Virus record (IMG/VR): IMGVR_UViG_3300036760_000361
Location: 1-56,147 of that record
Length of the DNA stretch: 56,147 nucleotides
Reading direction: 5' to 3' (one strand)
Origin: a virus
Shown: positions 1-56,147 of the stretch, one piece after another
How the letters are laid out: every line of letters starts with the position of its first letter
How positions within the stretch are numbered: position 1 is the first letter of the stretch
Program-made: the position numbers and the translations under genes
Notes under the pieces: generated by a model
Told to the model about the DNA's origin: nothing
Seen by the model: only the letters and a program-made list of their open reading frames with translations
Database searches by the model: none

Positions 1-228
1 TCCACAGCTTTCCTTGTGTATACATTCAATACTTTCTCTCATCGAAATATTTATCACACTTTCCTAAGGGATTTACTTCATGTGGTAAATACGCCTCTCC
101 GAAACGATGAAGCCTATATAGTCTGCATCCTAGACCCGCATAGGTTTCGTGATAACTACAATTTAAACAACATTCTAAATCCTGAATAATATAATTTTCT
201 CTTTCATCAATCTCAAATTTTTCTTCTT
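1..228. repeat. Left copy of the terminal overlap (circularity)
   Basis: These bases recur at 55920-56147 with a single difference (T at 128, C at 56047). The difference is a synonymous Gly codon change in the 73-aa gene. Minus-strand genes read coherently across the join: the 49-aa gene begins here (start at 42) and is complete only at the right end (55812-55961). Ends that fall inside coding sequence fit a circularly permuted genome cut arbitrarily by assembly better than true direct terminal repeats. Unit genome length is then about 55,919 bp. Confidence 0.9.
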
Positions 229-247
229 TTAATTTTTTAATATCCAT
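26..247 (-). CDS. 73-aa Cys-containing hypothetical protein
   Basis: I do not recognise a family. The protein is basic/acidic mixed with cysteines in a C-C-x2-C arrangement near residues 26-30, another Cys at about 41 and a C-terminal GKCDKYF, so a small metal-binding fold is possible. Its ATG overlaps the stop of the upstream 99-aa membrane protein gene (TAATG), and its own end overlaps the start of the 49-aa gene by 17 nt, so it sits inside the late operon between membrane proteins and the endolysin. The gene is duplicated in truncated form at the right end because of the terminal overlap. Confidence 0.75.
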   Translation of the reverse strand: MDIKKLKEEKFEIDERENYIIQDLECCLNCSYHETYAGLGCRLYRLHRFGEAYLPHEVNPLGKCDKYFDERKY

Positions 248-546
248 TAGTGTATCACCGTTACGTGAATTACTGCAATTAGAAATGCTATGATTGATGC
301 AAATATTATGGCAGATGATATTTGATTTCTCTTTGCTATATTAACTAATTCTTCGAGGTCTATATAGGGAAACATCCATTGGCGTGCTATATGAAAAAAA
401 ACCACAACAAAGGCAACCATAGATAATGCATATAGTTGTACATTGATTTGAGATGAATCTTGGAATACTATCATGGCTAATAGGATTGCTACTAAAAGGG
501 GAAATACTCTTTTAAGCTCATGCAATATATTTTTTATTTTTTGCAT
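247..546 (-). CDS. 99-aa small membrane protein, possible holin
   Basis: Three hydrophobic segments are visible: about residues 14-27, 36-53 and 76-97. A short charged loop (DLEELVNIAKRNQ) lies before the last one. Small multi-span proteins within a few genes of the endolysin are often holins, so a role in lysis or in altering the host membrane is reasonable, but there is no family-specific motif. Start and stop both overlap neighbouring genes, showing translational coupling with the DUF5658-like protein upstream. Confidence 0.7.
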   Translation of the reverse strand: MQKIKNILHELKRVFPLLVAILLAMIVFQDSSQINVQLYALSMVAFVVVFFHIARQWMFPYIDLEELVNIAKRNQISSAIIFASIIAFLIAVIHVTVIH

Positions 547-827
547 ATCAATACCACATTATGTATCAATACCATGATATACATAATATTTAAAATTATT
601 AATACATATAGGAAAATAGATGGCAATTCTTTAGTAACCCATGCAACACCAATAGTTACAAGAATTTTATAAACAAAAAACCCTTCTATTCCACTGTGTT
701 TGATTATCAAGTTTGCTATTGGATTTTTTTCTACATAACCCAATCCCAATCCAATCGCAGTTGTTAAATAATCTGCAAATTGAAGGATAGCAAATAGACA
801 GAGCAATATGAAATTTAAATTACCCAT
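534..827 (-). CDS. DUF5658-like four-helix membrane protein
   Basis: The 97-aa protein has hydrophobic segments at about residues 4-28, 48-66 and 68-93. It carries the pattern D-Y-L-T-T-x4-G-x5-E-x-NP at about residues 19-37, which I associate with the small DUF5658 membrane family found in bacteria, archaea and phages. The biochemical role of that family is unknown. It lies in the late operon directly upstream of another membrane protein (13-bp overlap), which is consistent with a membrane or lysis function, but this is inference. Confidence 0.65.
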   Translation of the reverse strand: MGNLNFILLCLFAILQFADYLTTAIGLGLGYVEKNPIANLIIKHSGIEGFFVYKILVTIGVAWVTKELPSIFLYVLIILNIMYIMVLIHNVVLICKK

Positions 828-834
828 TTTAAAA

Positions 835-1173
835 TTATTCGTAATATACTATAACTTCAAATGTATAATCAGAAGAACCACCAGCAGCCCCACTAAGAAC
901 AGCCCTTAATTTAAATCCAGAAAAAAGAGGTGCTTTTTCGTTAGTGGCACATATCTTTACACTATCTGTTTTTTCAGCAATTGCAGTCCCAGTTAGCAAC
1001 GTTCTACCACCTGGGCTAATTACAGATAAGGTAGTTGTTATTGAATCATTTGAGTAATCTGGGGTAGTAAATTCCCAACCGTGAAGACTATAACCTTGTT
1101 CCATTGGAATTGCTAAAGAATTAAAAGTTGTTCCTGTTGGATTAATTGTAATATAAACCTTTTTTATAAACAT
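835..1173 (-). CDS. 112-aa putative virion/decoration-like protein
   Basis: The sequence is rich in Thr, Ser and Gly with short alternating hydrophobic stretches and ends in AGGSSDYTFEVIVYYE, typical of small beta-sandwich virion or fibre-tip proteins. No membrane segment or catalytic motif is seen. It is the third gene of the late operon. I infer a structural role from composition and operon membership only. Confidence 0.6.
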   Translation of the reverse strand: MFIKKVYITINPTGTTFNSLAIPMEQGYSLHGWEFTTPDYSNDSITTTLSVISPGGRTLLTGTAIAEKTDSVKICATNEKAPLFSGFKLRAVLSGAAGGSSDYTFEVIVYYE

Positions 1174-1175
1174 TC

Positions 1176-1418
1176 TTACCTCCCATAATCTCCATTTATT
1201 ATTTTTGTGTTATCACAGCAACAATGAAATTCACCCCTTCTGTAAAATTTTCCACAGTTCAAGCAATAAACCATTTCATCATCTGTAAAATCATCGTTGT
1301 CCTGATTAATATTACAGCTAATGTCTGGGAAATCCAGTGGATTGCATCTTGGACATTCTTCTACGAACGGGGCATAAACATTTCCACATTTGGGACATAT
1401 CCATCCCTTTATATTCAT
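1176..1418 (-). CDS. 80-aa double zinc-ribbon protein
   Basis: Four Cys knuckles are visible: CPKC (about residues 8-11), CPRC (about 22-25), CLNC (about 52-55) and a CCC cluster near 67-69. This is the signature of one or two zinc ribbons. Such proteins can bind nucleic acid or protein; nothing shows which. It is the second gene of the minus-strand operon, after another zinc-ribbon gene, so late-gene regulation is one possibility. Confidence 0.75.
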   Translation of the reverse strand: MNIKGWICPKCGNVYAPFVEECPRCNPLDFPDISCNINQDNDDFTDDEMVYCLNCGKFYRRGEFHCCCDNTKIINGDYGR

Positions 1419-1427
1419 GAAAACCTC

Positions 1428-1631
1428 CTATAAGGATAAATTTATTAGAACATCTACTGGCATGTACCTGGAATAGTCTTCGTCTTTGAGCAACTGCTTA
1501 ACCTTGGTCTTTGTTTTTACAGGATAGACCCTCTCACAATCGGGGCATACAAGAACTACTATAACATCCCCTTCCATGTTCTGGTACGATTCTATTTCCA
1601 GACCTGAGCCACAATGCTTACATTCTTGCAT
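1428..1631 (-). CDS. 67-aa zinc-ribbon protein, first late-operon gene
   Basis: The protein opens MQECKHCGSG and has a second knuckle CPDC near residue 33, a classic zinc-ribbon pattern. A longer start at 1679 is possible, but the ATG at 1631 has a well-placed GGAAGG ribosome binding site and lies just after a strong promoter (1670-1698), so I chose it. As the first gene of the late transcript it could be a regulator or simply a leader gene. Confidence 0.75.
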   Translation of the reverse strand: MQECKHCGSGLEIESYQNMEGDVIVVLVCPDCERVYPVKTKTKVKQLLKDEDYSRYMPVDVLINLSL

Positions 1632-1669
1632 CTTAATCCTTCCAATATAAAATTTAATTTCATTATTAT

Positions 1670-1698
1670 ATAATAACATAAGGGTAATATTCAGTCAA
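1670..1698 (-). promoter_or_regulatory. sigma-70-type promoter of the minus-strand late operon
   Basis: Reading the minus strand, TTGACT (1698-1693) is followed after exactly 17 bases by TATTAT (1675-1670). Transcription would start near 1663, about 30 bases before the first late gene. This is the only strong promoter seen at the head of the operon. Confidence 0.75.
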
Positions 1699-1831
1699 AT
1701 AACTATATAGCTAATTAAGTAAATATATATAGCATAAATAGATATGCTTCATAAGTTACTGAAATATCTTAAAAAATTTAAACTATCCCTCAGCAGGAAA
1801 AAATCAGGAGGTACCAAAATAGACCCTTGCT

Positions 1832-1849
1832 TACACACTATAGTGCGTA
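1832..1849 (-). promoter_or_regulatory. 18-bp palindromic site 1
   Basis: TACACACTATAGTGCGTA is a near-perfect dyad centred on CTATAG. Read on the minus strand it continues into TAAGCAAGG, the same flank that follows sites 6 and 7 on the plus strand, so the element is directional. Confidence 0.75.
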
Positions 1850-1910
1850 TACCCTAATCAACAACATATTGAAATTAAAAGATAAATTGGCATTTCCCTT
1901 TTGAGTAGCT

Positions 1911-1928
1911 TACACACAATAGTGCGTA
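1911..1928 (-). promoter_or_regulatory. 18-bp palindromic site 2
   Basis: TACACACAATAGTGCGTA matches the shared dyad with one central change. On the minus strand it is followed by TAAGC, so it has the same orientation as site 1. Confidence 0.7.
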
Positions 1929-2044
1929 AAGAACAATTCCCTTATATTAATAATATATATATACTTGTATTACCAAGTATATCTATATACTAAGTAATAT
2001 ATATATTATTAAAGAGTATATATATTATTAAAAAGAAAATACTT

Positions 2045-2092
2045 AGTGAAACTTCGTTTCAGCGGTAAACCGCTGATTTTATTCACTTTTTT
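2045..2092 (+). terminator. Nested hairpins followed by a T run
   Basis: AGTGAA (2045-2050) pairs with TTCACT (2082-2087) around an inner hairpin AGCGG-TAAA-CCGCT (2061-2074). TTTTTT ends the element at 2087-2092. An alternative hairpin TGAAAC-TTC-GTTTCA (2047-2061) is mutually exclusive with the outer stem. It looks like a plus-strand terminator or the 3' end of a small RNA, yet no gene lies upstream on the plus strand. Confidence 0.5.
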
Positions 2093-2099
2093 AAACCCC

Positions 2100-2117
2100 T
2101 ATGCACTATAGTGCGTA
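2100..2117 (+). promoter_or_regulatory. 18-bp palindromic site 3
   Basis: TATGCACTATAGTGCGTA is the same dyad with one change in the left arm. It lies immediately after the hairpin and T run and is followed by AAG on the plus strand. Confidence 0.7.
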
Positions 2118-2178
2118 AGTAGTTACCACCTCAGCGAAAGGAAAGTCATTGATATTTTTGAATAATTCGATTTTGCCC

Positions 2179-2196
2179 TACACACTATAGTGTGTA
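2179..2196 (+). promoter_or_regulatory. 18-bp palindromic site 4 (perfect dyad)
   Basis: TACACACTATAGTGTGTA is a perfect 18-bp inverted repeat followed by AAGC. It abuts the iteron cluster at 2201-2265, which suggests a combined binding region. Confidence 0.8.
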
Positions 2197-2200
2197 AGCG

Positions 2201-2265
2201 CAAATTTACCACACCAGTGTGTCAATTTTACCACAGTATAGGTGTGTCAAAAATACCACAGTATA
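2201..2265. repeat. Iteron-like direct repeats
   Basis: Three CAA-(A/T)4-ACCACA motifs begin at 2201, 2223 and 2248. The last two lie within a 24-base unit, GTGTGTCAA-N4-CCACAGTATA in outline, repeated at 2217-2240 and 2242-2265. Closely spaced direct repeats next to a palindrome and an AT-rich tract resemble replication origin iterons; function is inferred. Confidence 0.55.
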
Positions 2266-2589
2266 CCCTAATGGAAATTTTACAGAAAATTTTTTCAGGA
2301 AAAAGATATTTTGGAAATATGGATATATTGGGTATATGGGGGGTATATAGCCATAGAAATTTTTTTATAATCAATGGGTTATGATAATTGGTTAAAGTAA
2401 TGGATTATGTATGGGTTTAGATACAGTTTATAAATAGTAGCCTATGACACATGCAATGGGGATTATCGTAAGTAAGGGGGGTCTCATCAGCAATCGGGGC
2501 GATGCCACCTTTTCCAGTAAAAGTAATTCTTTTTTTCCATAAGCCTTTTCCCCTTAAGGTCTTTAAAAAAAATTTTCTTTTTCCATTAG

Positions 2590-3060
2590 AAGTTTAAATT
2601 CAATTATTAAAATGTTTAACTATAGTTATAAAAATCCTTAATAATAGTTATTAACAATTTTAATAATAAATATTAAAATCTCTAATAATGGTTATTAGAA
2701 AGTTTAATAGATGATATTAATATTATCAATAGTACCTATAGGGATATTCAATAATATCTATTAAGATATGTAATAGTCTTATTAAAAGAATTAATGGATA
2801 GTATAGGAATTATCAATAATCCTTATAGGTAAAAGTGATAATATCTATTAAAGGAATTAATAACATTATAAGAATATTTAATAGATATTGAGTAAGGTTA
2901 TATCAAGTATATTGAGTAGTATCGTATCAATAGATATGATAAGGAGTGTATCAAGTGATATTGATATTATCTATGATAACTATAGGAATATTCAATAATG
3001 TTGATTAAGGTATTTAATGGTTATATTAAAAGATTTAATGTCAGGAATATGATAAGGTAT
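2590..3060. repeat. AT-rich degenerate repeat tract
   Basis: Short related units such as AATATCTATTAA, TTAATAGAT and CTATAGGATATTCAATAAT recur in both orientations. One longer pair is 2713-2755 against 2957-2999, about 43 bases with about 35 matching by eye. The tract has almost no G or C and no reading frame with a ribosome binding site. It may be a DNA unwinding element or a protein-coated segment. Confidence 0.55.
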
Positions 3061-3401
3061 CAAGCATGAATGGTTTCTTCAATCCCCTCATTTAACAGAT
3101 TTAAGCTTTGATATAATCCTACTAAAGATGGTTTATATCACTCATATAAATAGACTTTATAATGACTTATATATAGCTATTAACTAATCTATAATTAATG
3201 TTACCTATTGTTACCTTTATAGATACTATATATAGTATTGTGTATCTAACCGCTATACCATATATAGATATTTGTATCCATTGGATACAGTTTTTTAAGA
3301 TAGTTTTTAGGATTTTCTGTATAGCTCTTAAACCTTACCTTGTCTTCCTACTGCTATGCTATGCTACATGCTATTACATGCTATTGTATATTAATGCTTT
3401 A

Positions 3402-3410
3402 TGGTATAAT
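3402..3410 (+). promoter_or_regulatory. Possible extended -10 promoter
   Basis: TGG-TATAAT is a perfect extended -10 element (TGnTATAAT). The -35 region is poor. It would start a transcript about 220 bases upstream of the first early gene. Confidence 0.4.
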
Positions 3411-3589
3411 AAACCTTTATATACTATTTCATTAAAGGATTTTGACGTTTGCTTTCAATAACCTTATCAAAAGGATGGGCTTACAGGTAAAATTGACATG
3501 ATATGTTATTTTTTAACAAAAAATGTTACTTTGGCATGGCATAAAAAATTAAAATCATTTATTATCAATAACTTATAGAGATATAAAGC

Positions 3590-3605
3590 TGGCATGGCAC
3601 TTGCT
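3590..3605 (+). promoter_or_regulatory. sigma-54 consensus promoter upstream of the early operon
   Basis: TGGCATGGCACTTGCT fits TGGCAYRNNNNTTGCW at every position, with GG and GC ten bases apart as needed for -24/-12 recognition. Start of transcription would be near 3616, just before the ribosome binding site of the first early gene. A half copy, TGGCATGGCA, lies at 3532-3541. A second perfect site is at 7557. Confidence 0.55.
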
Positions 3606-3636
3606 ATATTTTAAAAAATGAAAGGACGGTGAGAAA

Positions 3637-3870
3637 ATGGAGACAATTAAATGCGACAAATGCGGTAAAGACATGCAATCGGTAGCAGTTGCACCGCAAA
3701 CACCTAAGAAAAAATTTGTATGTGATTGCGGTCATGCAGTAACAATTATAAAGATGGTAAATGTGATAGGCTTTAATTTAACAGATAATGGATACAAATG
3801 GATACTTGACACAGGTCAAGTTGTATCAACAGATGAGTTGATTAAACTCACCCTAAAAAATAAACAATAG
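3637..3870 (+). CDS. 77-aa zinc-ribbon protein, first early gene
   Basis: CDKCGK at residues 6-11 and CDCGHA near residues 31-36 form a compact zinc ribbon. The rest (a Tyr/Trp-containing beta stretch) is unrecognised. The ATG follows GAAAGGACGGTGAG. Being first in the early operon, it is a candidate host-takeover or regulatory protein, but nothing specific shows this. Confidence 0.7.
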   Translation: METIKCDKCGKDMQSVAVAPQTPKKKFVCDCGHAVTIIKMVNVIGFNLTDNGYKWILDTGQVVSTDELIKLTLKNKQ

Positions 3871-3899
3871 TATAATTAACAAAATAAGGAGATAGTATA

Positions 3900-4211
3900 A
3901 TGAAAGGTAAAATAAGCATAGTAACAGACAAAGGTAAAAGCACAATTACTTATTATATGGGCAATCAAATGGGAACTTCACTTAGTATATTACTAAGCGA
4001 GGTAGGGTGTCCGAGATTCTGGAGTAAGTATCCTACTCGGTACAATCCTGTAGGATATGATAGTGACATTAGGCTTAGCCATATTGTAGCAAACGCTCAC
4101 AAGTTAGGTCTACCTCCTACTGATTTATTGTATCGCATGATAGACTATCATCATACTGCAATAAAGACACATCAATATGATGTATCCGAGTGTAGCATAG
4201 AATTGGCATGA
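3900..4211 (+). CDS. 103-aa hypothetical early protein
   Basis: No family recognised. It contains a motif-like stretch CPRFWSKYPTRYNPVGYD in the middle and a His-rich tail segment (YHHTAIKTHQ). There is no signal or membrane segment. It has an AAGGAGA ribosome binding site and its stop overlaps the start of the SprT-like gene (ATGA), so the two are likely coupled. Confidence 0.65.
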   Translation: MKGKISIVTDKGKSTITYYMGNQMGTSLSILLSEVGCPRFWSKYPTRYNPVGYDSDIRLSHIVANAHKLGLPPTDLLYRMIDYHHTAIKTHQYDVSECSIELA

Positions 4212-4600
4212 AAAGCATTAATGACATAATGGAAGTAAAAAAGATAGCGGATACCCTGTTAGAGTATTATGGATATTCTAACAGGGTAAATGTTATATTA
4301 AGAAAAAGTTCTTGTTCATTCATTAAACCCCTTAAGAATGAGATTACTGTGAGCCTTGTTGATGCAAGTACTAATGAGCAGATAGCTATCCATGAGATAG
4401 CTCATCTGATTACATTCCTTAGACATGGATTTATTTATAAAAACAAGAAGCGAATATCTCACGGCAAAGAGTTTATGGCTACCTTACTCGAATTAATCAA
4501 TCTATGGTATAAGGATACTGATAGATATAACTGGTACTTAGAGTATCCTTGTTTGCAGGGGTGGTACAAGCAATACAAGCTACGAAAAGAAAAAATATGA
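4208..4600 (+). CDS. SprT-like zinc metalloprotease
   Basis: HEIAH at residues 62-66 supplies the HExxH zinc site. SHGKEF at 84-89 supplies a plausible third His ligand in the arrangement seen in SprT/Spartan-type proteases. At 130 aa it is a minimal catalytic domain without a DNA-binding tail. Known SprT-like enzymes cleave proteins, including DNA-crosslinked ones; the target here is unknown. It begins a run of coupled genes leading to the radical SAM, HhH-like and JAMM proteins. Confidence 0.7.
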   Translation: MKSINDIMEVKKIADTLLEYYGYSNRVNVILRKSSCSFIKPLKNEITVSLVDASTNEQIAIHEIAHLITFLRHGFIYKNKKRISHGKEFMATLLELINLWYKDTDRYNWYLEYPCLQGWYKQYKLRKEKI

Positions 4601-4636
4601 AAAAGATAAAAACTATAAGATTAAAGGAAAAACATA

Positions 4637-4807
4637 ATGAATAAAAGAAAAGACACAATAAATAAATTGTTTACCGCTATTCTTGCAAAAAAAGTAGTTT
4701 CATATTATGCAAGGATGCAATGTCCATCTTATAAAAACAAAACAATAGTAGACTGCATGTATTGTATAAACTATAGTATATGTAATCCCAAAAAATATCT
4801 ACCATGA
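4637..4807 (+). CDS. 56-aa Cys-rich small protein
   Basis: The gene is short but convincing: it has AAAGGA upstream and its stop overlaps the radical SAM start (ATGA at 4804-4807). Cysteines lie at about residues 29, 40, 43 and 49 (C-x10-C-x2-C-x5-C), suggesting metal binding. An accessory or substrate peptide of the following radical SAM enzyme is a speculative possibility because of the tight coupling. Confidence 0.6.
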   Translation: MNKRKDTINKLFTAILAKKVVSYYARMQCPSYKNKTIVDCMYCINYSICNPKKYLP

Positions 4808-5985
4808 AAAAGTTTTTATTTTGTCAATTCAGTAACAAACTCCTTAATCCTAAAAATGACAGTTTGTCTGATAGGTATTATAATGCTCTTTATGAGCATA
4901 AGGAGCAGGATGGCTATTATAGAGATAATAACTTCTTTGAATTGCCATTGTGGATAGCCGAGACATGCGGTTGTCTAACTGGTAATTTCAGAAAAGAGTT
5001 ATATATCATTACAGACATCAAACAAGCCATTAAGGACATTAGAGAAAAGTATGCCGATTACGTGCTTTTCTCTGTGTTAGACGTTAACAAGGAATATGTA
5101 GCCGAGATAGCAAGGCATTATTTAGGCAAGGCTAAAGTCTGTGTCGGTGGTTACATAGATTTTAGCTACTTCCACAATAAGAATATTCATATCTTCAATG
5201 GCATTAAGGATTTTATTGAGTACTTAGGCTTGAAGTATGAATATAACCTCGATTATAGTCTATTCTCTGCATATAAGACAATTCCCCGCTTAACACTAAG
5301 TAAAGGTTGCCTCAACCGCTGTAAATTTTGCACCGTAGAAAAAACCGTGACAGCTGTTAGTGAACTTGACATCTTAAAACAAATAGAAAGCTTTAGAGTG
5401 TTGCGGTTTAGGCTCATTTACCTTAATGATAAAACCTTTGGGCAAGCTCAAAATTTTACTATGTTATATGACTTATATAATATAGTAAAAGAATATAATC
5501 CTGATTTTTTGGGCTTTATAATTCAAACAACTTGCATGAATATTCTTGATAATAGTATACAAGAATTGCTTGAAAAAGGTATAATCTATGCTGTGGAGAT
5601 AGGTATAGAAACATTCAATGATAATTTACTCTATGCATTGAGTAAACCTCAAACAGAGCAAACAATAATTGATGCAATAGAAACTTTGAAAAAATATCAA
5701 GTAAGAATTATACCAAATATAATTATAGGTATACTCAATGAAAATGAATATACTTATGATAAAACCTTGAATTTTTTAAGGCATTATCAAAAGGATATTT
5801 ATTTATTGAATATCTATAACCTTGCTGTGTATGAAAATACAGAGCTATCACAAGAGATTATTAAGAACAGTGATAGCGATATTAATGAGAATATCACAGA
5901 TAAAAGTTTCTATTCTAAGTCTCAAAAAATAGCTAATGAAAAATTCTATAATGAAATATTTAAATTAGCTATGGAGATATTATGA
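4804..5985 (+). CDS. Radical SAM enzyme with N-terminal Rossmann-like domain
   Basis: The 393-aa protein has the cluster-binding motif C169-x3-C173-x2-C176 in the context LSKGCLNRCKFC. Typical downstream radical SAM elements follow: EIGIET near 265 and an Elp3/B12-type region with IIPNIIIG near 300. The first 150 residues resemble the cobalamin-binding-type domain that precedes many B12 radical SAM enzymes, but the DxHxxG cobalamin motif is not evident. It is not QueE, which is much shorter. The gene is coupled on both sides: ATGA with the 56-aa gene and ATGA with the HhH-like gene. Substrate unknown; modification of DNA, RNA or a peptide is possible. Confidence 0.8.
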   Translation: MKKFLFCQFSNKLLNPKNDSLSDRYYNALYEHKEQDGYYRDNNFFELPLWIAETCGCLTGNFRKELYIITDIKQAIKDIREKYADYVLFSVLDVNKEYVAEIARHYLGKAKVCVGGYIDFSYFHNKNIHIFNGIKDFIEYLGLKYEYNLDYSLFSAYKTIPRLTLSKGCLNRCKFCTVEKTVTAVSELDILKQIESFRVLRFRLIYLNDKTFGQAQNFTMLYDLYNIVKEYNPDFLGFIIQTTCMNILDNSIQELLEKGIIYAVEIGIETFNDNLLYALSKPQTEQTIIDAIETLKKYQVRIIPNIIIGILNENEYTYDKTLNFLRHYQKDIYLLNIYNLAVYENTELSQEIIKNSDSDINENITDKSFYSKSQKIANEKFYNEIFKLAMEIL

Positions 5986-6587
5986 AAAACATAGAAAAGT
6001 ATTTCTCCTTAGCTAATGACACAGAAGTAAAGAATGGATTAAGCTGGTATTCTAATAGCCATAACTGCATATCTGAAATTGCAGATAAATATGGCATAGA
6101 ACATGAGATAGCCTATGCTGTTACTTCTGCATTATCCCCTCGCTGTATATGGGAAACTAACCTGAAAGACTTAGAAAAAGTTTTAGAATGGCATACAAGT
6201 TTTAGTAAAAAATCATATTTACCTATAGTTACTACCTATGTACATAATTTGAAAAAGGCAATTAATACTTTACAGTCTAAGAACACTAACGTTTTTAAAA
6301 CCTGTAAAACTTTTAATTTTTTTAATAACTTGCTTAATCCTGAAAGCGGTGATTATGTTACCATTGATGGCCATTCTATAAATATTTATTATGGAAAAAC
6401 TGGCATGGTAAAACATAAACATTTTACAAAAAAATATTACAATAGAATAGCTATGGCTTATCGCAAGGTAGCCAAAAAATATAATATATTGCCGTGTCAA
6501 ATGCAAGCTATCACATGGCTTGCATTTAAACGTATCCACAATATAAGAGTTAACTGGAGATACTATCAAGGGGATTTACCGTTTTAG
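5982..6587 (+). CDS. HhH-glycosylase-like protein (DUF7178-like)
   Basis: The 201-aa protein carries SALSPRxxWExNL at about residues 49-61 and VTIDGHSINI at about 126-135. I associate this combination with an uncharacterised phage family (named DUF7178 from memory). The layout, an all-helical fold with a conserved Asp just before His in the second motif (D129, H131), resembles HhH-GPD DNA glycosylases and the thymine-pyrophosphorylase clades used in phage DNA hypermodification. That link is inference. It is translationally coupled to the radical SAM gene, so a joint role in nucleic acid modification is attractive. Confidence 0.6.
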   Translation: MKNIEKYFSLANDTEVKNGLSWYSNSHNCISEIADKYGIEHEIAYAVTSALSPRCIWETNLKDLEKVLEWHTSFSKKSYLPIVTTYVHNLKKAINTLQSKNTNVFKTCKTFNFFNNLLNPESGDYVTIDGHSINIYYGKTGMVKHKHFTKKYYNRIAMAYRKVAKKYNILPCQMQAITWLAFKRIHNIRVNWRYYQGDLPF

Positions 6588-6589
6588 CT

Positions 6590-7081
6590 ATGAATAAAGA
6601 ATTATTTAAACACCTATCCGATAAACATAACTTGAATGAGTCAGGATATTTTTATTCTAATGGCATACGGTTTTTGCGTGTCAAAGGTAACAATACTCAA
6701 ATTGAAATACTCGCATCTGAAAAGGAATTAATACAAAAGAAAAGTAAAATTGTATTTATACATAATCATCCTGTGGAAGATTGGAGTTTATCAGGATTAG
6801 ACATAAACGCTATGTTACAATTAAATATCAAAAGAATTATAGCAGTTAGCAATAAAAAAACATATATTTTAGAGCTAAAGGATGATATTAACGAAAAGGA
6901 AAAACAAGGTTTTTATGCAGAGCTAAGTAAGATTATGAATACTGCATTGAAAGTAACTAATAATTATGACAATACAAGGAATGATTTTATTGTTAGAGAA
7001 TTTGTAAAACTTAGTAATAAATTTGAATATTCTATTATAGAGAATGAAAAAGTAAATCCTGAAAGTCTAATAATGTTATGA
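6590..7081 (+). CDS. JAMM (JAB1/MPN) family metallopeptidase
   Basis: H58-x-H60-x7-S68-x2-D71 is an exact JAMM zinc motif, with a candidate catalytic Glu at residue 39 or 44. The domain occupies residues 1 to about 100; the C-terminal 60 residues are helical and charged. JAMM proteins remove ubiquitin-like tags or occur as RadC-type proteins; phage versions also serve as tail proteases, but this one is early and tail-less in context. It starts two bases after the HhH-like gene. Countering a ubiquitin-like conjugation defence (for example CBASS-type) is a testable idea only. Confidence 0.7.
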   Translation: MNKELFKHLSDKHNLNESGYFYSNGIRFLRVKGNNTQIEILASEKELIQKKSKIVFIHNHPVEDWSLSGLDINAMLQLNIKRIIAVSNKKTYILELKDDINEKEKQGFYAELSKIMNTALKVTNNYDNTRNDFIVREFVKLSNKFEYSIIENEKVNPESLIML

Positions 7082-7242
7082 AAAGGTTATATGAAGTTGA
7101 AATATTATCTATTAGTTACTGTAGCTATGGATTAGCCTATAGCTACTATAACTATTGTTGTAATATTGATATTGTATTGTTATTAGCCTTAACGGCTATA
7201 GGAGCTTATGTTTATGACCATCATAGACTACTTAAGATATAA
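7078..7242 (+). CDS. 54-aa small membrane protein
   Basis: The start overlaps the JAMM stop (ATGA). Residues 30-47 (IDIVLLLALTAIGAYVYD) form one membrane helix; the preceding stretch is rich in Tyr, Ser and Cys. No family recognised. Confidence 0.5.
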   Translation: MKRLYEVEILSISYCSYGLAYSYYNYCCNIDIVLLLALTAIGAYVYDHHRLLKI

Positions 7243-7429
7243 TAATAAGGCCGGGGATTTACTCGGTTTTAAACCTCAAACTCAGATAACTATAGTTAAG
7301 AAAAGATACTTTTGTATAGCTAAGGTTAAGTATATCCCTATCGGTAAAGCCATAAACCATTGTCTTAAGATTGACTGCAAAGCCTTAAGGCATTTTAGTA
7401 AAAACCATAAATCAATGAAAGGAAAGTGA
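7208..7429 (+). CDS. 73-aa basic hypothetical protein
   Basis: Lys/Arg-rich with Cys at about residues 36, 52 and 57. Start uncertain: ATG at 7208 or 7214, both inside the preceding small gene. No family recognised. An overlap of about 35 bases with the membrane protein gene makes one of the two starts doubtful. Confidence 0.5.
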   Translation: MFMTIIDYLRYNNKAGDLLGFKPQTQITIVKKRYFCIAKVKYIPIGKAINHCLKIDCKALRHFSKNHKSMKGK

Positions 7430-7433
7430 GAAA

Positions 7434-7574
7434 ATGAAAAAGTGTAAAGTATGCAGTTGTAAAATTGAAGTAAGTGATAGTGAGATATGTAAGTCTTGTG
7501 AGGATTGGTATTTTATACTGTATTATAAGTATAAAATATATCCTTACATACTTGATTGGCATGAAACTTGCTAA
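7434..7574 (+). CDS. 46-aa zinc-ribbon microprotein
   Basis: CKVCSC at residues 4-9 and CKSC at 19-22 make a zinc knuckle pair; the tail is aromatic-rich. It has an AAAGGAAAGTGAG ribosome binding site. Its last codons overlap the second sigma-54-type site (7557-7572). Confidence 0.6.
   Translation: MKKCKVCSCKIEVSDSEICKSCEDWYFILYYKYKIYPYILDWHETC
7557..7572 (+). promoter_or_regulatory. Second sigma-54 consensus promoter
   Basis: TGGCATGAAACTTGCT again fits TGGCAYRNNNNTTGCW at every position and shares TGGCATG and ACTTGCT with the 3590 site. The predicted start near 7583 lies upstream of the ribosome binding site of the gene at 7607. Confidence 0.5.
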
Positions 7575-7606
7575 TAAAAAGTAGAAATATGAAGGGAGGT
7601 CGAAAA

Positions 7607-7870
7607 ATGACAAGATATACCTTATATACTGAATATAAATATGGCTTAGTAGAATTAGTGAGTAAGTATTTTAAAAGTGCTACTATTCATTATGGCATCG
7701 GATTATGGCATGGTAACATTGAACACTGTGCTATGATAGAGATTATTATAGATGAGACCGATAAGAATGCTGATATACCTTTAGATAGCTTAGTATATGA
7801 TATTAAGGTTATTAATGAGCAAGAAACCGTTATGGTTGTAAAAGATAATCCGATAATCTGGTATTTGTAA
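7607..7870 (+). CDS. 87-aa hypothetical protein
   Basis: No family recognised. The pattern of beta strands with an acidic centre (EIIIDETDKNADIPLD) suggests a small alpha/beta fold. I start it at 7607 because GAAGGGAGG lies seven bases upstream; an upstream start at 7568 has no such site. Confidence 0.65.
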   Translation: MTRYTLYTEYKYGLVELVSKYFKSATIHYGIGLWHGNIEHCAMIEIIIDETDKNADIPLDSLVYDIKVINEQETVMVVKDNPIIWYL

Positions 7871-7878
7871 AAAAACTC

Positions 7879-7907
7879 TTGACAAAACTATCAATCTGTG
7901 ATAGTGT
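7879..7907 (+). promoter_or_regulatory. Promoter with embedded operator dyad
   Basis: TTGACA (7879-7884) is followed after 17 bases by a weak -10 (TAGTGT, 7902-7907). Inside lies the inverted repeat CTATCA-ATCTG-TGATAG (7888-7904). A repressor bound there would block RNA polymerase. Confidence 0.5.
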
Positions 7908-7919
7908 AAAAGGAAGATT

Positions 7920-8159
7920 ATGGAAAAAGAAACTAAAGAGACCGAAAAAGAGAACAGAATAAAGGGAAGGTTTGAGAAGGAAAATAATAAAATCTTCCTG
8001 TGGTGTTATAAGGATGTACATTGGCAATACATTGACGTATGCAAGGCAAAGTGCTCAGAAAGAAGACAGAATAAATGTTATTCTTATAGACTTCTCATAG
8101 GGAATCCTATGAGAAATAGAAAGACAAAAAGAGAAGTCCGAAAAAACAAGGAGGGTTAA
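7920..8159 (+). CDS. 79-aa charged Cys-containing protein
   Basis: Highly charged ends (MEKETKETEKE at the start, KTKREVRKNKEG at the end) flank a core with three Cys at about residues 41-53 (C-x3-C-x7-C). No family recognised. First gene after the 7879 promoter and one base upstream of the beta-helix protein, so both are probably co-regulated. Confidence 0.6.
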   Translation: MEKETKETEKENRIKGRFEKENNKIFLWCYKDVHWQYIDVCKAKCSERRQNKCYSYRLLIGNPMRNRKTKREVRKNKEG

Positions 8160-8160
8160 A

Positions 8161-8802
8161 ATGTCAAAAAAGTATAGAATCAACAAGGATAGTAGAGTTA
8201 TGGCATTGAAGGATTTTGGTGATGTCAAAAAAGGAGATATTGGAGGATTTATAAAGCATGAAAGAAACTTATCACAGGTAGGCAAGGCGTGGATATACAA
8301 TAATGCATGGGTTTATGATGATGCAATGGTATGCGGAAACGCAAAAGTATATGGTGATGCATGGATATATGGCTATGCAACGCTATATGATAACGCAACA
8401 GTGTTTGATAAAGCAAGAGTATGTGGTAGTGCAAAGGTATATGGTGATGCAGGGATATATGGTAATGTAGCTATATACGGTAATGCATGTATTTACGATA
8501 ATGCAGAGATATATGGTCATGCAAAGATATGCGGTAATGCTAAAATATGTGGTAATGCGTGGATAGATAGCCATGCAACAGTACTCGGCGATACGTGGAA
8601 TACATCTCCATTATATATTCAAGGCTCTGTGTATAGTCTTACAAATTCAAAATATGGATATATTACTATAGGTTGTATCACATTATCTTTTGAAGATTGG
8701 AAAAAAGAAGGATTGAAAATAGCAAAGGAATATAATTTTACGGAAGAACAGATAGAGGAATATAAAGCATACATTGAATTATTTACCAAAATAGGAAAGT
8801 AA
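8161..8802 (+). CDS. Left-handed beta-helix (hexapeptide repeat) protein A
   Basis: After an N-terminal cap of about 40 residues (SKKYRINKDSRV and GGFIKHERNLS), residues about 43-145 are some 16 tandem hexads of the form A-x-(V/I)-Y-G-(N/D). This is the pattern of left-handed beta-helix folds found in hexapeptide acyltransferases. No catalytic His with transferase context is clear, so it may be a structural or binding helix. A C-terminal domain of about 60 residues follows (LSFEDWKKEGLKIAKEY). A shorter paralogue follows immediately. Confidence 0.8.
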   Translation: MSKKYRINKDSRVMALKDFGDVKKGDIGGFIKHERNLSQVGKAWIYNNAWVYDDAMVCGNAKVYGDAWIYGYATLYDNATVFDKARVCGSAKVYGDAGIYGNVAIYGNACIYDNAEIYGHAKICGNAKICGNAWIDSHATVLGDTWNTSPLYIQGSVYSLTNSKYGYITIGCITLSFEDWKKEGLKIAKEYNFTEEQIEEYKAYIELFTKIGK

Positions 8803-8814
8803 GGGAGGATTAGA

Positions 8815-9288
8815 ATGTCAAAAAAGTATGAAATAAACAAAGATGGTAGGGTTGTAGCAGTAAGAGACTTTGGTAATGTCAAGGAGGGGAATGTCGGAGG
8901 ATTTATTGAAAACGAAAAGAATTTATCTCACAATGGCGATTGTTGGGTATATGATAACGCAAGGGTATATGGTACTGCAAGGGTATCTGGTAATGCAAAA
9001 GTATACGGTAATGCATACGTATACGGTAATGCATACATTTATGATAATGCACTGGTCTATGGCGACACAAGGGTCTTTGGTACTGCAAGGGTATATGGTA
9101 ATGCAAGGGTGTCTGGTCATGCAGGGGTATATGGTGATGCAAAAGTATATGGTAGTGCGTGGATATATGATAAAGCACAACTAAGTGATAATGCAATAGC
9201 ACATGACCATGCACAGGTATACGGTCATGTAAGTCTGTCTGGTAATGTAACATTATGTGGAAAAGAAAGGATATTCGATTGTGATTAG
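8815..9288 (+). CDS. Left-handed beta-helix (hexapeptide repeat) protein B
   Basis: The N-terminal cap matches protein A closely (SKKYEINKDGRVVAV, DFGNV, GGFIENEKNLS). About 17 hexads such as ARVYGN and AKVYGD then run to the C-terminus. It lacks the C-terminal domain of protein A. The 12-bp gap carries AGGGAGG. The pair arose by tandem duplication with different repeat evolution. Role unknown; phage proteins of this type are usually only labelled hexapeptide or polymer-forming. Confidence 0.8.
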   Translation: MSKKYEINKDGRVVAVRDFGNVKEGNVGGFIENEKNLSHNGDCWVYDNARVYGTARVSGNAKVYGNAYVYGNAYIYDNALVYGDTRVFGTARVYGNARVSGHAGVYGDAKVYGSAWIYDKAQLSDNAIAHDHAQVYGHVSLSGNVTLCGKERIFDCD

Positions 9289-9355
9289 GATAAATTTCTT
9301 TTTATAAAAAGAGACAAGTAGTATAAATAATTTAAAAAAGAAAGGAGAATATAAA

Positions 9356-9706
9356 ATGAATTACAAGAATCATATCGGGGATGGTAAGTTGCCCAACAGA
9401 TATTGGGTTTTTCAGTATGATGAGGAAGTTATATTAAACGAAGATGGTGAATGGTTTTCAAATAACGACACAGAGCTACAAAAGGATAGCTTTCTTGGAG
9501 AATTTAAGACTTACAAGGATGCCCTAAAATGCGTGGATACGGTAGCAACTTATCCGCATAGGGTTATTGAAGATAGAGTAAGCGGTCAAATATTTGAATC
9601 AATAGTTATAGTCTGTCCTTGTTGCGGAAAAAAAGAATATAAAGAGTCTCATGAGACAAAATATACGAAAGAATTTATGGAAAAGAATGGAGTTGAATTT
9701 GAATAA
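9356..9706 (+). CDS. 116-aa protein with C-terminal zinc knuckle
   Basis: The N-terminal 80 residues look like a small beta-rich domain with YWVFQYDEEV and GEWFSN. CPCCGKKEY near residues 88-96 gives a Cys knuckle. AAAGGAG precedes the ATG. No family recognised. Confidence 0.65.
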   Translation: MNYKNHIGDGKLPNRYWVFQYDEEVILNEDGEWFSNNDTELQKDSFLGEFKTYKDALKCVDTVATYPHRVIEDRVSGQIFESIVIVCPCCGKKEYKESHETKYTKEFMEKNGVEFE

Positions 9707-9748
9707 ATTGTAAATAAAAATTAAGAACGAAAGGTGGTGAGAAAGATA

Positions 9749-9910
9749 ATGAAACCAGGGAAGTTTTTAGAATTTTTGAAGAAAAATGACATAGCAATAG
9801 CATTGAGAATGTCAAGGGAAGAAAATATAACTTATGATAAGGCATTTTATAATTTGTATCATGAAGTTATTTTTCCTTTAATGGAAACTTTAGGAGAAAG
9901 GATAAATTAA
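9749..9910 (+). CDS. 53-aa helical hypothetical protein
   Basis: Begins MKPGKFLEFLKKNDIAIAL and appears mostly alpha-helical. AAAGGTGGTGAG precedes the ATG and the next gene starts two bases after the stop. No family recognised. Confidence 0.55.
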   Translation: MKPGKFLEFLKKNDIAIALRMSREENITYDKAFYNLYHEVIFPLMETLGERIN

Positions 9911-9911
9911 G

Positions 9912-10349
9912 ATGATAAAAGAAGAAAATTTGAAAATAGCTCAAGGGTTGGTAGATGCACTATGCATTTGTCTTGTCAAAGATTCATGGACAGATTGGGA
10001 CAGGGAAGACAAAATTAATTGGGAAAAGGCCAACGAAATAAGACATAGTTTAGGAGGAAAAATAAATGGTGCAGATTTATTTCATTCCTTGAGGGCAATG
10101 GAAAGGCAGGAATGTAAAATGACAAAAACATTTTATAGGTTAACAATTAAAGGTTGTGAAACCATCGAGTTACAAGGAACACTTAATGAAATAATTAAAT
10201 ACTTTCTTGAAAGCGACAAGAATATATGGGAATTTAATGATTACTATGATATTTATAAAATAGAATATAAGGAGGAACTGTATTCAGAATTTGATTTTTT
10301 CGCTGATGTAAATAGTTATTCATTAAAGAAGAAAGCTATACTTAAATGA
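9912..10349 (+). CDS. 145-aa hypothetical protein upstream of primase
   Basis: An acidic helical N-terminus (WTDWDREDKINWEKA) is followed by an alpha/beta part with IELQGTLNEIIKYFL and a Tyr/Asp-rich stretch. No known motif. The stop overlaps the primase start, so it is expressed with the replication genes. Confidence 0.65.
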   Translation: MIKEENLKIAQGLVDALCICLVKDSWTDWDREDKINWEKANEIRHSLGGKINGADLFHSLRAMERQECKMTKTFYRLTIKGCETIELQGTLNEIIKYFLESDKNIWEFNDYYDIYKIEYKEELYSEFDFFADVNSYSLKKKAILK

Positions 10350-11185
10350 AATATTTACTTACAGATGTAGCTAAAAAATTAAATATAGAAGTCCATCATG
10401 GCAATATGATTTTTTGTCCATTTCATAATGACACAAAACCTTCCTGCTGGCTCAAGGGAACTATTTATTATTGCTTTGGTTGCCATAAGCATGGTGATGC
10501 AATTAATTTTGTGCAAAATATATTGCATTATACTTATCAAGAGGCAAAAGTATTTTTAGAAAACGGATTTACGGAAGTAGCAGAAATTTCGCCATCACGT
10601 GGCGAAATACGCAAACACAAAATATGGTGGACAAGGCATGTTTATGCCTATCTTTATTCTATCCGAGACGAAAAAACAATAAGAGATTATTTTGAAAAAC
10701 GTCATGTTTTATATCATCCTGAAATGGGATGTATTATTTATACTGATAAGGATAACATACTGTATGTTGGTATTCCAATGCCAACCCCTGAGCATTTGAT
10801 AGGCGTAGAGTGCAGGTCAGTTGATGGTCATTTAAGAAAATCCTTTGGTGCTAAAACCTTATGGATATTGCCGAAAAATATAGAAAGATTCCTGATAACG
10901 GAAAGTGTCCTTGATTCCCTTGCAGGTGAACGCTTATTGCAAGATAAAGAAATGTCATTATGTTCCTTAAACGGAACTGGCAATGCAGGTAAGGTTAAGT
11001 ATTTGATTGAGCAATATAAACCAAAGCATATTCATCTTGCGTTAGATTATGATAGGGCTGGCATAGGGGCATTAGATATTTGTATAGATTTATGTGAAGA
11101 ATATAAGGTTCATTGGACAGTATGTAAGTTTACTGGAAAAGATTTACATAAAAATTTAACCGAAAGGATGGTAAATATAAAATGA
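10346..11185 (+). CDS. DNA primase (CHC2 zinc finger plus Toprim)
   Basis: C24-x2-H27 and C43-x2-C46 form the CHC2-type zinc finger (FCPFHNDTKPS, CFGCHKHGDA). A Toprim domain follows with the acidic ITESVLDS motif near residue 187 and the DxD motif in ALDYDRAG near residue 232. At 279 aa it is short and has no helicase domain; the DnaB-like helicase is encoded separately at 18744. It should synthesise RNA primers at the fork. Confidence 0.85.
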   Translation: MKYLLTDVAKKLNIEVHHGNMIFCPFHNDTKPSCWLKGTIYYCFGCHKHGDAINFVQNILHYTYQEAKVFLENGFTEVAEISPSRGEIRKHKIWWTRHVYAYLYSIRDEKTIRDYFEKRHVLYHPEMGCIIYTDKDNILYVGIPMPTPEHLIGVECRSVDGHLRKSFGAKTLWILPKNIERFLITESVLDSLAGERLLQDKEMSLCSLNGTGNAGKVKYLIEQYKPKHIHLALDYDRAGIGALDICIDLCEEYKVHWTVCKFTGKDLHKNLTERMVNIK

Positions 11186-11385
11186 AAGATTTTTTTGATA
11201 AGGTAGAGGAATTGGGAAAAGGAATATGGATAGACGAAGAGGAAGAAATGGACATTGACATTTCTGACGAAATATGTTATGATAAGGGAAAAACTATTAA
11301 GCTCAAAACTGGATATGTATGTTTTGAGTGTGATAGAAATGTTCTTGCATTTTCTCAACCCTTTACGTGTGAGGAGCATGAATAA
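11182..11385 (+). CDS. 67-aa acidic Cys/His protein
   Basis: Very acidic first half (DEEEEMDIDISDE) and a C-terminal CFEC plus C-x3-H near residues 52-66, possibly a zinc site. ATGA overlap with primase. No family recognised. Confidence 0.6.
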   Translation: MKDFFDKVEELGKGIWIDEEEEMDIDISDEICYDKGKTIKLKTGYVCFECDRNVLAFSQPFTCEEHE

Positions 11386-11570
11386 TGACAATAAAATATC
11401 CGTGCAATAGATGTCCAAGTTGTGCGTGGGAAGAATGTTCTCACGAGAATCCGTATAACTCAAAGACTGGTTATGACTGTGTTCACTTTGCTACATACGT
11501 AGAACAAGATTATATATTAAGAAAAAATTCTTATTGCAAAGAAACAAAAAGGAAAGCAGACAATGATTAG
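11385..11570 (+). CDS. 61-aa Cys-rich protein
   Basis: CNRCPSCAWEECSHEN at residues 7-22 holds four Cys, with more at about residues 30 and 52. Likely metal-binding. TAATG overlap with the previous gene. No family recognised. Confidence 0.6.
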   Translation: MTIKYPCNRCPSCAWEECSHENPYNSKTGYDCVHFATYVEQDYILRKNSYCKETKRKADND

Positions 11571-11691
11571 CGAAATATTACAATGGGAAAATGCTATGTT
11601 TATTTTTATAATTCTATTTATAGCATGTTACTTATTGGATAATTATACAAGGGAAAATATTGGATGGTATGATGATGACGAGGAGGAATAA
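11563..11691 (+). CDS. 42-aa single-span membrane peptide
   Basis: Residues 12-26 (MFIFIILFIACYLLD) form one membrane helix; the tail is acidic (WYDDDEEE). It starts eight bases before the previous stop and ends in TAATG with the next small gene. Confidence 0.5.
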   Translation: MISEILQWENAMFIFIILFIACYLLDNYTRENIGWYDDDEEE

Positions 11692-11774
11692 TGTCTACAA
11701 ATTATATTGCTATGGTATTCTTAATGTTATTGATATTTAGTTTACTTGTAGACAACTTTAAAATAAGAAAGTAA
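11691..11774 (+). CDS. 27-aa single-span membrane peptide
   Basis: MSTNYIAMVFLMLLIF then SLLVDNFKIRK: one hydrophobic helix with a basic tail. GAGGAGG just upstream and the TAATG overlap support translation. Function unknown. Confidence 0.45.
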   Translation: MSTNYIAMVFLMLLIFSLLVDNFKIRK

Positions 11775-11785
11775 AAAGGAATAAT

Positions 11786-11953
11786 ATGTCTGATAAACTA
11801 AAAATATTACATGATGATTTAGTAATATATATCCCCGGAAAGAAACCAGTTGTTTTTTCCTTGTCAAAGGAAGAAAGAGACTTCTTGTTAGAATTGAAAC
11901 GTATATTCTGTTTGAATGATATTCTTGTAGTGGAAGAAGATGCAAAAGACTAA
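11786..11953 (+). CDS. 55-aa hypothetical protein
   Basis: Short alpha/beta protein (KILHDDLVIYIPGKKPVVF, then a helix SKEERDFLLELKRIF). AAAAGGA precedes the ATG. Last gene before the AT-rich palindrome region. Confidence 0.55.
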   Translation: MSDKLKILHDDLVIYIPGKKPVVFSLSKEERDFLLELKRIFCLNDILVVEEDAKD

Positions 11954-11954
11954 A

Positions 11955-12090
11955 TATCTCTTGTTAGTTATAATATATATTTATTTAATGTTAGATATAA
12001 TATATCTCTATTTAATGTTAGTTAGAATATATATTTATTTAATATTAATTAGAATATATATATTCTTAAAGAATATATATATATTAGCGG
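11955..12090. repeat. AT-rich direct repeat tract
   Basis: Units built from TATATTTATTTAATGTTAG and TAGAATATATATTTATTTAAT recur about four times. The 340 bases from 11954 to 12293 hold no credible gene; the open frame 11940-12206 is an artefact of the repeats. The arrangement (AT tract next to palindromes) mirrors the 1.7-3.1 kb control region. Confidence 0.6.
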
Positions 12091-12108
12091 AATTAGATTT
12101 TAATTTTA

Positions 12109-12126
12109 TACACACTATTGTGGGTA
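12109..12126 (+). promoter_or_regulatory. 18-bp palindromic site 5 (degenerate)
   Basis: TACACACTATTGTGGGTA is the shared dyad with two changes. It directly abuts site 6 with no gap. Confidence 0.65.
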
Positions 12127-12144
12127 TACGCACTATAGTGTGTA
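12127..12144 (+). promoter_or_regulatory. 18-bp palindromic site 6
   Basis: TACGCACTATAGTGTGTA followed by AAGCAAGG, identical to site 7 including the flank. Sites 5 and 6 form a 36-bp double site. Confidence 0.75.
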
Positions 12145-12194
12145 AGCAAGGTTTTTATAAGTCATTGATTATAAACAATAAAGTGGACTTTTTA

Positions 12195-12212
12195 TACGCA
12201 CTATAGTGTGTA
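12195..12212 (+). promoter_or_regulatory. 18-bp palindromic site 7
   Basis: TACGCACTATAGTGTGTA followed by AAGCAAGG. Its 3' edge lies 25 bases upstream of the -35 box of the 12238 promoter, a position suited to an activator, or to a repressor acting by looping with sites 5 and 6. Confidence 0.75.
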
Positions 12213-12237
12213 AGCAAGGACATAGTAAATATCTGGT

Positions 12238-12266
12238 TTGACATTTATGCTAAATTATGTTATGCT
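12238..12266 (+). promoter_or_regulatory. sigma-70-type promoter of the replication operon
   Basis: TTGACA (12238-12243), 17-base spacer, TATGCT (12261-12266). It precedes the gene run containing SSB, the dNTP pyrophosphohydrolase-like protein, annealase, nuclease, initiator and helicase. Confidence 0.75.
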
Positions 12267-12293
12267 AAAGATGTGTTTAGAAAGGAGGAGTAA

Positions 12294-12515
12294 ATGGAAT
12301 ATTTATTAACGTTGGAAGTAAGAGAAACAGGTGAGACCGAAAACAAGAATGAGGCGTTCGCTGATGTCGTTCTTGTTTATGGAACTAATGATTTTTCGTC
12401 TGGGACATTAGTATCTCAGGCACTCCAGGCATTGATTCCTGGCTTGCTTGGTGAGGTTTATGTAAAACTTGACCAAATGCAGAGACCAGCATCTTATACG
12501 GAGAATATGGAATGA
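12294..12515 (+). CDS. 73-aa hypothetical protein
   Basis: Acidic alpha/beta protein (LLTLEVRETGETENKNEAFADVVLVYG) without known motif. AAAGGAGGAG precedes the ATG. First gene after the 12238 promoter; overlaps the next gene by ATGA. Confidence 0.65.
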   Translation: MEYLLTLEVRETGETENKNEAFADVVLVYGTNDFSSGTLVSQALQALIPGLLGEVYVKLDQMQRPASYTENME

Positions 12516-12631
12516 GATACTTAGTTGTATTTTTATTTCTTATTACGTGTATTACTACAGAAATAGATAATCAAATATGTATCCAATGTTGCGACTTTAA
12601 TGGATGTCAAATATGGTGCAAGGTAAAATAG
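12512..12631 (+). CDS. 39-aa secreted/lipoprotein-like Cys-rich peptide
   Basis: Residues 1-13 (MRYLVVFLFLITC) look like a signal or lipoprotein signal with a Cys at the right place. The mature part has CIQCCDFNGCQIWC. Host-envelope action such as superinfection exclusion is possible but unproven. Confidence 0.45.
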   Translation: MRYLVVFLFLITCITTEIDNQICIQCCDFNGCQIWCKVK

Positions 12632-12644
12632 GGAGGGCTAATTT

Positions 12645-12872
12645 ATGATACCAATAATACGAGAACAACCGAAGGAAGAGAAAGGGGTTGTTAAATTTTT
12701 CTTAGAAAAAGGAGAGCGTGAAGGCTTGATATATTTAATGGCTGAGGAAGGCCACATTGAGTGGGTTATTTTAAAAATTGATAGTAATGGAATATATCCT
12801 TGCACAGATATAGGGTCAAATGTTATTCCAACCGATGAGGAAGGAAGAATAAAAATAAAGAGGTGGAAATAA
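12645..12872 (+). CDS. 75-aa hypothetical protein
   Basis: Alternating charged and beta segments (VVKFFLEKGEREGLIYLMAEEG). No motif. GGGAGG upstream, and it ends directly before the SSB gene, so it may be a replication accessory. Confidence 0.6.
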   Translation: MIPIIREQPKEEKGVVKFFLEKGEREGLIYLMAEEGHIEWVILKIDSNGIYPCTDIGSNVIPTDEEGRIKIKRWK

Positions 12873-12873
12873 T

Positions 12874-13275
12874 ATGTATTATAACAAAACTATTTTAGCA
12901 GGATTTTTGGTTCGAGACCCTGAATTGAGATATTTACCAAGCGGAACTGCCGTTGGAACATTCACGCTTGCTGTTCAGGACAGGTATGGTGAGAAGAAAG
13001 ATACATGCTTTATAGATGTAACTACCTTTGGTAAACTTGCAGAAAACGTTTGTAAGTTTACAAAGAAAGGTAGTAATGTTCTTGTAGATGGCAGATTACA
13101 ATTACAGATGTGGGAAAGCAAAGGTCAAAAAAGACAAAAGCATCAGGTTATAGCAATGTCAGTTATATTTATTACAAGAACTACAGAAGAAGTAAATGTT
13201 CCAAATGCTACCGTTCCAAATACTACCGTTCCACCTGTGCTTACAGATGATGACGTTGATTTAGAGCCATTCTAA
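12874..13275 (+). CDS. ssb: Single-stranded DNA-binding protein
   Basis: The 133-aa protein has the OB-fold signature of bacterial-type SSB: N-terminal NKTILAGFLVRDPELRYLPSG, then TFTLAV, CFIDVTTFGKLAENV and VLVDGRLQL. A short linker with repeated NATVPNTTVP follows, ending in the acidic tip DDDVDLEPF that recruits partner proteins. It should coat single-stranded DNA during phage replication and annealing by the ERF protein two genes downstream. Confidence 0.95.
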   Translation: MYYNKTILAGFLVRDPELRYLPSGTAVGTFTLAVQDRYGEKKDTCFIDVTTFGKLAENVCKFTKKGSNVLVDGRLQLQMWESKGQKRQKHQVIAMSVIFITRTTEEVNVPNATVPNTTVPPVLTDDDVDLEPF

Positions 13276-13285
13276 GGAGACATAT

Positions 13286-13774
13286 ATGATAGTAAAATGC
13301 AATAAAAGATTTGATTGCCCAAATACAAAATGTGTGTGTAGTAAGGGCATAAATTCATATCCATTTTCTTTTACTTGTTTTTACACGGATGAAGAAGTAA
13401 GCGTAGAGGAAGAGGATGAAAGTGATAATGTATATATAGATGATTTTTCTTATAAACCTAAAAGCAATGAAGGAACTAAGTTTGATGACGGAAAATTGCG
13501 GTGGGATTTATTGCCATTTGATGCTCTTGAAGAAATAGTAAAAGTATATACTTATGGTTCTAAGAAATATGGAGACTATAATTATCTCGGTGGAATCAAG
13601 TATAGTAGAATAATAGGTGCTATGTTTAGGCACTTTAAGGCATGGTGGAGCGGAGAGAATATTGATGAGGAATCTGGATTACCACACTTATCCCACATGG
13701 CGTGGAATGTTATTACCCTGCTTGTTTTTTCTATAAGAAATAGAAAGGAATTAGATGATAGAAAAAATAAATAA
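13286..13774 (+). CDS. dATP/dGTP diphosphohydrolase-like protein (DUF5664 type)
   Basis: After a Cys-bearing N-terminus (CPNTKCVC at about residues 11-18), residues 65-155 carry GTKFDDGKLRWDLLPFDALEEI in pieces, then YGSKKYGDYN, HFKAWWSGE and GLPHLSHMAWNV. This is the pattern of the phage dNTP diphosphohydrolase-like family (DUF5664). MazG-like all-alpha folds hydrolyse dNTPs to dNMP. It may shape nucleotide pools. No PurZ or DatZ partner is visible here, so diaminopurine DNA is not indicated. Confidence 0.75.
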   Translation: MIVKCNKRFDCPNTKCVCSKGINSYPFSFTCFYTDEEVSVEEEDESDNVYIDDFSYKPKSNEGTKFDDGKLRWDLLPFDALEEIVKVYTYGSKKYGDYNYLGGIKYSRIIGAMFRHFKAWWSGENIDEESGLPHLSHMAWNVITLLVFSIRNRKELDDRKNK

Positions 13775-13804
13775 TCAATTAATAAACTTAGAAAGGAGGA
13801 GCGA

Positions 13805-14650
13805 ATGAGATTAGCAGGTGATGTTGATAAAGTATATAAAGAACTTTCTGAACTTCTGCCTAAAGAAGCGATTCAAAAAGCAGATAAGTCTGAGACGAAA
13901 AAGGGATACTCTACTGCTGGTTATGGATACCAGTATATCATAAACAGACTTAATGAGGTCTGTCATGTAGACGGATGGGGTTATGATTACAAGATTGTTG
14001 AAACATCCTCTGGAACATTCCAGAGTGGTAAGCCATACATAGACATAACAGTTGAGGTAACCATTAATATCTATCTTGCTGGAATGGATAACATCATAAC
14101 TATTTCAAGGAAATGCATTGGAAGTCATATATCTTCTGTTTATGGGGATGCACTCAAGGGTGCATTAACCAATGGAATTAAAAAAACCGCTGCTCTTTTT
14201 GGCGTGGGAAACCAAGCGTATCTTGGAATATTGGATGATGATGTTACCTATGAAGATGAGATAGGTGGCACTAAATTGCCCCCAGAGCCCAAGCCACAAC
14301 CACAAAAGCCCGAACTACAGCCACAGGCCAATATCCAACCAGAGAGGCCAAAGAAGCTATCTGACGAAGCCAAGAAGCTATTTGGTATTATTGTTAAAAT
14401 TGTAGGAAAAGATAAACATAAGATTACTGAATTGTTGCAATATGTAACAGGCAAGACGAGTCTTTACGATATTCCAGAGAGCGACATTCCAGCAATAACA
14501 ATTCAGATAAGTAAAGTTTTCAAGGAATGTCCAAGAGGAAAGAATCCCTGTGATTATTCTGAATGGGATAATTTAGGGGTTATTTGGTGTAAAAAAACTG
14601 GCAAGAAATGTCTTTTTCCAGAAGGTGAAAAGACGACGGAGGCTAAGTAA
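13805..14650 (+). CDS. erf: ERF-family single-strand annealing protein
   Basis: Residues 1-150 match the ERF/Rad52-like annealase pattern: YGYQYIIN, CHVDGWGYDYKI, ISRKCIGSHISS and GDALKGALTNGIKKTAALFGVG. A Pro/Gln-rich linker (residues about 158-180) follows. The C-terminal domain has CPRGKNPCDYSEW and CKKTGKKC, probably a zinc knuckle. It should anneal complementary single strands for recombination or circularisation, working with SSB and the nuclease at 16121. Confidence 0.85.
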   Translation: MRLAGDVDKVYKELSELLPKEAIQKADKSETKKGYSTAGYGYQYIINRLNEVCHVDGWGYDYKIVETSSGTFQSGKPYIDITVEVTINIYLAGMDNIITISRKCIGSHISSVYGDALKGALTNGIKKTAALFGVGNQAYLGILDDDVTYEDEIGGTKLPPEPKPQPQKPELQPQANIQPERPKKLSDEAKKLFGIIVKIVGKDKHKITELLQYVTGKTSLYDIPESDIPAITIQISKVFKECPRGKNPCDYSEWDNLGVIWCKKTGKKCLFPEGEKTTEAK

Positions 14651-14859
14651 TGATATATTTTTTGAGAAGTGAATATGTTATATTTAGATATGTTCGTTTT
14701 GGTGATAATTCCTATCCTATAATTAATCTTGATTCTATTGATAATATTTCTTTTAATGATACTATGATAGAGATTAAACTTAAGGGTGGAACTTGTATAA
14801 GATACAATGGTGAATATACAATAGAATATGAATGGAAAAATACCCCTAAAGAGGTATAA
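14650..14859 (+). CDS. 69-aa hypothetical beta-rich protein
   Basis: All-beta look (YVIFRYVRFGDNSYPIINLD, IEIKLKGGTCIRYNGEY). TAATG overlap with erf. It resembles small domains that bind nucleic acid, but no family is recognised. Confidence 0.6.
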   Translation: MIYFLRSEYVIFRYVRFGDNSYPIINLDSIDNISFNDTMIEIKLKGGTCIRYNGEYTIEYEWKNTPKEV

Positions 14860-14863
14860 GAAA

Positions 14864-15001
14864 ATGGTAATGACTAATTTACATAAGGATATTTTATTAA
14901 GTTATATTGAAGATATTGAGTGGGAACTAGTAAGGGAAGGGGATATTGTCAAGGCACTTGAAATATTAGATGTCTTGAAAATCTACATAAAGGAGGGATG
15001 A
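14864..15001 (+). CDS. 45-aa helical protein
   Basis: MTNLHKDILLSYIEDIEWE and EGDIVKALEILDVLKIYI suggest two helices. The stop overlaps the next start. No family recognised. Confidence 0.5.
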   Translation: MVMTNLHKDILLSYIEDIEWELVREGDIVKALEILDVLKIYIKEG

Positions 15002-15225
15002 TGAAAAGTTTATTTACATTATTGCTTTTGGTTTATTTGGGATGTATGCCATACCAAGTGTGGAATGTGCTGTCAGGTGCTATAAAGGCAGAGATAGGTA
15101 AGGATTATGCTTTATTTTATCTAACAGAAAAAGATTATTGTGATACGGCAACGGTTAGCGTGCAAACAAATGTAAAAAACAATACGGTTGAATTTTACGC
15201 TAATTGTGATAAGGTGAAGATATGA
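15001..15225 (+). CDS. 74-aa putative lipoprotein/secreted protein
   Basis: MKSLFTLLLLVYLGC is a signal sequence with a plausible lipobox Cys at residue 15. The remaining 59 residues contain DYALFYLTEKDYCD and VEFYANCDKVKI. I use the ATG at 15001, spaced properly from AAGGAGG; 14998 is an alternative. An envelope role such as superinfection exclusion is possible. Confidence 0.5.
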   Translation: MKSLFTLLLLVYLGCMPYQVWNVLSGAIKAEIGKDYALFYLTEKDYCDTATVSVQTNVKNNTVEFYANCDKVKI

Positions 15226-15416
15226 AAATACTTGAAACTATAACAAGACATAATATTACCTGTCCTTATTGTTACTCAAAATTCTCATTTTTAAAGGGAG
15301 ATATTTATAGAGTAACCATAGGTTGCATACGTGGAACTGTAGATGTAAATGGAATACCGTCTGATTTATATTGTCCTGTTTGTAGGGAACAAATTCCCAT
15401 TAGGGAAGAAAGGTGA
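15222..15416 (+). CDS. 64-aa zinc-ribbon protein, tandem copy 1
   Basis: CPYC at about residues 13-16 and CPVC near residue 54 frame a zinc ribbon. The segment SKFSFLKGDI is shared with the next gene. Starts inside the previous stop (ATGA). Confidence 0.65.
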   Translation: MKILETITRHNITCPYCYSKFSFLKGDIYRVTIGCIRGTVDVNGIPSDLYCPVCREQIPIREER

Positions 15417-15429
15417 AGGGAGATAGGAT

Positions 15430-15618
15430 ATGGAAAACATTGAAGTAATAACAAGGTATAATGTTATTTGTCCTTCCTGTGAATCAAAGTTTTCGTTTTT
15501 AAAGGGAGACATTAACGCAATCATTGTAGACAGAGACATAAAAGAAAATGGGATACCGTCCAATCTAATTTGTCCTGTTTGTGGGCAGGTAATTCCGATA
15601 TGGGTGGAATATGAGTAA
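15430..15618 (+). CDS. 62-aa zinc-ribbon protein, tandem copy 2
   Basis: Paralogue of the preceding gene: ITRYNVICPSCESKFSFLKG against ITRHNITCPYCYSKFSFLKG, and a shared CPVC near the end. The two copies have diverged substantially. Stop overlaps the next gene. Confidence 0.65.
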   Translation: MENIEVITRYNVICPSCESKFSFLKGDINAIIVDRDIKENGIPSNLICPVCGQVIPIWVEYE

Positions 15619-15901
15619 AGAAAAATTTTTAAGTGAATCAGAGTATAATATGATATGGGATTTAATGGTTAGTAAGGGATTTCCAATGTTTCATCTTATT
15701 GCGTTTACGGTTGATGAGACAGGCAGGCCAAAGTTTAATATGGTAAGTGGTTTAACCCATGAAACAGATTGCTTACATTTACTTGAAATAGTAGAATTAT
15801 TCCACGAGCAATTAAAGAAAATGTGTAGCTCTATAGCTGATGGATACAGATACCCAGACCCCGATAAGGATGATTTTGGAAACCCAAGAGGGTCATGCTA
15901 A
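15611..15901 (+). CDS. 96-aa hypothetical protein
   Basis: Reads as one alpha/beta domain (FHLIAFTVDETGRPKFNMVSGL, LLEIVELFHEQLKKMCSSI) ending in DPDKDDFGNPRGSC. No family recognised. Confidence 0.6.
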   Translation: MSKEKFLSESEYNMIWDLMVSKGFPMFHLIAFTVDETGRPKFNMVSGLTHETDCLHLLEIVELFHEQLKKMCSSIADGYRYPDPDKDDFGNPRGSC

Positions 15902-16131
15902 TGAGCGGAAAATATTTATCTAAGGAACAAAGAATGGACTCTAATTTCATTTTTGCTGTAATTGATGCCACAATAGCTGAATGGGGTAGGGCAAGATTAG
16001 ATTGTGGACACGAAACAGATGGAACAGAAATAGTGCTCATACCACAAAAAGATAAAACTTATCTTGCGGTATGTCCTCCATGCGAAAAAGAATATATGTT
16101 GAAAAAGGAAGAGGATAAGGTTGGAGATTAA
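15901..16131 (+). CDS. 76-aa Cys-containing protein
   Basis: LDCGHETDG and CPPCEKEYML supply CxxH/CxxC-type ligands for a zinc ribbon. I choose 15901 (TAATG overlap, AGAGGG spaced eight bases) over 15895. Confidence 0.6.
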   Translation: MSGKYLSKEQRMDSNFIFAVIDATIAEWGRARLDCGHETDGTEIVLIPQKDKTYLAVCPPCEKEYMLKKEEDKVGD

Positions 16132-16951
16132 AGAAGATACTTCTATTAAGCAATTTATATTTGAAGAAATTCAAAGAAATTTAGGGAAAGAAGTCAGAGA
16201 AGGGATACATCTGAGCGACCTGTTATCTCCGAGAAAAGCATACTGGCAAAAAACAGTTCCCATGCTTCCAGAAACAAAAGAAATAATCTATTGGTTGAGT
16301 GGAAGGGGACATGAATCTGCATTTCTAAGAATATCAAATTTTGAGCATGGTGAGGCAAGGCAATGGGAAGGAATCTGGTATACCCCTGATATTCTATTTA
16401 ACTTTCCAGTTGAGATAAAAACCACCAGACGTGGATATTTGCCAAAAGAAGGAAATGAAGCCGAAAAATATGCTCATTATCTTAAACAGGTTAAGGGATA
16501 TTGTGCAATTACAAACAAGAAACAGGCATGGTTAATTGTGTGGTATCTGTCGTTATTTGATGCTGAGGGAAATAAAACAACTCCAGACTTTTTTACTTAT
16601 CGGGTAGAATTTACAGATGAAGAACTTGAGGAAGAAAGAAAGAGAATGTTATGGCAAAGAGACTTACTTTTAAAGGTATTGGAAACCCATGAATTTAATT
16701 TATTAGAGCCTTGCGAGGAATGGATGTGCTTCCGAAAAGAACGTGAAATGATTACTAAACCATTCTGTAAAACTTGCGATAAAGAATTTAATACATCGTG
16801 GGGAATAAACAAACACATAAATTCTAAAACTGGTGCTGGGCATGAGACAATAGATGCAACATATATAGAGAAAAGGGTTATCCAATGCAAATATTATGAA
16901 AGATGTATTGGTGGGGAAACAGAATTTTATGACTTTGGAGAGGAGGTATGA
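16121..16951 (+). CDS. Cas4/RecB-like PD-(D/E)XK nuclease
   Basis: Catalytic residues are visible: D90 in TPDILF, E98-I-K100, and Q123-VKG-Y127 of the RecB/Cas4-type motif. The C-terminal third has CEEWMC (about 200-205), a C2H2-like finger CKTCDKEF...H near 215-235 and CKYYERC near 260, suggesting metal or cluster binding. Start codon is TTG after GAAGAGGATAAGG. It probably resects DNA for ERF-mediated annealing; Cas4-like phage proteins of this sort are common recombination exonucleases. Confidence 0.8.
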   Translation: MEIKEDTSIKQFIFEEIQRNLGKEVREGIHLSDLLSPRKAYWQKTVPMLPETKEIIYWLSGRGHESAFLRISNFEHGEARQWEGIWYTPDILFNFPVEIKTTRRGYLPKEGNEAEKYAHYLKQVKGYCAITNKKQAWLIVWYLSLFDAEGNKTTPDFFTYRVEFTDEELEEERKRMLWQRDLLLKVLETHEFNLLEPCEEWMCFRKEREMITKPFCKTCDKEFNTSWGINKHINSKTGAGHETIDATYIEKRVIQCKYYERCIGGETEFYDFGEEV

Positions 16952-17163
16952 TGGTAACTGGTTTACATGATGGGTTTAGAACATTAGAATGTGGTGAAGT
17001 TAAAATCACCATAGTAGTCCCAAAGGAAAATGCTCAGGAAGCATTAAAAATGTGGCATAATAAAGTAGCAGTTATGACGTTAGATGAGGCTCAGGAATTA
17101 GCAAATAATATATGTAAGTGTGGTGGTGAATGTGAGAAAGAAACAGAAGAAACTGGAATATAA
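16948..17163 (+). CDS. 71-aa hypothetical protein with Cys tail
   Basis: Alpha/beta N-terminus (VKITIVVPKENAQEALKMW) and a C-terminal CKCGGEC. ATGA overlap with the nuclease. No family recognised. Confidence 0.55.
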   Translation: MMVTGLHDGFRTLECGEVKITIVVPKENAQEALKMWHNKVAVMTLDEAQELANNICKCGGECEKETEETGI

Positions 17164-17377
17164 GTTACTCAAAGAACTTCCGTTCATGAAGAAAGGTTCT
17201 ATATTTATTTTTAACAAAATCGAGAATAAGGAAGGAGGATTTAGTTATTACTTTTCTTATGTTAAGGGTGGAGATAAAAATAAGGTTATCATTTTTTCTC
17301 AGGATATAGTAGAGAACTGTCCCAACTGGTTCAAGCCAGTCATAAAATCTGATACTAAGGGGGCATGGTATGAATAA
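17132..17377 (+). CDS. 81-aa basic hypothetical protein
   Basis: Opens MRKKQKKLEYKLLKELPFMKK; the core is beta-rich (FSYYFSYVKGGDKNKVIIFS). Start uncertain: GTG at 17132 or at 17120, both within the previous gene. No family recognised. Confidence 0.5.
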   Translation: MRKKQKKLEYKLLKELPFMKKGSIFIFNKIENKEGGFSYYFSYVKGGDKNKVIIFSQDIVENCPNWFKPVIKSDTKGAWYE

Positions 17378-17585
17378 ATTAGATGGAAATTCAACATGTT
17401 TTGTTTGTAATAAAAAAGCAGATGGTTATATTGTGATTGAGGGCAGGGATGAAAATAGGAAGACAAGAAGAAAGGTAGAAATATTTTTATGTTCTAATCA
17501 CATGAGAGAGTGGACAGATAATGAACTCGATGATTTAATAATACAAATAATAAAAAAAGGAAGAAATGAATGGTTCATAAAATAA
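17370..17585 (+). CDS. 71-aa zinc-knuckle protein
   Basis: CFVCNKKADGYIVIEGRDE and a Cys-x3-His (CSNHMREW) near residues 47-51 form a treble-clef-like site. No family recognised. Confidence 0.6.
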   Translation: MNKLDGNSTCFVCNKKADGYIVIEGRDENRKTRRKVEIFLCSNHMREWTDNELDDLIIQIIKKGRNEWFIK

Positions 17586-17794
17586 AAAAACAAGTCCAGC
17601 ATGTATGTCAAGTAATGCCAGTAACGAACATTGTGGTTGGAATTGATTATAATAATCTTGCTATTAATGAAGCAGATAAGGTTCAGTTGAAATGGTCTAC
17701 CCTGTGCCAATGTGTAAAGTGTGGTAGAATTGTAGTAACGGATTCCCTTATTAAGCGGAAGGAAGAGGAGCTTATAACTACAGAGGGAGCATAA
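17570..17794 (+). CDS. 74-aa hypothetical protein with CxCxxC
   Basis: CQCVKCGRIVVTD near residues 46-58 gives a Cys knuckle after a beta segment. Overlaps both neighbours slightly. No family recognised. Confidence 0.55.
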   Translation: MVHKIKKQVQHVCQVMPVTNIVVGIDYNNLAINEADKVQLKWSTLCQCVKCGRIVVTDSLIKRKEEELITTEGA

Positions 17795-18024
17795 TGACAA
17801 AGAAGGCACAGAAAACTAAACTTGAGCGTCCCTTATATGATTATCTGAATGGTAATAAGGAAGTATTGTCTCGTGATGGTAAAACATATAATGTTGTTTT
17901 GTTGCCTAATTTCAGTGAGAGGTCTTTCATTACTATGGGAGACCTTGGCTTTTTAACTGGACAAGCACTTCTGGATTATTTAGAAATAAAGGAAAGGGAG
18001 TTTAATGGTAAGAATAGAGGATGA
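17794..18024 (+). CDS. 76-aa hypothetical protein upstream of initiator
   Basis: Lys-rich start (TKKAQKTKLERPLYDYL) then ERSFITMGDLGFLTGQALLDYLEIKE, mostly helical. It overlaps the initiator start, so it may be a small replication accessory. Confidence 0.55.
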   Translation: MTKKAQKTKLERPLYDYLNGNKEVLSRDGKTYNVVLLPNFSERSFITMGDLGFLTGQALLDYLEIKEREFNGKNRG

Positions 18025-18580
18025 CTTGCTTGATGCACTTAGTAAAGCAAGGATAAGAGGTAAGGATTGGCAACTTATATGCTGTATATTAAAACTTCAT
18101 AATCGCAAGGAATATATAACAATATCTCAGTTTTCGCATAGAACTGGTATATCAATGAGGCATGTGAGCAATGGACTGGGAAGGCTAATTTCAAGAAATA
18201 TAATTCTGAAATATGTGGAAGACACAGAAATATATTATACAATTAATGAAAACACTGCTATGTGGATTGATGAGATAAAAGAAATAGAGCCAGGAGACGA
18301 TATAATAGTTAAACCAGATGAAATCAAGGTATCGAAATTCTTTTTTGAATTTTATAATATGTATCCTAATAAGGTTAATTTCCTACTGACAAAAAAGAAA
18401 TGGGCTGAACTAAACCCAGACGATGAACTGGCTCAATACATAATCAAAAGATTAAAGTTATTTATAAGGTCTGAGGATTGGAATAGGGATGGTGGGAAAT
18501 GGATACCTGCTGCTCATACTTTCATTATGTATAGAAGATGGGAAGATGAACCAAAAATAAAGAAAGGATGGAAAGAATAA
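18005..18580 (+). CDS. O-like replication initiator / helicase loader
   Basis: Residues 1-75 form a winged helix like the N-terminus of phage replication protein O: LSKARIRGKDWQLICCILKL, then a TISQFSHRTGISMRHVSNGLGRL recognition region. Residues 110-190 resemble the helical C-terminal domain of DnaD/O-type loaders (KKWAELNPDDEL, WIPAAHTFIMYRRWEDE). Two genes later comes the helicase. It likely binds the phage origin and loads the helicase. Known O-type initiators often have their origin inside or near the gene. Confidence 0.75.
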   Translation: MVRIEDDLLDALSKARIRGKDWQLICCILKLHNRKEYITISQFSHRTGISMRHVSNGLGRLISRNIILKYVEDTEIYYTINENTAMWIDEIKEIEPGDDIIVKPDEIKVSKFFFEFYNMYPNKVNFLLTKKKWAELNPDDELAQYIIKRLKLFIRSEDWNRDGGKWIPAAHTFIMYRRWEDEPKIKKGWKE

Positions 18581-18747
18581 TGTTTCCTTGCACAGATATA
18601 GAATATATTAAAAAAACAATTCTCAAGAAAGCAAGGGGTGTTAAAGATGAGAATATTAAACTTGGTTTGACGATGGCAATAATAATCATAGAAGAACATC
18701 AAGGCATAAAGAGACCAAAACCTGCGGAGGTAAGTAAAAGAAAGTGA
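18580..18747 (+). CDS. 55-aa hypothetical protein between initiator and helicase
   Basis: Helical basic protein (YIKKTILKKARGVKDENIKL, LTMAIIIIEEHQG). Coupled on both sides (TAATG, GTGA). Position suggests a helicase accessory; no motif proves it. Confidence 0.6.
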   Translation: MFPCTDIEYIKKTILKKARGVKDENIKLGLTMAIIIIEEHQGIKRPKPAEVSKRK

Positions 18748-19604
18748 ATAAAAACCTTGAAAATTACGCTGGTGATGACAGGATTATTAGTTCATTTGAA
18801 GCATTTGAAGAGTTAAGTAAAAATAACATAGACCTTAATCTTCTTAAGACTAATATGCCACGCTTGGATGAATTAACTGGTGGTGGATTTTACAAAGGTT
18901 CTATAATTGTAGTTAGCGGTGTAACAGGGGAAGGTAAAACACTTTGGTGCCAGACCTTAACAAAAAATTTTGTAGACCAAGGAATTAAGCCATTATGGTT
19001 CGAGTATGAAGTTATGGCAATACAATTCCTGAAGCAATTTGAGCAACCATTGCCATATTTTCACATGCCACGGATGTTAAAGAACGGAAGTATATCTTGG
19101 TTATTTGATAGAATTTATGAAGCCATAGCAAAATATAAAATAGATGTTGTATTCATTGACCATCTTCACTTTCTTGCTGATGTATTGCAATCAAAAAATA
19201 CAAGTTTAGATATAGGAAGAATAATGAGAATGTTAAAGAATTTAGCTACCGAGACTGCAACTGTTGTGTTTCTTGTAGCCCATACGCATAAGACAGAAGT
19301 AGATACTGAGCTTGGCATAGGATGCACCAGAGATTCTTCGTTCATTGAACAGGATGCAGATGGGGTATTTTATATCTGGAGAAGGGTTAATACCGATAAT
19401 CGTGCCGTGCTTAAAATAGCTAAGTATAGGGGAAATGATGGGCTGGCTTGGAATAAAAAAATTCAACTAATGAAGTTAGGTAAGTATCTGGTAGAGGTTA
19501 AAGATGAGCCAGAAGAAGTCAAGAAAGCAAGGAAGCCTAAAAAAGTTTATACACCAGGGGAAGATGATGATGACGAATCAGGGTTATTCAAACTCTTGTC
19601 TTGA
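18744..19604 (+). CDS. DnaB-like replicative helicase (RecA-fold ATPase)
   Basis: Walker A GVTGEGKT at about residues 54-61, Walker B IDVVFIDHL near 134-142 and an arginine-bearing C-terminal strand with WRRVNTDNRA. At 286 aa it has only the DnaB/KaiC-type ATPase domain and lacks the N-terminal DnaB collar. It ends in a Lys-rich tail and an acidic tip (GEDDDDESG). Start is GTG overlapping the previous stop. It should unwind DNA at the fork. Confidence 0.85.
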   Translation: MNKNLENYAGDDRIISSFEAFEELSKNNIDLNLLKTNMPRLDELTGGGFYKGSIIVVSGVTGEGKTLWCQTLTKNFVDQGIKPLWFEYEVMAIQFLKQFEQPLPYFHMPRMLKNGSISWLFDRIYEAIAKYKIDVVFIDHLHFLADVLQSKNTSLDIGRIMRMLKNLATETATVVFLVAHTHKTEVDTELGIGCTRDSSFIEQDADGVFYIWRRVNTDNRAVLKIAKYRGNDGLAWNKKIQLMKLGKYLVEVKDEPEEVKKARKPKKVYTPGEDDDDESGLFKLLS

Positions 19605-19629
19605 CAAATTTATAAATTTATGCTATTAT
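19601..19629 (+). promoter_or_regulatory. sigma-70-type promoter
   Basis: TTGACA, 17-base spacer, TATTAT. It starts right at the helicase stop and serves the run of small genes from 19650. Confidence 0.8.
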
Positions 19630-19649
19630 AATTAAAATAGGAGGAAAAG

Positions 19650-19826
19650 ATGGAAGAGAGTAGAGATTTTAAAGAAGGATATAGAATTGGATTTGAGGAA
19701 GGTTCAAGGGAACGATATGATGAAGGCTTTGATGATGGGGAAAAGGCTGGCTATAAAGATGGATTTAAAAATGGATATGAAAGGGCAATAGAGGATGTTC
19801 AAGAACAAATTAGTCAATTATCTTAA
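19650..19826 (+). CDS. 58-aa GY-DG repeat protein
   Basis: Tandem repeats of the form (G)-Y/F-x2-G run through it: FKEGYRIGFEEGSRERYDEG, then FDDGEKAGYKDGFKNGY. Acidic and aromatic heptad-like repeats of this kind occur in Yae1-type proteins. GGAGG precedes the ATG. A related gene occurs at 21600. Confidence 0.65.
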   Translation: MEESRDFKEGYRIGFEEGSRERYDEGFDDGEKAGYKDGFKNGYERAIEDVQEQISQLS

Positions 19827-20043
19827 GAAAAATATCTTACTTAAGGTAGGTGCTTTTGGTGGCGTAACAGGTTGTGTATTTGTAGCATTTGGACTTCCAC
19901 TGGAAGCAAATACAATATGGGTTCTTACAAATCCATTTATTGCAATTCATAATTATAGGATAAAAGAATATGGTCAGATGATACTGTGGTCTGTTTATAT
20001 TTGTATAGCCGTATTCGGATTAATATATAATTGGGGGAATTAA
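19795..20043 (+). CDS. 82-aa membrane protein
   Basis: Three hydrophobic segments are visible: about 15-33, 40-52 and 61-80. The start overlaps the previous gene by 32 bases and has a poorly spaced ribosome binding site, so the exact start is unsure. No family recognised. Confidence 0.55.
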   Translation: MFKNKLVNYLKKNILLKVGAFGGVTGCVFVAFGLPLEANTIWVLTNPFIAIHNYRIKEYGQMILWSVYICIAVFGLIYNWGN

Positions 20044-20044
20044 A

Positions 20045-20305
20045 ATGCCAGTAAGTTTAGATGATAGTTTATTTTCCATAAAACATTTAGTATACTGTGA
20101 ATTGCCAGGAATTACGTGTAAGGTATGCAATGAGGAAGTTAGCAATAAACTTGGTTATTTTATCTTACATGGACATAATTCTTATTGGTGCTGTGTAAAA
20201 CATGGTATCAAAGAAAAGGCTATTGATATAAAGGGAATAGATGCATGGACTTTAGCTATAATGGTAAAAAGTTTACAGGAAAAAGAGAGAAGAAATCATG
20301 AATAG
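20045..20305 (+). CDS. 86-aa Cys/His protein
   Basis: CKVC near residue 26 and WCCVKHG near residues 51-57 suggest a treble-clef zinc fold. ATG just after the previous stop. No family recognised. Confidence 0.6.
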   Translation: MPVSLDDSLFSIKHLVYCELPGITCKVCNEEVSNKLGYFILHGHNSYWCCVKHGIKEKAIDIKGIDAWTLAIMVKSLQEKERRNHE

Positions 20306-20489
20306 AAAAATTAAAACAAAACCAGACGAAGATACCTACGAAGGTCTAATAATTAGTGGATACTTTTCTGGAAAACGAACATATTTGTGGTTCGGAGAAA
20401 AGGTAGATATAGGTATAACAAAATTTTTAGGAACTTTATCTGGACAAAAACTTTATAGACTTGCAAAAGCTATCGTTAGACAGTTTTAG
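20298..20489 (+). CDS. 63-aa hypothetical protein
   Basis: Small alpha/beta protein (YEGLIISGYFSGKRTYLWFGE, then a helix GQKLYRLAKAIVRQF). Coupled to the previous gene. No family recognised. Confidence 0.55.
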   Translation: MNRKIKTKPDEDTYEGLIISGYFSGKRTYLWFGEKVDIGITKFLGTLSGQKLYRLAKAIVRQF

Positions 20490-20497
20490 GATAAATA

Positions 20498-21589
20498 ATG
20501 ATGAAACCTTGGACTAAGGAAGAAGAAGTAAAATTAAATCAACTTCTTGAAAGTGGAGATTTTAATATTTCTGCTATAGCATATATGTTAGACAGAAGTT
20601 ATGGTTCTGTTCAGAAAAAAGTTATGCGATGTAGGGTTGATAAGGTGAATTTACCTACAAAAAAAGATATTAAGCCAAGACCTATAGACTTAATAAGGGA
20701 ACTTAAAATAAAATTATCTGAATTACCAAGGGAAGATATTAAAGTTTCTACATATAAAGAAAAAGAGGGGGATACATTAATAGTTCATTTTACTGATTGG
20801 CATATAGGTCGTATAGTAAAAAATGAAGACGGTGATGAAATCTATAATGTTAAGATTTTCAAGGAAAGGGTAAATAAGTTATTATCGGAAATTTTAACAT
20901 TATTAGATTTATATATTGTAAAAGGAACACCCATAAGAGACGTTGTGATTCTTTCAACTGGAGACATTCTTGACGGAATGGGCATCTTTGCTTCTCAGGA
21001 ATCGGTATCTGAAACATCACCACCCTTTCAGGTTATGCTGGCTGTAGAAGTGATACAGAATTTTATCCTATCATTGATTAGAAGAAAATTACACATATCT
21101 TTCTATGGGGTCAAGGGAAATCATGGAGAAATAAGAGAAGGTGGTAAATCCAGAGACCCTAATGCTAATTGGGATTTAATGTTGTATCTCATTCTAAAAT
21201 TCTGGGCTGATACTGTAGTCAAGGGAAGTGATATTACAATTCATTATTCTGAGTTAGATTACCTTAATCTTAATGTGCAAGGATGGAAATATCACATAAG
21301 GCATATTGCTCCCCAACAAGGAGAAACTCCAGCTGGCAAGGCTAAATTCCTTGGGTGGGCAAGAAAACACAAATTCGATGTTATTGTGTCTGGACATTAT
21401 CATCATTATTCCATTAGCGACAAGTTGGGAATAACACTCATGAAGGGTGGTTCGCTGGTAGGTTCAGATGAATTAACAGAACAAATGGCAGAGGAAAGTG
21501 AACCCATCCAACTGCTATTTGGTTGTAGTAAAAAAAGACCAGTTACGTTTGTATATGCGATTGACCTTGGTCAAAGAAAACAGAAGTAA
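20498..21589 (+). CDS. Myb/SANT-like plus calcineurin-type metallophosphoesterase
   Basis: Residues 1-48 form a helix-turn-helix of SANT/Myb type (KPWTKEEEVKLNQLL, ISAIAYMLDRSYGSVQKKV). The phosphoesterase domain then shows D100-x-H102, GD at 155-156 (TGDILDG), GNHGE at 207-211 and GHYHH at 299-303, a full metal site. Related SbcD/Mre11-like enzymes are DNA nucleases, and other phage members may process nucleotides. The fused DNA-binding domain favours DNA processing. Confidence 0.8.
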   Translation: MMKPWTKEEEVKLNQLLESGDFNISAIAYMLDRSYGSVQKKVMRCRVDKVNLPTKKDIKPRPIDLIRELKIKLSELPREDIKVSTYKEKEGDTLIVHFTDWHIGRIVKNEDGDEIYNVKIFKERVNKLLSEILTLLDLYIVKGTPIRDVVILSTGDILDGMGIFASQESVSETSPPFQVMLAVEVIQNFILSLIRRKLHISFYGVKGNHGEIREGGKSRDPNANWDLMLYLILKFWADTVVKGSDITIHYSELDYLNLNVQGWKYHIRHIAPQQGETPAGKAKFLGWARKHKFDVIVSGHYHHYSISDKLGITLMKGGSLVGSDELTEQMAEESEPIQLLFGCSKKRPVTFVYAIDLGQRKQK

Positions 21590-21599
21590 GGAGGAAATA

Positions 21600-21785
21600 A
21601 TGACAGAATATGAAAGGGGTTATGAGGATGGCAAGGCACAGGGAATAAAAGATGGATATGAAATGGCATGTGATGATATTAAAAGAAGAATTGTAGCATA
21701 CCAAGCCCAGTGTAGGATTAAGGCATGGCATATCGGATTTTTTATTGCTATTATAGCTTTAATATTTTATATCTTTGGGAGATAA
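21600..21785 (+). CDS. 61-aa GY-DG repeat protein with membrane anchor
   Basis: MTEYERGYEDGKAQGIKDGY repeats the pattern of the 19650 protein, and residues 45-60 form a membrane helix (IGFFIAIIALIFYIFG). AAGGAGG lies correctly before the ATG at 21600; the longer frame upstream is out of context. Confidence 0.6.
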   Translation: MTEYERGYEDGKAQGIKDGYEMACDDIKRRIVAYQAQCRIKAWHIGFFIAIIALIFYIFGR

Positions 21786-21916
21786 TGATGTTATACCAAA
21801 TATTATACTGGATGATGTTAATAAGTTTCTTTGGGCTATCAATGCAGGGAACTCCCAAGATGATATTTATTGGTATTTTATTAACAATGGTAAACGCAAT
21901 TTTATTTTGGAGGTAA
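21785..21916 (+). CDS. 43-aa hydrophobic peptide
   Basis: Two membrane helices (LYQILYWMMLISFFGLSM and MIFIGILLTMVNAILFW). TAATGATG overlap with the previous gene. No family recognised. Confidence 0.5.
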   Translation: MMLYQILYWMMLISFFGLSMQGTPKMIFIGILLTMVNAILFWR

Positions 21917-21917
21917 T

Positions 21918-22064
21918 GTGGTAGGATTTAAAGGATATATGGTAGAACTTTTAGTGGAATTTTTGAATTACATAGAGGAAAATGTTGGGCTTGCAAACTG
22001 GCAACCTGACGTTACATCTGAAATGTTTGTTAAAAAATTCTTAGAACAAAGGGGGAAGAAGTGA
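21918..22064 (+). CDS. 48-aa hypothetical protein
   Basis: GTG start five bases after GGAGG; helical (YMVELLVEFLNYIEENVGL). Followed with overlap by the zinc ribbon. No family recognised. Confidence 0.5.
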   Translation: MVGFKGYMVELLVEFLNYIEENVGLANWQPDVTSEMFVKKFLEQRGKK

Positions 22065-22183
22065 TTTACTATTGCCCTAAGTGCAAAGAAGAGTATTATG
22101 GAATAAGACGAAAAGGCAATAAATGTTTTAGGTGTGGTGCTAAATTATACAAATCAAGTAAAATAAGAAAAAAGCGAGGTTGA
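22061..22183 (+). CDS. 40-aa zinc-ribbon microprotein
   Basis: MIYYCPKCKEEYY and CFRCGAKL give a compact CxxC...CxxC ribbon with a basic tail. GTG start overlaps the previous stop; GGGGGAAG is the ribosome binding site. Confidence 0.6.
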   Translation: MIYYCPKCKEEYYGIRRKGNKCFRCGAKLYKSSKIRKKRG

Positions 22184-22185
22184 AT

Positions 22186-22437
22186 ATGCCTTACATAAAA
22201 CCAAAAGATAGGGTTCGTTATTCTTATATCTTTGAAAATGGCAATCCAATGTTTTATACTGCTGGTGATTTAAATTATCTTATTACTATTTTATGTAAGA
22301 AGTATTTGGGGAATAAGCCTAATTATCAAAGATATAATGAAGTAATAGGGGTGCTGGAATGTGCAAAGCTAGAGATTTATAGAAGATGTATTTTACCTTA
22401 CGAAAACCTTAAAATAAAAGAAAATGGTGATGTATAA
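22186..22437 (+). CDS. 83-aa hypothetical protein
   Basis: Helical (AGDLNYLITILCKKYLGNK, YNEVIGVLECAKLEIYRRC) with an N-terminus MPYIKPKDRVRYSYI typical of small phage proteins. Alternative TTG start at 22180. No named family recognised. Confidence 0.6.
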   Translation: MPYIKPKDRVRYSYIFENGNPMFYTAGDLNYLITILCKKYLGNKPNYQRYNEVIGVLECAKLEIYRRCILPYENLKIKENGDV

Positions 22438-22769
22438 TGGATGAAGAAGATAAAAAAGAAATTGAAATATGTAAATTAGAGAGTGTTTCTTCTACCTGTA
22501 CGGATACCGAAAGAAGACGCAATAGGGAAATATCCCATGACTTTGGTTTATGTAATAAATGTAGTTATTTTATGTTTACTGAATATGAATTGGGTGATTT
22601 CGCAGCATACTGTAGACCAGTATATGGCTATATACTTTTCAAGAGAGATGCTAAGCAAAAAGTAATTAAATGTAATTCATTTTCAGATAGAGGTACTGCG
22701 TCTGTAAGGGAATTATATGATATGGCTACCTTAATAGATACACGAGAGAAAGTAGGTTTTAGGAGTTAA
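22437..22769 (+). CDS. 110-aa Cys-containing protein
   Basis: An acidic start (MDEEDKKEIEICKLE) leads to CNKCSYFMFTEYELGD, a Cys near residue 60 (YCRPVYG) and CNSFSDRG near 81, which together suggest a zinc site. TAATG overlap with the previous gene. No family recognised. Confidence 0.6.
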   Translation: MDEEDKKEIEICKLESVSSTCTDTERRRNREISHDFGLCNKCSYFMFTEYELGDFAAYCRPVYGYILFKRDAKQKVIKCNSFSDRGTASVRELYDMATLIDTREKVGFRS

Positions 22770-22770
22770 A

Positions 22771-23271
22771 ATGAGAAATAATGAATGTAGATTAGAAAAT
22801 TGTGAGAAATGTCCAAGTTTAGGAAAAACACATCTTTATTTATCCCATCCAGTTTCCATACGACACATGATAAGGGAATTTGAGCTTTATATAGAAAAAC
22901 ATAGTAATATAGAATTATTCAATCCATTCTATGATGCTGATAGAAAGGAAATAAAAGCCATAGATGCAGGTGAAGATATTAATAAAATATATAAAAACCT
23001 CAACCCAACAAAAATAGTGGAAGATGATATTAGTTATATTAACAAATGTGATGGCATAATATCTTTTCTTGGTGATGGAGACGCAAAGTCATTCGGAACT
23101 ATTTGTGAGGTATGGTATGCATTTGAAAGGAAAAAACAAATTTTTATAATCACCCATTTCCTTCAAGAACACCCTTGGGTTAAATATATTACCAAAGGAA
23201 CTAATGGTAAAATATTTTCTTGCTGGGTTGATTTTATGAAATATGCAGTAAGTGGGAAAATAGACGAATGA
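22771..23271 (+). CDS. Nucleoside 2-deoxyribosyltransferase-like protein
   Basis: The order KTHLYLSHPVSIR (residues about 18-30), FNPFYDADRKE, IVEDDISYINKCDGIISFL and SFGTICEVWYAF matches the Rossmann-like deoxyribosyltransferase/DUF4406 fold, in which the late Glu is catalytic. A Cys-bearing N-terminus (CRLENCEKCP) is added. It may exchange bases between nucleosides, fitting with the dNTP pyrophosphohydrolase-like gene. Confidence 0.75.
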   Translation: MRNNECRLENCEKCPSLGKTHLYLSHPVSIRHMIREFELYIEKHSNIELFNPFYDADRKEIKAIDAGEDINKIYKNLNPTKIVEDDISYINKCDGIISFLGDGDAKSFGTICEVWYAFERKKQIFIITHFLQEHPWVKYITKGTNGKIFSCWVDFMKYAVSGKIDE

Positions 23272-23690
23272 TTAATCAACTTGACATTAAATATCATTTA
23301 CTTGAACTTGTAAAATTCGAAAGGTCGCTCGGAAATAATGACATTGAGTACAGGGAATGTAAGAAATGTGGTTTCCCATTTGTAACAGAAGATGATTCAG
23401 AAGAGTGTATAATATGTTCAGGTAAGATGAAACCATTACATACCGCAATGACAGCTTTATGTCCTATATGCGGATGTGAATTTGATTGTGGTGGTAAAAC
23501 AGCTTGCAGTATAAAATGCGTAAAAAAATCAAATAAACTTGGTATTAAAAGAAAAGAAAGAAGGGACATGATAGAAAAAGGATTGGTATTATCCAATAAA
23601 CCAAAAAGAAATCGTGGTGGAAGCCCAGGGTGGTCAGGCAAAGAACATCCCTGGAAATCAGTACAAAGAGGAAGTTATGAGAACATATAA
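23268..23690 (+). CDS. 140-aa multi-zinc-ribbon protein
   Basis: Three Cys pairs: CKKC...CIIC (residues about 26-47) and CPICGCEFDCGGKTAC with CSIKC after it. A basic tail (KRKERRDMIEKG, NKPKRNRGGSPGW) may bind nucleic acid. The start overlaps the previous stop. It could be a zinc-finger regulator; no family recognised. Confidence 0.65.
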   Translation: MINQLDIKYHLLELVKFERSLGNNDIEYRECKKCGFPFVTEDDSEECIICSGKMKPLHTAMTALCPICGCEFDCGGKTACSIKCVKKSNKLGIKRKERRDMIEKGLVLSNKPKRNRGGSPGWSGKEHPWKSVQRGSYENI

Positions 23691-23808
23691 ATGCCCAAGA
23701 TGTGGAAATAAGTTCTTTAAGCCAATACTTATAGGTTATGGTAGTTATCAAGATATTTGTGTTTTGTGCGGATGGATAAATCAAGATTATATTTGGTATT
23801 GGGAATAA
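23677..23808 (+). CDS. 43-aa zinc-ribbon microprotein
   Basis: CPRCGNKFF and CVLCGW are the two knuckles. GAGGAAG precedes the ATG, which lies inside the previous gene. Confidence 0.6.
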   Translation: MRTYKCPRCGNKFFKPILIGYGSYQDICVLCGWINQDYIWYWE

Positions 23809-23826
23809 AAGTTATATTATAGTTCC

Positions 23827-23961
23827 GTGGAACAGATAGAGCTTTTTCCGAATAGTAAACTAGAAAAATGTAAGAAATGTATATGGTGGGATAGAAATTT
23901 TAAAATATGTAATAGGGAGTCTAAAGAGTGTATAAAGAAAAATGAAAACAAGAAAAGTTAA
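23827..23961 (+). CDS. 44-aa Cys-rich microprotein
   Basis: CKKCIWWDRNFKICNRESKEC gives four Cys in one module (pattern C-x2-C-x9-C-x6-C). Start GTG at 23827 without a clear ribosome binding site, so confidence is limited. Overlaps the HNH gene start. Confidence 0.45.
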   Translation: MEQIELFPNSKLEKCKKCIWWDRNFKICNRESKECIKKNENKKS

Positions 23962-24385
23962 AACATTAAGACAGATTTCCATAAAATGGTTAGATTTATT
24001 GTGGGGGAGAATAATACACAATCGAGACAAGGACACGTGTCAATGGTGCGGAAGGTCTTATGGTAAGGTGGATGCCCATCATATTCATGGTAGAGGGTTA
24101 TTTGTAAGATGGGATACCAGAAATGGAATTTTATTATGTTATCGTTGCCATCAGCATAGAATCCACACTGACCACGAAGGTCTTAGGAAGGTCTGTATTG
24201 AAAAAATAGGACAGAGGGTTTATGACCAATTATATTTTTTATCGCATAGGCCATATAGTAATGTAGATTTTGAACATTGGGAAAAACTATTGTTGGGTGA
24301 GATAAAAGATTTACATATTATCCCACCACCTAAACCAAAAAGACTAACCGAGCAACCTAAGTTACCACTAAGGAGTAAAAAATGA
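23942..24385 (+). CDS. HNH endonuclease
   Basis: CQWCGRSYGKVDAHHIHGRG (residues about 34-53) and ILLCYRCHQHRIH (near 67-79) carry the two Cys pairs and the HH motif of zinc-bound HNH nucleases. 147 aa, single-domain, with a Pro/Lys-rich tail. Similar phage proteins act near recombination or packaging; free-standing homing cannot be excluded. Confidence 0.8.
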   Translation: MKTRKVKTLRQISIKWLDLLWGRIIHNRDKDTCQWCGRSYGKVDAHHIHGRGLFVRWDTRNGILLCYRCHQHRIHTDHEGLRKVCIEKIGQRVYDQLYFLSHRPYSNVDFEHWEKLLLGEIKDLHIIPPPKPKRLTEQPKLPLRSKK

Positions 24386-24645
24386 AAGTAGTACATTGCA
24401 AAAAAGAACCATACGATATTTACATAGGAAGACCCAGTAAATGGGGAAATCCATTTTTAATAGGAAAGGACGGAAGTAGAGATGAAGTTATAGAAAAATA
24501 TAGAAAATATATTTTAAATAAACCAGAACTGATGGCGTCCTTACATGAACTAAGTGGAAAAACATTGGGTTGATGGTGCAAACCTCGTGCGTGTCATGGG
24601 GATATATTGATAGAATTAGTGGAAAATAAATCAGACAAAAAATAA
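24382..24645 (+). CDS. DUF4326 protein interrupted by UGA (candidate selenoprotein)
   Basis: The frame reads YIGRPSKWGNPFLIG, matching DUF4326, and stops at TGA (24571-24573) after SGKTLG. The same frame continues as WCKPRACHGDILIELVEN to TAA at 24643-24645, which is precisely the family's C-terminal motif (usually GCWCKPxxCHGDVL). The UGA therefore stands where the first Cys is expected. A seven-bp hairpin follows at the distance expected for a bacterial SECIS element. Alternatives are a nonsense mutation, programmed readthrough or a sequencing error. UGA is a normal stop in other genes here, so the genetic code is standard. Family function is unknown. Confidence 0.6.
24583..24601 (+). promoter_or_regulatory. 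SECIS-like hairpin downstream of in-frame UGA
   Basis: CCTCGTG (24583-24589) pairs with CATGGGG (24595-24601) using two G-U wobbles; the loop is CGTGT with G in second position. The loop G is 18 bases after the UGA. These match published bacterial SECIS search rules as I recall them (loop 16-37 bases away, G in the first two loop bases). Confidence 0.45.
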
Positions 24646-24726
24646 AAAGAAAAAGGTAAGTAGTAAATAATAGGAGCATTACGGTATTCTGGCATCTATG
24701 AAAATCAGATATGCCCCAAAATTATA

Positions 24727-24768
24727 GGGTGAGGGGAAGCCTAAAGTCAATCCTCTCACCCATTTTAT
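24727..24768. terminator. Bidirectional terminator between convergent operons
   Basis: GGGTGAGGGGA (24727-24737) pairs with TCCTCTCACCC (24751-24761) with one G-U wobble and a 13-base loop, then ATTTTATTA follows. It sits between the end of the early operon and the stop of the last late gene (24777). A smaller hairpin GGCATCT...AGATATGCC lies just before it (24689-24715). Confidence 0.8.
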
Positions 24769-24776
24769 TATGGTTG

Positions 24777-25103
24777 TTATGGTTCTTCTGGTACTTTTTC
24801 TACTTTCAATACTTTATATTTATAGACACCTATTCCGATTTTACCTCCAGAATACGTAAAACTAACATTTACAATATGTTCTTCTTCATCATTATTTGTA
24901 TCAAGTAAGATATTTTGCTCTGGTTCTATTTCAATTGTATAAGTGGAAATTATAGGAGTAAATTTTGTGTCCTCTAAAATCACAGTTCCAGATTCAGCAT
25001 CTACAATATTATATACTCCACTTGTAGGTACAACCAATTTGCCAAGGTCATCCTTAAACTGCACATCTAAAAATGAGTTAGAACCCTGATATGCTTCTTC
25101 CAT
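24777..25103 (-). CDS. 108-aa putative tail/fibre accessory protein
   Basis: All-beta, Ig-like look: FLDVQFKDDLGKLVVPTSGV, YNIVDAESGTVIL, IVNVSFTYSGGKIG. Similar short beta proteins sit at the end of structural modules in many phages. Last gene of the late operon. No enzymatic motif. Confidence 0.6.
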   Translation of the reverse strand: MEEAYQGSNSFLDVQFKDDLGKLVVPTSGVYNIVDAESGTVILEDTKFTPIISTYTIEIEPEQNILLDTNNDEEEHIVNVSFTYSGGKIGIGVYKYKVLKVEKVPEEP

Positions 25104-25118
25104 AATTGCCTCCCTTGT

Positions 25119-25622
25119 TTATCCACCAGCGGTGCAAGTTAAAGCATAAGTAAATTGAATTGAATCTCCATTAGCTACATTAATTGCTGCAAACTTAGAC
25201 CTATCCCATAGCGTTCCACTTGAAGAAGCTGAGAATAAACCATGTTCTGTAACTGCATGAGCACCTGTCATTGGGATAATTGCTACTGTTGTATATACAT
25301 TATCAGTTGAGTCTTGACTGCCAGATACCCTTGATTCAATTTCAGAACCAAGAGTTGTATCACTTGTTGATTCATCTGCGGTTCCAACACCACAAGCATG
25401 ATACTTAAATGCACTGATATGGTTTGAACCACCAGCAAAATCAGCAGCCAGATAATTAACCCCAGCAGTAGTAACCACCCTTGTGCAGATAAGTCCCAGG
25501 TCTTTTACTTTGCCATCTGCCCGAATAATTTTCGCAAAAAGTTTTGACTTAAAAACCAACACATCTTCGGGATTATATCCACAAATCAGTTTCTTTAGAA
25601 ATTTAAGCATTTTTACCTCCAT
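25119..25622 (-). CDS. 167-aa putative tail protein
   Basis: Contains FKYHACGVGTADESTSDT, AVTEHGLFSAS and SIQFTYALTCTAGG, a pattern I associate with small phage tail/fibre-associated proteins. All-beta, no signal. The start could be an internal Met five residues in. Located between a repeat protein and the last gene, in the receptor-binding block. Confidence 0.65.
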   Translation of the reverse strand: MEVKMLKFLKKLICGYNPEDVLVFKSKLFAKIIRADGKVKDLGLICTRVVTTAGVNYLAADFAGGSNHISAFKYHACGVGTADESTSDTTLGSEIESRVSGSQDSTDNVYTTVAIIPMTGAHAVTEHGLFSASSSGTLWDRSKFAAINVANGDSIQFTYALTCTAGG

Positions 25623-25638
25623 TTTTGCCCCTATGGGG

Positions 25639-26466
25639 CTATTTCATTTTAAAATTAGCAGAAGATTCCCTTTTACTAAAATCTATTCCTGCTTTTCTTA
25701 ATAGGAATTTTACCATTGGATTTTGTAATCCAATCCATCTTCCTATTAAATATAAGAAATCTACAACCCCAGATAAGGACAATATACTATGCAATACCTT
25801 ATTTGGCATTTTCCTAATCAGTCCACTAAACTGTACAGTTCCGTAAAGAATCTTGTGATATAATATATATAATATATTTGTTACATTGCCAGTAAATGAT
25901 ATTGCAGATTGTAGTATTATATATGATTTTTTATGCACATTTCCTGTGGATTCAAGTGTTCCAAGTATATATTTTTGTATAAATCTTAGATATGAACCCG
26001 AAAACGATACCATGCTGCTGAGTTTCTTGCCAGCACCCTTAAATATGTTTCCTGAGAATGATAAGGCTGCAACCAATTCTTTAAATGTAATTCTGGTATA
26101 GGATATAATTCCAGATGTATTAAGATTACCACCTACGTTAAAATCAATAGCCTTTACTATCAACCCTAAAAATGTTAATGTTTTATTCAAAACCACATTG
26201 GTTATTCTACTTATTTCACCAGAGGATGTAAGGCTACCATATATATTCTTTAATGTTTTCTTAGTTATATCTCCAGCAAAACCAAGAGATGCTGTTAGTG
26301 TACAAAAGAATGCCTTTAGAATATCAAGTATCCCAGAAAAGGTTAACCCACCAGATATTGATTTATCTGTTTGTTTTACAATAGCACCAGATGTATCTAC
26401 ATTTCCAGATGTATTTTGCTGATATACCCCAACAAGCGTAAAAACAGTTGAGTTGTGATTAGCCAC
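25639..26466 (-). CDS. 275-aa TFSG-repeat structural protein
   Basis: About nine degenerate repeats of roughly 24 residues with core (L)-x-(F/S)-SG-x-(I/L)-x-(K) run from residue about 35 to 245, for example GGLTFSGILDILKAF, GSLTSSGEISRITNVV, ALSFSGNIFKGAGKK. Each has a small beta core and a basic hydrophobic linker. The C-terminus is basic. GTG start. Probably fibre- or tail-associated; repeats of this kind are common near phage receptor modules, function unknown. Confidence 0.6.
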   Translation of the reverse strand: MANHNSTVFTLVGVYQQNTSGNVDTSGAIVKQTDKSISGGLTFSGILDILKAFFCTLTASLGFAGDITKKTLKNIYGSLTSSGEISRITNVVLNKTLTFLGLIVKAIDFNVGGNLNTSGIISYTRITFKELVAALSFSGNIFKGAGKKLSSMVSFSGSYLRFIQKYILGTLESTGNVHKKSYIILQSAISFTGNVTNILYILYHKILYGTVQFSGLIRKMPNKVLHSILSLSGVVDFLYLIGRWIGLQNPMVKFLLRKAGIDFSKRESSANFKMK

Positions 26467-26614
26467 TCCACCCTCTCTTATATAATCCTTTTTTAAATTT
26501 AGAAGCTATCCATGTCATTTTTGGCATGGGATTTCCACCAAATTCATATATTGCATTTTTAAAAGCATTAAAGAAAGTTGTAATAGAAAATTTAGTTGCT
26601 ATGTGATTTGCCAA
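26459..26614 (-). CDS. 51-aa basic protein with TTG start
   Basis: Small basic helical protein (ATKFSITTFFNAFKNAIYEFG, ASKFKKGLYKRGWSG). The TTG follows the stop of the 399-aa gene immediately and has GGGAAGGTG upstream. It shares its first four residues, MANH, with the following protein, so a duplication fragment is possible. Confidence 0.5.
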   Translation of the reverse strand: MANHIATKFSITTFFNAFKNAIYEFGGNPMPKMTWIASKFKKGLYKRGWSG

Positions 26615-27814
26615 TTATACACCTTCCCTACATGCCACACCAGTGGTGCTACTTGTAATATCAAAGACCCTGTATGCTTCATCACATATTATATACTGAG
26701 AATCTGAACTCGGATTGGTTGTCCATGTACCTGTAATGGTTATTTCTGTTGCGGTATTAGATGCTATCTTTCTAATTTGACCTATTCCAGTACCAAATGT
26801 AATTACTATAACCTTATTAGTCCATGCATTAGTACTCCAAGACTTATCAGTATCAGTCAGGGTACTATTTCCACCACTTTCGGCAGTACCAGTATCTTGT
26901 TTACCAACTGCAAAAGTATCTTCTGGATTATATGCACTATTATATGCAGTAAGCAAGTAAGAATCACAATATCCTATTAATCCATAATTACCTGAGTATG
27001 TTTGTTGATAAATCATAGGTTGAAGCATATCCATGTTACTTCTTACATCTGGTGTCTCGTATGATAAGGAAACTGGAGTTGTCCTTGCGCAAGACGCCGA
27101 ACTTACAGCAGCGGTTCCAACAGCTAACCACGCACATGTATTGTAAAACGCAGTAACATTACTAACACCAAAAGCTGAAGGACAAGAGCCTATAAGTGAA
27201 CCTACCCCATAATTTCTTGGTAAACTTGCTATTACCATATCTGTTGAATTTGTTATGGAAGATACTTGAACCTTATCTCTACCTTCTCCAGTTGCACCAA
27301 ATATTTGATAATAATTTCCAGCTACAAATCCAGAGGTACTTGTAACGTGTATGGTTACATTTGTACCCGAAGATGCTGCTTGAGTTAAGTCGCTTATTGG
27401 TGTATTCCAATATATGGTTGGAAGATGACCAAATAATGCCTTATAATAAGTAGAAGAAACTTTAGTACAGATATAAACTAAATTTTTATTACCATAAATC
27501 CATAAATAAAATCCACTTTCCGATGTAGTTACAGAGTAACCAGCCGAAAGAGCTGAAGCACAAGAACCAGTATGGGTTGTTGCGTTCCAGTATCCATACG
27601 AAATACAAGCAATAGTATTTGCTGTAGAATAATCTATTTTAATATACTCATAAATCCTATCTGAATTTTCACCATTGCTTTTCCATACCTGATAATTTGA
27701 ACCAGATTGGTCATCATGTAGAGTCCAACCCATTGCAGACATACGAGTCCATAGCTCCGTTAAGCCCGCTGCTCTATTGGCACAGGAAAGACTAACTGTA
27801 TAAGAATATGCCAT
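26615..27814 (-). CDS. 399-aa putative receptor-binding/tail protein
   Basis: Ser/Thr/Gly-rich beta protein with repeated aromatic motifs (SGFYLWIYGNKNLVYI, IYWNTPISDLTQAAS, SGNYGLIGYCDSYLLTAYN) and a late TDTDKSWSTNAWTNK segment seen in some tail/fibre ligands. No catalytic motif. Position between small basic proteins and the paired DUF2793-like fibre genes fits host recognition. Confidence 0.65.
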   Translation of the reverse strand: MAYSYTVSLSCANRAAGLTELWTRMSAMGWTLHDDQSGSNYQVWKSNGENSDRIYEYIKIDYSTANTIACISYGYWNATTHTGSCASALSAGYSVTTSESGFYLWIYGNKNLVYICTKVSSTYYKALFGHLPTIYWNTPISDLTQAASSGTNVTIHVTSTSGFVAGNYYQIFGATGEGRDKVQVSSITNSTDMVIASLPRNYGVGSLIGSCPSAFGVSNVTAFYNTCAWLAVGTAAVSSASCARTTPVSLSYETPDVRSNMDMLQPMIYQQTYSGNYGLIGYCDSYLLTAYNSAYNPEDTFAVGKQDTGTAESGGNSTLTDTDKSWSTNAWTNKVIVITFGTGIGQIRKIASNTATEITITGTWTTNPSSDSQYIICDEAYRVFDITSSTTGVACREGV

Positions 27815-27816
27815 TA

Positions 27817-28026
27817 CTACCTCCTATCGTTAAAGATTACCATTGCTTTCTTAAAAATAAATCTACAAAATGCATTTTTAAAATTATAAAGTATGGTAGA
27901 ATTTTTAAAATTATATGCTATTGCTGGGTTTCTAAGGGAAAATATTGCTTTTATAAAACTGGTTAATATTTCCTTTATAGATGTTGAACCATAAGGTTCA
28001 CTTCCAAAACAATTACTACCATACAT
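27817..28026 (-). CDS. 69-aa basic hypothetical protein
   Basis: MYGSNCFGSEPYGSTSIKEI then repeated FKNS/FKNA segments; basic and aromatic. No family recognised. AGGAGGTAGT in its last codons serves the next gene. Confidence 0.5.
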   Translation of the reverse strand: MYGSNCFGSEPYGSTSIKEILTSFIKAIFSLRNPAIAYNFKNSTILYNFKNAFCRFIFKKAMVIFNDRR

Positions 28027-28040
28027 TTTCTTTTTCCTTT

Positions 28041-29144
28041 TTATCTAACCAATACTCGGTCAATTATCAAATCCATATAATCAACTGTTAATATTGATAT
28101 AGAGGTAACTCCATTATGCCAAGCAATAATACCATGCCCAGTATAACCTGTGGGTATATTTGTAGTAAGATAATCTGACCACAATAAGCTACTATCAGAA
28201 CACTTATATAAATAAAAATCTACCCTTGTAGCATTTGAATTAACAATTATCGTACAACGATAATATATATTTGTTGAAAGTGTATATGAGGTACTTGTAT
28301 TTGTATATGAACTATCAGCAATACATCTTCCCTCAAAGCTCGAACTTCCCGCATAAAAACAAATTATACCATTTTTTATGCTTCCATTGTCAGTTGTAAC
28401 ATCAAACCATCCCATTCTGGCATACGTATTAGTACTAAAGGTTGGGGCTTTAAATATAAAAGTTGTCTTCTCTGAACCATATATTTTTTGTGATGTAAAA
28501 TCAGTTGTAAAATAATAACCATCACCAGCGGTTGTTCCACTCTTTAAGGTTGCTATGCCAGGGTTGTTTTCCTCAGCATTCCCAGTCGAAACAGTACCTC
28601 CCCCCCTTGCACCACCTACCCATGGAGGATTAGCATTAGCATTTTTACTTAAAAAATCAGTCTGGTAAAAACATTTTTGAAACGATTGGTAAATATTAAG
28701 TTCATTTACATAACCATTGGAATTTATACCAGCATACCCACTTGCTTGGTCTTTTGCAGAAATAACCTCATGACCAGAATGTGGAGCGGATGCTGCTAAA
28801 TGACTATCAATTTGTGAATGAGTATTTGTTCCTTTGTTTGCAATATTTGTATGGTCTATTCTGGAATCAATAGTAACCCACGTGCCAGCCGTAGTCCACC
28901 CTACATAAACCTTATTTTCATCCAATACATAACATGCCATACCAACTTTTTTAACAGTAAATTCCCATGAGGTAGTGTAAGTAGCTATATCACCTTCATG
29001 CCCTGCCCAAGCACCTGTAGCCCCTATACCAACAATATACCTATCACCCTTGGTTGGATTGGCAGGAGGGGCAGTCAGGTCTTTGTCTAAGACGGATGAC
29101 TGCCACTCAAATTTACTTAATGTTGGAATTTTATATTCTGCCAT
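28041..29144 (-). CDS. DUF2793-like tail fibre protein (long copy)
   Basis: Residues 1-95 form a fibre N-terminal module: PTLSKFEWQSSV, PPANPTKGDRYIVG, TGAWAGHEGDIATYT, YVLDENKVYVG. This closely parallels the next upstream gene and resembles the DUF2793 domain of phage fibres. Residues about 125-367 include a concanavalin/lectin-like region (TFSTNTYARMGWFDVTTDNG, YRCTIIVNSNATRVDFYLYK), a probable carbohydrate-binding tip. Confidence 0.7.
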   Translation of the reverse strand: MAEYKIPTLSKFEWQSSVLDKDLTAPPANPTKGDRYIVGIGATGAWAGHEGDIATYTTSWEFTVKKVGMACYVLDENKVYVGWTTAGTWVTIDSRIDHTNIANKGTNTHSQIDSHLAASAPHSGHEVISAKDQASGYAGINSNGYVNELNIYQSFQKCFYQTDFLSKNANANPPWVGGARGGGTVSTGNAEENNPGIATLKSGTTAGDGYYFTTDFTSQKIYGSEKTTFIFKAPTFSTNTYARMGWFDVTTDNGSIKNGIICFYAGSSSFEGRCIADSSYTNTSTSYTLSTNIYYRCTIIVNSNATRVDFYLYKCSDSSLLWSDYLTTNIPTGYTGHGIIAWHNGVTSISILTVDYMDLIIDRVLVR

Positions 29145-29154
29145 TTTTTACTTA

Positions 29155-29814
29155 TTATATTGTGGTTAATAAGCAACCCAAATCTGTATCATAAGAAAGT
29201 CTTCTACTGTAGGCTTCATCGTACTGTCCCTTTAGGGCTGTTGTTAGTGCCTCCTCAATTGCATCTAATGTAGTTTTGTTTGAGTGTGTATGTGTCTGGC
29301 TATATGCAGTATCATAATTAGACTTTAATGCTGTTGTAAATGCTTCTGTGATATTGTCTAATGTGGTCTTATTAGAATGAGTATGGTCATCTGTAACTGC
29401 CTGTTTTATCTGTTCTGCTGTTGCACTATTTCCAGCTCCATCATCAACAGATTCTGCTTTGTCTACTATACCATCATTATCGGTATCGTAAGTAGACTTA
29501 AGCATATCGCCACCAACTCCAGATAAGTCAATAAAGTTTACTAAATTACTCCATGCACTACCATTATAAGCAAAAAAGTAATTTGTATCAGCATCATAAA
29601 CTATCCAGCCTTCCGCTGGTGCATCAAAACTCCACGCACTACCAGTGTACCATGCTATTGACTTATCATGTCCTGACCAAGCACCAGTACCAGTGGGAGT
29701 AACAACATACCTATCCCCTTTTGCGGGAGATGCTGGTGGAGCAGACTGTTGCTTTATAACTGGTCTCTGAAAACTAAATTTTTCTTCAATCGGAATCCTA
29801 TACTGTGTTGACAT
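29155..29814 (-). CDS. DUF2793-like tail fibre protein (short copy)
   Basis: N-terminal module matches the long copy: PPASPAKGDRYVV, TGTGAWSGHDKSIAWYT, EGWIVYDADTNYFFAYNGSAW. A repeated helical linker follows (THSNKTTLDNITEAFTTALK and THSNKTTLDAIEEALTTALK), typical of trimeric fibre shafts. It lacks the lectin-like tip, so the two genes may form one fibre or provide alternative tips. Confidence 0.7.
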   Translation of the reverse strand: MSTQYRIPIEEKFSFQRPVIKQQSAPPASPAKGDRYVVTPTGTGAWSGHDKSIAWYTGSAWSFDAPAEGWIVYDADTNYFFAYNGSAWSNLVNFIDLSGVGGDMLKSTYDTDNDGIVDKAESVDDGAGNSATAEQIKQAVTDDHTHSNKTTLDNITEAFTTALKSNYDTAYSQTHTHSNKTTLDAIEEALTTALKGQYDEAYSRRLSYDTDLGCLLTTI

Positions 29815-29815
29815 T

Positions 29816-30202
29816 TTATATTACCTCCATTAAATAGCATCCTAATATATTATCATATATAGGAATTGCTTTGTTAATATCATTAATTGTTTTAGCTGTC
29901 ATAGCTAAAATTATCCTATAAACCTTTCCATCTATATTGTGATTCACATCGTTAGTACCCTCCTGACCACGTATAATTGTAAGCACATCCCCTTCTCTGT
30001 TTATACATCTTACTATTTCTACATACGGGTCTAATGTTGGATTGGCATAATCCGATGAGTTCCACCAGACTAAATTATATTCACCCTCTGACGTTGGTGG
30101 AAACTTAGAGCCATTTCCTGCACTTAGGGTTATAGTTGTAACTCCAGCAGTATATCCAGTAGAAACTATTGCTATTGCAAAGTTGCGAACTGGGTCTAAC
30201 AT
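29816..30202 (-). CDS. 128-aa tail/fibre-connector-like protein
   Basis: GVTTITLSAGNGSKFP, VEIVRC and LTIIRGQEGTNDVNHNIDG match a widespread small phage tail family in which the RGQEGT motif caps a beta domain. Encoded immediately upstream of the fibre genes, so it may attach them. Confidence 0.7.
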   Translation of the reverse strand: MLDPVRNFAIAIVSTGYTAGVTTITLSAGNGSKFPPTSEGEYNLVWWNSSDYANPTLDPYVEIVRCINREGDVLTIIRGQEGTNDVNHNIDGKVYRIILAMTAKTINDINKAIPIYDNILGCYLMEVI

Positions 30203-30352
30203 TTATTTTACCCTTGGCAAACCCTTTTTCCCTGGTCTCCATCCGTGCTTATATGCCTGAGCCACCCTTTCAAAATTATTCCTTTTTGTTTCGGATGCAA
30301 AATGTCTTATCTCACCAGAACTCATCCTTAGTCCAGTTTTACCTATTTTCAT
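30203..30352 (-). CDS. 49-aa basic small protein
   Basis: Basic protein (GEIRHFASETKRNNFERVAQ, HGWRPGKKGLPRVK). It starts inside the preceding gene and stops one base before the next start. No family recognised. Confidence 0.5.
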   Translation of the reverse strand: MKIGKTGLRMSSGEIRHFASETKRNNFERVAQAYKHGWRPGKKGLPRVK

Positions 30353-30563
30353 TTTTATTTACCGTTCCTTTATTGTTTATTGTTACTTTATTATCTACCA
30401 TTCCCTTCCTAATTTTATATATATATTTATCAAGTAAATCAGCAGAAGGCAATCCTTTTCTTAGAATACCCATAAATGGAGATTTCTCGTCTTCTGGAGG
30501 TGGGGTATCGCCCCTTAGATTTGCTTCTTTTATTTTCTTTGCTATTTCATCTACATTAGGCAT
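30339..30563 (-). CDS. 74-aa hypothetical protein
   Basis: Helical start (VDEIAKKIKEANLRGD), Pro-rich middle (TPPPEDEKSPF), Asn-rich tail. No family recognised. Overlaps both neighbours slightly. Confidence 0.5.
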   Translation of the reverse strand: MPNVDEIAKKIKEANLRGDTPPPEDEKSPFMGILRKGLPSADLLDKYIYKIRKGMVDNKVTINNKGTVNKNENR

Positions 30564-30960
30564 CTTCCTTTGCCCTCTTTTTATTATTTTTCTTTTCAGT
30601 ATATACTACCATTTCATTCCATAGGGTTTTAAAAAGATAATTGTGATAATATGCTAATGCTTCATTATCTTCTGGGGTAATTGGAATATCCCTATCGCTC
30701 AATATATCGAAAGCTAAATGTATACATTCATGTACCAGTATCGCTATATCTTCACAATGTCTAATCCACAAGAAATACATTAGACTCGAACCTTCTGTGT
30801 CTGGCTTCACCTTGCATTGTGCACCAGCATCTTCTGGTTCGCAATCCATAACAACATGGTATTTCTTTTTCATGTGATTATTTACCTGTTTACTGGTAGC
30901 ATCAGTATAAAAGACTATACTTGCAGAATAAGGCTCACAACGAAAATTGACATGCAACAT
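30556..30960 (-). CDS. Late metallopeptidase-like protein (HECIH)
   Basis: ILVHECIHLAFDIL (HExxH near residues 78-82) followed about 20 residues on by EDNEALAYYH gives a zinc-peptidase-type arrangement, with the second Glu as a possible ligand. 134 aa. In the structural block it may process virion proteins or degrade the host envelope at entry; similar small zincin-like phage proteins exist. The N-terminal half is beta-rich. Confidence 0.6.
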   Translation of the reverse strand: MLHVNFRCEPYSASIVFYTDATSKQVNNHMKKKYHVVMDCEPEDAGAQCKVKPDTEGSSLMYFLWIRHCEDIAILVHECIHLAFDILSDRDIPITPEDNEALAYYHNYLFKTLWNEMVVYTEKKNNKKRAKEDA

Positions 30961-30974
30961 ATCACACCTCTTTG

Positions 30975-31190
30975 TTATTTACCTTTTGCTTGTCTACGTT
31001 CCCTAAATTTAGCCAATACTGTGTTCCAATAAGCCGAACCTGCTACTTTCTTGGCTCTTTCTTCGCTAAGACCACCCTTTTCTGCCCCAGATTCTATTTT
31101 ATTGAATGTGTTTGTTTTCATAATAGACTGAGGTTTTTGTTTCTTTCTCCATGCCAATACATCCTTTGCTACTTTTAATCCCTTTGCCAT
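30975..31190 (-). CDS. 71-aa basic hypothetical protein
   Basis: Basic helical protein (LKVAKDVLAWRKKQKPQ, EERAKKVAGSAYWNTVLAK). No family recognised; a DNA-binding or virion-internal peptide is possible. Confidence 0.5.
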   Translation of the reverse strand: MAKGLKVAKDVLAWRKKQKPQSIMKTNTFNKIESGAEKGGLSEERAKKVAGSAYWNTVLAKFRERRQAKGK

Positions 31191-31191
31191 T

Positions 31192-31440
31192 TTATTTTAT
31201 CCATCCTTTCTTTTTAAAATCTTCTATTATTTTTTGTGAATCTGATAGTTCAGAAAACGTACCCTTACCCTTCTTTAATGCACTTGCTTGTTCTCCAGTT
31301 AGCAATCCAGTCCCAGGTTTTTTAGCTGGTGCTGTTGATGCTGGAGCTGGAGCGATTGGCTTCTTATATACATTGTCTGCATCTTGGGCTGCCTTAGCAA
31401 GTGCATCATTTTGTTTTTTAATAAAATCTAATATACCCAT
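31192..31440 (-). CDS. 82-aa hypothetical protein
   Basis: An N-terminal helix (LDFIKKQNDALAKAAQD) leads to an Ala/Pro linker (APAPASTAPAKKPG). The C-terminal helix contains a short KxKGTFSEL segment. No family recognised; located between two virion-module genes. Confidence 0.5.
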   Translation of the reverse strand: MGILDFIKKQNDALAKAAQDADNVYKKPIAPAPASTAPAKKPGTGLLTGEQASALKKGKGTFSELSDSQKIIEDFKKKGWIK

Positions 31441-31444
31441 TATT

Positions 31445-34400
31445 TTACCTCCCTTGATATTTTTTCATAAAGTCCTCATACTTCTTCCTTAATTCTGCCT
31501 GCCTTACTGGGGGTGCATGTTTTAATGCGTTCATGAATTTCTTCGGCATATATGGCAATAACATCTTTTGTTCTTCTGGAGTTCCGTCATCAAACATGTC
31601 AACAGCATCGTCAAATGGAATCTTAGAGAATCCAAGAATAGTAGGATTCTTTCTGGCATCCCTTAATATCTTAGCCTTATCCCATTGGGATATTTCTCCA
31701 GCAGCAATAGCATCTTCCAGCATTTGCATAGCTTCTGGTTTCTTTAATTCCAATGCTGTCTTTATATTTTTCTTGTTAGCAAGTCTTCCTAACTCAGTCA
31801 ATGTTCTTGCATCTTTGGGTGCATGTTCAGCAATAAATTTAGTAATATCCCTCTGAAGTTCAGTTTTATATTGATATGTAGTAAGACCCATTGAGGTAAA
31901 TGCTGAATCAAGTATATCCTTTTGAACATCTCCCTTTATAAACTGTAATGGAATTGGAATATGTGTTGTAAAGAAATCCTTAAATTGTTCATTAACATAT
32001 CTTTGCTGACCGAGTTCATTTCTTCCAGTTAGTGCTTCAATCATTGTTCTTGTAACTGTAGGGTTAAGCCTATGATATATAAAACTTCTTGGATTTTTAA
32101 CTAAATGAAATAAATCACCAGGGACAGACCTCAGCATATATTCTTTATCGCCCACAACAACAGATAATGGTCTTTCCCAATGAGGATTACTATCTTTATC
32201 TAAAATTGCAGTCATAATCTTAGCTATCAATATCATGCCCAAGGTTGCACGAAGTAAGGCTGCCCTTTGCTCATGACCGTATGGTGTGGCTGCCTGACCT
32301 ATGAATTTTGCTCTGGCTTCTAAAAAGTCAGGTGCTAATGCCATTAATCTCATAACATCCTGAAAGGTAGGGTTCCTACCTAACCATTTATAATTTATTT
32401 CACCAAATGCTGCTTGGGTTTGTTTTGCTGTAAACTCTGCTATTTGGTCTGGGGTATAATCTTTTTTATATCTTTCGAGATTTTCAGGGTATGCTCTTCT
32501 AAACATTGCTACTTTCATTTTTGGAATAAAATCACCAAATACATATTCATTATATTTACGCATATATTCACCAAGAATAGGAATCTTTGTTAAAACACCT
32601 GTGCTTACACAACCTTCTTCAAAGTATTCAAGATAATCACTTGCATTTGGATTAAGTCCATGTTCTATGCCCATTCTAACTATAGGGTCATTGGGGTCAA
32701 TTTCTGGAAGATTAAGTGGATTAACCTTATGGTATATTGCATGACTACCAGTATGAACCTGATGGAATGGTGATGCAGCTAAAAGTACACCCTTAAATTC
32801 CCTTACTGCTTTTAATGCTATCCTTCCAAATGGATTTTGTTTAATCTTAGAATATCCTGTCATATTTTTAAAATGCTTTGCTATGCTCTTATGAAGTAAT
32901 AAATCACCTTGCATAATCACTGGTCTGCCTTCTGGGTCAGATGTAAGCCAGAACCATTTTCTCATTGCTGGATGGTCATAACTTTCATATTCACCATAAT
33001 ATTCTTCTGGTAATGAATGGGGTTTAATTATAATAGCTTCTGGGTCTACCGAATCCCTTGGCACTAATTGACCTATTCCAGAAACAATAGCCAATGGCTT
33101 ACCATCTTCCGTTCTGGCTTCAATTAATTTTCTGAGTAACGTTCTGTTAGCTATGGTCTCAGCAAAAGACCTTTTATATTCTGTCATAGCCAAGATAGCA
33201 TCATCTTTATATCTTACCCCAGCCAATTCACCTTCCAATGTGGTATCAAACATTCTTCTTTTCAAGAAACCTGGATTGGTTCTGAATAATCCAGACCTCA
33301 ACATGGCATAAATCTTCTCAGCACCAGTATATCCTTTTTCTACCAATCTTCTTACGTAGTTTTCCTGCAAGGAATCTAACCAACCTAATTTCAATAAATA
33401 TTTCCCATCTTCTTCATAAGATTTTGCTAATGTTTCTTTTGCAAATTTAATAACATCAGCAGGTAATTTCTGAGCTAATTCATATTTCCATTTAACATCC
33501 TTCGGTGCAATTTTAGCAGCATCTCTAAGCAATGCCATATCACCATCAACTTCTATATATTTATTCATTGCTTCCCTGATTCTCTTGTCTGGTATTTTCC
33601 TTACAGCAGCCTCAGCAAATTTATTTACTTGGCTATCTGCTAAAAACTTTTCATAAGCGGTCTCACCAACTGCTTTTTTATATGAAGTCCACGGTTCTGG
33701 GTTCTTAATTCTATTAAGTAATGCAGAAAATGCTCCCTTAACACCAGCCACAGCTTGGCTTAACGCATCCTTTGACCTTTCTACTGTTTTAGCCATGTCA
33801 ATTCCTAAATCAACAAAATCCTTTGTTTTGATGTCTAATGTAGAAATACCTTCCAGTTTTTTAGTAAGGTCATCTATTTTTAAATCTCCAACTTTAGGCA
33901 TACTTAGAAACCCAGCCTCATTCCCTATGATTGGTATCTTACTATAAAATTCCTTTACCGCTTCAAAAACAGAAACCATGTGGTTTTTGATATTTTTATA
34001 AAAATCACCAAAGGCTTCTTTCATTCCTCTTACAAATTCAACAAACTTCTGTCCTACTTCATATATATCTTTTCCAAATTCTATTAATTTATTTTTTATC
34101 TCTGGTGTAACTTCTTTAACCTTATTATATGCTTCCTTAATGCCATCAACTGCCATCTCATACGAAGATTGCAATCCAAGAAAATCTACCACTACCTTCT
34201 TTGGCTTTTTTATGTGTCTTGTTAATACCTGTAATTCTTTTGCTCTATTTATTACTTCTTCATATCCCTCAAGACCCTTGTGTGCTTTAATTGAATTTCC
34301 ATATATAGTATATGCTTGTCCTTTGCTTATTATTCCATCTTTTACATTCTTATAGGTTTGATTTAATAATTGCAATGCATTAGAAACACCTTCTGGTGTT

Positions 34401-36754
34401 GGTGTCTTTGGGAAAATTCCACCTTCATAATCAGACAAGAACTTTCCTATATCTTTCATTACCATGTCTGAGTTTTTTATTGCATTAGGTTGTTCATCAA
34501 TTGGTATATTCAACTTAATCCAATCGGGTTGTCCAACATATATTTCCCTTATTAGTGTTCTAATTCCATCGGGACTACCACCAGCCATTAGGTCATCTTT
34601 TATTTTATTTACAAGGTTAGTATTTCCTTTTGTCAGTTCATTTCTAATATCTTCAGTTGTAAGATTTCCTATTTTTTCTGGAACCTTTGGTTTAGTTGAA
34701 GTTGCTGCTACTTCACCAAGAACATCCATATCTTGAAGATTTTGCTTGTCTATTTCATCTAATGCATAACGAACCAGTTTCTTCATAGCATCTGTATGCT
34801 CTGGGGTTCCAGGCTTAAATGTATTATTTATTCTTTCTGTTTCACTTTTAACCTTATCTCTTAATACAGCAGCCTCGTAATCTCTCCTTGTTTCTTCTGC
34901 CATATTTTCAGATGGAGCAACTGGAACACCAGCTTCAATTCTCTTAGCAGGTACTTCAGCTTCTTCTACGGTTGCGGGAGGTGGAGCTTTTTCATACCAT
35001 TTATTTCCAACATTTCTTTTAATACCAATTACCCTTGCTGCTGTGAGGTCTTCCCAATGCTGTGGTTGTTCTGGGATATTACTTGGAGCGTTTTCCTTGG
35101 GTGCATTTTCACCATACCATGCGCCACCTTCAGTCTCTGGTGGTGGAACATTCCCATACCACTCAGTCTTTGGTAAAACATATTCTGTGGGAGTAGCAGG
35201 AACTCCAGCTTCGGGTCTTACAGCAGGAACACCAGCCTTCCCTGTTACAGTAGGTGCTAAATCTTGCCATTCCCACGCTTTTCCAGGCTCTGGTGGGATA
35301 TTCTTTAAATATAAATCCTTATGCCATGTAGCACCCATTTCTTCGGCAGCTTGATTCCTCATAACCTCTGCATTATGCATAGCCTCAGATAATACGGTAT
35401 CAAACTCTTCCCAAGGAACAGGTTCTCCATTTTCAATAAAAGACCTTCCTACGTTATATACCAAATCTGCTATATATTTATTATCACCACCATAGGTTCT
35501 AATTTCATTTGTTACATTTAATAATTGTGCTAACCTTACTTCTTTTGCCACTGGACTTCCATCTGGAGTTGTTCCTTGTAGGGCTTCTATTGCTTTAGGA
35601 TTTTCTTTTATAGCATTGCGTAATGGAAATGGAAGTACGCCAGCCAATCCAAATGAAGCCATACCTATAATAGAGTTTTGTACCCTTTCTTGCCATGTAT
35701 TTGCTGGCTCTGTAGCACCAGCGCCACCACCCATAGCACTTAATTGTGCTATTTTAACAACCTTGGCAATAGTCTGTTCCTTTGGGGATAGTTCCTTACC
35801 ATCTTCAATCTTTTTAAAAATCTCACCAATAGGTCGTATCTTTGTGGCTAATCCTTCAAGCATACCTTCGGCAGTACCAAATACGCCAAATGCTGCTGCC
35901 ATCTTTCCTATATGCAACAATTTGCTTTGGTCTTCTGGTAGAAACGGTACACCTATACCACCATATAAACCACCAACTTCTGCTGCACCCAACCCCCTCG
36001 CAGCTATTGAGGCTATGGCTGGAGATAATCCAAATTTAGTGAACGTAGCAGGCGTAGCCATAAGTCCAACCTTGGTCAATCCCATTCCCAACGCCTTTCC
36101 TGTTAAACCTGCACCTAAAAGCCAAGCAATAGATGTTGATATACGTCTTATTGGAGTTGGTGCTGGAATTGCTTCACCTACAGGTGCAATGCCAGTAAGT
36201 GCATGTGTTAGTTCTGGAGATATTTCTATGATTAACTTAGAAACATCTGCTACTGGATTATAAATTTGCTGTGGTTCCGTTGCAGCCTTATTGACTGCAC
36301 CCAAGCCTTCTTGTTTTATTATAGCAGTACCTTGTTCTACATCTCTACCATATTGAGAAAGAGCATCGCTCCCAATATAATCCCCTATCCTTCTAAATGC
36401 ACTACCAGCCATATCTCCTATCTTGGTAACTAAGGATGGTGCTGGAACAATAGGTTCTTGCGGTACTGTAGTAGTTGGAGCCTTACCACTAAGCAATAAA
36501 TTTAATTCATCTGGGGTTGCTTTTCTCCAGTTAACTCCACCCTCTGGTAATGGTTGCTCTGTTGGCAATGTTGTTTGAGTAGCTTTTTGGGTATTAGGTA
36601 TACCCATAATACTATTTAGGTCTTCCTGTGTAGCCTTAACAAAAGTAGGAGCTTGTTCATTTTGTGTAGGATTTTGCTCCTGTGTCAATCCAGAAGTATC
36701 TTGTCCTTGTACCAATCCAGATAATTCGTCTTCTGTGGCTTTTCTATATTCCAT
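31445..36754 (-). CDS. 1769-aa giant virion/ejection protein
   Basis: The largest gene. The N-terminus carries three similar peptides with core KAT-x2-(D/E)L (near residues 5-10, 39-45, 77-83). A hydrophobic Gly/Ala region (about 200-300) could insert in a membrane. A Pro-rich repeat zone (about 500-620) has AGVPA and WYGxxxPPPE units. Coiled-coil-prone segments precede a long C-terminal domain with HTGSHAIYHK, FLEARAKFIGQAATPYG and a late FHLVKNPRSFIYHRLNPTVTR. Layout and position match internal virion (ejection) proteins of podoviruses, which form the DNA channel. No RNA polymerase motifs are seen. Confidence 0.7.
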   Translation of the reverse strand: MEYRKATEDELSGLVQGQDTSGLTQEQNPTQNEQAPTFVKATQEDLNSIMGIPNTQKATQTTLPTEQPLPEGGVNWRKATPDELNLLLSGKAPTTTVPQEPIVPAPSLVTKIGDMAGSAFRRIGDYIGSDALSQYGRDVEQGTAIIKQEGLGAVNKAATEPQQIYNPVADVSKLIIEISPELTHALTGIAPVGEAIPAPTPIRRISTSIAWLLGAGLTGKALGMGLTKVGLMATPATFTKFGLSPAIASIAARGLGAAEVGGLYGGIGVPFLPEDQSKLLHIGKMAAAFGVFGTAEGMLEGLATKIRPIGEIFKKIEDGKELSPKEQTIAKVVKIAQLSAMGGGAGATEPANTWQERVQNSIIGMASFGLAGVLPFPLRNAIKENPKAIEALQGTTPDGSPVAKEVRLAQLLNVTNEIRTYGGDNKYIADLVYNVGRSFIENGEPVPWEEFDTVLSEAMHNAEVMRNQAAEEMGATWHKDLYLKNIPPEPGKAWEWQDLAPTVTGKAGVPAVRPEAGVPATPTEYVLPKTEWYGNVPPPETEGGAWYGENAPKENAPSNIPEQPQHWEDLTAARVIGIKRNVGNKWYEKAPPPATVEEAEVPAKRIEAGVPVAPSENMAEETRRDYEAAVLRDKVKSETERINNTFKPGTPEHTDAMKKLVRYALDEIDKQNLQDMDVLGEVAATSTKPKVPEKIGNLTTEDIRNELTKGNTNLVNKIKDDLMAGGSPDGIRTLIREIYVGQPDWIKLNIPIDEQPNAIKNSDMVMKDIGKFLSDYEGGIFPKTPTPEGVSNALQLLNQTYKNVKDGIISKGQAYTIYGNSIKAHKGLEGYEEVINRAKELQVLTRHIKKPKKVVVDFLGLQSSYEMAVDGIKEAYNKVKEVTPEIKNKLIEFGKDIYEVGQKFVEFVRGMKEAFGDFYKNIKNHMVSVFEAVKEFYSKIPIIGNEAGFLSMPKVGDLKIDDLTKKLEGISTLDIKTKDFVDLGIDMAKTVERSKDALSQAVAGVKGAFSALLNRIKNPEPWTSYKKAVGETAYEKFLADSQVNKFAEAAVRKIPDKRIREAMNKYIEVDGDMALLRDAAKIAPKDVKWKYELAQKLPADVIKFAKETLAKSYEEDGKYLLKLGWLDSLQENYVRRLVEKGYTGAEKIYAMLRSGLFRTNPGFLKRRMFDTTLEGELAGVRYKDDAILAMTEYKRSFAETIANRTLLRKLIEARTEDGKPLAIVSGIGQLVPRDSVDPEAIIIKPHSLPEEYYGEYESYDHPAMRKWFWLTSDPEGRPVIMQGDLLLHKSIAKHFKNMTGYSKIKQNPFGRIALKAVREFKGVLLAASPFHQVHTGSHAIYHKVNPLNLPEIDPNDPIVRMGIEHGLNPNASDYLEYFEEGCVSTGVLTKIPILGEYMRKYNEYVFGDFIPKMKVAMFRRAYPENLERYKKDYTPDQIAEFTAKQTQAAFGEINYKWLGRNPTFQDVMRLMALAPDFLEARAKFIGQAATPYGHEQRAALLRATLGMILIAKIMTAILDKDSNPHWERPLSVVVGDKEYMLRSVPGDLFHLVKNPRSFIYHRLNPTVTRTMIEALTGRNELGQQRYVNEQFKDFFTTHIPIPLQFIKGDVQKDILDSAFTSMGLTTYQYKTELQRDITKFIAEHAPKDARTLTELGRLANKKNIKTALELKKPEAMQMLEDAIAAGEISQWDKAKILRDARKNPTILGFSKIPFDDAVDMFDDGTPEEQKMLLPYMPKKFMNALKHAPPVRQAELRKKYEDFMKKYQGR

Positions 36755-36761
36755 ATCTTAC

Positions 36762-37925
36762 CTACTTTTTAGGAAATACTACATTCCCATCTTTATCAAA
36801 ATAAACAGTTCTACCATTTACGGTACCACGGGATATTGGATTTCCTTGGGTTGAAAGTTTCTCATCCAATACAATTCCTTCTGGTGATTTAGCTGCTAAT
36901 TCATAAACATCATTATGTGTAACTGCTTTCTGTCCAGTGGTAGAACCACCAGATAATTGATAATTCTTAACCCAATCGTAGTTAGTTCCATAATCAGTTT
37001 GTAGTTTAGCTTCTATATCTTCATCACTCATTCCTTCATTTCTAAGGTTTTGCCTCTCACGTTCCATTTGGCTCATTAGTGCGGTATATCTTTTATCATC
37101 CTCTGTTGTACCTTTGCCAGCAATTTTCTGCATTTCTTCGGCAAACTGTTGAGCATGTGTCTCTGGTAATAATTTTGTGATAGCTGCAAATTGTGCTGCT
37201 TGTGCTGCTTCCAATGGATTAGTTACCATCTTTGATGCAAGAGCCAAATTGCTTTCTATTTCTACTTGTGCTGACTTTGCTGCCCTACCAGTTAACCAGC
37301 CCAAGGATATTCTATCTTGTAAATCCTTAACCCTATCCATAAGTTTTTCGTAATCACTTGCAGGAGCTAATCCCTTACCATAATACTTTGTAAGGTCTTC
37401 ATTTGTAAATGTATATCCAGGTATCTTTTCTCCAGCAGGTGGGATATATGTTTTACCAAGTCCAGTTAATGTTTCTGCTGGTATAGTTCCTGGTGTATTT
37501 GCTAATTTTTGTATTTCAGTCTGTCTTTGCTCGGCAGTTGTTGGTAATTGTTCTGCTGATACCCCTGGAACTATCTGCGGTGCTGGTGTCTGTGGTGCTG
37601 ATTCCTTTAATGTTTTTTCAACTGCATCTTTTATTGCTAATTCAGATTTATTTTGAGGCTGAGACCATGAGGTTATGAAGTTTGAAAGGTCATACGGTAA
37701 CCCCTTGGTTGTGGTAGGTTGTGTTGTAGCTGGTTGTGTTGTTGTAGAAGCTACTGGAGCATTTGGTGTATTTACATATTCAGCCCTTAATTTATCATAA
37801 ATATCCTTACTAACCCCTGACAACATCTCCATTCCAGCGTTAAGTGGTGTAGCGGGATTTATTTGATACTTACTTGCATCCCTTAAAAGTTTAACTAAAT
37901 TATCTCCAGTTGGTAATCCAGCCAT
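36762..37925 (-). CDS. 387-aa putative internal virion protein
   Basis: Thr/Pro-rich N-terminal half with a TTTQPATTQPTTTKG linker, then long helices (DRVKDLQDRISLGWLTG, AAQAAQFAAITKLL, RYTALMSQMERERQNLRNEG). Ends with VNGRTVYFDKDGNVVFPKK, a small beta tail. Placed between the giant protein and another helical protein, in the usual internal-protein slot. Confidence 0.6.
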   Translation of the reverse strand: MAGLPTGDNLVKLLRDASKYQINPATPLNAGMEMLSGVSKDIYDKLRAEYVNTPNAPVASTTTQPATTQPTTTKGLPYDLSNFITSWSQPQNKSELAIKDAVEKTLKESAPQTPAPQIVPGVSAEQLPTTAEQRQTEIQKLANTPGTIPAETLTGLGKTYIPPAGEKIPGYTFTNEDLTKYYGKGLAPASDYEKLMDRVKDLQDRISLGWLTGRAAKSAQVEIESNLALASKMVTNPLEAAQAAQFAAITKLLPETHAQQFAEEMQKIAGKGTTEDDKRYTALMSQMERERQNLRNEGMSDEDIEAKLQTDYGTNYDWVKNYQLSGGSTTGQKAVTHNDVYELAAKSPEGIVLDEKLSTQGNPISRGTVNGRTVYFDKDGNVVFPKK

Positions 37926-37939
37926 ATCTATACCTCCAT

Positions 37940-39079
37940 TTATTCATTTGCTATTTGGCTTATTACTGCATTAAGTGCAGATAACGCACCAGCTATTTCA
38001 GCCATTAATACGTGTGCTTTAGATTCCAATGCTGCTGTATATATATTAACCTTTGCCTGAAATGCCTCTATATTGACTTTCGCTTTGGCAACATTGGATT
38101 CATACCCAAGTCTATCTGCATTTAATTGGTCTGCACTTCCCTGCTGAATAATAGCATAGGTTTTTGTTAATGCATTAAGCCTTGCGTCCCATGAATTTAT
38201 ATCTGAACCATATATTTTTTCTAATATTTCTTGCTTTCCAAAAATCTTTTTCAAATTAAAATCATTTACTGCAAGTAATTCCTTATGGGCTTCTATATCA
38301 ACCCTTATATTCTCCATTATGGCAGATGCGGTTTCCTTCATCATTTCTATTTTCTTTGTTGTAATACCTAATTGTGCATTTGCTAATTCTAAAGAAAACT
38401 TCATAGTCTTCTCTCTTGTTGTCCTATATAGGTCTGCTCTCTTTATTGATATATCCCTATTTGCATCTGACATTATATCCTGCGATTTATTTAATGCACT
38501 TTCAAGTACTGCAACATAAGCACCTTGTGGAATAGGAATACCATAAGCAGAGAATTTATTCCTAAGCTCATCCAATGCAATATTGGCTGCTATTGATTCC
38601 CTATCCCTGGTTCTTTGCCATAATGCTTCTTCGTCAGCGGGGTCTATACCATATCCACCATTTATTAGGTCACTCAATACTTTATTATTTACCGTATCAA
38701 ACATAATAATTGCCTGAGTTAATCTTTCTGGTATTAAAGATATTGCGTTATATAATGTATGTAAAGCAGTACGAGTATTAGCTAATATTGTTGGCTTAGT
38801 ATATGTATCTGCATTCGGTAAACCACTAAAATCTCCAAGCGTATTGGGTTTTGATGCTGAAGTTGTGGTTTTAGTTATATTTAAAGCCTCAAGCAAATCG
38901 TAGGCTTTAGTACTTACCTTTTCATAACTCCAACTTGATAAACCAGAATCCCAGACCAGTTCATCGGCTATTCCCGTAACACTACTAACTGCACTGTCTA
39001 TACTACCAAGTGCATTATCCTTTGCTTCGTCTGCATACGTTTTCATATTATTTATTAAGGTTTCTACATCTGCTGCCAT
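37940..39079 (-). CDS. 379-aa coiled-coil internal virion-like protein
   Basis: Predominantly alpha-helical: ADVETLINNMKTYADEAKDN, then RDRESIAANIALDELRNKFSAYG, and a C-terminal run of Ala-rich coils (VAKAKVNIEAFQAKVNIYTAA). Similar helical proteins form ejection assemblies in podoviruses. No motif is decisive. Confidence 0.6.
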   Translation of the reverse strand: MAADVETLINNMKTYADEAKDNALGSIDSAVSSVTGIADELVWDSGLSSWSYEKVSTKAYDLLEALNITKTTTSASKPNTLGDFSGLPNADTYTKPTILANTRTALHTLYNAISLIPERLTQAIIMFDTVNNKVLSDLINGGYGIDPADEEALWQRTRDRESIAANIALDELRNKFSAYGIPIPQGAYVAVLESALNKSQDIMSDANRDISIKRADLYRTTREKTMKFSLELANAQLGITTKKIEMMKETASAIMENIRVDIEAHKELLAVNDFNLKKIFGKQEILEKIYGSDINSWDARLNALTKTYAIIQQGSADQLNADRLGYESNVAKAKVNIEAFQAKVNIYTAALESKAHVLMAEIAGALSALNAVISQIANE

Positions 39080-39081
39080 AA

Positions 39082-41043
39082 TTATCCTCCGATATTAGTT
39101 TTATTTTTACTTGAATAAATACCTATAGCAGATAATCCATCATTTAAATTCTCCAATACTGGAAGTGTCCAATTTGGATGTAATATACCTTCCGTTCCAT
39201 CATCTGTCCAGTTAGTTAATGAAGTTACCTTTAGTGCCATTTTAGGTTCACTACGACCATATATAACATAATGAGTAGCACCTATTACTGCATCCCATGT
39301 TAATTTTACACTTTTATTTTCATCATCAGTTGCTACATCTACTGGAGATGTAGGTAATGTTTGATTAATACAATTAATGGCAGAAACAGAATAGTGATAT
39401 GTTCCAGGTTCCAATTTTCCACCGATTACTGGAATACCAATAAAATTGCTTGGTGGTATTTCTTTATCAAGAGCATATTGGACTATCTCTGTAGTTGTAG
39501 TCTCCTTTTTTGAAATATCTATAATATTTATCGTAAAACTATAGTTTTTCCAGACTTCTTCCTCATCTTGTTTCTGTATATAATAAGAATAAACTATATA
39601 TTTCTCTTTTACATTAAATTGAGTGGAAACACCATACATTCTTATAAATTCATAAGGTTCCGTAGGTGGTGCTACTAAATTATTTTCAAGCCTTCCCGTT
39701 AATAATAATATATCCACTATATCTGCATCTTTGTTTGCTTTATATGAAACATGATAATAGACCTTTCTGTCCGTAGTAAACGATATATCATTTATTGAAT
39801 AAATACAAATAAATTTATCCTCACCAACGTTGTCATAATCAAGTACATTTATACCTTTATCGTTTTCTAAAAAAAACCAGACAACACTTCCATCTCCAGG
39901 GATATGTTGTGTATATTCTGAAAAAAGTTCAGATTCGGGTCTTCCTGGAATATTAAAATATCCTTGACAAGAACCACTTACATACCAACCGTCTACAGGA
40001 GACCATATAACTTTGCGTGTAAATGTATCTGACCAAATTAAATAATCACCAAAGTAAAGTTCTTGTGTTCCAGAGCCTTCCCATCGCATTTTATATAAAT
40101 AGGCTCCTCCTTCATCAGAACAATACCATACAGCACCAGAACTCACCTGACTATACGAGGTATTCATTTTTACATAAATTAAATTATCATTGGTAACGGC
40201 TATAGCATTATATTTGATTCCGTTTCCATCTGTATAACCAGGAGGTGTTTCGTAACCTGGTGGCGTTCCAGCAGTGTCAGTAAGTACAATTTTATTCATG
40301 GAATATTCATATTTATCTGTTCCAACACTATATCTATAGCATCTATTTTGAGTTCTTCTTCCAGTACACCAAGGTGTAGAAGAACTATATAAAAGTGCAC
40401 GTCTATATGGTGATAAATTATGTCCTGTAGGTGGAATCCAATAAGAATCATTAGATGTAGGTTGTCTTATAAGTCCATAATTAGATAAAGCACCATCTTT
40501 ATATCTGCTATCATTTGTGTAACTTCGTGGATTCCATAATATATTAAAATCAACATCATTGGAAACAAAGAAAACATAATCTGATGTTGACGTTGTAACT
40601 CTATTTAATATAATCAAAGAAGAAGTATAAAATGAATCAAATAATGGTATATGGGAATATGCAATAGTGTCTATTGGTATAATATTTACTCCGATTTCAG
40701 GTTCTATTTTTTTGGATATATTAAACATAAATATATTTACAAGTGTATATCTTTCATTATCTACTATTGAATATGGATAACAACTATATAAAATTAATAT
40801 TGGATATGACTTACCAGCTATACTTATCAAATCATATCCCATAATAGATTGTAACATTATCACAACGTCGTTTATATTTATTTTTTTTCTAAAAATTTCT
40901 ACACCAGAAAGTTTCATTATGCGTTTCATTATCGCTAATTGTTTTTTTGCAAACCCCAGATATTCTTCTCCACCATTAATTTGTACCCTTAATTGGGGAT
41001 TTGCAAAATTTTCATATCCAAATAAATCGCTATAATTGTTCAC
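39082..41043 (-). CDS. 653-aa putative tail protein with fibronectin-like end
   Basis: A long beta-rich protein. Near the C-terminus (about residues 555-625) TYHYSVSAINCINQTLPTSP, VKLTWDAVIGATHYVIYG resembles a fibronectin type III domain. The centre has many aromatic loops. It overlaps the next gene by one base and lies downstream of the tail-tube/nozzle gene, so a tail spike or hub role is likely. Confidence 0.6.
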   Translation of the reverse strand: MNNYSDLFGYENFANPQLRVQINGGEEYLGFAKKQLAIMKRIMKLSGVEIFRKKININDVVIMLQSIMGYDLISIAGKSYPILILYSCYPYSIVDNERYTLVNIFMFNISKKIEPEIGVNIIPIDTIAYSHIPLFDSFYTSSLIILNRVTTSTSDYVFFVSNDVDFNILWNPRSYTNDSRYKDGALSNYGLIRQPTSNDSYWIPPTGHNLSPYRRALLYSSSTPWCTGRRTQNRCYRYSVGTDKYEYSMNKIVLTDTAGTPPGYETPPGYTDGNGIKYNAIAVTNDNLIYVKMNTSYSQVSSGAVWYCSDEGGAYLYKMRWEGSGTQELYFGDYLIWSDTFTRKVIWSPVDGWYVSGSCQGYFNIPGRPESELFSEYTQHIPGDGSVVWFFLENDKGINVLDYDNVGEDKFICIYSINDISFTTDRKVYYHVSYKANKDADIVDILLLTGRLENNLVAPPTEPYEFIRMYGVSTQFNVKEKYIVYSYYIQKQDEEEVWKNYSFTINIIDISKKETTTTEIVQYALDKEIPPSNFIGIPVIGGKLEPGTYHYSVSAINCINQTLPTSPVDVATDDENKSVKLTWDAVIGATHYVIYGRSEPKMALKVTSLTNWTDDGTEGILHPNWTLPVLENLNDGLSAIGIYSSKNKTNIGG

Positions 41044-41777
41044 TATACCATCCTGGAAAGTGTTTCTATTATGGCATCTAATGTATCTATTTCTATCTTA
41101 GAGCCAGATTTATTAATTAATTTTATTTTAACATTTCTTCCGATAGCCTTACCTACTTTTCTCCTATATGGATGAAGTTTCCATATATCATCCCTGAATT
41201 GATAACCATATTCCTCATCCTCATTCATAGCAACAAATACTTCATATATACCATCTGATTTCATATTAATTACAATAGAATCTACCCTTTTAAGTTTATC
41301 TACACCTATATCTCCAACATCTATGAACAATACAAATTCTATACTACCAGAATCATCAAGCATACCACCTAACTGGTAAATCTTAGAATTAGTAGCAGCC
41401 AAATACATATCACCAAATTTACACATGCTATTGAAATTATATCCCTCATAGGAACTTATAGCACTATTTTTTACATTCATAACGAATGTATTGAATATCT
41501 TGGTTATTATAAAACTTGCATTAGACCTTACGAGTATAGGAGATAATTCAAATGATACATTAGAATAATTTGTCGTAGAATCATAACTTTTTATTTCAAC
41601 AGTAATCGGTGATAGTGTTATATCTGTACCACAAAGCATACCAGATATTTCAGTTGCTTCAACTGTGACAGGTGATAGTTCTATTTCAGCAGATGCGGAA
41701 TTACCACTGATATTTGTGGAAGTAGAATAAACTACTATTTCATCCAGTGTAAAACTGGCATTTGCAGTAGTACCCAT
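41043..41777 (-). CDS. 244-aa putative tail protein
   Basis: Repeated beta segments in the N-terminal 90 residues (SASAEIELSPVTVEATE, ITLSPITVEIKSYDS, VSFELSPILVRSNAS), three copies of a (F/I)-x-L-SP-(I/V)-x-V motif. The C-terminal half is alpha/beta (LFIDVGDIGVDKLKRVDSIV). No family recognised. Confidence 0.6.
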   Translation of the reverse strand: MGTTANASFTLDEIVVYSTSTNISGNSASAEIELSPVTVEATEISGMLCGTDITLSPITVEIKSYDSTTNYSNVSFELSPILVRSNASFIITKIFNTFVMNVKNSAISSYEGYNFNSMCKFGDMYLAATNSKIYQLGGMLDDSGSIEFVLFIDVGDIGVDKLKRVDSIVINMKSDGIYEVFVAMNEDEEYGYQFRDDIWKLHPYRRKVGKAIGRNVKIKLINKSGSKIEIDTLDAIIETLSRMV

Positions 41778-41788
41778 TTTTTATAATC

Positions 41789-42664
41789 CTACGAACCTAT
41801 CGGAACCGTTATCGTAAATGTATTACATACCTGAACTGTTCCCTGCGTAATTGAGGTAGATGGTGTCATTACCATGTCTGCCCCAGACATTCCTATGGAA
41901 CCATCTATCCTTTCATCTGTATAACTCAATGCTCCACTATCTCCAGCAGTTCTTAGTCTCCAATATTTTGCTGTACCAGTAGCAATAGCGGTACCAGCCC
42001 ATGTTTCTCCTGTTGACTTTGATAAAACTCCATTTACTGCTTCCCCGAAAGTCAAACCAAGAGTATCAGTTGGATTATTTGAATAATAAGTACAAAGTAA
42101 AGTTCCAGCAGGTTCTAAGTCTGGAGAAGATGGTTGTGTTCCGTCATATATATCCAAGAAACATTTCAACATTACATCCTGTATAGATTTCATCATTGAT
42201 GTACATGACACGCTATCAAATAATGCAGTATAACCATTGTTTGTTGTGTCATTATTTTGTAATGTAATTCTATGTGTGGTATCTGTGGCTATAAAAAATA
42301 CCGCACCACCTTGTCCAAATGCTGTCCATGTTTCATCAGTAACATCACCAGAATCATATACAGAACCCTCATCTGTGGTAATTCCTATCATTAATTTACC
42401 ACTTGCTCCAGTGCCTTTTTTATGATAAGTAACTACCCTATAGATATGACCAACCTTACATGTTATGTTCTGATATGCCTTAGATACAGAAGCACTTGTG
42501 GCAGTTATTTGTAAGCAATTACCACTTTGTCCATTTGCTACTGATGCCAAGGTACCATCAACTGCTGTCCATCCAGTAGTTGAAGAATCAAATCCACCAT
42601 TGGTTACTTTTTCCGTATATATACCAGCTAACCTATTTCTTAATCCCGTAGAAAGTTTTGCCAT
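41789..42664 (-). CDS. 291-aa carbohydrate-binding-like tail protein
   Basis: Residues about 20-150 look like a jelly-roll carbohydrate-binding module: NGGFDSSTTGWTAVDGTLA, CLQITATSASVSKAYQNIT, YRVVTYHKKGTGASGKL. The remainder is a beta domain (LGLTFGEAVNGVLSKSTG, WRLRTAGDSGALSYTDER). Likely a binding module on the virion. Confidence 0.6.
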   Translation of the reverse strand: MAKLSTGLRNRLAGIYTEKVTNGGFDSSTTGWTAVDGTLASVANGQSGNCLQITATSASVSKAYQNITCKVGHIYRVVTYHKKGTGASGKLMIGITTDEGSVYDSGDVTDETWTAFGQGGAVFFIATDTTHRITLQNNDTTNNGYTALFDSVSCTSMMKSIQDVMLKCFLDIYDGTQPSSPDLEPAGTLLCTYYSNNPTDTLGLTFGEAVNGVLSKSTGETWAGTAIATGTAKYWRLRTAGDSGALSYTDERIDGSIGMSGADMVMTPSTSITQGTVQVCNTFTITVPIGS

Positions 42665-42674
42665 TTCATTCCTC

Positions 42675-43925
42675 CTAATTGTATAAAGATACTATATATT
42701 GATTAAATCCCTTATCGCTTCTGAATAAACTTACTCCGCTTGATGAAGCAGGGAATATTATATTCTCCTCTGTTAAATTCCTTAATGTTCCATCATTATA
42801 TCCAATACATATACCTTTCTCTGTTGCAAACATTATAGCATAATCCTGATATTCCTTAAGATAAAGTATTCCCTTTCTATCGCTAATTGATGAACTTGGA
42901 ATTTTTTGAGCAGTACCAAATTTACCACCATATTTCTCTTTTTCAGTAAACATAAATGGTGGATTATCTCCAGATAAGAAATAAATATTTTTATCTGTGG
43001 CTACCCATATACCATCTCGTACTGCTGCGAAAACATTTATTTGTGATTCAAACATCAAATAATTATTTTTAGCTTTAAATAATTCATACGCAAATGGTTC
43101 AGAATACCACACTACATTTCCATCTACCACATATATTCTTCCATTGTAATAATCAATTATATTTCCTACTGGTGGTTTATTCATACCTATGGTAGATAGG
43201 GAAAGTCCAGAACTTAATGTTTTATTTAAAATTGAATATGTAGAATTTATATTTGATATTCTGCCATATTTATATAACGCTTCACCATTTACAGATGAAG
43301 CATATATATCAATATATGAAACACTGTCATCCTCGGATGCTTTAATTCCAGATACAAAAATCCCTTTATTTTTTTCTATGGTTAAAGATACTGGATTGCT
43401 TGCTCCAGACATCTGACCATCATTTCTTATATATACCAATGATACTTGATATGTACCTTCTGGCAATAAACCATTGATTTGTGTAAGATTTGGTTTAGGT
43501 GGAACATCTAATCCCCAAGACCTTGATACCCCATTTTCTATTACACCAGAATCTATTTTATCTGAATAAAATATCTTACCAATCAATGTCAAATATGACA
43601 TGGGAACTGGCCTATTAGTAAGGTCAGTTCTTAATGGGATAACCTCAAAATCGCTGGTTAATTTATTTAGGTTAATTCCTTCACGGAAAAGACAGGTCTT
43701 ACCATCACTCCACAAGGAATGTATGCCATCATGTGCATATTTCTCAACAAAGCCATCTCTCATTACCAATTTATAATTATCAGTAATGTCTAAATTAATA
43801 GCATCAGTGAGAAATGCTTCAGCAATAGCAGTCCTACCTACAAATTGAACATCTACATGGTTATATGTAGGTAGGACATTATTAATACCCTTAAATTTTC
43901 TAATAGATAAGGTCATATATTGCAT
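42675..43925 (-). CDS. Tail nozzle/tubular-B-like protein
   Basis: The 416-aa protein begins with FKGINNVLPTYNH and a DAINLDITDNYKLVMRDGF segment, then IHSLWSDGKTCLFREG, beta-propeller-like blades and ends with YNDGTLRNLTEENI. This pattern is typical of tail tubular or nozzle proteins of podoviruses. Downstream of the capsid accessory genes and upstream of other tail genes, matching that role. Confidence 0.65.
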   Translation of the reverse strand: MQYMTLSIRKFKGINNVLPTYNHVDVQFVGRTAIAEAFLTDAINLDITDNYKLVMRDGFVEKYAHDGIHSLWSDGKTCLFREGINLNKLTSDFEVIPLRTDLTNRPVPMSYLTLIGKIFYSDKIDSGVIENGVSRSWGLDVPPKPNLTQINGLLPEGTYQVSLVYIRNDGQMSGASNPVSLTIEKNKGIFVSGIKASEDDSVSYIDIYASSVNGEALYKYGRISNINSTYSILNKTLSSGLSLSTIGMNKPPVGNIIDYYNGRIYVVDGNVVWYSEPFAYELFKAKNNYLMFESQINVFAAVRDGIWVATDKNIYFLSGDNPPFMFTEKEKYGGKFGTAQKIPSSSISDRKGILYLKEYQDYAIMFATEKGICIGYNDGTLRNLTEENIIFPASSSGVSLFRSDKGFNQYIVSLYN

Positions 43926-43937
43926 GTCTTATCCTTA

Positions 43938-44171
43938 CTATTTTTTTGCTGATTTTTTAGAGGCTTCTTTAAAGGCTATTCCATATTCATCTTCTTGTGA
44001 TTTTATTTCCTTAAGTGCTTCACCAATAATCTTTAGTGCCTCATCTTCTGTTTTAGCTGTATATTTCAAATCCTCTTGACATATAAAATCCCCTTTTGGA
44101 TTTTTCTTTTCTTTTGCTGGAACTATAACTATAAAACTACCATCTGCTGCTTTTTCTATACTTATTCTCAT
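43938..44171 (-). CDS. 77-aa small structural-module protein
   Basis: ISIEKAADGSFIVIVPAKEK, then a helix EDEALKIIGEALKEIKS and a Lys-rich end. Small dimer-like fold with no recognised family. Probably a minor virion or assembly factor. Confidence 0.55.
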   Translation of the reverse strand: MRISIEKAADGSFIVIVPAKEKKNPKGDFICQEDLKYTAKTEDEALKIIGEALKEIKSQEDEYGIAFKEASKKSAKK

Positions 44172-44183
44172 TTATATCTCCTA

Positions 44184-44681
44184 TTATACATTCCTTAATA
44201 CAACTACCTTAAATGTATTATCTGCTGTTGCAGCAGCACCTAATGTAACTGTTATAGCACCATTTCCATCTATTGCAACACTATCTACAAGTTGGTCTTG
44301 ATTGGATGTTGGATAAATTCCAAGAATTTCTCCACCAACCAAGTCTGCATCGTCAGAACTTGAACCAGAAGTTGCATCAGCAAGAACAGTAACGGCAACG
44401 GATTTATACGCTACCTTTGTTTTTTTAACCTTACCTGCACCAATGGTTGTTGTACCAGAATGGTCTATTATTACATCACCGCCCATATCTTGAGCAGCAG
44501 CTACACCAGAAGCGTTTCCTATTAATACTTTTCCATCTGCCAATGTAATATCGGAAGCAGAAGTCTGAACATCAACCGCACCATCTGGTGTTATACTTGA
44601 TATATCTCCAGAGAGAGGAATAGGTTCGCCCTTTGCGTTTAATCTTATATTCCAAAATTTCTTTAATGCATTAAGAGCCAT
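44184..44681 (-). CDS. 165-aa putative head decoration/fibre protein
   Basis: Gly/Ala/Thr/Asp-rich beta protein: SDITLADGKVLIGNASGVAA, DVIIDHSGTTTIGAGKVKK. The pattern resembles head fibre or tail-fibre-type modules. No membrane segment or enzyme motif. Confidence 0.6.
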   Translation of the reverse strand: MALNALKKFWNIRLNAKGEPIPLSGDISSITPDGAVDVQTSASDITLADGKVLIGNASGVAAAQDMGGDVIIDHSGTTTIGAGKVKKTKVAYKSVAVTVLADATSGSSSDDADLVGGEILGIYPTSNQDQLVDSVAIDGNGAITVTLGAAATADNTFKVVVLRNV

Positions 44682-44683
44682 GT

Positions 44684-45337
44684 CTACCTCCCTCTAAACT
44701 TTAACATCACAGCTATAAGTTTCTTTGTGCCATTGGCAACAGCAGGCAATGGAATAGTACATCCACTTACCTCATCACTATAGGTAAAAGTTGGAAGTGC
44801 TGGTGAGGTTGTTGCGGTAAGAATAGCCTGATTCCATACAAACAAAAGAATCTCGCCTTTCTTTACTGGTTCCGAAAAACCTACAACATCTCCAAATCCC
44901 ACAACTATAGTATCGTAATCAGTGCCAGAATCAACAGCCCATCCAGAACCAACAACTGATGTAACTGATTTAAATGCTTTTTTGCCATTTACGAGAACTC
45001 CAGTTGCTCCTGGAACCAAAACTTCGGTTATTGTTTTGCCGTTATAATCTGTACCTGTTACTGTCAATATACCAGGGGTATCTGCACCACCCACAACTGT
45101 CCTTGTGCATGTAACATTTCTACAAAGACCATCTCCAGGAAGTCCATCATTTGCTACTGTATATGAACCATTCTTCATAGCAGTAGATGTTACATACCTA
45201 TTTGCAACTGCTGTTGCTGGTGCTGCTGGTGCAAATGCACTAAGATAATTTTTAAGTGGTACGTTTTTGATGAACGCTTCACCAGATACCGCATCGAAAG
45301 TTATGAATCTAACTATGTCCCTAAGTTTATTATTCAT
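44684..45337 (-). CDS. 217-aa putative capsid decoration protein
   Basis: Beta-rich with GILTVTGTDYNGKTITEVLV, GVLVNGKKAFKSVTSVVG and a repeated VGFGDVVGFSEPV. Similar proteins follow capsid or connector genes in podoviruses and are often called virion structural. No catalytic motif. Confidence 0.6.
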   Translation of the reverse strand: MNNKLRDIVRFITFDAVSGEAFIKNVPLKNYLSAFAPAAPATAVANRYVTSTAMKNGSYTVANDGLPGDGLCRNVTCTRTVVGGADTPGILTVTGTDYNGKTITEVLVPGATGVLVNGKKAFKSVTSVVGSGWAVDSGTDYDTIVVGFGDVVGFSEPVKKGEILLFVWNQAILTATTSPALPTFTYSDEVSGCTIPLPAVANGTKKLIAVMLKFRGR

Positions 45338-45346
45338 CTTTTTCTC

Positions 45347-45484
45347 CTATTTATTTATATCTTTCTTAATGTCTTTTACTATTTTTGCAGCGACTTCAAC
45401 TTTCTTTTTATTGCTTCTACCTAACACAATGCCCACAATTATTAAGATAACAACAATACACAAAACAACTATCAATTTAAACAT
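45347..45484 (-). CDS. 45-aa single-span membrane protein
   Basis: MFKLIVVLCIVVILIIVGIV gives one membrane helix, followed by a basic Lys-rich tail (GRSNKKKVEVAAKIVKD). Unexpected inside the head/tail block. Function unknown. Confidence 0.5.
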   Translation of the reverse strand: MFKLIVVLCIVVILIIVGIVLGRSNKKKVEVAAKIVKDIKKDINK

Positions 45485-45498
45485 TTATTCTCCTTTAA

Positions 45499-46482
45499 TC
45501 AAAAACCAAATTCCTGTGGTCTCATTATTGAATTTCTTGGATAAAGTCTTCTGTTCATTTCTTGTTTTGCAGAAGTTCTTTTTCCAAATCTTAATTCAAA
45601 TGATGCTTCAAAATCCTTTGCTTTTGTAGAATCTGAAGTTACTACATCTGCCTTTGAGTATGCCAGATGTAAAATCCAATCCACAAGACCCATGTGATAT
45701 TGTTCTGGAATCTCTGGGCTTTTATTTAAATCCTTAATTGTTATATTATGCTTTGGTAAGCGTGAAACATACATCCAAAGAATATCATCTTCCGTGGGTG
45801 TAGTAACTAATCTCAGTCTTCCAGTGTCTTCCAGGTAAGCTACTGGGGTTCCAGTTGCAGATTCCCAATCTACTACATAACCCAATCCTAATTGACTAAT
45901 TATATCATCATCCATAACTATTCCAGTAAGCACTCCAGAATCTAAATCTGGAAGAGATTTTTTAAATAACGGATAATCACAACTATCCAGACGAGACCTT
46001 ATTATGTAAATTAATTTTGGATGTGTTCTGTATGTATGAATTCCAGCAGTAATTGGTATTCTTGTAACGGTTCTTGTAGCTTCAATGGTAGCACTTGTGT
46101 TGTTTTCATCTACTAATGACTCAACAACAGTAATACTTGTATCTGTAACACTGGATATAGTTTTAATTCCATTATTAGATGTAGTGTTGCTTATGGTTAT
46201 TTGGTCATCTGCTTCAAACGTTTCAAGTTCAGATGTACTACCAGCGGATAAAAACCCACCATCAGTTTTACTTATGGTTTTGGTAGTAGCATTAAATGAT
46301 ATATTGTTAATACCAGTTATAGATACAACAGAAGGATAGGCACGTAAAAGATGAGACCTTCTACATGCCTCTGCCTCAGCATCATTGAAGTATAAACATA
46401 ATTCTTGATTAGACCATTTATAGGGTTCTTCAGAATCATCAAGTTGAAATCTTGCGAAATCTAAAATATCTCCTATTGTCAT
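45499..46482 (-). CDS. Head-tail connector / tail tubular A-like protein
   Basis: N-terminal ILDFARFQLDDSEEPYKWSNQELCLYFNDAEAEACRR (in parts) and C-terminal PEIPEQYHMGLVDWILHLAYSKAD, FELRFGKRTSAKQEMNR are typical of adaptor proteins below the portal. A beta insert (residues about 50-140, repeated TTKTISKTDGG and SSVTDTSITVVES) is larger than in the T7 version. It should join the portal to the tail tube. Confidence 0.8.
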   Translation of the reverse strand: MTIGDILDFARFQLDDSEEPYKWSNQELCLYFNDAEAEACRRSHLLRAYPSVVSITGINNISFNATTKTISKTDGGFLSAGSTSELETFEADDQITISNTTSNNGIKTISSVTDTSITVVESLVDENNTSATIEATRTVTRIPITAGIHTYRTHPKLIYIIRSRLDSCDYPLFKKSLPDLDSGVLTGIVMDDDIISQLGLGYVVDWESATGTPVAYLEDTGRLRLVTTPTEDDILWMYVSRLPKHNITIKDLNKSPEIPEQYHMGLVDWILHLAYSKADVVTSDSTKAKDFEASFELRFGKRTSAKQEMNRRLYPRNSIMRPQEFGF

Positions 46483-46874
46483 TATTTTATTATTCTAAAG
46501 TTGAACCTTGGCACGTCTTTGTATTTAATCTCATCAGTTAATTTATCCTGAATCATTTTTGTTATAATGGCATTTTTTAAAACATGCACTACACTTTCTG
46601 GGATTTCGACTTCAAACCCTCTCCTGATTTGCCATGCATGTCCATTAACTGAAACAAAAACATCTCCAGTATTTTCATCACCTTCCTGCTCTTCAATTAT
46701 AATGGTTACTTTCTTTTCATCTGCTGGATTATATACATCTGCTTCAGGAACAACCTTAGCTACTCCTTCTTTTTCGGACTTTAAGACTTCTCTTACCGCA
46801 CTAACAAAATCCTTTGTTTCTTTTACTTCCTTGTCTTTTACTTCTTCGTCTTTTGTTTCATTTACTTCAAACAT
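46482..46874 (-). CDS. 130-aa acidic hypothetical protein
   Basis: The first 30 residues are Glu/Lys/Asp repeats (EVNETKDEEVKDKEVKETKD). The rest is a small alpha/beta domain with HAWQIRRGFEVEIPESVVHV. Located between connector and a short capsid-module gene. No family recognised; a minor head protein is likely. Confidence 0.6.
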   Translation of the reverse strand: MFEVNETKDEEVKDKEVKETKDFVSAVREVLKSEKEGVAKVVPEADVYNPADEKKVTIIIEEQEGDENTGDVFVSVNGHAWQIRRGFEVEIPESVVHVLKNAIITKMIQDKLTDEIKYKDVPRFNFRIIK

Positions 46875-46904
46875 TTTTCCTCCGATTTTTTCTGTGAGTT
46901 TTAA

Positions 46905-46924
46905 GGGAGGGAATTAACCCTCCC
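46905..46924. terminator. GC hairpin after the 78-aa gene
   Basis: GGGAGGG-AATTAA-CCCTCCC is a perfect seven-bp stem. The following T run is weak, so it may be a partial terminator or RNA-stability element within the late operon. Confidence 0.45.
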
Positions 46925-46939
46925 CATATTTTAAATTAA

Positions 46940-47176
46940 TTAGTCCCTTGCTTCACAAGTAGCCGTAGCTGCTGTCATCCTTGTAGCTCTATCAGTACCC
47001 ATAACTGCTATTGCATCATCTACGTGTCCACATATAACCTTCATTAATCCCCATGTAGTTGTACCAACTGGAAGAATATTTCCAAGGTCTTCATTAGCAG
47101 CAATCTGCTCTACGTTAGTGCAAAGAGTATCAACATACTGATTAAACTCTTCCAATATTAAATCGTAATTAACCAT
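46940..47176 (-). CDS. 78-aa capsid-module protein
   Basis: Helical (YDLILEEFNQYVDTLCTNVEQ) with a C-terminal ATRMTAATATCEARD. Sits directly after the major capsid gene; a capsid accessory is likely. No family recognised. Confidence 0.55.
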   Translation of the reverse strand: MVNYDLILEEFNQYVDTLCTNVEQIAANEDLGNILPVGTTTWGLMKVICGHVDDAIAVMGTDRATRMTAATATCEARD

Positions 47177-47189
47177 TATTTCCTCCTAT

Positions 47190-47226
47190 GAAAAATTAGG
47201 GGTAGTATTACCTACCCCGTATTTTT
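47190..47226. terminator. Terminator after major capsid gene
   Basis: GGGGTAG (47199-47205) pairs with CTACCCC (47212-47218) across a six-base loop. On the minus strand TAATTTTTC follows, and on the plus strand GTATTTTTT follows. It would trim or end part of the capsid transcript after this gene. Confidence 0.75.
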
Positions 47227-47231
47227 TAATT

Positions 47232-48239
47232 CTACAGAGCTGTTACAGCACACTCCAATCTTGCAAGCCAAGCATCATTCAATATAACTGCTGTCTGCAT
47301 TGTTTTCCAACCGATACCGCCCTTCTGACCAAGAATATCACCAGCAACGGGCTTTGGGTTTACCACTGAGGGGGTAATTGCATACTGACCCTTTAACGCA
47401 ATGGTTCCAAATGCATCTCTTGCAAGATATATAACTGGATAAATGTCAGCATGTGAAGCATCGTCTGACAACATTGCTACACCACTGCCATTATAAGAAG
47501 CACCAGCAACATCCGAACCAAGCCAGTAAGGAGCTAACTGGGTAAGTAGATACCTACAGTCCTCAACTGCACCAATTTCGGCTTCATAAGGAGTTTGCTG
47601 TCCATAGTCCTTAACATCTATAAAACCAGGCATTGACCGAATATCAGATTCCATATTGGTATGTGCAACTGCTATAAAAGAAGGAAGCACACTTTCTGTA
47701 TTAAACGCTGGGGTTGATTTTAGTACCGTGGTAATTTTCACAGCGTTCTGAGCCTTCAATGCACGAGTAACTGCTCTCTGTTTTGCAAGAGAAACGGGTG
47801 TATTAACGGCTGTTCTTGCTGCACCATTAGCATAGAACACGTTGGTTCCTGCCTTTAGTACATTAAACCTAATTGTTTCGACTGTCATTGCAGCCTGTTC
47901 ACCCATAAGACCCACAGATTCTTGGATTATTGGGTCTTCATGTGTATCTGCAACAACATCAGTAACTTCAATTACCGAACCATACTGTTTCAGTGTTGCT
48001 ATAATATCCGTAAAATTCAGTTTAAGACTTGAAGGAGAAACACCCTCTACCAGGGGTGTGGTTGCCAATGGGAGATGTTCATATCTCCTAAACTTCATAC
48101 TCATGGTCTTATTGGCTGGAAGGGCTTTAGCCTGAGCAAACCTTTCAAGAACCATGTATGGCATACCCCTTTTAAGCAAATCTACTACTACAAAAGCTGC
48201 TGTTCTGGGGGTGATGTCTCCGTATGTGTTAATAGTCAT
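47232..48239 (-). CDS. Major capsid protein (N4-gp56 family)
   Basis: 335 aa. Family hallmarks are visible in order: MPYMVLERFAQAKALP, FRRYEHLPLATTPLVEGVSP, IIATLKQYGSVIEVTDVV, then late DILGQKGGIGWKTMQTAVILN and WLARLECAV. These match the N4-gp56 type, an HK97-fold capsid subunit used by N4-like and many other small-tailed phages. Good ribosome binding site (AGGAGG). It should assemble around the scaffold encoded next to it. Confidence 0.9.
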   Translation of the reverse strand: MTINTYGDITPRTAAFVVVDLLKRGMPYMVLERFAQAKALPANKTMSMKFRRYEHLPLATTPLVEGVSPSSLKLNFTDIIATLKQYGSVIEVTDVVADTHEDPIIQESVGLMGEQAAMTVETIRFNVLKAGTNVFYANGAARTAVNTPVSLAKQRAVTRALKAQNAVKITTVLKSTPAFNTESVLPSFIAVAHTNMESDIRSMPGFIDVKDYGQQTPYEAEIGAVEDCRYLLTQLAPYWLGSDVAGASYNGSGVAMLSDDASHADIYPVIYLARDAFGTIALKGQYAITPSVVNPKPVAGDILGQKGGIGWKTMQTAVILNDAWLARLECAVTAL

Positions 48240-48254
48240 TTTATATTTCCTCCA

Positions 48255-49229
48255 TTATTTTTTCTTAGCTGTCTCCTTTTCATAGACTTCCATAGCTTCA
48301 TTAAAAGCACCTTCAAAATCTTCTGCTTTCTTAGTACCGCTACCACCGATTGGTCTCTTTTTTGGATTAACAGCTTCCATTGATTCTAATTTTCTTTGTT
48401 TTTCTTCATCTGCCCTTATTTCCTCTTCTGTTTTTGCAGGAGCATTTTCGGGCATAAGTTCTTCTTTCTTTTTCAGGGGAATATTGTTGGCTTCTTTGTA
48501 TTTTGTTATCAAATCAATAACTTCCCCTGTGTTACCATCTTCCAATATTGCCTTATATTCTCTATGTTTTATTCCAGAGAGAGAATCTACCCATGCTTCA
48601 ATTTCAGGTCTATCGAAGTCAACCCCGTAATCTTCATGTGCATCAAGAATAGAAACTGCATGTTCCATTTCTTCGTTTGTTTCTTTTTCTTTTAAAAACC
48701 TTTGAACCTGCTCTTGGGTTGCTCCAAATTCTTCCCTAATTTTAGTAATAATAGATTCTATTAAAACATTTTGTTCTTTTTTCCTGAGTTTTGCTTCGTT
48801 CTTGGCAACAATATCATATTCTTCTAAGTATTTTATTAACTCAGGGTCTTCTTCGTCAAGTGGTTCGGGTTTAGGTTCTATCTTTAAATCAGGCTTAGGC
48901 TCTTTGAGTTTATTAATTTCTTCCTCTAAGGCCATCCTTCTTTTGGCTTCGCTTTCAAACATACCCTGTAGGGTTTTGTATTTCTGCTCAAAATCCCCTA
49001 CTTTGGGTGGTGTTTTTGGGCTTGGCTCTGGTTTAACCTCACCTTCCTTACCCTTAACATCTTCTTCCTTTTTAGCTTCACCTTCCTTATCTTCTGATTT
49101 AGATTCTCCTTCTGCTTTAGGTTCAGTAACTTCGGCTGCTTCTTCCTTGCCTTTTACTTCCCCTCCAACAGCTTCGGCAAATGCACCATCAAAAGTTTCT
49201 TCTGGTTTTAATTCTTTTTCTTCGGACAT
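48255..49229 (-). CDS. Scaffolding protein
   Basis: 324 aa, Glu/Lys-rich with long predicted coiled coil (FEQKYKTLQGMFESEAKRR, RKKEQNVLIESIITKIREEF). Low-complexity acidic N-terminus (EGESKSEDKEGEAKKEE) and a basic C-terminus with KKRPIGGSGTKKAEDFEGAF. Position directly before the major capsid gene and composition are those of scaffolds that direct capsid assembly. Confidence 0.75.
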   Translation of the reverse strand: MSEEKELKPEETFDGAFAEAVGGEVKGKEEAAEVTEPKAEGESKSEDKEGEAKKEEDVKGKEGEVKPEPSPKTPPKVGDFEQKYKTLQGMFESEAKRRMALEEEINKLKEPKPDLKIEPKPEPLDEEDPELIKYLEEYDIVAKNEAKLRKKEQNVLIESIITKIREEFGATQEQVQRFLKEKETNEEMEHAVSILDAHEDYGVDFDRPEIEAWVDSLSGIKHREYKAILEDGNTGEVIDLITKYKEANNIPLKKKEELMPENAPAKTEEEIRADEEKQRKLESMEAVNPKKRPIGGSGTKKAEDFEGAFNEAMEVYEKETAKKK

Positions 49230-49246
49230 TTTTTGTCTCCTTAATT

Positions 49247-49300
49247 AAAAAGGCTACGGAATCTCGGCTTTACCAAGCCCTTTCCATAGCCCGATTTTTT
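49247..49300 (-). terminator. Terminator-like hairpin directly upstream of scaffold gene
   Basis: On the minus strand GGCTATGGAA pairs with TTCCGTAGCC (ten bp, one G-U), enclosing a smaller GGCTT...AAGCC hairpin. TTTTTAATT follows, ending 18 bp before the scaffold ATG. It also lies between the 49652 promoter and the capsid genes. It looks intrinsic, so read-through, antitermination or RNA processing must be involved. Confidence 0.65.
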
Positions 49301-49336
49301 CGATACTATTTATATAAAAAACTAACTTAATTTCTG

Positions 49337-49355
49337 AGGGGGGTCAAGCCCCCCT
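49337..49355. other. GC-rich hairpin in capsid leader
   Basis: GGGGGG-TCAAG-CCCCCC plus a flanking A-T pair. The surrounding 49338-49440 is clearly richer in G+C than the rest of the genome. It forms a strong structure on either strand. No gene lies in 49301-49461. Confidence 0.6.
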
Positions 49356-49461
49356 TCTTATTTGAGTTTGCGAGACGCCTCCCGCTTTCCTCCCCCACTG
49401 AGGCTTGCGATTTGTCAGGGTAATTGTAGGATTCCCCTTGTTTGTCGCAACCTTTATCCTA

Positions 49462-49629
49462 TTATTCAAGAGCCTTTAGAACCTTCTCAAGAATTTTTCT
49501 CATTTGAGCCTTATCTTTAATCGTTTCCTCTTTCTTTAGATAAATTGATTTTCCATCTTCGAGACCAATAATTATCTTACCATAATAGCCATCCTCAAAA
49601 ACTACTTCTTTTTTAGCTAATTTTTGCAT
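49462..49629 (-). CDS. 55-aa leader-position protein
   Basis: Beta-rich front (VVFEDGYYGKIIIGLEDGKSI) and helical end (KAQMRKILEKVLKALE). Encoded 20-odd bases after the 49652 promoter and ahead of the GC-rich leader. No family recognised; could be a capsid-stage regulator or simply an extra gene. Confidence 0.55.
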   Translation of the reverse strand: MQKLAKKEVVFEDGYYGKIIIGLEDGKSIYLKKEETIKDKAQMRKILEKVLKALE

Positions 49630-49651
49630 AATTATCCCTCACGCTATATAT

Positions 49652-49681
49652 ATTATAACATATAAGGTAATTTTAAGTCAA
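49652..49681 (-). promoter_or_regulatory. Strong promoter of capsid segment
   Basis: Minus strand TTGACT (49681-49676), 18-base spacer, TATAAT (49657-49652), an almost perfect sigma-70-type promoter. It starts right after the stop of the 71-aa gene. Confidence 0.75.
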
Positions 49682-49683
49682 AA

Positions 49684-49899
49684 CTAATCCTTCTCAATGT
49701 ATTCAATTTTCCTTATAAGCTCATTAAGTTCTCTTATACCACCCTGATTTAGATATATTTCATCTATATGGGCAGTATCATTATGTTCCCTGAGACATGA
49801 AATCCTATATTTTAACAAATCTATGAACGCAAGCTTAGATTCGTAGCCCAATCCTCTTATTTTCTCAATAATTTTCTCTTTTTCAAGCTTGCTTTGCAT
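49684..49899 (-). CDS. 71-aa portal-downstream protein
   Basis: Helical protein (EKEKIIEKIRGLGYESKLAF, GIRELNELIRKIEYIEKD). It overlaps the portal stop by 17 bases. No family recognised. Confidence 0.6.
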   Translation of the reverse strand: MQSKLEKEKIIEKIRGLGYESKLAFIDLLKYRISCLREHNDTAHIDEIYLNQGGIRELNELIRKIEYIEKD

Positions 49900-51823
49900 T
49901 TTGACCCCCCTTAAGTGTATTTATTACTTCCAAATCGGACTTAATTCCAGTTCCAGCAGCTTTCGAATCCATGTGTGTAGCCTTAGCCCTGTCATAAAGT
50001 ATCTCAGAAGATAACTTTTCTTTTACCAGCCTGTCTAATTCTTCATCTCTTTGTGATGCCTGCTCTTTTGCTACTTCTTCGTCTGTTTTTATCCAGTCTG
50101 TTGGGTCTAAATCAAGTATTTTAGCCTTTTGTAGTAAAAATTTGCCAGGTTTTATATACATTCTCTCCTCTGGGGTCAACGTTTGTGTAAAATAAGCCAC
50201 ACGTTGGGTTAAAATTTCCTTGGAAAGAAGAGTTGTTACGCCCTTTGCCTCTGTCTGAAAGTCTCCTTTTATGTAATCTTTGTCATTATACATCATATTC
50301 CATTGATATAACGAATTTATTACGCTATTACTACAATCATCCCACTGTTTTACTATCTCCTTAACGGTGATTATCCTTGATGATGCCCTCATAGAAGCCT
50401 CACCTAAGCTCTGACGTGTTGGTTGCTCTATTTCTTCCTGTGGATAGAGTGCAAAAGAAATCTCCATTTCTCCCATTTCCTTAGATTTATCAACAATTTT
50501 TAGCAACTCAGAAACATGGGAATCAAATTGCAAAGACCTAACTGCTGGAATTTGAGCATCAATGCTTCTACCTGTCCTTTTCCATACCCTTCTGGCTCTA
50601 AAATCATCTGGGTCTTCGCCCTCTTCCAGTAAATCAGTGTTAACTTCTACTTGTGGTGCAGCACAAATCGCACCATTATCCAGTGTCATTCTCATTGCAG
50701 AACACATAGTTTGCTGGGTATCTCTTAAGATAGTAGGCAATCCAGTACCAAAAATGCTTGTTTCGTCCTTCTCAAAATAGAACAAATGATACAATGGTTC
50801 TATGTATTCACTTTTTTCTATTTTTATCACACGATTACCAAGGAGCCAAATATCGCACATAACTTCATCAACTTCAGTTTCTTCACTGATTAATCCAGCT
50901 TCCCTTAAATCATCAACATCAACATATCCATGTCTGGTATAAACTTCATACCTATTAGACCTCGTCGTATCCTTAAACTCATTAGTGTCCATCTGGTTGA
51001 GGTCTAATTCCCACTGCTCATACTTTGCATCACCTTTTGGGTTATCTCTTAGGTATGCAGTTATTACATCGCCATAGAATCTATCTTTTTTGGCAAGTTT
51101 CTTTAGTTGATGCTTTGTTAATATCATCCTTTCCCATTCAAATTCAAGGTTATCTTTTTCAGTAGTGTCCATATCGGGATAATAATCCCAAATTCTTGTA
51201 TTCTCAAAGTATGGAACATATACGTCTTTTGAAACTTGCTTATATTGTCCGTTTTCAATAACTATTTCATTTGATTTTGATTTTCTTGTTTGTATTCCCT
51301 TGATAATTCCAGTTCCATATTTTAAAGCAGAATTGATAGTCTCCTTCACAATATAATCATACTTAATATCTGCAAGCTGGTCTTCCATTTCCAATTCCAT
51401 TTCCTTGCATTTTTTTTCTGCAAGGTTCTTAATTGAAGAATCAACCAATTCCATTGAAGGTTCAAGACCAGACTTTTTTAGTTCTGCAATTATTCCAGTC
51501 AAATCCTCATTACTTACTGTAGGTTTTGGTGTTGGTTTTATTCCCCAGTTCTTATCATTATCTGGAATAATAATATTCTGCAATCCAGCCTTCCATTGAT
51601 GAATTTTAAATCTTGTATATTTAACAAATACCTTTGATGCATTTGGATGAATCTTTGCAAGAATTTCTGGGTCATATTGTCCCCTGGTCTGTCTTAATGA
51701 CCTTACCCATTCATCTTCCTTGGGACGTCTTAATAATTTAGTGTAATCAAGTTCCTTTTTATAATAAATACCAAGGTTATCTATTCTATCGTGCTGCTCT
51801 TTTATTAGACCATATAAATCCAT
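49883..51823 (-). CDS. Portal protein
   Basis: 646 aa. N-terminal MDLYGLIKEQHDRID, central WERMILTKHQLKKLAKK, FGTGLPTILRDTQQTMCSAM, RQSLGEASMRASSRI and a helical C-terminus match the family of podovirus-type portals (dodecameric ring for DNA entry). I start it at 51823 because GGAGGAAAGG sits just before that ATG; a longer frame to 51868 overlaps the 58-aa gene. Confidence 0.8.
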   Translation of the reverse strand: MDLYGLIKEQHDRIDNLGIYYKKELDYTKLLRRPKEDEWVRSLRQTRGQYDPEILAKIHPNASKVFVKYTRFKIHQWKAGLQNIIIPDNDKNWGIKPTPKPTVSNEDLTGIIAELKKSGLEPSMELVDSSIKNLAEKKCKEMELEMEDQLADIKYDYIVKETINSALKYGTGIIKGIQTRKSKSNEIVIENGQYKQVSKDVYVPYFENTRIWDYYPDMDTTEKDNLEFEWERMILTKHQLKKLAKKDRFYGDVITAYLRDNPKGDAKYEQWELDLNQMDTNEFKDTTRSNRYEVYTRHGYVDVDDLREAGLISEETEVDEVMCDIWLLGNRVIKIEKSEYIEPLYHLFYFEKDETSIFGTGLPTILRDTQQTMCSAMRMTLDNGAICAAPQVEVNTDLLEEGEDPDDFRARRVWKRTGRSIDAQIPAVRSLQFDSHVSELLKIVDKSKEMGEMEISFALYPQEEIEQPTRQSLGEASMRASSRIITVKEIVKQWDDCSNSVINSLYQWNMMYNDKDYIKGDFQTEAKGVTTLLSKEILTQRVAYFTQTLTPEERMYIKPGKFLLQKAKILDLDPTDWIKTDEEVAKEQASQRDEELDRLVKEKLSSEILYDRAKATHMDSKAAGTGIKSDLEVINTLKGGQNAKQA

Positions 51824-51824
51824 T

Positions 51825-52001
51825 TTACCTTTCCTCCATACAGCCATCACATTCTTCTTTTTTATCACACGCTTTTAATTCACAAGTATTACAGAATGTT
51901 TTTCTAAATATTTTATCATAATTTTTATCATATAATTTTGTCTTTGGGGTTATTTTCCAGTCTCTTTTGTTAAACCCAAATTTCCCAAGGTCTTCTTTCA
52001 T
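51825..52001 (-). CDS. 58-aa Cys-rich protein between terminase and portal
   Basis: CNTC-x4-C (residues about 37-45) and C-x2-C (about 51-54) form a zinc-binding module after a basic start (KRDWKITPKTKLYDK). AGGAGG upstream. Position suggests a packaging accessory; no family recognised. Confidence 0.6.
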   Translation of the reverse strand: MKEDLGKFGFNKRDWKITPKTKLYDKNYDKIFRKTFCNTCELKACDKKEECDGCMEER

Positions 52002-52004
52002 AAC

Positions 52005-53417
52005 CTAATATCCTCCTATGCTTGGAACAATATATGTACTCTTCTTTTTATTTAAACTTTGTCTTCTGCTCATTTTTTCCATTAAATTTCTGTAATATAA
52101 TGCTGCATACGATAATGCTTCCATTATATGCGAATATCTATTTTTCTTAGGGATGCCCCTCTTGTCCTTAACATATCCAGCATTAAATGCACGCCTTATA
52201 GTTTTACACGTTGGTGAACATTGTAATGCTGGTTTTCCATATTCCTTTAGGTCTTGCAAGAAGAAATTAATTGCATCTATTCTTGCAGTAGGTGAATTAC
52301 TGGAGGCAAGTTGAACATACCATCCTTCCTTGGACAAGACCTGAAAGCATGTTCTTTCATCTACTTGACTTCTAACCTTAACAGCATTTGGGTCTCCAAT
52401 AATGATGACTTTTGCATCTCTATATTTCTGTATCAATAATGGTTTTAATTTATTTTTTATAAATCTCTCTACTCCCATTTCTTCACTTACTAATTCATCT
52501 AATATATTAAAATTACCTAATGGATTAAATTGAGTAATAGCACAAGCTGGAGTTAATCCAAAGTCAAATCCTATTACTAAATCAAATCCCCTTAGAAAAC
52601 CTATCTCTTCCTTTGCCATGTGCAGATGGTCAACCCATGTTGCACCAAATACAGGTTCACCTTCCCTTACAAATCCATATTGATTCTCAAGATAAACCTT
52701 AACAAAATCCGCATCCTTACCATGCAGCATATTTTCATAATATCCAGGTTGAAGATTTTTTACATTCTCCGATTCTGGAGACAATGCCGATGGCTGAATA
52801 AACTGTTCCCATCCCTCTGGTGGTGGTTTTTCTCCATCAAAAATCTCATGCCACCAAGAATCTTCATCTGGTGCATTTGTGTCCATTATAATTCCATATC
52901 TCGTAGCACCACCATCTCTCATGGATGGATACCTTGGTATACGGGAATCTATTAAATCTATAATTCCTTTCGGAACTTCCCTGGCTTCATTTATCCACGC
53001 ACCAGTCATTTCAACAGAAAGAAGATTCCCAATATCGTCTTCGTCATCTAATGCTCTGAAGCAAAATTCTATTTCTGTATCTTTAAATTTAGTTATAAGA
53101 TAATTTTTATCTGTTCTATTATAATGACCAAATAATTTTTCTGGTAACCAATGGAATACAGTCCTTATAGTTGAATCTTTGAGCTGGCGGTAGGAATTTC
53201 TTACTATAAACCATCTTGTCCTTCTTACTCCATCCACTGGCGATGGTTGCTGTTGAAGTCCTAATCTTACGAGTTCCCAGACCATGGCTGATGATTTTCC
53301 AGAACCAATAACTCCCCTAACCCCACGAACCCTTGCCTTTGATTCAGCAAATCGCTTTAGTGTTGGAACATCATCATAGGAGTATACTATTATATTTTTA
53401 TTTTCAGTTTCTTCCAT
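52005..53417 (-). CDS. terL: Large terminase subunit (DNA packaging motor)
   Basis: 470 aa. ATPase: Walker A GVIGSGKS at residues 35-42, Walker B-type TGAWINEARE near 138-147. Nuclease: D285 in IGFDFGLTPACAIT, D342 in IIGDPNAVKV and a final His/Glu region (KNRYSHIMEALSYAALY). All three metal-site segments are present, so it should be an active packaging ATPase and headful or site-specific nuclease. It follows the putative small subunit by one base. Confidence 0.9.
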   Translation of the reverse strand: MEETENKNIIVYSYDDVPTLKRFAESKARVRGVRGVIGSGKSSAMVWELVRLGLQQQPSPVDGVRRTRWFIVRNSYRQLKDSTIRTVFHWLPEKLFGHYNRTDKNYLITKFKDTEIEFCFRALDDEDDIGNLLSVEMTGAWINEAREVPKGIIDLIDSRIPRYPSMRDGGATRYGIIMDTNAPDEDSWWHEIFDGEKPPPEGWEQFIQPSALSPESENVKNLQPGYYENMLHGKDADFVKVYLENQYGFVREGEPVFGATWVDHLHMAKEEIGFLRGFDLVIGFDFGLTPACAITQFNPLGNFNILDELVSEEMGVERFIKNKLKPLLIQKYRDAKVIIIGDPNAVKVRSQVDERTCFQVLSKEGWYVQLASSNSPTARIDAINFFLQDLKEYGKPALQCSPTCKTIRRAFNAGYVKDKRGIPKKNRYSHIMEALSYAALYYRNLMEKMSRRQSLNKKKSTYIVPSIGGY

Positions 53418-53914
53418 TATTCTACTTTCTCTCCATCAACCTCAACTTTAACATTCTGTTCTTTATTTAAACCTATTATATTTACAATAACCCCCTGCTT
53501 TTGTTCTTGCTCTGGTCTGGACATCTCAGCCTTCAATAAACTAATTAAGAGTTTATAATATTCCTTTCTGTTGTTATTCACTAACTTACCTTCTTCATTT
53601 ACATATCCAGTTACCCACGAAACCAATTCATCTACACCACCACTTTTTTCAAAAGCATCAATAAATGCTTGCTTGACAAGATTTGATGCTGACCTTATAT
53701 CTGTCATTAATGCATCAACTTTTTCCTTGACTGTTTTATCAATGCTTTCATCAATACGCTTATCCACTTCCTTGGAAAGACCATCTACTTTTTCCTCAAT
53801 CTGTCTGGTCTTTTCATCAAGGAGTTTCTTACGTCTTGCTTCTCTTGCTTTCTCTATATTTTTTATTCTCCAGCTTGGTATAATCGGTTTAACTGGAACT
53901 ACATCGTTTGACAT
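53417..53914 (-). CDS. Small terminase subunit, probable
   Basis: 165 aa. C-terminal LVKQAFIDAFEKSGGVDELV and NNRKEYYKLLISLLKAEM is typical of small terminase-like proteins. A helical, charged N-terminus (IEEKVDGLSKEVDKRID) may form the oligomer ring. Adjacent to terL with a one-base overlap. DNA recognition itself is not proven by a motif. Confidence 0.65.
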   Translation of the reverse strand: MSNDVVPVKPIIPSWRIKNIEKAREARRKKLLDEKTRQIEEKVDGLSKEVDKRIDESIDKTVKEKVDALMTDIRSASNLVKQAFIDAFEKSGGVDELVSWVTGYVNEEGKLVNNNRKEYYKLLISLLKAEMSRPEQEQKQGVIVNIIGLNKEQNVKVEVDGEKVE

Positions 53915-53926
53915 TAACTATAACCC

Positions 53927-54349
53927 CTACAATAAAATTGCACCAATTATTGCACCTAACCCCATAAAACTCAATGCATCTGTAACCTTACTAAAAAATG
54001 ATGGCTTTGAATTTTTTATCATTTCGCCATATAAATCCTTCTGTGTTTTGAGAAGATTATCATATTCTTTATTAGTTTTTTCAAGGACATTAATTTGCTT
54101 ATCCTTGAGTTCGATAACCTGTTTAAGCAAATCAATCTGTTTTTCGAGTTCATTGTTTCCTTCCTTAAGCAATGCATTTTCTTTTTCCATTATTTTTGCT
54201 TTTTCCAATTCAACAACAATATTTCCTGCTGTTTGCTGGTCAAAACAAATATCGTCTGACGCAGCACATTTACCAATACATAACAATAGAAAAAGTATAA
54301 CAGCCATTAATATATATGCACCTATATAATTATTTGGTCGCATATCCAA
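53927..54349 (-). CDS. 140-aa membrane coiled-coil protein, spanin-like
   Basis: N-terminal membrane segment (residues 9-26), Cys at 24 and 35, then about 80 residues of coiled coil (ENALLKEGNNELEKQIDLL) and a C-terminal hydrophobic helix (LSFMGLGAIIGAILL). This two-anchor layout fits a unimolecular spanin or other lysis factor. Overlaps the next upstream gene by 20 bases. Confidence 0.55.
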   Translation of the reverse strand: MDMRPNNYIGAYILMAVILFLLLCIGKCAASDDICFDQQTAGNIVVELEKAKIMEKENALLKEGNNELEKQIDLLKQVIELKDKQINVLEKTNKEYDNLLKTQKDLYGEMIKNSKPSFFSKVTDALSFMGLGAIIGAILL

Positions 54350-54671
54350 GCCTCCCGAACCTTTCCTTTATTTCATTTACGCTACTCGGCGGTTTAATGT
54401 TATGTTCCTGTTGTTCCAATGCACTAAGTTTTTTCTTGAGATTATTATACTTTTTTTGACTTTCAGATAATTGGGCTTTAATTAATTCAACCTTTCCATT
54501 CAACTCAATTATCTTATCATTCTTTTCTTTTAAAATTTCCTTTTCTCTATTTTCAACAATATAATCTATGAGCTTTAGGTCTGGTCTATATTTCATATAG
54601 GAACCAACTATAAGAAATAATGCTATGAAAGCAATTAATATATATATTATCTTCATCTTAATAAAACCCAT
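54330..54671 (-). CDS. 113-aa Rz-like inner-membrane spanin candidate
   Basis: Single membrane helix (KIIYILIAFIALFLIVG), then a coiled coil (IIELNGKVELIKAQLSESQK) and a Pro-containing C-terminus IKPPSSVNEIKERFGRLGY. This matches i-spanin architecture (Rz-type). The first Met or Met6 may be the start. Together with the 140-aa protein it suggests a diderm host. Confidence 0.6.
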   Translation of the reverse strand: MGFIKMKIIYILIAFIALFLIVGSYMKYRPDLKLIDYIVENREKEILKEKNDKIIELNGKVELIKAQLSESQKKYNNLKKKLSALEQQEHNIKPPSSVNEIKERFGRLGYATK

Positions 54672-54675
54672 CCTT

Positions 54676-54783
54676 TTATTTTTTTATTTTTATTGATTCT
54701 AATATACTTAATTTTGAATGTATCTTATTAATCTCAGATTTAACCTCTACCTGTTCCTTACTTCTTTTGCTATTCTTTTTCAT
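54676..54783 (-). CDS. 35-aa basic microprotein
   Basis: MKKNSKRSKEQVEVKSEINK then a helix. Overlaps the preceding gene by 14 bases; the ribosome binding site is weak, so it may be spurious. Confidence 0.35.
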   Translation of the reverse strand: MKKNSKRSKEQVEVKSEINKIHSKLSILESIKIKK

Positions 54784-55156
54784 ATCTCAATTTTGAAAGA
54801 TTATCAATTCTCGTGGTAATACTTTCAAGTCCTCCTTTCACGGTTCTATAAAGTTCTGCCATATCATTTCTATGTATATTTTCAAGCCTATCTGTCTGCC
54901 TTCTAAGTTCCGCACACGTTGCATATTTTTCTGGAAACATTTTATGACATTCATAACATTCAACTTTAAATTTGTCAAATTCTGCCTTTACTACAAAATG
55001 CTCATCATGTAATTCTCTATTCTTAACTTGAAAATCCCTAAAGGTTTTTTCAGTAACAAATTTTAAATCCGAAACCTTTTTAAGAAACAAGCCAACTATA
55101 ACCGCAAGCACACTTCCCATTATAGGATAAATCATGGGACTTAACCAAGTAGGCAT
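54770..55156 (-). CDS. 128-aa membrane-anchored coiled-coil protein, holin-like
   Basis: Membrane segment at residues about 9-28 (YPIMGSVLAVIVGLFLKKV), then charged helices and a CYECHKMFPEKYATC cluster (C-x2-C-x8-C with His), unusual for a holin. It overlaps the endolysin end by 16 bases. A holin or antiholin/regulator is possible; the metal-like cluster is odd. Confidence 0.55.
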   Translation of the reverse strand: MPTWLSPMIYPIMGSVLAVIVGLFLKKVSDLKFVTEKTFRDFQVKNRELHDEHFVVKAEFDKFKVECYECHKMFPEKYATCAELRRQTDRLENIHRNDMAELYRTVKGGLESITTRIDNLSKLRYEKE

Positions 55157-55815
55157 TTATACTTCCCTGCTTTTTTGATTACTAATTCAGGATATTCATT
55201 TCTCATCTTACCGAGTTCCCTGCCATATAGTAATTTTTTTTCATAATTCATTTCCACAGAATCAAGACCATCAAACCACTTATCGGGCTGGCAACCTAAA
55301 GTCTGTTTGCATAATGCTCTTCTTTGTATCACTGTACCAGTTCCAGCATTATAGCAAACCAAAGCACCAGCCCATTTGTCTATGGTGGTTTTCATAAATT
55401 TCATTTTAGTGAAATTACTTTTATCTGTCAGAACTAAATAAATAAATTGATACCTTGCCTCAAAACGATTTTCCCAACTCCACGCAGATAATGCCTTGAT
55501 ATTCTTTTTTGCTTCAAGAAAATTATTGAATCTATCTGTTACTGTAATCTGAGCAAAACCAAATCCATATTCCCTTGATGTTTTTAGTTCTGCCCTGATA
55601 ATCCATCGGCTTTCTTGCTCTGTTTGTCCAAGCATATAATGTTCACTCTTTACGTCTGTCCAGTATTTATGAACAACTTCCTGGAATATATGTGTATATG
55701 GCTTTGCTTTTTCCAGCATAGTTGCAGAAAATGATTGCTCAACCCATACTATAAGCCATAGAAATATCACTATCCCAGTAACAATAACCCATACTTTTAA
55801 TGACTCTTTATTCAT
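55141..55815 (-). CDS. SLT-type endolysin with N-terminal membrane anchor
   Basis: The lysozyme-like transglycosylase domain shows E68-S69 (TEQESRW), GFGFAQI at 84-90 and CYNAG at 154-158, the classic SLT triad. Residues 9-27 form a hydrophobic signal/anchor, so it may be a secreted or signal-arrest-release endolysin acting on murein. It is coupled to the 49-aa gene (ATGA) upstream and to a membrane protein downstream, forming a lysis cassette. Confidence 0.8.
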   Translation of the reverse strand: MNKESLKVWVIVTGIVIFLWLIVWVEQSFSATMLEKAKPYTHIFQEVVHKYWTDVKSEHYMLGQTEQESRWIIRAELKTSREYGFGFAQITVTDRFNNFLEAKKNIKALSAWSWENRFEARYQFIYLVLTDKSNFTKMKFMKTTIDKWAGALVCYNAGTGTVIQRRALCKQTLGCQPDKWFDGLDSVEMNYEKKLLYGRELGKMRNEYPELVIKKAGKYKCLLG

Positions 55816-55961
55816 TTCTTATCCTTGATTTCCCATCTATGCTCTATGACTTTAAATACCCAATGATTTCCTGTGATATGTACCCAGCCATATTTACAGT
55901 AATGTATCTTCCAAAACTTTCCACAGCTTTCCTTGTGTATACATTCAATACTTTCTCTCAT
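55812..55961 (-). CDS. 49-aa basic Cys/His/Trp protein before endolysin
   Basis: RESIECIHKESCGKFWKIHY and CKYGWVHITGNHWVF: many Cys, His and Trp. Its start overlaps the 73-aa gene and its stop overlaps the endolysin start. The left window end carries only its first 14 codons (1-42). No family recognised. Confidence 0.6.
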   Translation of the reverse strand: MRESIECIHKESCGKFWKIHYCKYGWVHITGNHWVFKVIEHRWEIKDKK

Positions 55962-56147
55962 CGAAATATTTATCACACTTTCCTAAGGGATTTACTTCAT
56001 GTGGTAAATACGCCTCTCCGAAACGATGAAGCCTATATAGTCTGCACCCTAGACCCGCATAGGTTTCGTGATAACTACAATTTAAACAACATTCTAAATC
56101 CTGAATAATATAATTTTCTCTTTCATCAATCTCAAATTTTTCTTCTT
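55920..56147. repeat. Right copy of the terminal overlap
   Basis: Matches 1-228 with one difference (C at 56047, T at 128). It confirms circularity, and the single synonymous change suggests a mixed population or an error. Confidence 0.9.
55945..56147 (-). CDS. Truncated second copy of the 73-aa gene
   Basis: Same protein as 26-247 but cut at its N-terminus by the window end. It is an overlap artefact, not a second gene. Confidence 0.85.
   Translation of the reverse strand, partial: EEKFEIDERENYIIQDLECCLNCSYHETYAGLGCRLYRLHRFGEAYLPHEVNPLGKCDKYFDERKY

What the first reader, a model, noticed from the sequence alone, without database searches (positions are those of the whole stretch)
4208..7081. 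Coupled SprT / Cys-peptide / radical SAM / HhH-like / JAMM cluster
Five genes overlap by a few bases or lie within 36 bp: a HExxH protease, a 56-aa Cys-rich peptide, a radical SAM enzyme (C169, C173, C176), an HhH-glycosylase-like protein and an exact JAMM peptidase (H58, H60, S68, D71). Radical SAM plus glycosylase-like folds recall phage DNA hypermodification, while SprT and JAMM point to protein removal. The set could make or edit a nucleic acid modification, or mature a modified peptide (the 56-aa protein), or counter a ubiquitin-like defence.
Basis: partly seen in the sequence, partly recalled or inferred. Interest (0 to 1): 0.75.

Follow-up and report, generated by a model that had tools for sequence, protein, structure and literature searches.

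The report
Phage protease, radical-SAM, DNA-glycosylase enzyme set
A phage carries side by side a protease, a radical-chemistry enzyme and a probable DNA base-removing enzyme, and because other phages fuse the same parts into giant virion-region proteins they probably work together on DNA entering or replicating in the cell, possibly as a repair kit.

Summary
All five genes and motifs are real. Tight packing means nothing: 50 of 58 early junctions are <=36 bp. What matters is domain fusion elsewhere. The radical SAM protein belongs to a phage-restricted family (35-43% identity over its length) otherwise found in giant 'polyvalent' phage proteins. In two such giants it shares a polypeptide with DUF7178, the 201-aa family; in another it directly follows a SprT domain, the window's order. 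One contig keeps SprT and DUF7178 as separate genes and the radical SAM in a giant. So SprT, radical SAM and DUF7178 look like a reshuffled three-part set. The JAMM and 56-aa proteins have no such support. DUF7178 folds like OGG/EndoIII DNA glycosylases (Z 12.3; pLDDT 89.5), with Lys109, Asp129, Gln175 and Trp179 invariant in 76-77 diverse members. Best reading: an early, perhaps sometimes virion-delivered, DNA-lesion-processing kit (glycosylase/AP lyase, crosslink protease, radical enzyme of unknown substrate). Fold and linkage are well supported; purpose is inferred. DNA hypermodification is not excluded; peptide maturation and ubiquitin counter-defence have no support.

The parts
4208..4600 (+). 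SprT-like (HExxH) putative metalloprotease, 130 aa; part of the proposed three-part set
   Evidence: HEIAH; PF10263 E 2.3e-4, below cut-off. A SprT domain above cut-off directly precedes the homologous radical SAM domain in one polypeptide in L229/L235 contigs (28.4 bits). A stand-alone SprT-like relative lies 1.4 kb from DUF7178 in G810 (E 2e-4 to the window protein).
4637..4807 (+). 56-aa four-Cys small protein, probably a metal-binding phage microprotein; not shown to belong to the set
   Evidence: No family match; no counterpart detected in giants or relatives.
4804..5985 (+). Radical SAM enzyme with N-terminal Rossmann-like domain, 393 aa; member of a phage 'polyvalent-protein' radical SAM family
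   Evidence: PF04055 5.8e-13; 35-43% identity to 10 giant-protein domains, phmmer E down to 1e-83; AF2 pLDDT 91.1; best folds AprD4 Z 22.8, MgmA 22.5, CysS 21.2, RimO 20.5, MiaB 20.4.
5982..6587 (+). DUF7178 protein, 201 aa: predicted HhH-GPD DNA glycosylase/AP lyase (Lys109, Asp129; Gln175-x3-Trp179)
   Evidence: PF23802 1.8e-38; AF2 pLDDT 89.5; MjaOgg Z 12.3, SsOgg 12.2, EndoIII 9.8, hOGG1 8.5; K109, D129, Q175 and W179 invariant in 76-77 non-redundant members.
6590..7081 (+). JAMM/JAB-motif protein, 163 aa; in the same tight gene run, link to the set not shown
   Evidence: HNHPVEDWSLSGLD motif; PF04002 RadC only 15.3 bits; no relatives in viral contigs or phages; no JAMM motif in any radical SAM giant or its contig stretch.
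7568..7870 (+). 100-aa early protein whose homologues sit near DUF7178 in two radical-SAM-family contigs
   Evidence: E 2e-10 (G814) and 2e-5 (G810), each about 0.7-1.3 kb from the DUF7178 gene on the same strand.

Best explanation
Three of the five genes (SprT, radical SAM, DUF7178) are a modular enzyme set that phages keep as separate early genes, as here, or as domains of giant proteins of the virion gene region. Shown: identities of the three domains, the fusions and the co-occurrence. Inferred: DUF7178 is an HhH-GPD DNA glycosylase with AP-lyase chemistry, in which Lys109 attacks the sugar carbon of a flipped-out nucleotide, Asp129 assists, and Gln175/Trp179 hold the base as Gln315/Phe319 do in OGG1. 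SprT cleaves proteins that are crosslinked to, or stalled on, the DNA (including at abasic sites). The radical SAM enzyme performs a further radical reaction on a nucleic acid or protein substrate that cannot yet be named. Together they most likely clean or process phage DNA at entry or early replication.
For: Radical SAM + DUF7178 in one polypeptide (L237 and four identical contigs, and L251 at 69% identity). SprT followed by radical SAM in one polypeptide (L229/L235). SprT and DUF7178 as separate nearby genes with the radical SAM in a giant in G810. DUF7178 in 5 of 11 radical-SAM-family contigs (one of the five below cut-off) against 1 of 21 control contigs (Fisher p 0.011). SprT-DUF7178 neighbours also in a group of mycobacteriophages and in L249, the only control contig with either family. 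OGG/EndoIII fold and invariant K/D/Q/W. Reported role of SPRTN-type proteases in DNA-protein crosslink repair (PMC5128726). The L237 giant lies near a major head protein of the same PHROG as the window phage's.
Against: No activity shown. Sequence-profile comparison of DUF7178 with OGG2 is not significant (probability 0.1) and Foldseek E-values are weak (0.29). DUF7178 and SprT occur without radical SAM in many phages, so the set is not obligate. When contig length is taken into account the contig-level enrichment is not significant (p 0.13-0.34) and falls to 0.02-0.07 after dereplication, so the case rests mainly on the fusions, which come from few lineages. SprT-like proteases of jumbo phages have instead been proposed to cut host proteins (PMC7824862), and zincins in polyvalent proteins to auto-process them (PMC5512222).
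Confidence: 0.42

Rival explanations
1. Host-directed effector set. As proposed for polyvalent proteins in general, the enzymes are delivered early to disable or remodel the host: SprT cuts a host protein, the radical SAM enzyme (fold of RimO/MiaB/MgmA-type enzymes) modifies a host protein or tRNA, and DUF7178 nicks host or modified DNA.
For: Homologous domains sit in giants with ART-PolyVal, LPD23, LPD38 and GNAT domains, the hallmark of proteins thought to be injected for biological conflict (PMC5512222). The fold neighbours include enzymes that modify tRNA and proteins.
Against: In the window the three are separate genes in the early replication region beside primase, SSB and helicase genes, and stand-alone DUF7178 is a common early gene of small lytic phages near ThyX and primase.
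Confidence: 0.25
2. DNA hypermodification: the radical SAM enzyme installs or matures a base modification and the glycosylase-like protein exchanges or edits bases.
For: Radical SAM and glycosylase-fold proteins side by side; the window also has MazG-like and nucleoside deoxyribosyltransferase-like genes.
Against: No thymidylate-synthase-like hydroxymethylase, hmdU kinase or other known hypermodification gene among the larger early proteins scanned. DUF7178 keeps the Lys/Asp pair of lyase-type glycosylases. DUF7178 occurs alone in many small phages.
Confidence: 0.15
3. No functional unit: five unrelated accessory genes that happen to lie together in a compact early region.
For: 50 of 58 junctions are as tight. 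The structural relative G003 gives no match to the radical SAM or DUF7178 proteins. The JAMM and 56-aa genes have no linked relatives.
Against: Independent fusions of radical SAM with DUF7178 and of SprT with radical SAM, and the mixed arrangement in G810. This reading may well be right for the JAMM and 56-aa genes.
Confidence: 0.15
4. Peptide maturation: the radical SAM enzyme modifies the 56-aa Cys-rich peptide, with SprT or JAMM as leader protease.
For: The 56-aa gene overlaps the radical SAM gene by 4 bp.
Against: No peptide counterpart was detected in the giants that carry the radical SAM domain. RiPP-type models match the radical SAM only weakly, none reaching its curated cut-off.
Confidence: 0.03

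Closest known systems
HhH-GPD DNA glycosylases (OGG2, e.g. MjaOgg/SsOgg; OGG1; endonuclease III)
   Same: Fold over residues 2-185 (Z 12.3 to 8.5). Invariant Lys and Asp 20 residues apart (K249/D268 in hOGG1, 19 apart). C-terminal helix Gln-Ala-x-x-aromatic like OGG1 Gln315-Ala-Val-Leu-Phe319; the end of the structural alignment (185 to 325) keeps the same offset of 140 as Q175/Q315, W179/F319 and K109/K249.
   Different: No significant sequence-profile match; Foldseek E-value weak; single small domain; no known substrate; family seen only in viral sequences in these searches.
Polyvalent proteins of phages (Iyer et al. 2017, PMC5512222)
   Same: Homologous radical SAM, SprT and DUF7178 domains occur as modules of giants with ART-PolyVal, LPD23 or LPD38 domains.
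   Different: In the window the parts are separate early genes. The paper's main text mentions neither radical SAM, SprT nor glycosylase domains.
B12-fold / methylthiotransferase-type radical SAM enzymes (AprD4, MgmA, CysS, RimO, MiaB)
   Same: Rossmann-like N-terminal domain plus radical SAM barrel over the whole chain (Z 20-23).
   Different: No DxHxxG cobalamin motif and no conserved extra Cys; none of the NCBIfam models shown reaches its curated cut-off.
SprT/SPRTN proteases
   Same: HExxH and a weak PF10263 match; fused or neighbouring relatives reach the curated cut-off.
   Different: The window protein itself is below the cut-off; no substrate known.

Membership tests
HhH-GPD DNA glycosylase superfamily (DUF7178 protein) | Helical HhH-GPD fold | tested here: met
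   AF2 pLDDT 89.5; the top rows are OGG2, EndoIII, Mag, AGOG and OGG1 structures, Z 12.3-8.0. Caution: Foldseek E-value 0.29.
HhH-GPD DNA glycosylase superfamily (DUF7178 protein) | Catalytic Asp, and Lys for lyase-type enzymes, after the hairpin | tested here: met
   K109 and D129 invariant in 77 of 77 members with under 80% identity. Spacing and offset match OGG1 K249/D268. Three-dimensional superposition of these residues was not measured.
HhH-GPD DNA glycosylase superfamily (DUF7178 protein) | Base excision / AP-lyase activity | not testable with these tools
   Needs biochemistry.
OGG2 (archaeal 8-oxoguanine glycosylase) family | Sequence-profile homology to OGG2 | tested here: not met
   hhalign A4 against A5: probability 0.1, E 0.54. 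Hence not filed as OGG2.
aGPT-PPlase (hypermodification pyrophosphorylase) family | Match to its profile | tested here: inconclusive
   No such Pfam match for any of 23 DUF7178 members at E<=1; that those models are in this Pfam copy was not checked.
Radical SAM superfamily | CX3CX2C cluster motif and radical SAM barrel | tested here: met
   C169/C173/C176 invariant in A7; PF04055 over cut-off; structure matches over 1-393.
Cobalamin-dependent radical SAM methyltransferases | DxHxxG cobalamin motif | tested here: not met
   Absent in all 11 members; some members are fragments, and some B12 enzymes lack this motif.
MiaB/RimO methylthiotransferases | Three conserved N-terminal Cys for a second cluster | tested here: not met
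   Only the radical SAM Cys are conserved in A7; TIGR00089 28.6 bits against a cut-off of 251.
SprT-like family PF10263 | Profile score over the curated cut-off, with HExxH | tested here: inconclusive
   HEIAH present but 21.4 against 25.6 bits; fused relatives reach 28.4.
RadC/JAB (JAMM) family PF04002 | Profile score over the cut-off, with HxHP..S..D | tested here: inconclusive
   Motif met; 15.3 against 22.1 bits; equally weak, non-significant resemblance to RPN11.
Polyvalent proteins (window genes) | Several disparate enzyme domains in one polypeptide | tested here: not met
   Here the parts are separate genes; met for the giants L237, L229, L231 and L239.

The most novel reading that the evidence does not exclude
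A previously undescribed radical SAM family confined to phages works with an OGG-like glycosylase/lyase (DUF7178) and a SprT protease as a DNA-repair or DNA-editing kit that some phages package in the virion and inject, and others, like this one, express as early genes.
Probability: 0.3. Interest if true: 0.8.

Novelty: new variant of a known kind. Interest (0 to 1): 0.6.

Why it matters
DUF7178 is a widespread phage family of unknown function (at least 585 IMG/VR stretches). A specific, testable enzyme assignment (Lys109/Asp129 glycosylase-lyase) would annotate it across cyanophages, roseophages, mycobacteriophages and gut phages. A radical SAM enzyme that lives inside giant phage proteins, fused to a glycosylase fold and a SprT protease, points to radical chemistry on DNA or host targets at the start of infection and to a possible virion-carried DNA-repair kit.

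Tried and rejected
Single-protein scans with the window radical SAM (viral and genome contigs, phages), JAMM and SprT proteins found nothing; only a degenerate KGCxxxCxFCT pattern found the family. A first motif screen of about 90 DUF7178 neighbourhoods showed no radical SAM or JAMM neighbours and almost led to 'no conserved neighbourhood'. QMQAITW matches in bacterial genomes were all chance: none encodes DUF7178. About 800 chromosomes of two phyla lacked the radical SAM family at E<=1e-30, but only up to four candidates per genome were scored. The DUF7178 profile against the PDB gave only chance matches and OGG2 profile comparison failed. The LoVEphage radical SAM (L100) and a gut-phage one (L101) are only remote relatives. 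The aGPT-PPlase and RiPP readings were considered and not supported. A JAMM-like hit in L253 belongs to an unrelated contig. Contig-level enrichment was tested and is fragile after length correction.
Full report
What is there. They lie in the early, leftward-located + strand region of a 56-kb virus record of podovirus-like gene content, whose structural genes run on the - strand (terminase, portal/adaptor, major head protein). The early region carries a DnaG-type primase, SSB, MazG, a replication initiator, a DnaB-like helicase and an Mre11-like exonuclease. Tight spacing cannot be used as evidence for a unit: 50 of 58 junctions there are <=36 bp.

The 201-aa protein. It is a clear DUF7178 member (PF23802, 1.8e-38; phrog_3842, 1.6e-42), a family of unknown function found in 44 phage records and at least 585 IMG/VR stretches. 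None of 23 bacterial and archaeal genome contigs matching a diagnostic peptide encodes it. With 23 diverse viral homologues AlphaFold2 gives an all-helical model with pLDDT 89.5. The best structural matches are 8-oxoguanine glycosylases/lyases of the OGG2 type (MjaOgg Z 12.3, 174 residues, 3.8 A; SsOgg 12.2; TmOgg 11.6), then endonuclease III (9.8), Mag2, AGOG and human OGG1 (8.5). Foldseek E-values alone are weak (0.29) and a profile comparison with OGG2 sequences is not significant, so homology rests on fold plus active site. Lys109 and Asp129 are invariant in 77 of 77 members sharing under 80% identity; Gln175 and Trp179 in 76 of 76. In human OGG1 the catalytic pair is K249/D268 (both conserved with EndoIII) and Q315/F319 contact the flipped base (established knowledge). 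The structural alignment ends at model 185 = OGG1 325, an offset of 140, which also pairs K109 with K249, Q175 with Q315 and W179 with F319; D129/D268 is one residue off. The DUF7178 domains in giants and distant contigs keep K, D, Q and W (GHKVRNFY/TIDTHA/QSPVW in L237; SGPKVTRFY/TLDTW/LQAIVW in G810).

The radical SAM protein. Close relatives were not found by ordinary searches. A degenerate DNA pattern for KGCxxxCxFCT found about 15 viral loci whose giant ORFs (721-4319 aa, several cut by the locus) contain a domain aligned with essentially the whole window protein (phmmer E 1e-49 to 1e-83; 35-43% identity). Its signature includes KGCxHKCAFCT and LNDKTFGQA. Several giants carry ART-PolyVal, LPD23 or LPD38 domains, so they are polyvalent proteins in the sense of Iyer et al. 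(PMC5512222), whose main text mentions neither radical SAM nor glycosylase domains. The AlphaFold2 model (pLDDT 91.1) resembles AprD4, MgmA, CysS, RimO and MiaB over the whole chain (Z 20-23). There is no DxHxxG cobalamin motif and no conserved second Cys set, and none of the NCBIfam models shown reaches its cut-off. The chemistry is therefore open.

Linkage. (a) L237 and four contigs with an identical giant, and L251 (69% identical), hold radical SAM and DUF7178 in one polypeptide, in the window's order. (b) L229/L235 hold SprT directly before radical SAM in one polypeptide, again the window's order (28.4 bits against a 25.6 cut-off). The L235 genome also has a stand-alone DUF7178 gene. (c) G810 has SprT-like and DUF7178 genes 1.4 kb apart on one strand, a homologue of the window gene at 7568 between them, and the radical SAM in a 1724-aa giant. 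(d) A SprT gene lies 1-2 kb from DUF7178 in a group of mycobacteriophages, and L249, the only control contig with DUF7178, is also the only control contig with SprT. DUF7178 is in 5 of 11 radical-SAM-family contigs (one of these below the cut-off) against 1 of 21 controls (Fisher p 0.011). Dereplicated p is 0.02-0.07, and conditioning on contig length removes significance (0.13-0.34). About 190 DUF7178 loci in all show SprT nearby in only 7, so the set is recurrent but not obligate. The L237 giant lies near a major head protein of the same PHROG (phrog_1357) as the window phage's own, and the window has its own 1769-aa protein among the structural genes that shares a domain with the radical-SAM giant L213 (E 1e-11). 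A plausible history is that parts moved between virion-region giant and early operon; direction is unknown.

JAMM and 56-aa proteins. The JAMM motif is far beyond chance, but no relative and no linked copy was found, and RadC-like against RPN11-like cannot be decided. Iyer et al. argue that RadC-type JAB domains of mobile elements act on nucleic acids rather than on ubiquitin. The 56-aa protein has four Cys and no family. Neither is claimed as part of the set.

Function. Shown: identities, fold, invariance, fusions. Inferred: glycosylase/AP-lyase activity; crosslink proteolysis by SprT (SPRTN precedent, PMC5128726); delivery with the virion for giants; a joint DNA-processing role. I favour lesion processing at DNA entry or early replication (0.42), over host-directed effectors (0.25), hypermodification (0.15), no unit (0.15) and peptide maturation (0.03).

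Noticed in passing
window 31445-36754 (-): 1769-aa protein among the structural genes, no Pfam match, shares a 250-aa region with the radical-SAM giant of L213 (E 1e-11); probably this phage's own polyvalent/internal virion protein.
   Followed up: partly
window 22771-23271 (+): 166-aa nucleoside 2-deoxyribosyltransferase-like protein (PF05014 E 3e-4, below cut-off).
   Followed up: no
window 24382-24573 (+): 63-aa DUF4326 protein (E 1.4e-17).
   Followed up: no
window 8161-8802 and 8815-9288 (+): Two neighbouring YdcK-type beta-solenoid repeat proteins, apparently a tandem duplication.
   Followed up: no
L161 590-4774, L176 2827-4638, L144 8419-9342, L107 4150-5274: DUF7178 also occurs inside larger proteins of 307-1394 aa without radical SAM (also phrog_2878).
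   Followed up: partly
L237 1796-2791 and 6603-13082: Giant with GNAT-like, radical SAM and DUF7178 domains lies downstream of a phrog_1357 major head protein, the same head-protein family as in the window.
   Followed up: partly
PP885686.1 gp111 (L011 3953-4549): A DUF7178 protein is annotated as 'portal protein' in Tunturiibacter phage Tunturi_3, probably a misannotation.
   Followed up: no
L016-L018 (G003, IMGVR_UViG_3300028398_000001): Relative with 54% identical head protein shares only the structural genes with the window; its early region is unrelated by protein comparison.
   Followed up: yes

Follow-up and report, generated by a model that had tools for sequence, protein, structure and literature searches.

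The virus-derived stretch of DNA studied here, an IMG/VR record of 56,147 bases with a G+C content of 34% (referred to as the window), carries a gene of the DUF4326 family in which a UGA stands exactly at a conserved cysteine codon and is followed by a SECIS-like hairpin. We think it quite probable that the product of this gene is a phage selenoprotein of DUF4326 type, with selenocysteine (Sec) being inserted by the machinery of the host, and we favour this reading ahead of a nonsense mutation, an assembly error, and ordinary read-through. Regarding the family as a whole, the evidence leans towards DUF4326 being a viral selenoprotein family, the first one known mainly from phages, in which Sec took the place of Cys on at least two independent occasions, in phages exploiting the Sec machinery of their hosts.

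The DUF4326 reading frame and its internal UGA

The frame starts with an ATG at position 24382, reaches a TGA after ...SGKTLG, and continues in frame up to a TAA. The following features were assigned to this region:

24370–24375, plus strand: probable Shine-Dalgarno sequence AAGGAG, 6 nt 5' of the ATG (from sequence)
24382–24645, plus strand: DUF4326 gene; counting the internal UGA as a sense codon, it has 87 codons (PF14216, 9e-30; one internal TGA)
24571–24573, plus strand: in-frame UGA, candidate Sec64, in place of the first, conserved Cys of CWCxPxxCHGD
24574–24642, plus strand: conserved C-terminus WCKPRACHGDILIELVENKSDKK with the invariant C66, P68, C71, and H72 (from the alignment)
24583–24601, plus strand: SECIS-like hairpin with a 7-bp stem CCUCGUG/CAUGGGG and the loop CGUGU at 24590–24594, about −7.7 kcal/mol
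24643–24645, plus strand: true stop TAA

Codon 64 is the UGA, and the other 23 codons up to the TAA spell the C-terminus typical of the family, WCKPRACHGDILIEL.... The read-through product matched PF14216 (DUF4326) over residues 2–78 with an E-value of 9.1e-30 and 103.6 bits, and a six-frame search of the window yielded 95.2 bits, placing the gene above the curated cut-off of 25 bits. Every residue of the CWCxPxxCHGD motif is present except for the first Cys, whose codon is the UGA. In an alignment of 64 sequences, residue 64 is a Cys in at least 90% of the rows, while C66, P68, C71, and H72, all located 3' of the UGA, are invariant; none of them would be present if the product ended at the UGA.

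A preliminary description of this DNA had placed a UGA at the conserved Cys of a DUF4326 protein and an intact family C-terminus in frame beyond it, and both statements proved to be correct, the former to the base. The comparison of homologues that it had proposed for this site was also carried out. Among 73 motif matches in the homologue loci, the first Cys of the motif is encoded by TGT in 47 and by TGC in 23 (Cys in 70 of 73), two display GGT, and TGA is found in the window only. GGT (Gly) occupies the site in the close relatives L012 (L012:3289) and L013 (L013:1590), and the first Cys is therefore not indispensable. In the protein tree, the row of the window has a short branch (0.11), and the protein thus shows no visible sign of decay.

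The hairpin 3' of the UGA

Nine bases (24574–24582) separate the UGA from the hairpin, and the loop G at 24591 lies 18 bases past the UGA, exactly as previously described for the stem-loop CCTCGTG-CGTGT-CATGGGG. Bacterial SECIS elements are constrained to a loop of 3–9 nt with a G within its first two positions, a stem of 4–16 bp, a distance of 16–37 nt from the UGA, and an energy of at most −7.5 kcal/mol (PMC13188914). With a loop of 5 nt bearing the G at position 2 and then a U, a stem of 7 bp, a distance of 16 nt between UGA and loop, and −7.7 kcal/mol, the hairpin of the window falls within these limits, and the bacterial SECIS geometry claimed for it thus stands, its spacing and energy both lying only just inside. 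An Rfam search gave no SECIS or tRNA-Sec match. In the fdhF element of E. coli, the critical G is located about 19–20 nt after the UGA, and the hairpins of the window and of a second gene, L082, are close to it in this respect. The stem in the window uses CGT and GGG; in the part of the gene upstream of the UGA, Arg is encoded only by AGA (three codons) and Gly only by GGA or GGT (six codons).

Plain RNA stability was rejected as evidence, as the downstream stretch as a whole folds ordinarily. The overall stability of the 61 nt 3' of the UGA is not unusual (z = +0.76), and the 45-nt MFE of the window gave P = 0.37 on synonymous recoding, so stability as such proves nothing. The peptide PxxCHGD itself favours complementarity, and each downstream peptide was therefore recoded synonymously with the codon usage of the same phage. 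Under this recoding, the presence of the hairpin had a P of 0.00015 for the window and of 0.0084 for L082, and the Cys-encoding homologues passed the hairpin test at chance rate (7 of 166, with 5.2 expected). When 173 homologues were ranked by synonymous P, the window came first and L082 third, L083 in that table being the same gene as L082. L082 and the window were also the two best of 65 homologues in the strict bacterial SECIS test, whose pass rate among all TGA triplets is about 1.1% in either phage. With the loop-G rule dropped, the window, L082, and L087, a third sequence with a UGA at this Cys, ranked 2, 3, and 5 of 175, and the chance of finding three UGA sequences in the top five is 1.1e-5. 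When bulges and side stems were permitted, about a third of the homologues (56 of 173) passed the SECIS test, and this looser version was discarded as not discriminating.

We settled on the strict version of the test, with its contiguous stem, once the hairpin of the window had been seen. This hairpin was also part of why the window was reported; only L082 is therefore free of selection on the hairpin, and taken alone it gives a P of about 0.01. As a side observation, two homologues with Cys at the site, L115 (TCACGGG/CTCGTGA) and L110 (13-bp stem), revealed unusually strong hairpins after the Cys codon, which could be SECIS relics or chance.

Further UGA-containing genes and competing explanations

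A scan of 2.9 million viral contigs in IMG/VR for a UGA at the first Cys codon inside the motif, without regard to any hairpin, uncovered one further match, the intact gene L082. It is located in a phage of 95.9 kb (G001), is undamaged both before and after the UGA, and lies distant from the window gene in the protein tree; the two phages share no DNA similarity and belong to different terminase lineages. The hairpin of L082 (loop GUC, 8 bp, 19 nt from the UGA, −9.7 kcal/mol) likewise conforms to the bacterial SECIS constraints. UAA or UAG at the first Cys codon was absent from the same scan, which is a weak control since two changes from Cys are needed. A UGA at the second Cys occurred once in IMG/VR, in the otherwise intact L093, and a UGA at the third Cys gave no match; isolated nonsense changes or errors hence exist at about this frequency, and a UGA alone proves little. 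L093 (reverse strand of contig IMGVR_UViG_3300001335_000513), in which the second Cys codon of CWC is the UGA, displays no SECIS-like hairpin (−1.3 kcal/mol). It probably represents a nonsense mutation or an error, so such events also occur in this collection.

Four matches with a UGA at this Cys were obtained from 85,000 prokaryotic genomes, of which only L087 is a DUF4326 gene; L084–L086 were dismissed as chance matches. L087 (L087:1–8000) comes from a Clostridiales MAG, where a phage-like contig bears this DUF4326 remnant. Its UGA is at the same Cys, and its hairpin of 11 bp fails the loop-G rule; the remnant was rejected as a full case because its N-terminal part is missing. SelA (4e-143), SelB, and tRNA-Sec are present in this MAG. 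On its contig, the remnant is found near a DprA/SLOG-type gene and an AAA_24 ATPase gene. A search of two phyla, with 399 genomes each, brought up no UGA cases beyond those already known.

The most serious competitor of the selenocysteine reading is a recent nonsense mutation that turned a Cys codon (TGY) into TGA, in which case the frame would not yet have decayed, the hairpin would be coincidental, and nothing but an inactive stump of 63 residues would be made. TGA is a single step away from either Cys codon, L093 provides an intact gene with a UGA at the second Cys and no hairpin, and the Gly of L012 and L013 shows that close relatives do without the Cys. However, a nonsense mutation does not predict a hairpin, yet one is present in both the window and L082, which are top-ranked among the 173 homologues, and UGA was encountered only once at the second and third Cys together, compared with once in addition to the window at the first. 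We regard this explanation as unlikely. A single wrong base introduced by sequencing or by metagenomic assembly, of which L093 may be an example, is a good deal less probable still, as errors would not pick twice those gene copies that also bear a SECIS-type hairpin.

Regarding the genetic code, 13 of 56 long open reading frames of the window phage terminate at TGA, and in most of them the frame stays open for only a short distance thereafter. TGA thus serves as an ordinary stop and the genome is not recoded; UGA is a normal stop in the phage of L082 as well, and an alternative code was rejected. Neither a tRNA-Sec nor a tRNA gene of any other kind was found in the window. Functional read-through without selenium, with a suppressor or near-cognate tRNA inserting Trp or Cys at the UGA, perhaps aided by the hairpin, and with a short and a long product as the outcome, agrees with the intact frame and with the fact that hairpins 3' of stop codons can stimulate read-through, but it is the least probable of these accounts, given a phage that carries no tRNA and uses TGA as a normal stop, and a UGA exactly at the conserved Cys with a bacterial SECIS loop and spacing, which fits Sec better.

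The selenocysteine reading suggested in the preliminary description is therefore supported by the UGA at the Cys, by the geometry of the hairpin, by the unrelated L082, and by L087 in a genome with SelA, SelB, and tRNA-Sec; it falls short of proof, as a UGA without a SECIS also occurs (L093). According to this selenocysteine reading, SelB-GTP-Sec-tRNA(Sec) of the host would bind the hairpin at 24583–24601 during infection, and the UGA at 24571 would be decoded as Sec under its control. SelB proteins vary as to which hairpins they recognise. The predicted product is a protein of 87 residues with Sec64 at the end of a beta-strand beside the conserved C/CH residues. Where the Sec machinery of the host or selenium is absent, a protein of 63 residues without the conserved motif would result.

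Known selenoproteins, fold and phage context

Bacterial selenoprotein genes such as those of the E. coli formate dehydrogenases also have the UGA at the Cys position of their homologues and a hairpin right after it, with a G and then a U in the loop, 16–37 nt from the UGA and at or below −7.5 kcal/mol (PMC13188914); in contrast to these genes of cellular genomes, the one described here is carried by a phage. We found no mention of DUF4326, phages, or viruses in the text of that review. Precedents for Sec in rhodanese-like proteins are the rhodanese-like selenoproteins, forms 1–5 (PMC13188914). They share the exchange of Cys for Sec with our candidate, and DUF4326 has been placed in the rhodanese-phosphatase superfamily (PMC9503650), but it is a compact family of 80 residues with the CWCxPxxCHGD motif, and neither its sequence nor its fold brought up a rhodanese structure in our searches. 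The window protein is clearly a member of the DUF4326 proteins of phages and large DNA viruses (9e-30, with all motif residues after the UGA), differing from them in that, in every sampled viral relative except L082, the site is occupied by Cys (or Gly).

An AlphaFold model (pLDDT 93.5) places residue 64 at the end of a strand (61–64), which is followed by a loop with C66, P68, C71, and H72 and then by a helix (73–85). With its strand, loop, and helix, this site of the model is similar to where rhodanese-phosphatase enzymes have their catalytic Cys. Neither profile searches nor Foldseek with this model gave a match in the PDB, rhodanese structures included, and a DUF488-type match of the protein was weak (E = 0.045). 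As the PDB searches gave no fold match, an enzymatic role is something we infer; going by the published superfamily placement, Sec would probably provide the enzyme, whose substrates would be of the ADP-ribose or phosphate type, with a nucleophile or redox centre of higher reactivity.

Little has been written on selenoproteins of bacterial viruses, and our literature search found no report of a DUF4326 selenoprotein or of a phage selenoprotein. The same UGA arrangement in an unrelated phage suggests that bacterial viruses can make them. If the reading is true, phages would be the unexpected carriers of a new selenoprotein family, and a phage gene dependent on the selenocysteine pathway of the host would tie infection to selenium supply. 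Standard viral gene calling would misannotate such a gene as a truncated protein. The Sec would also point to the functional residue of a family without known biochemistry, possibly acting in NAD/ADP-ribose conflict.

For its capsid and terminase proteins, the window phage has its best relatives mostly in phages of Gammaproteobacteria; at identities no higher than about 43%, these are too remote to infer the selenocysteine ability of the host. None of the ten records related via the capsid protein contains DUF4326, and no phage relative of the window with the UGA kept was found. The early region of the window also encodes a radical SAM protein (4804–5985; Pfam 5.8e-13, no PHROGs match). An inverted repeat, GGGTGAGGGG...CCTCTCACCC, spans positions 24727–24761 between the early and the structural gene blocks, which converge here, and is probably a bidirectional terminator.
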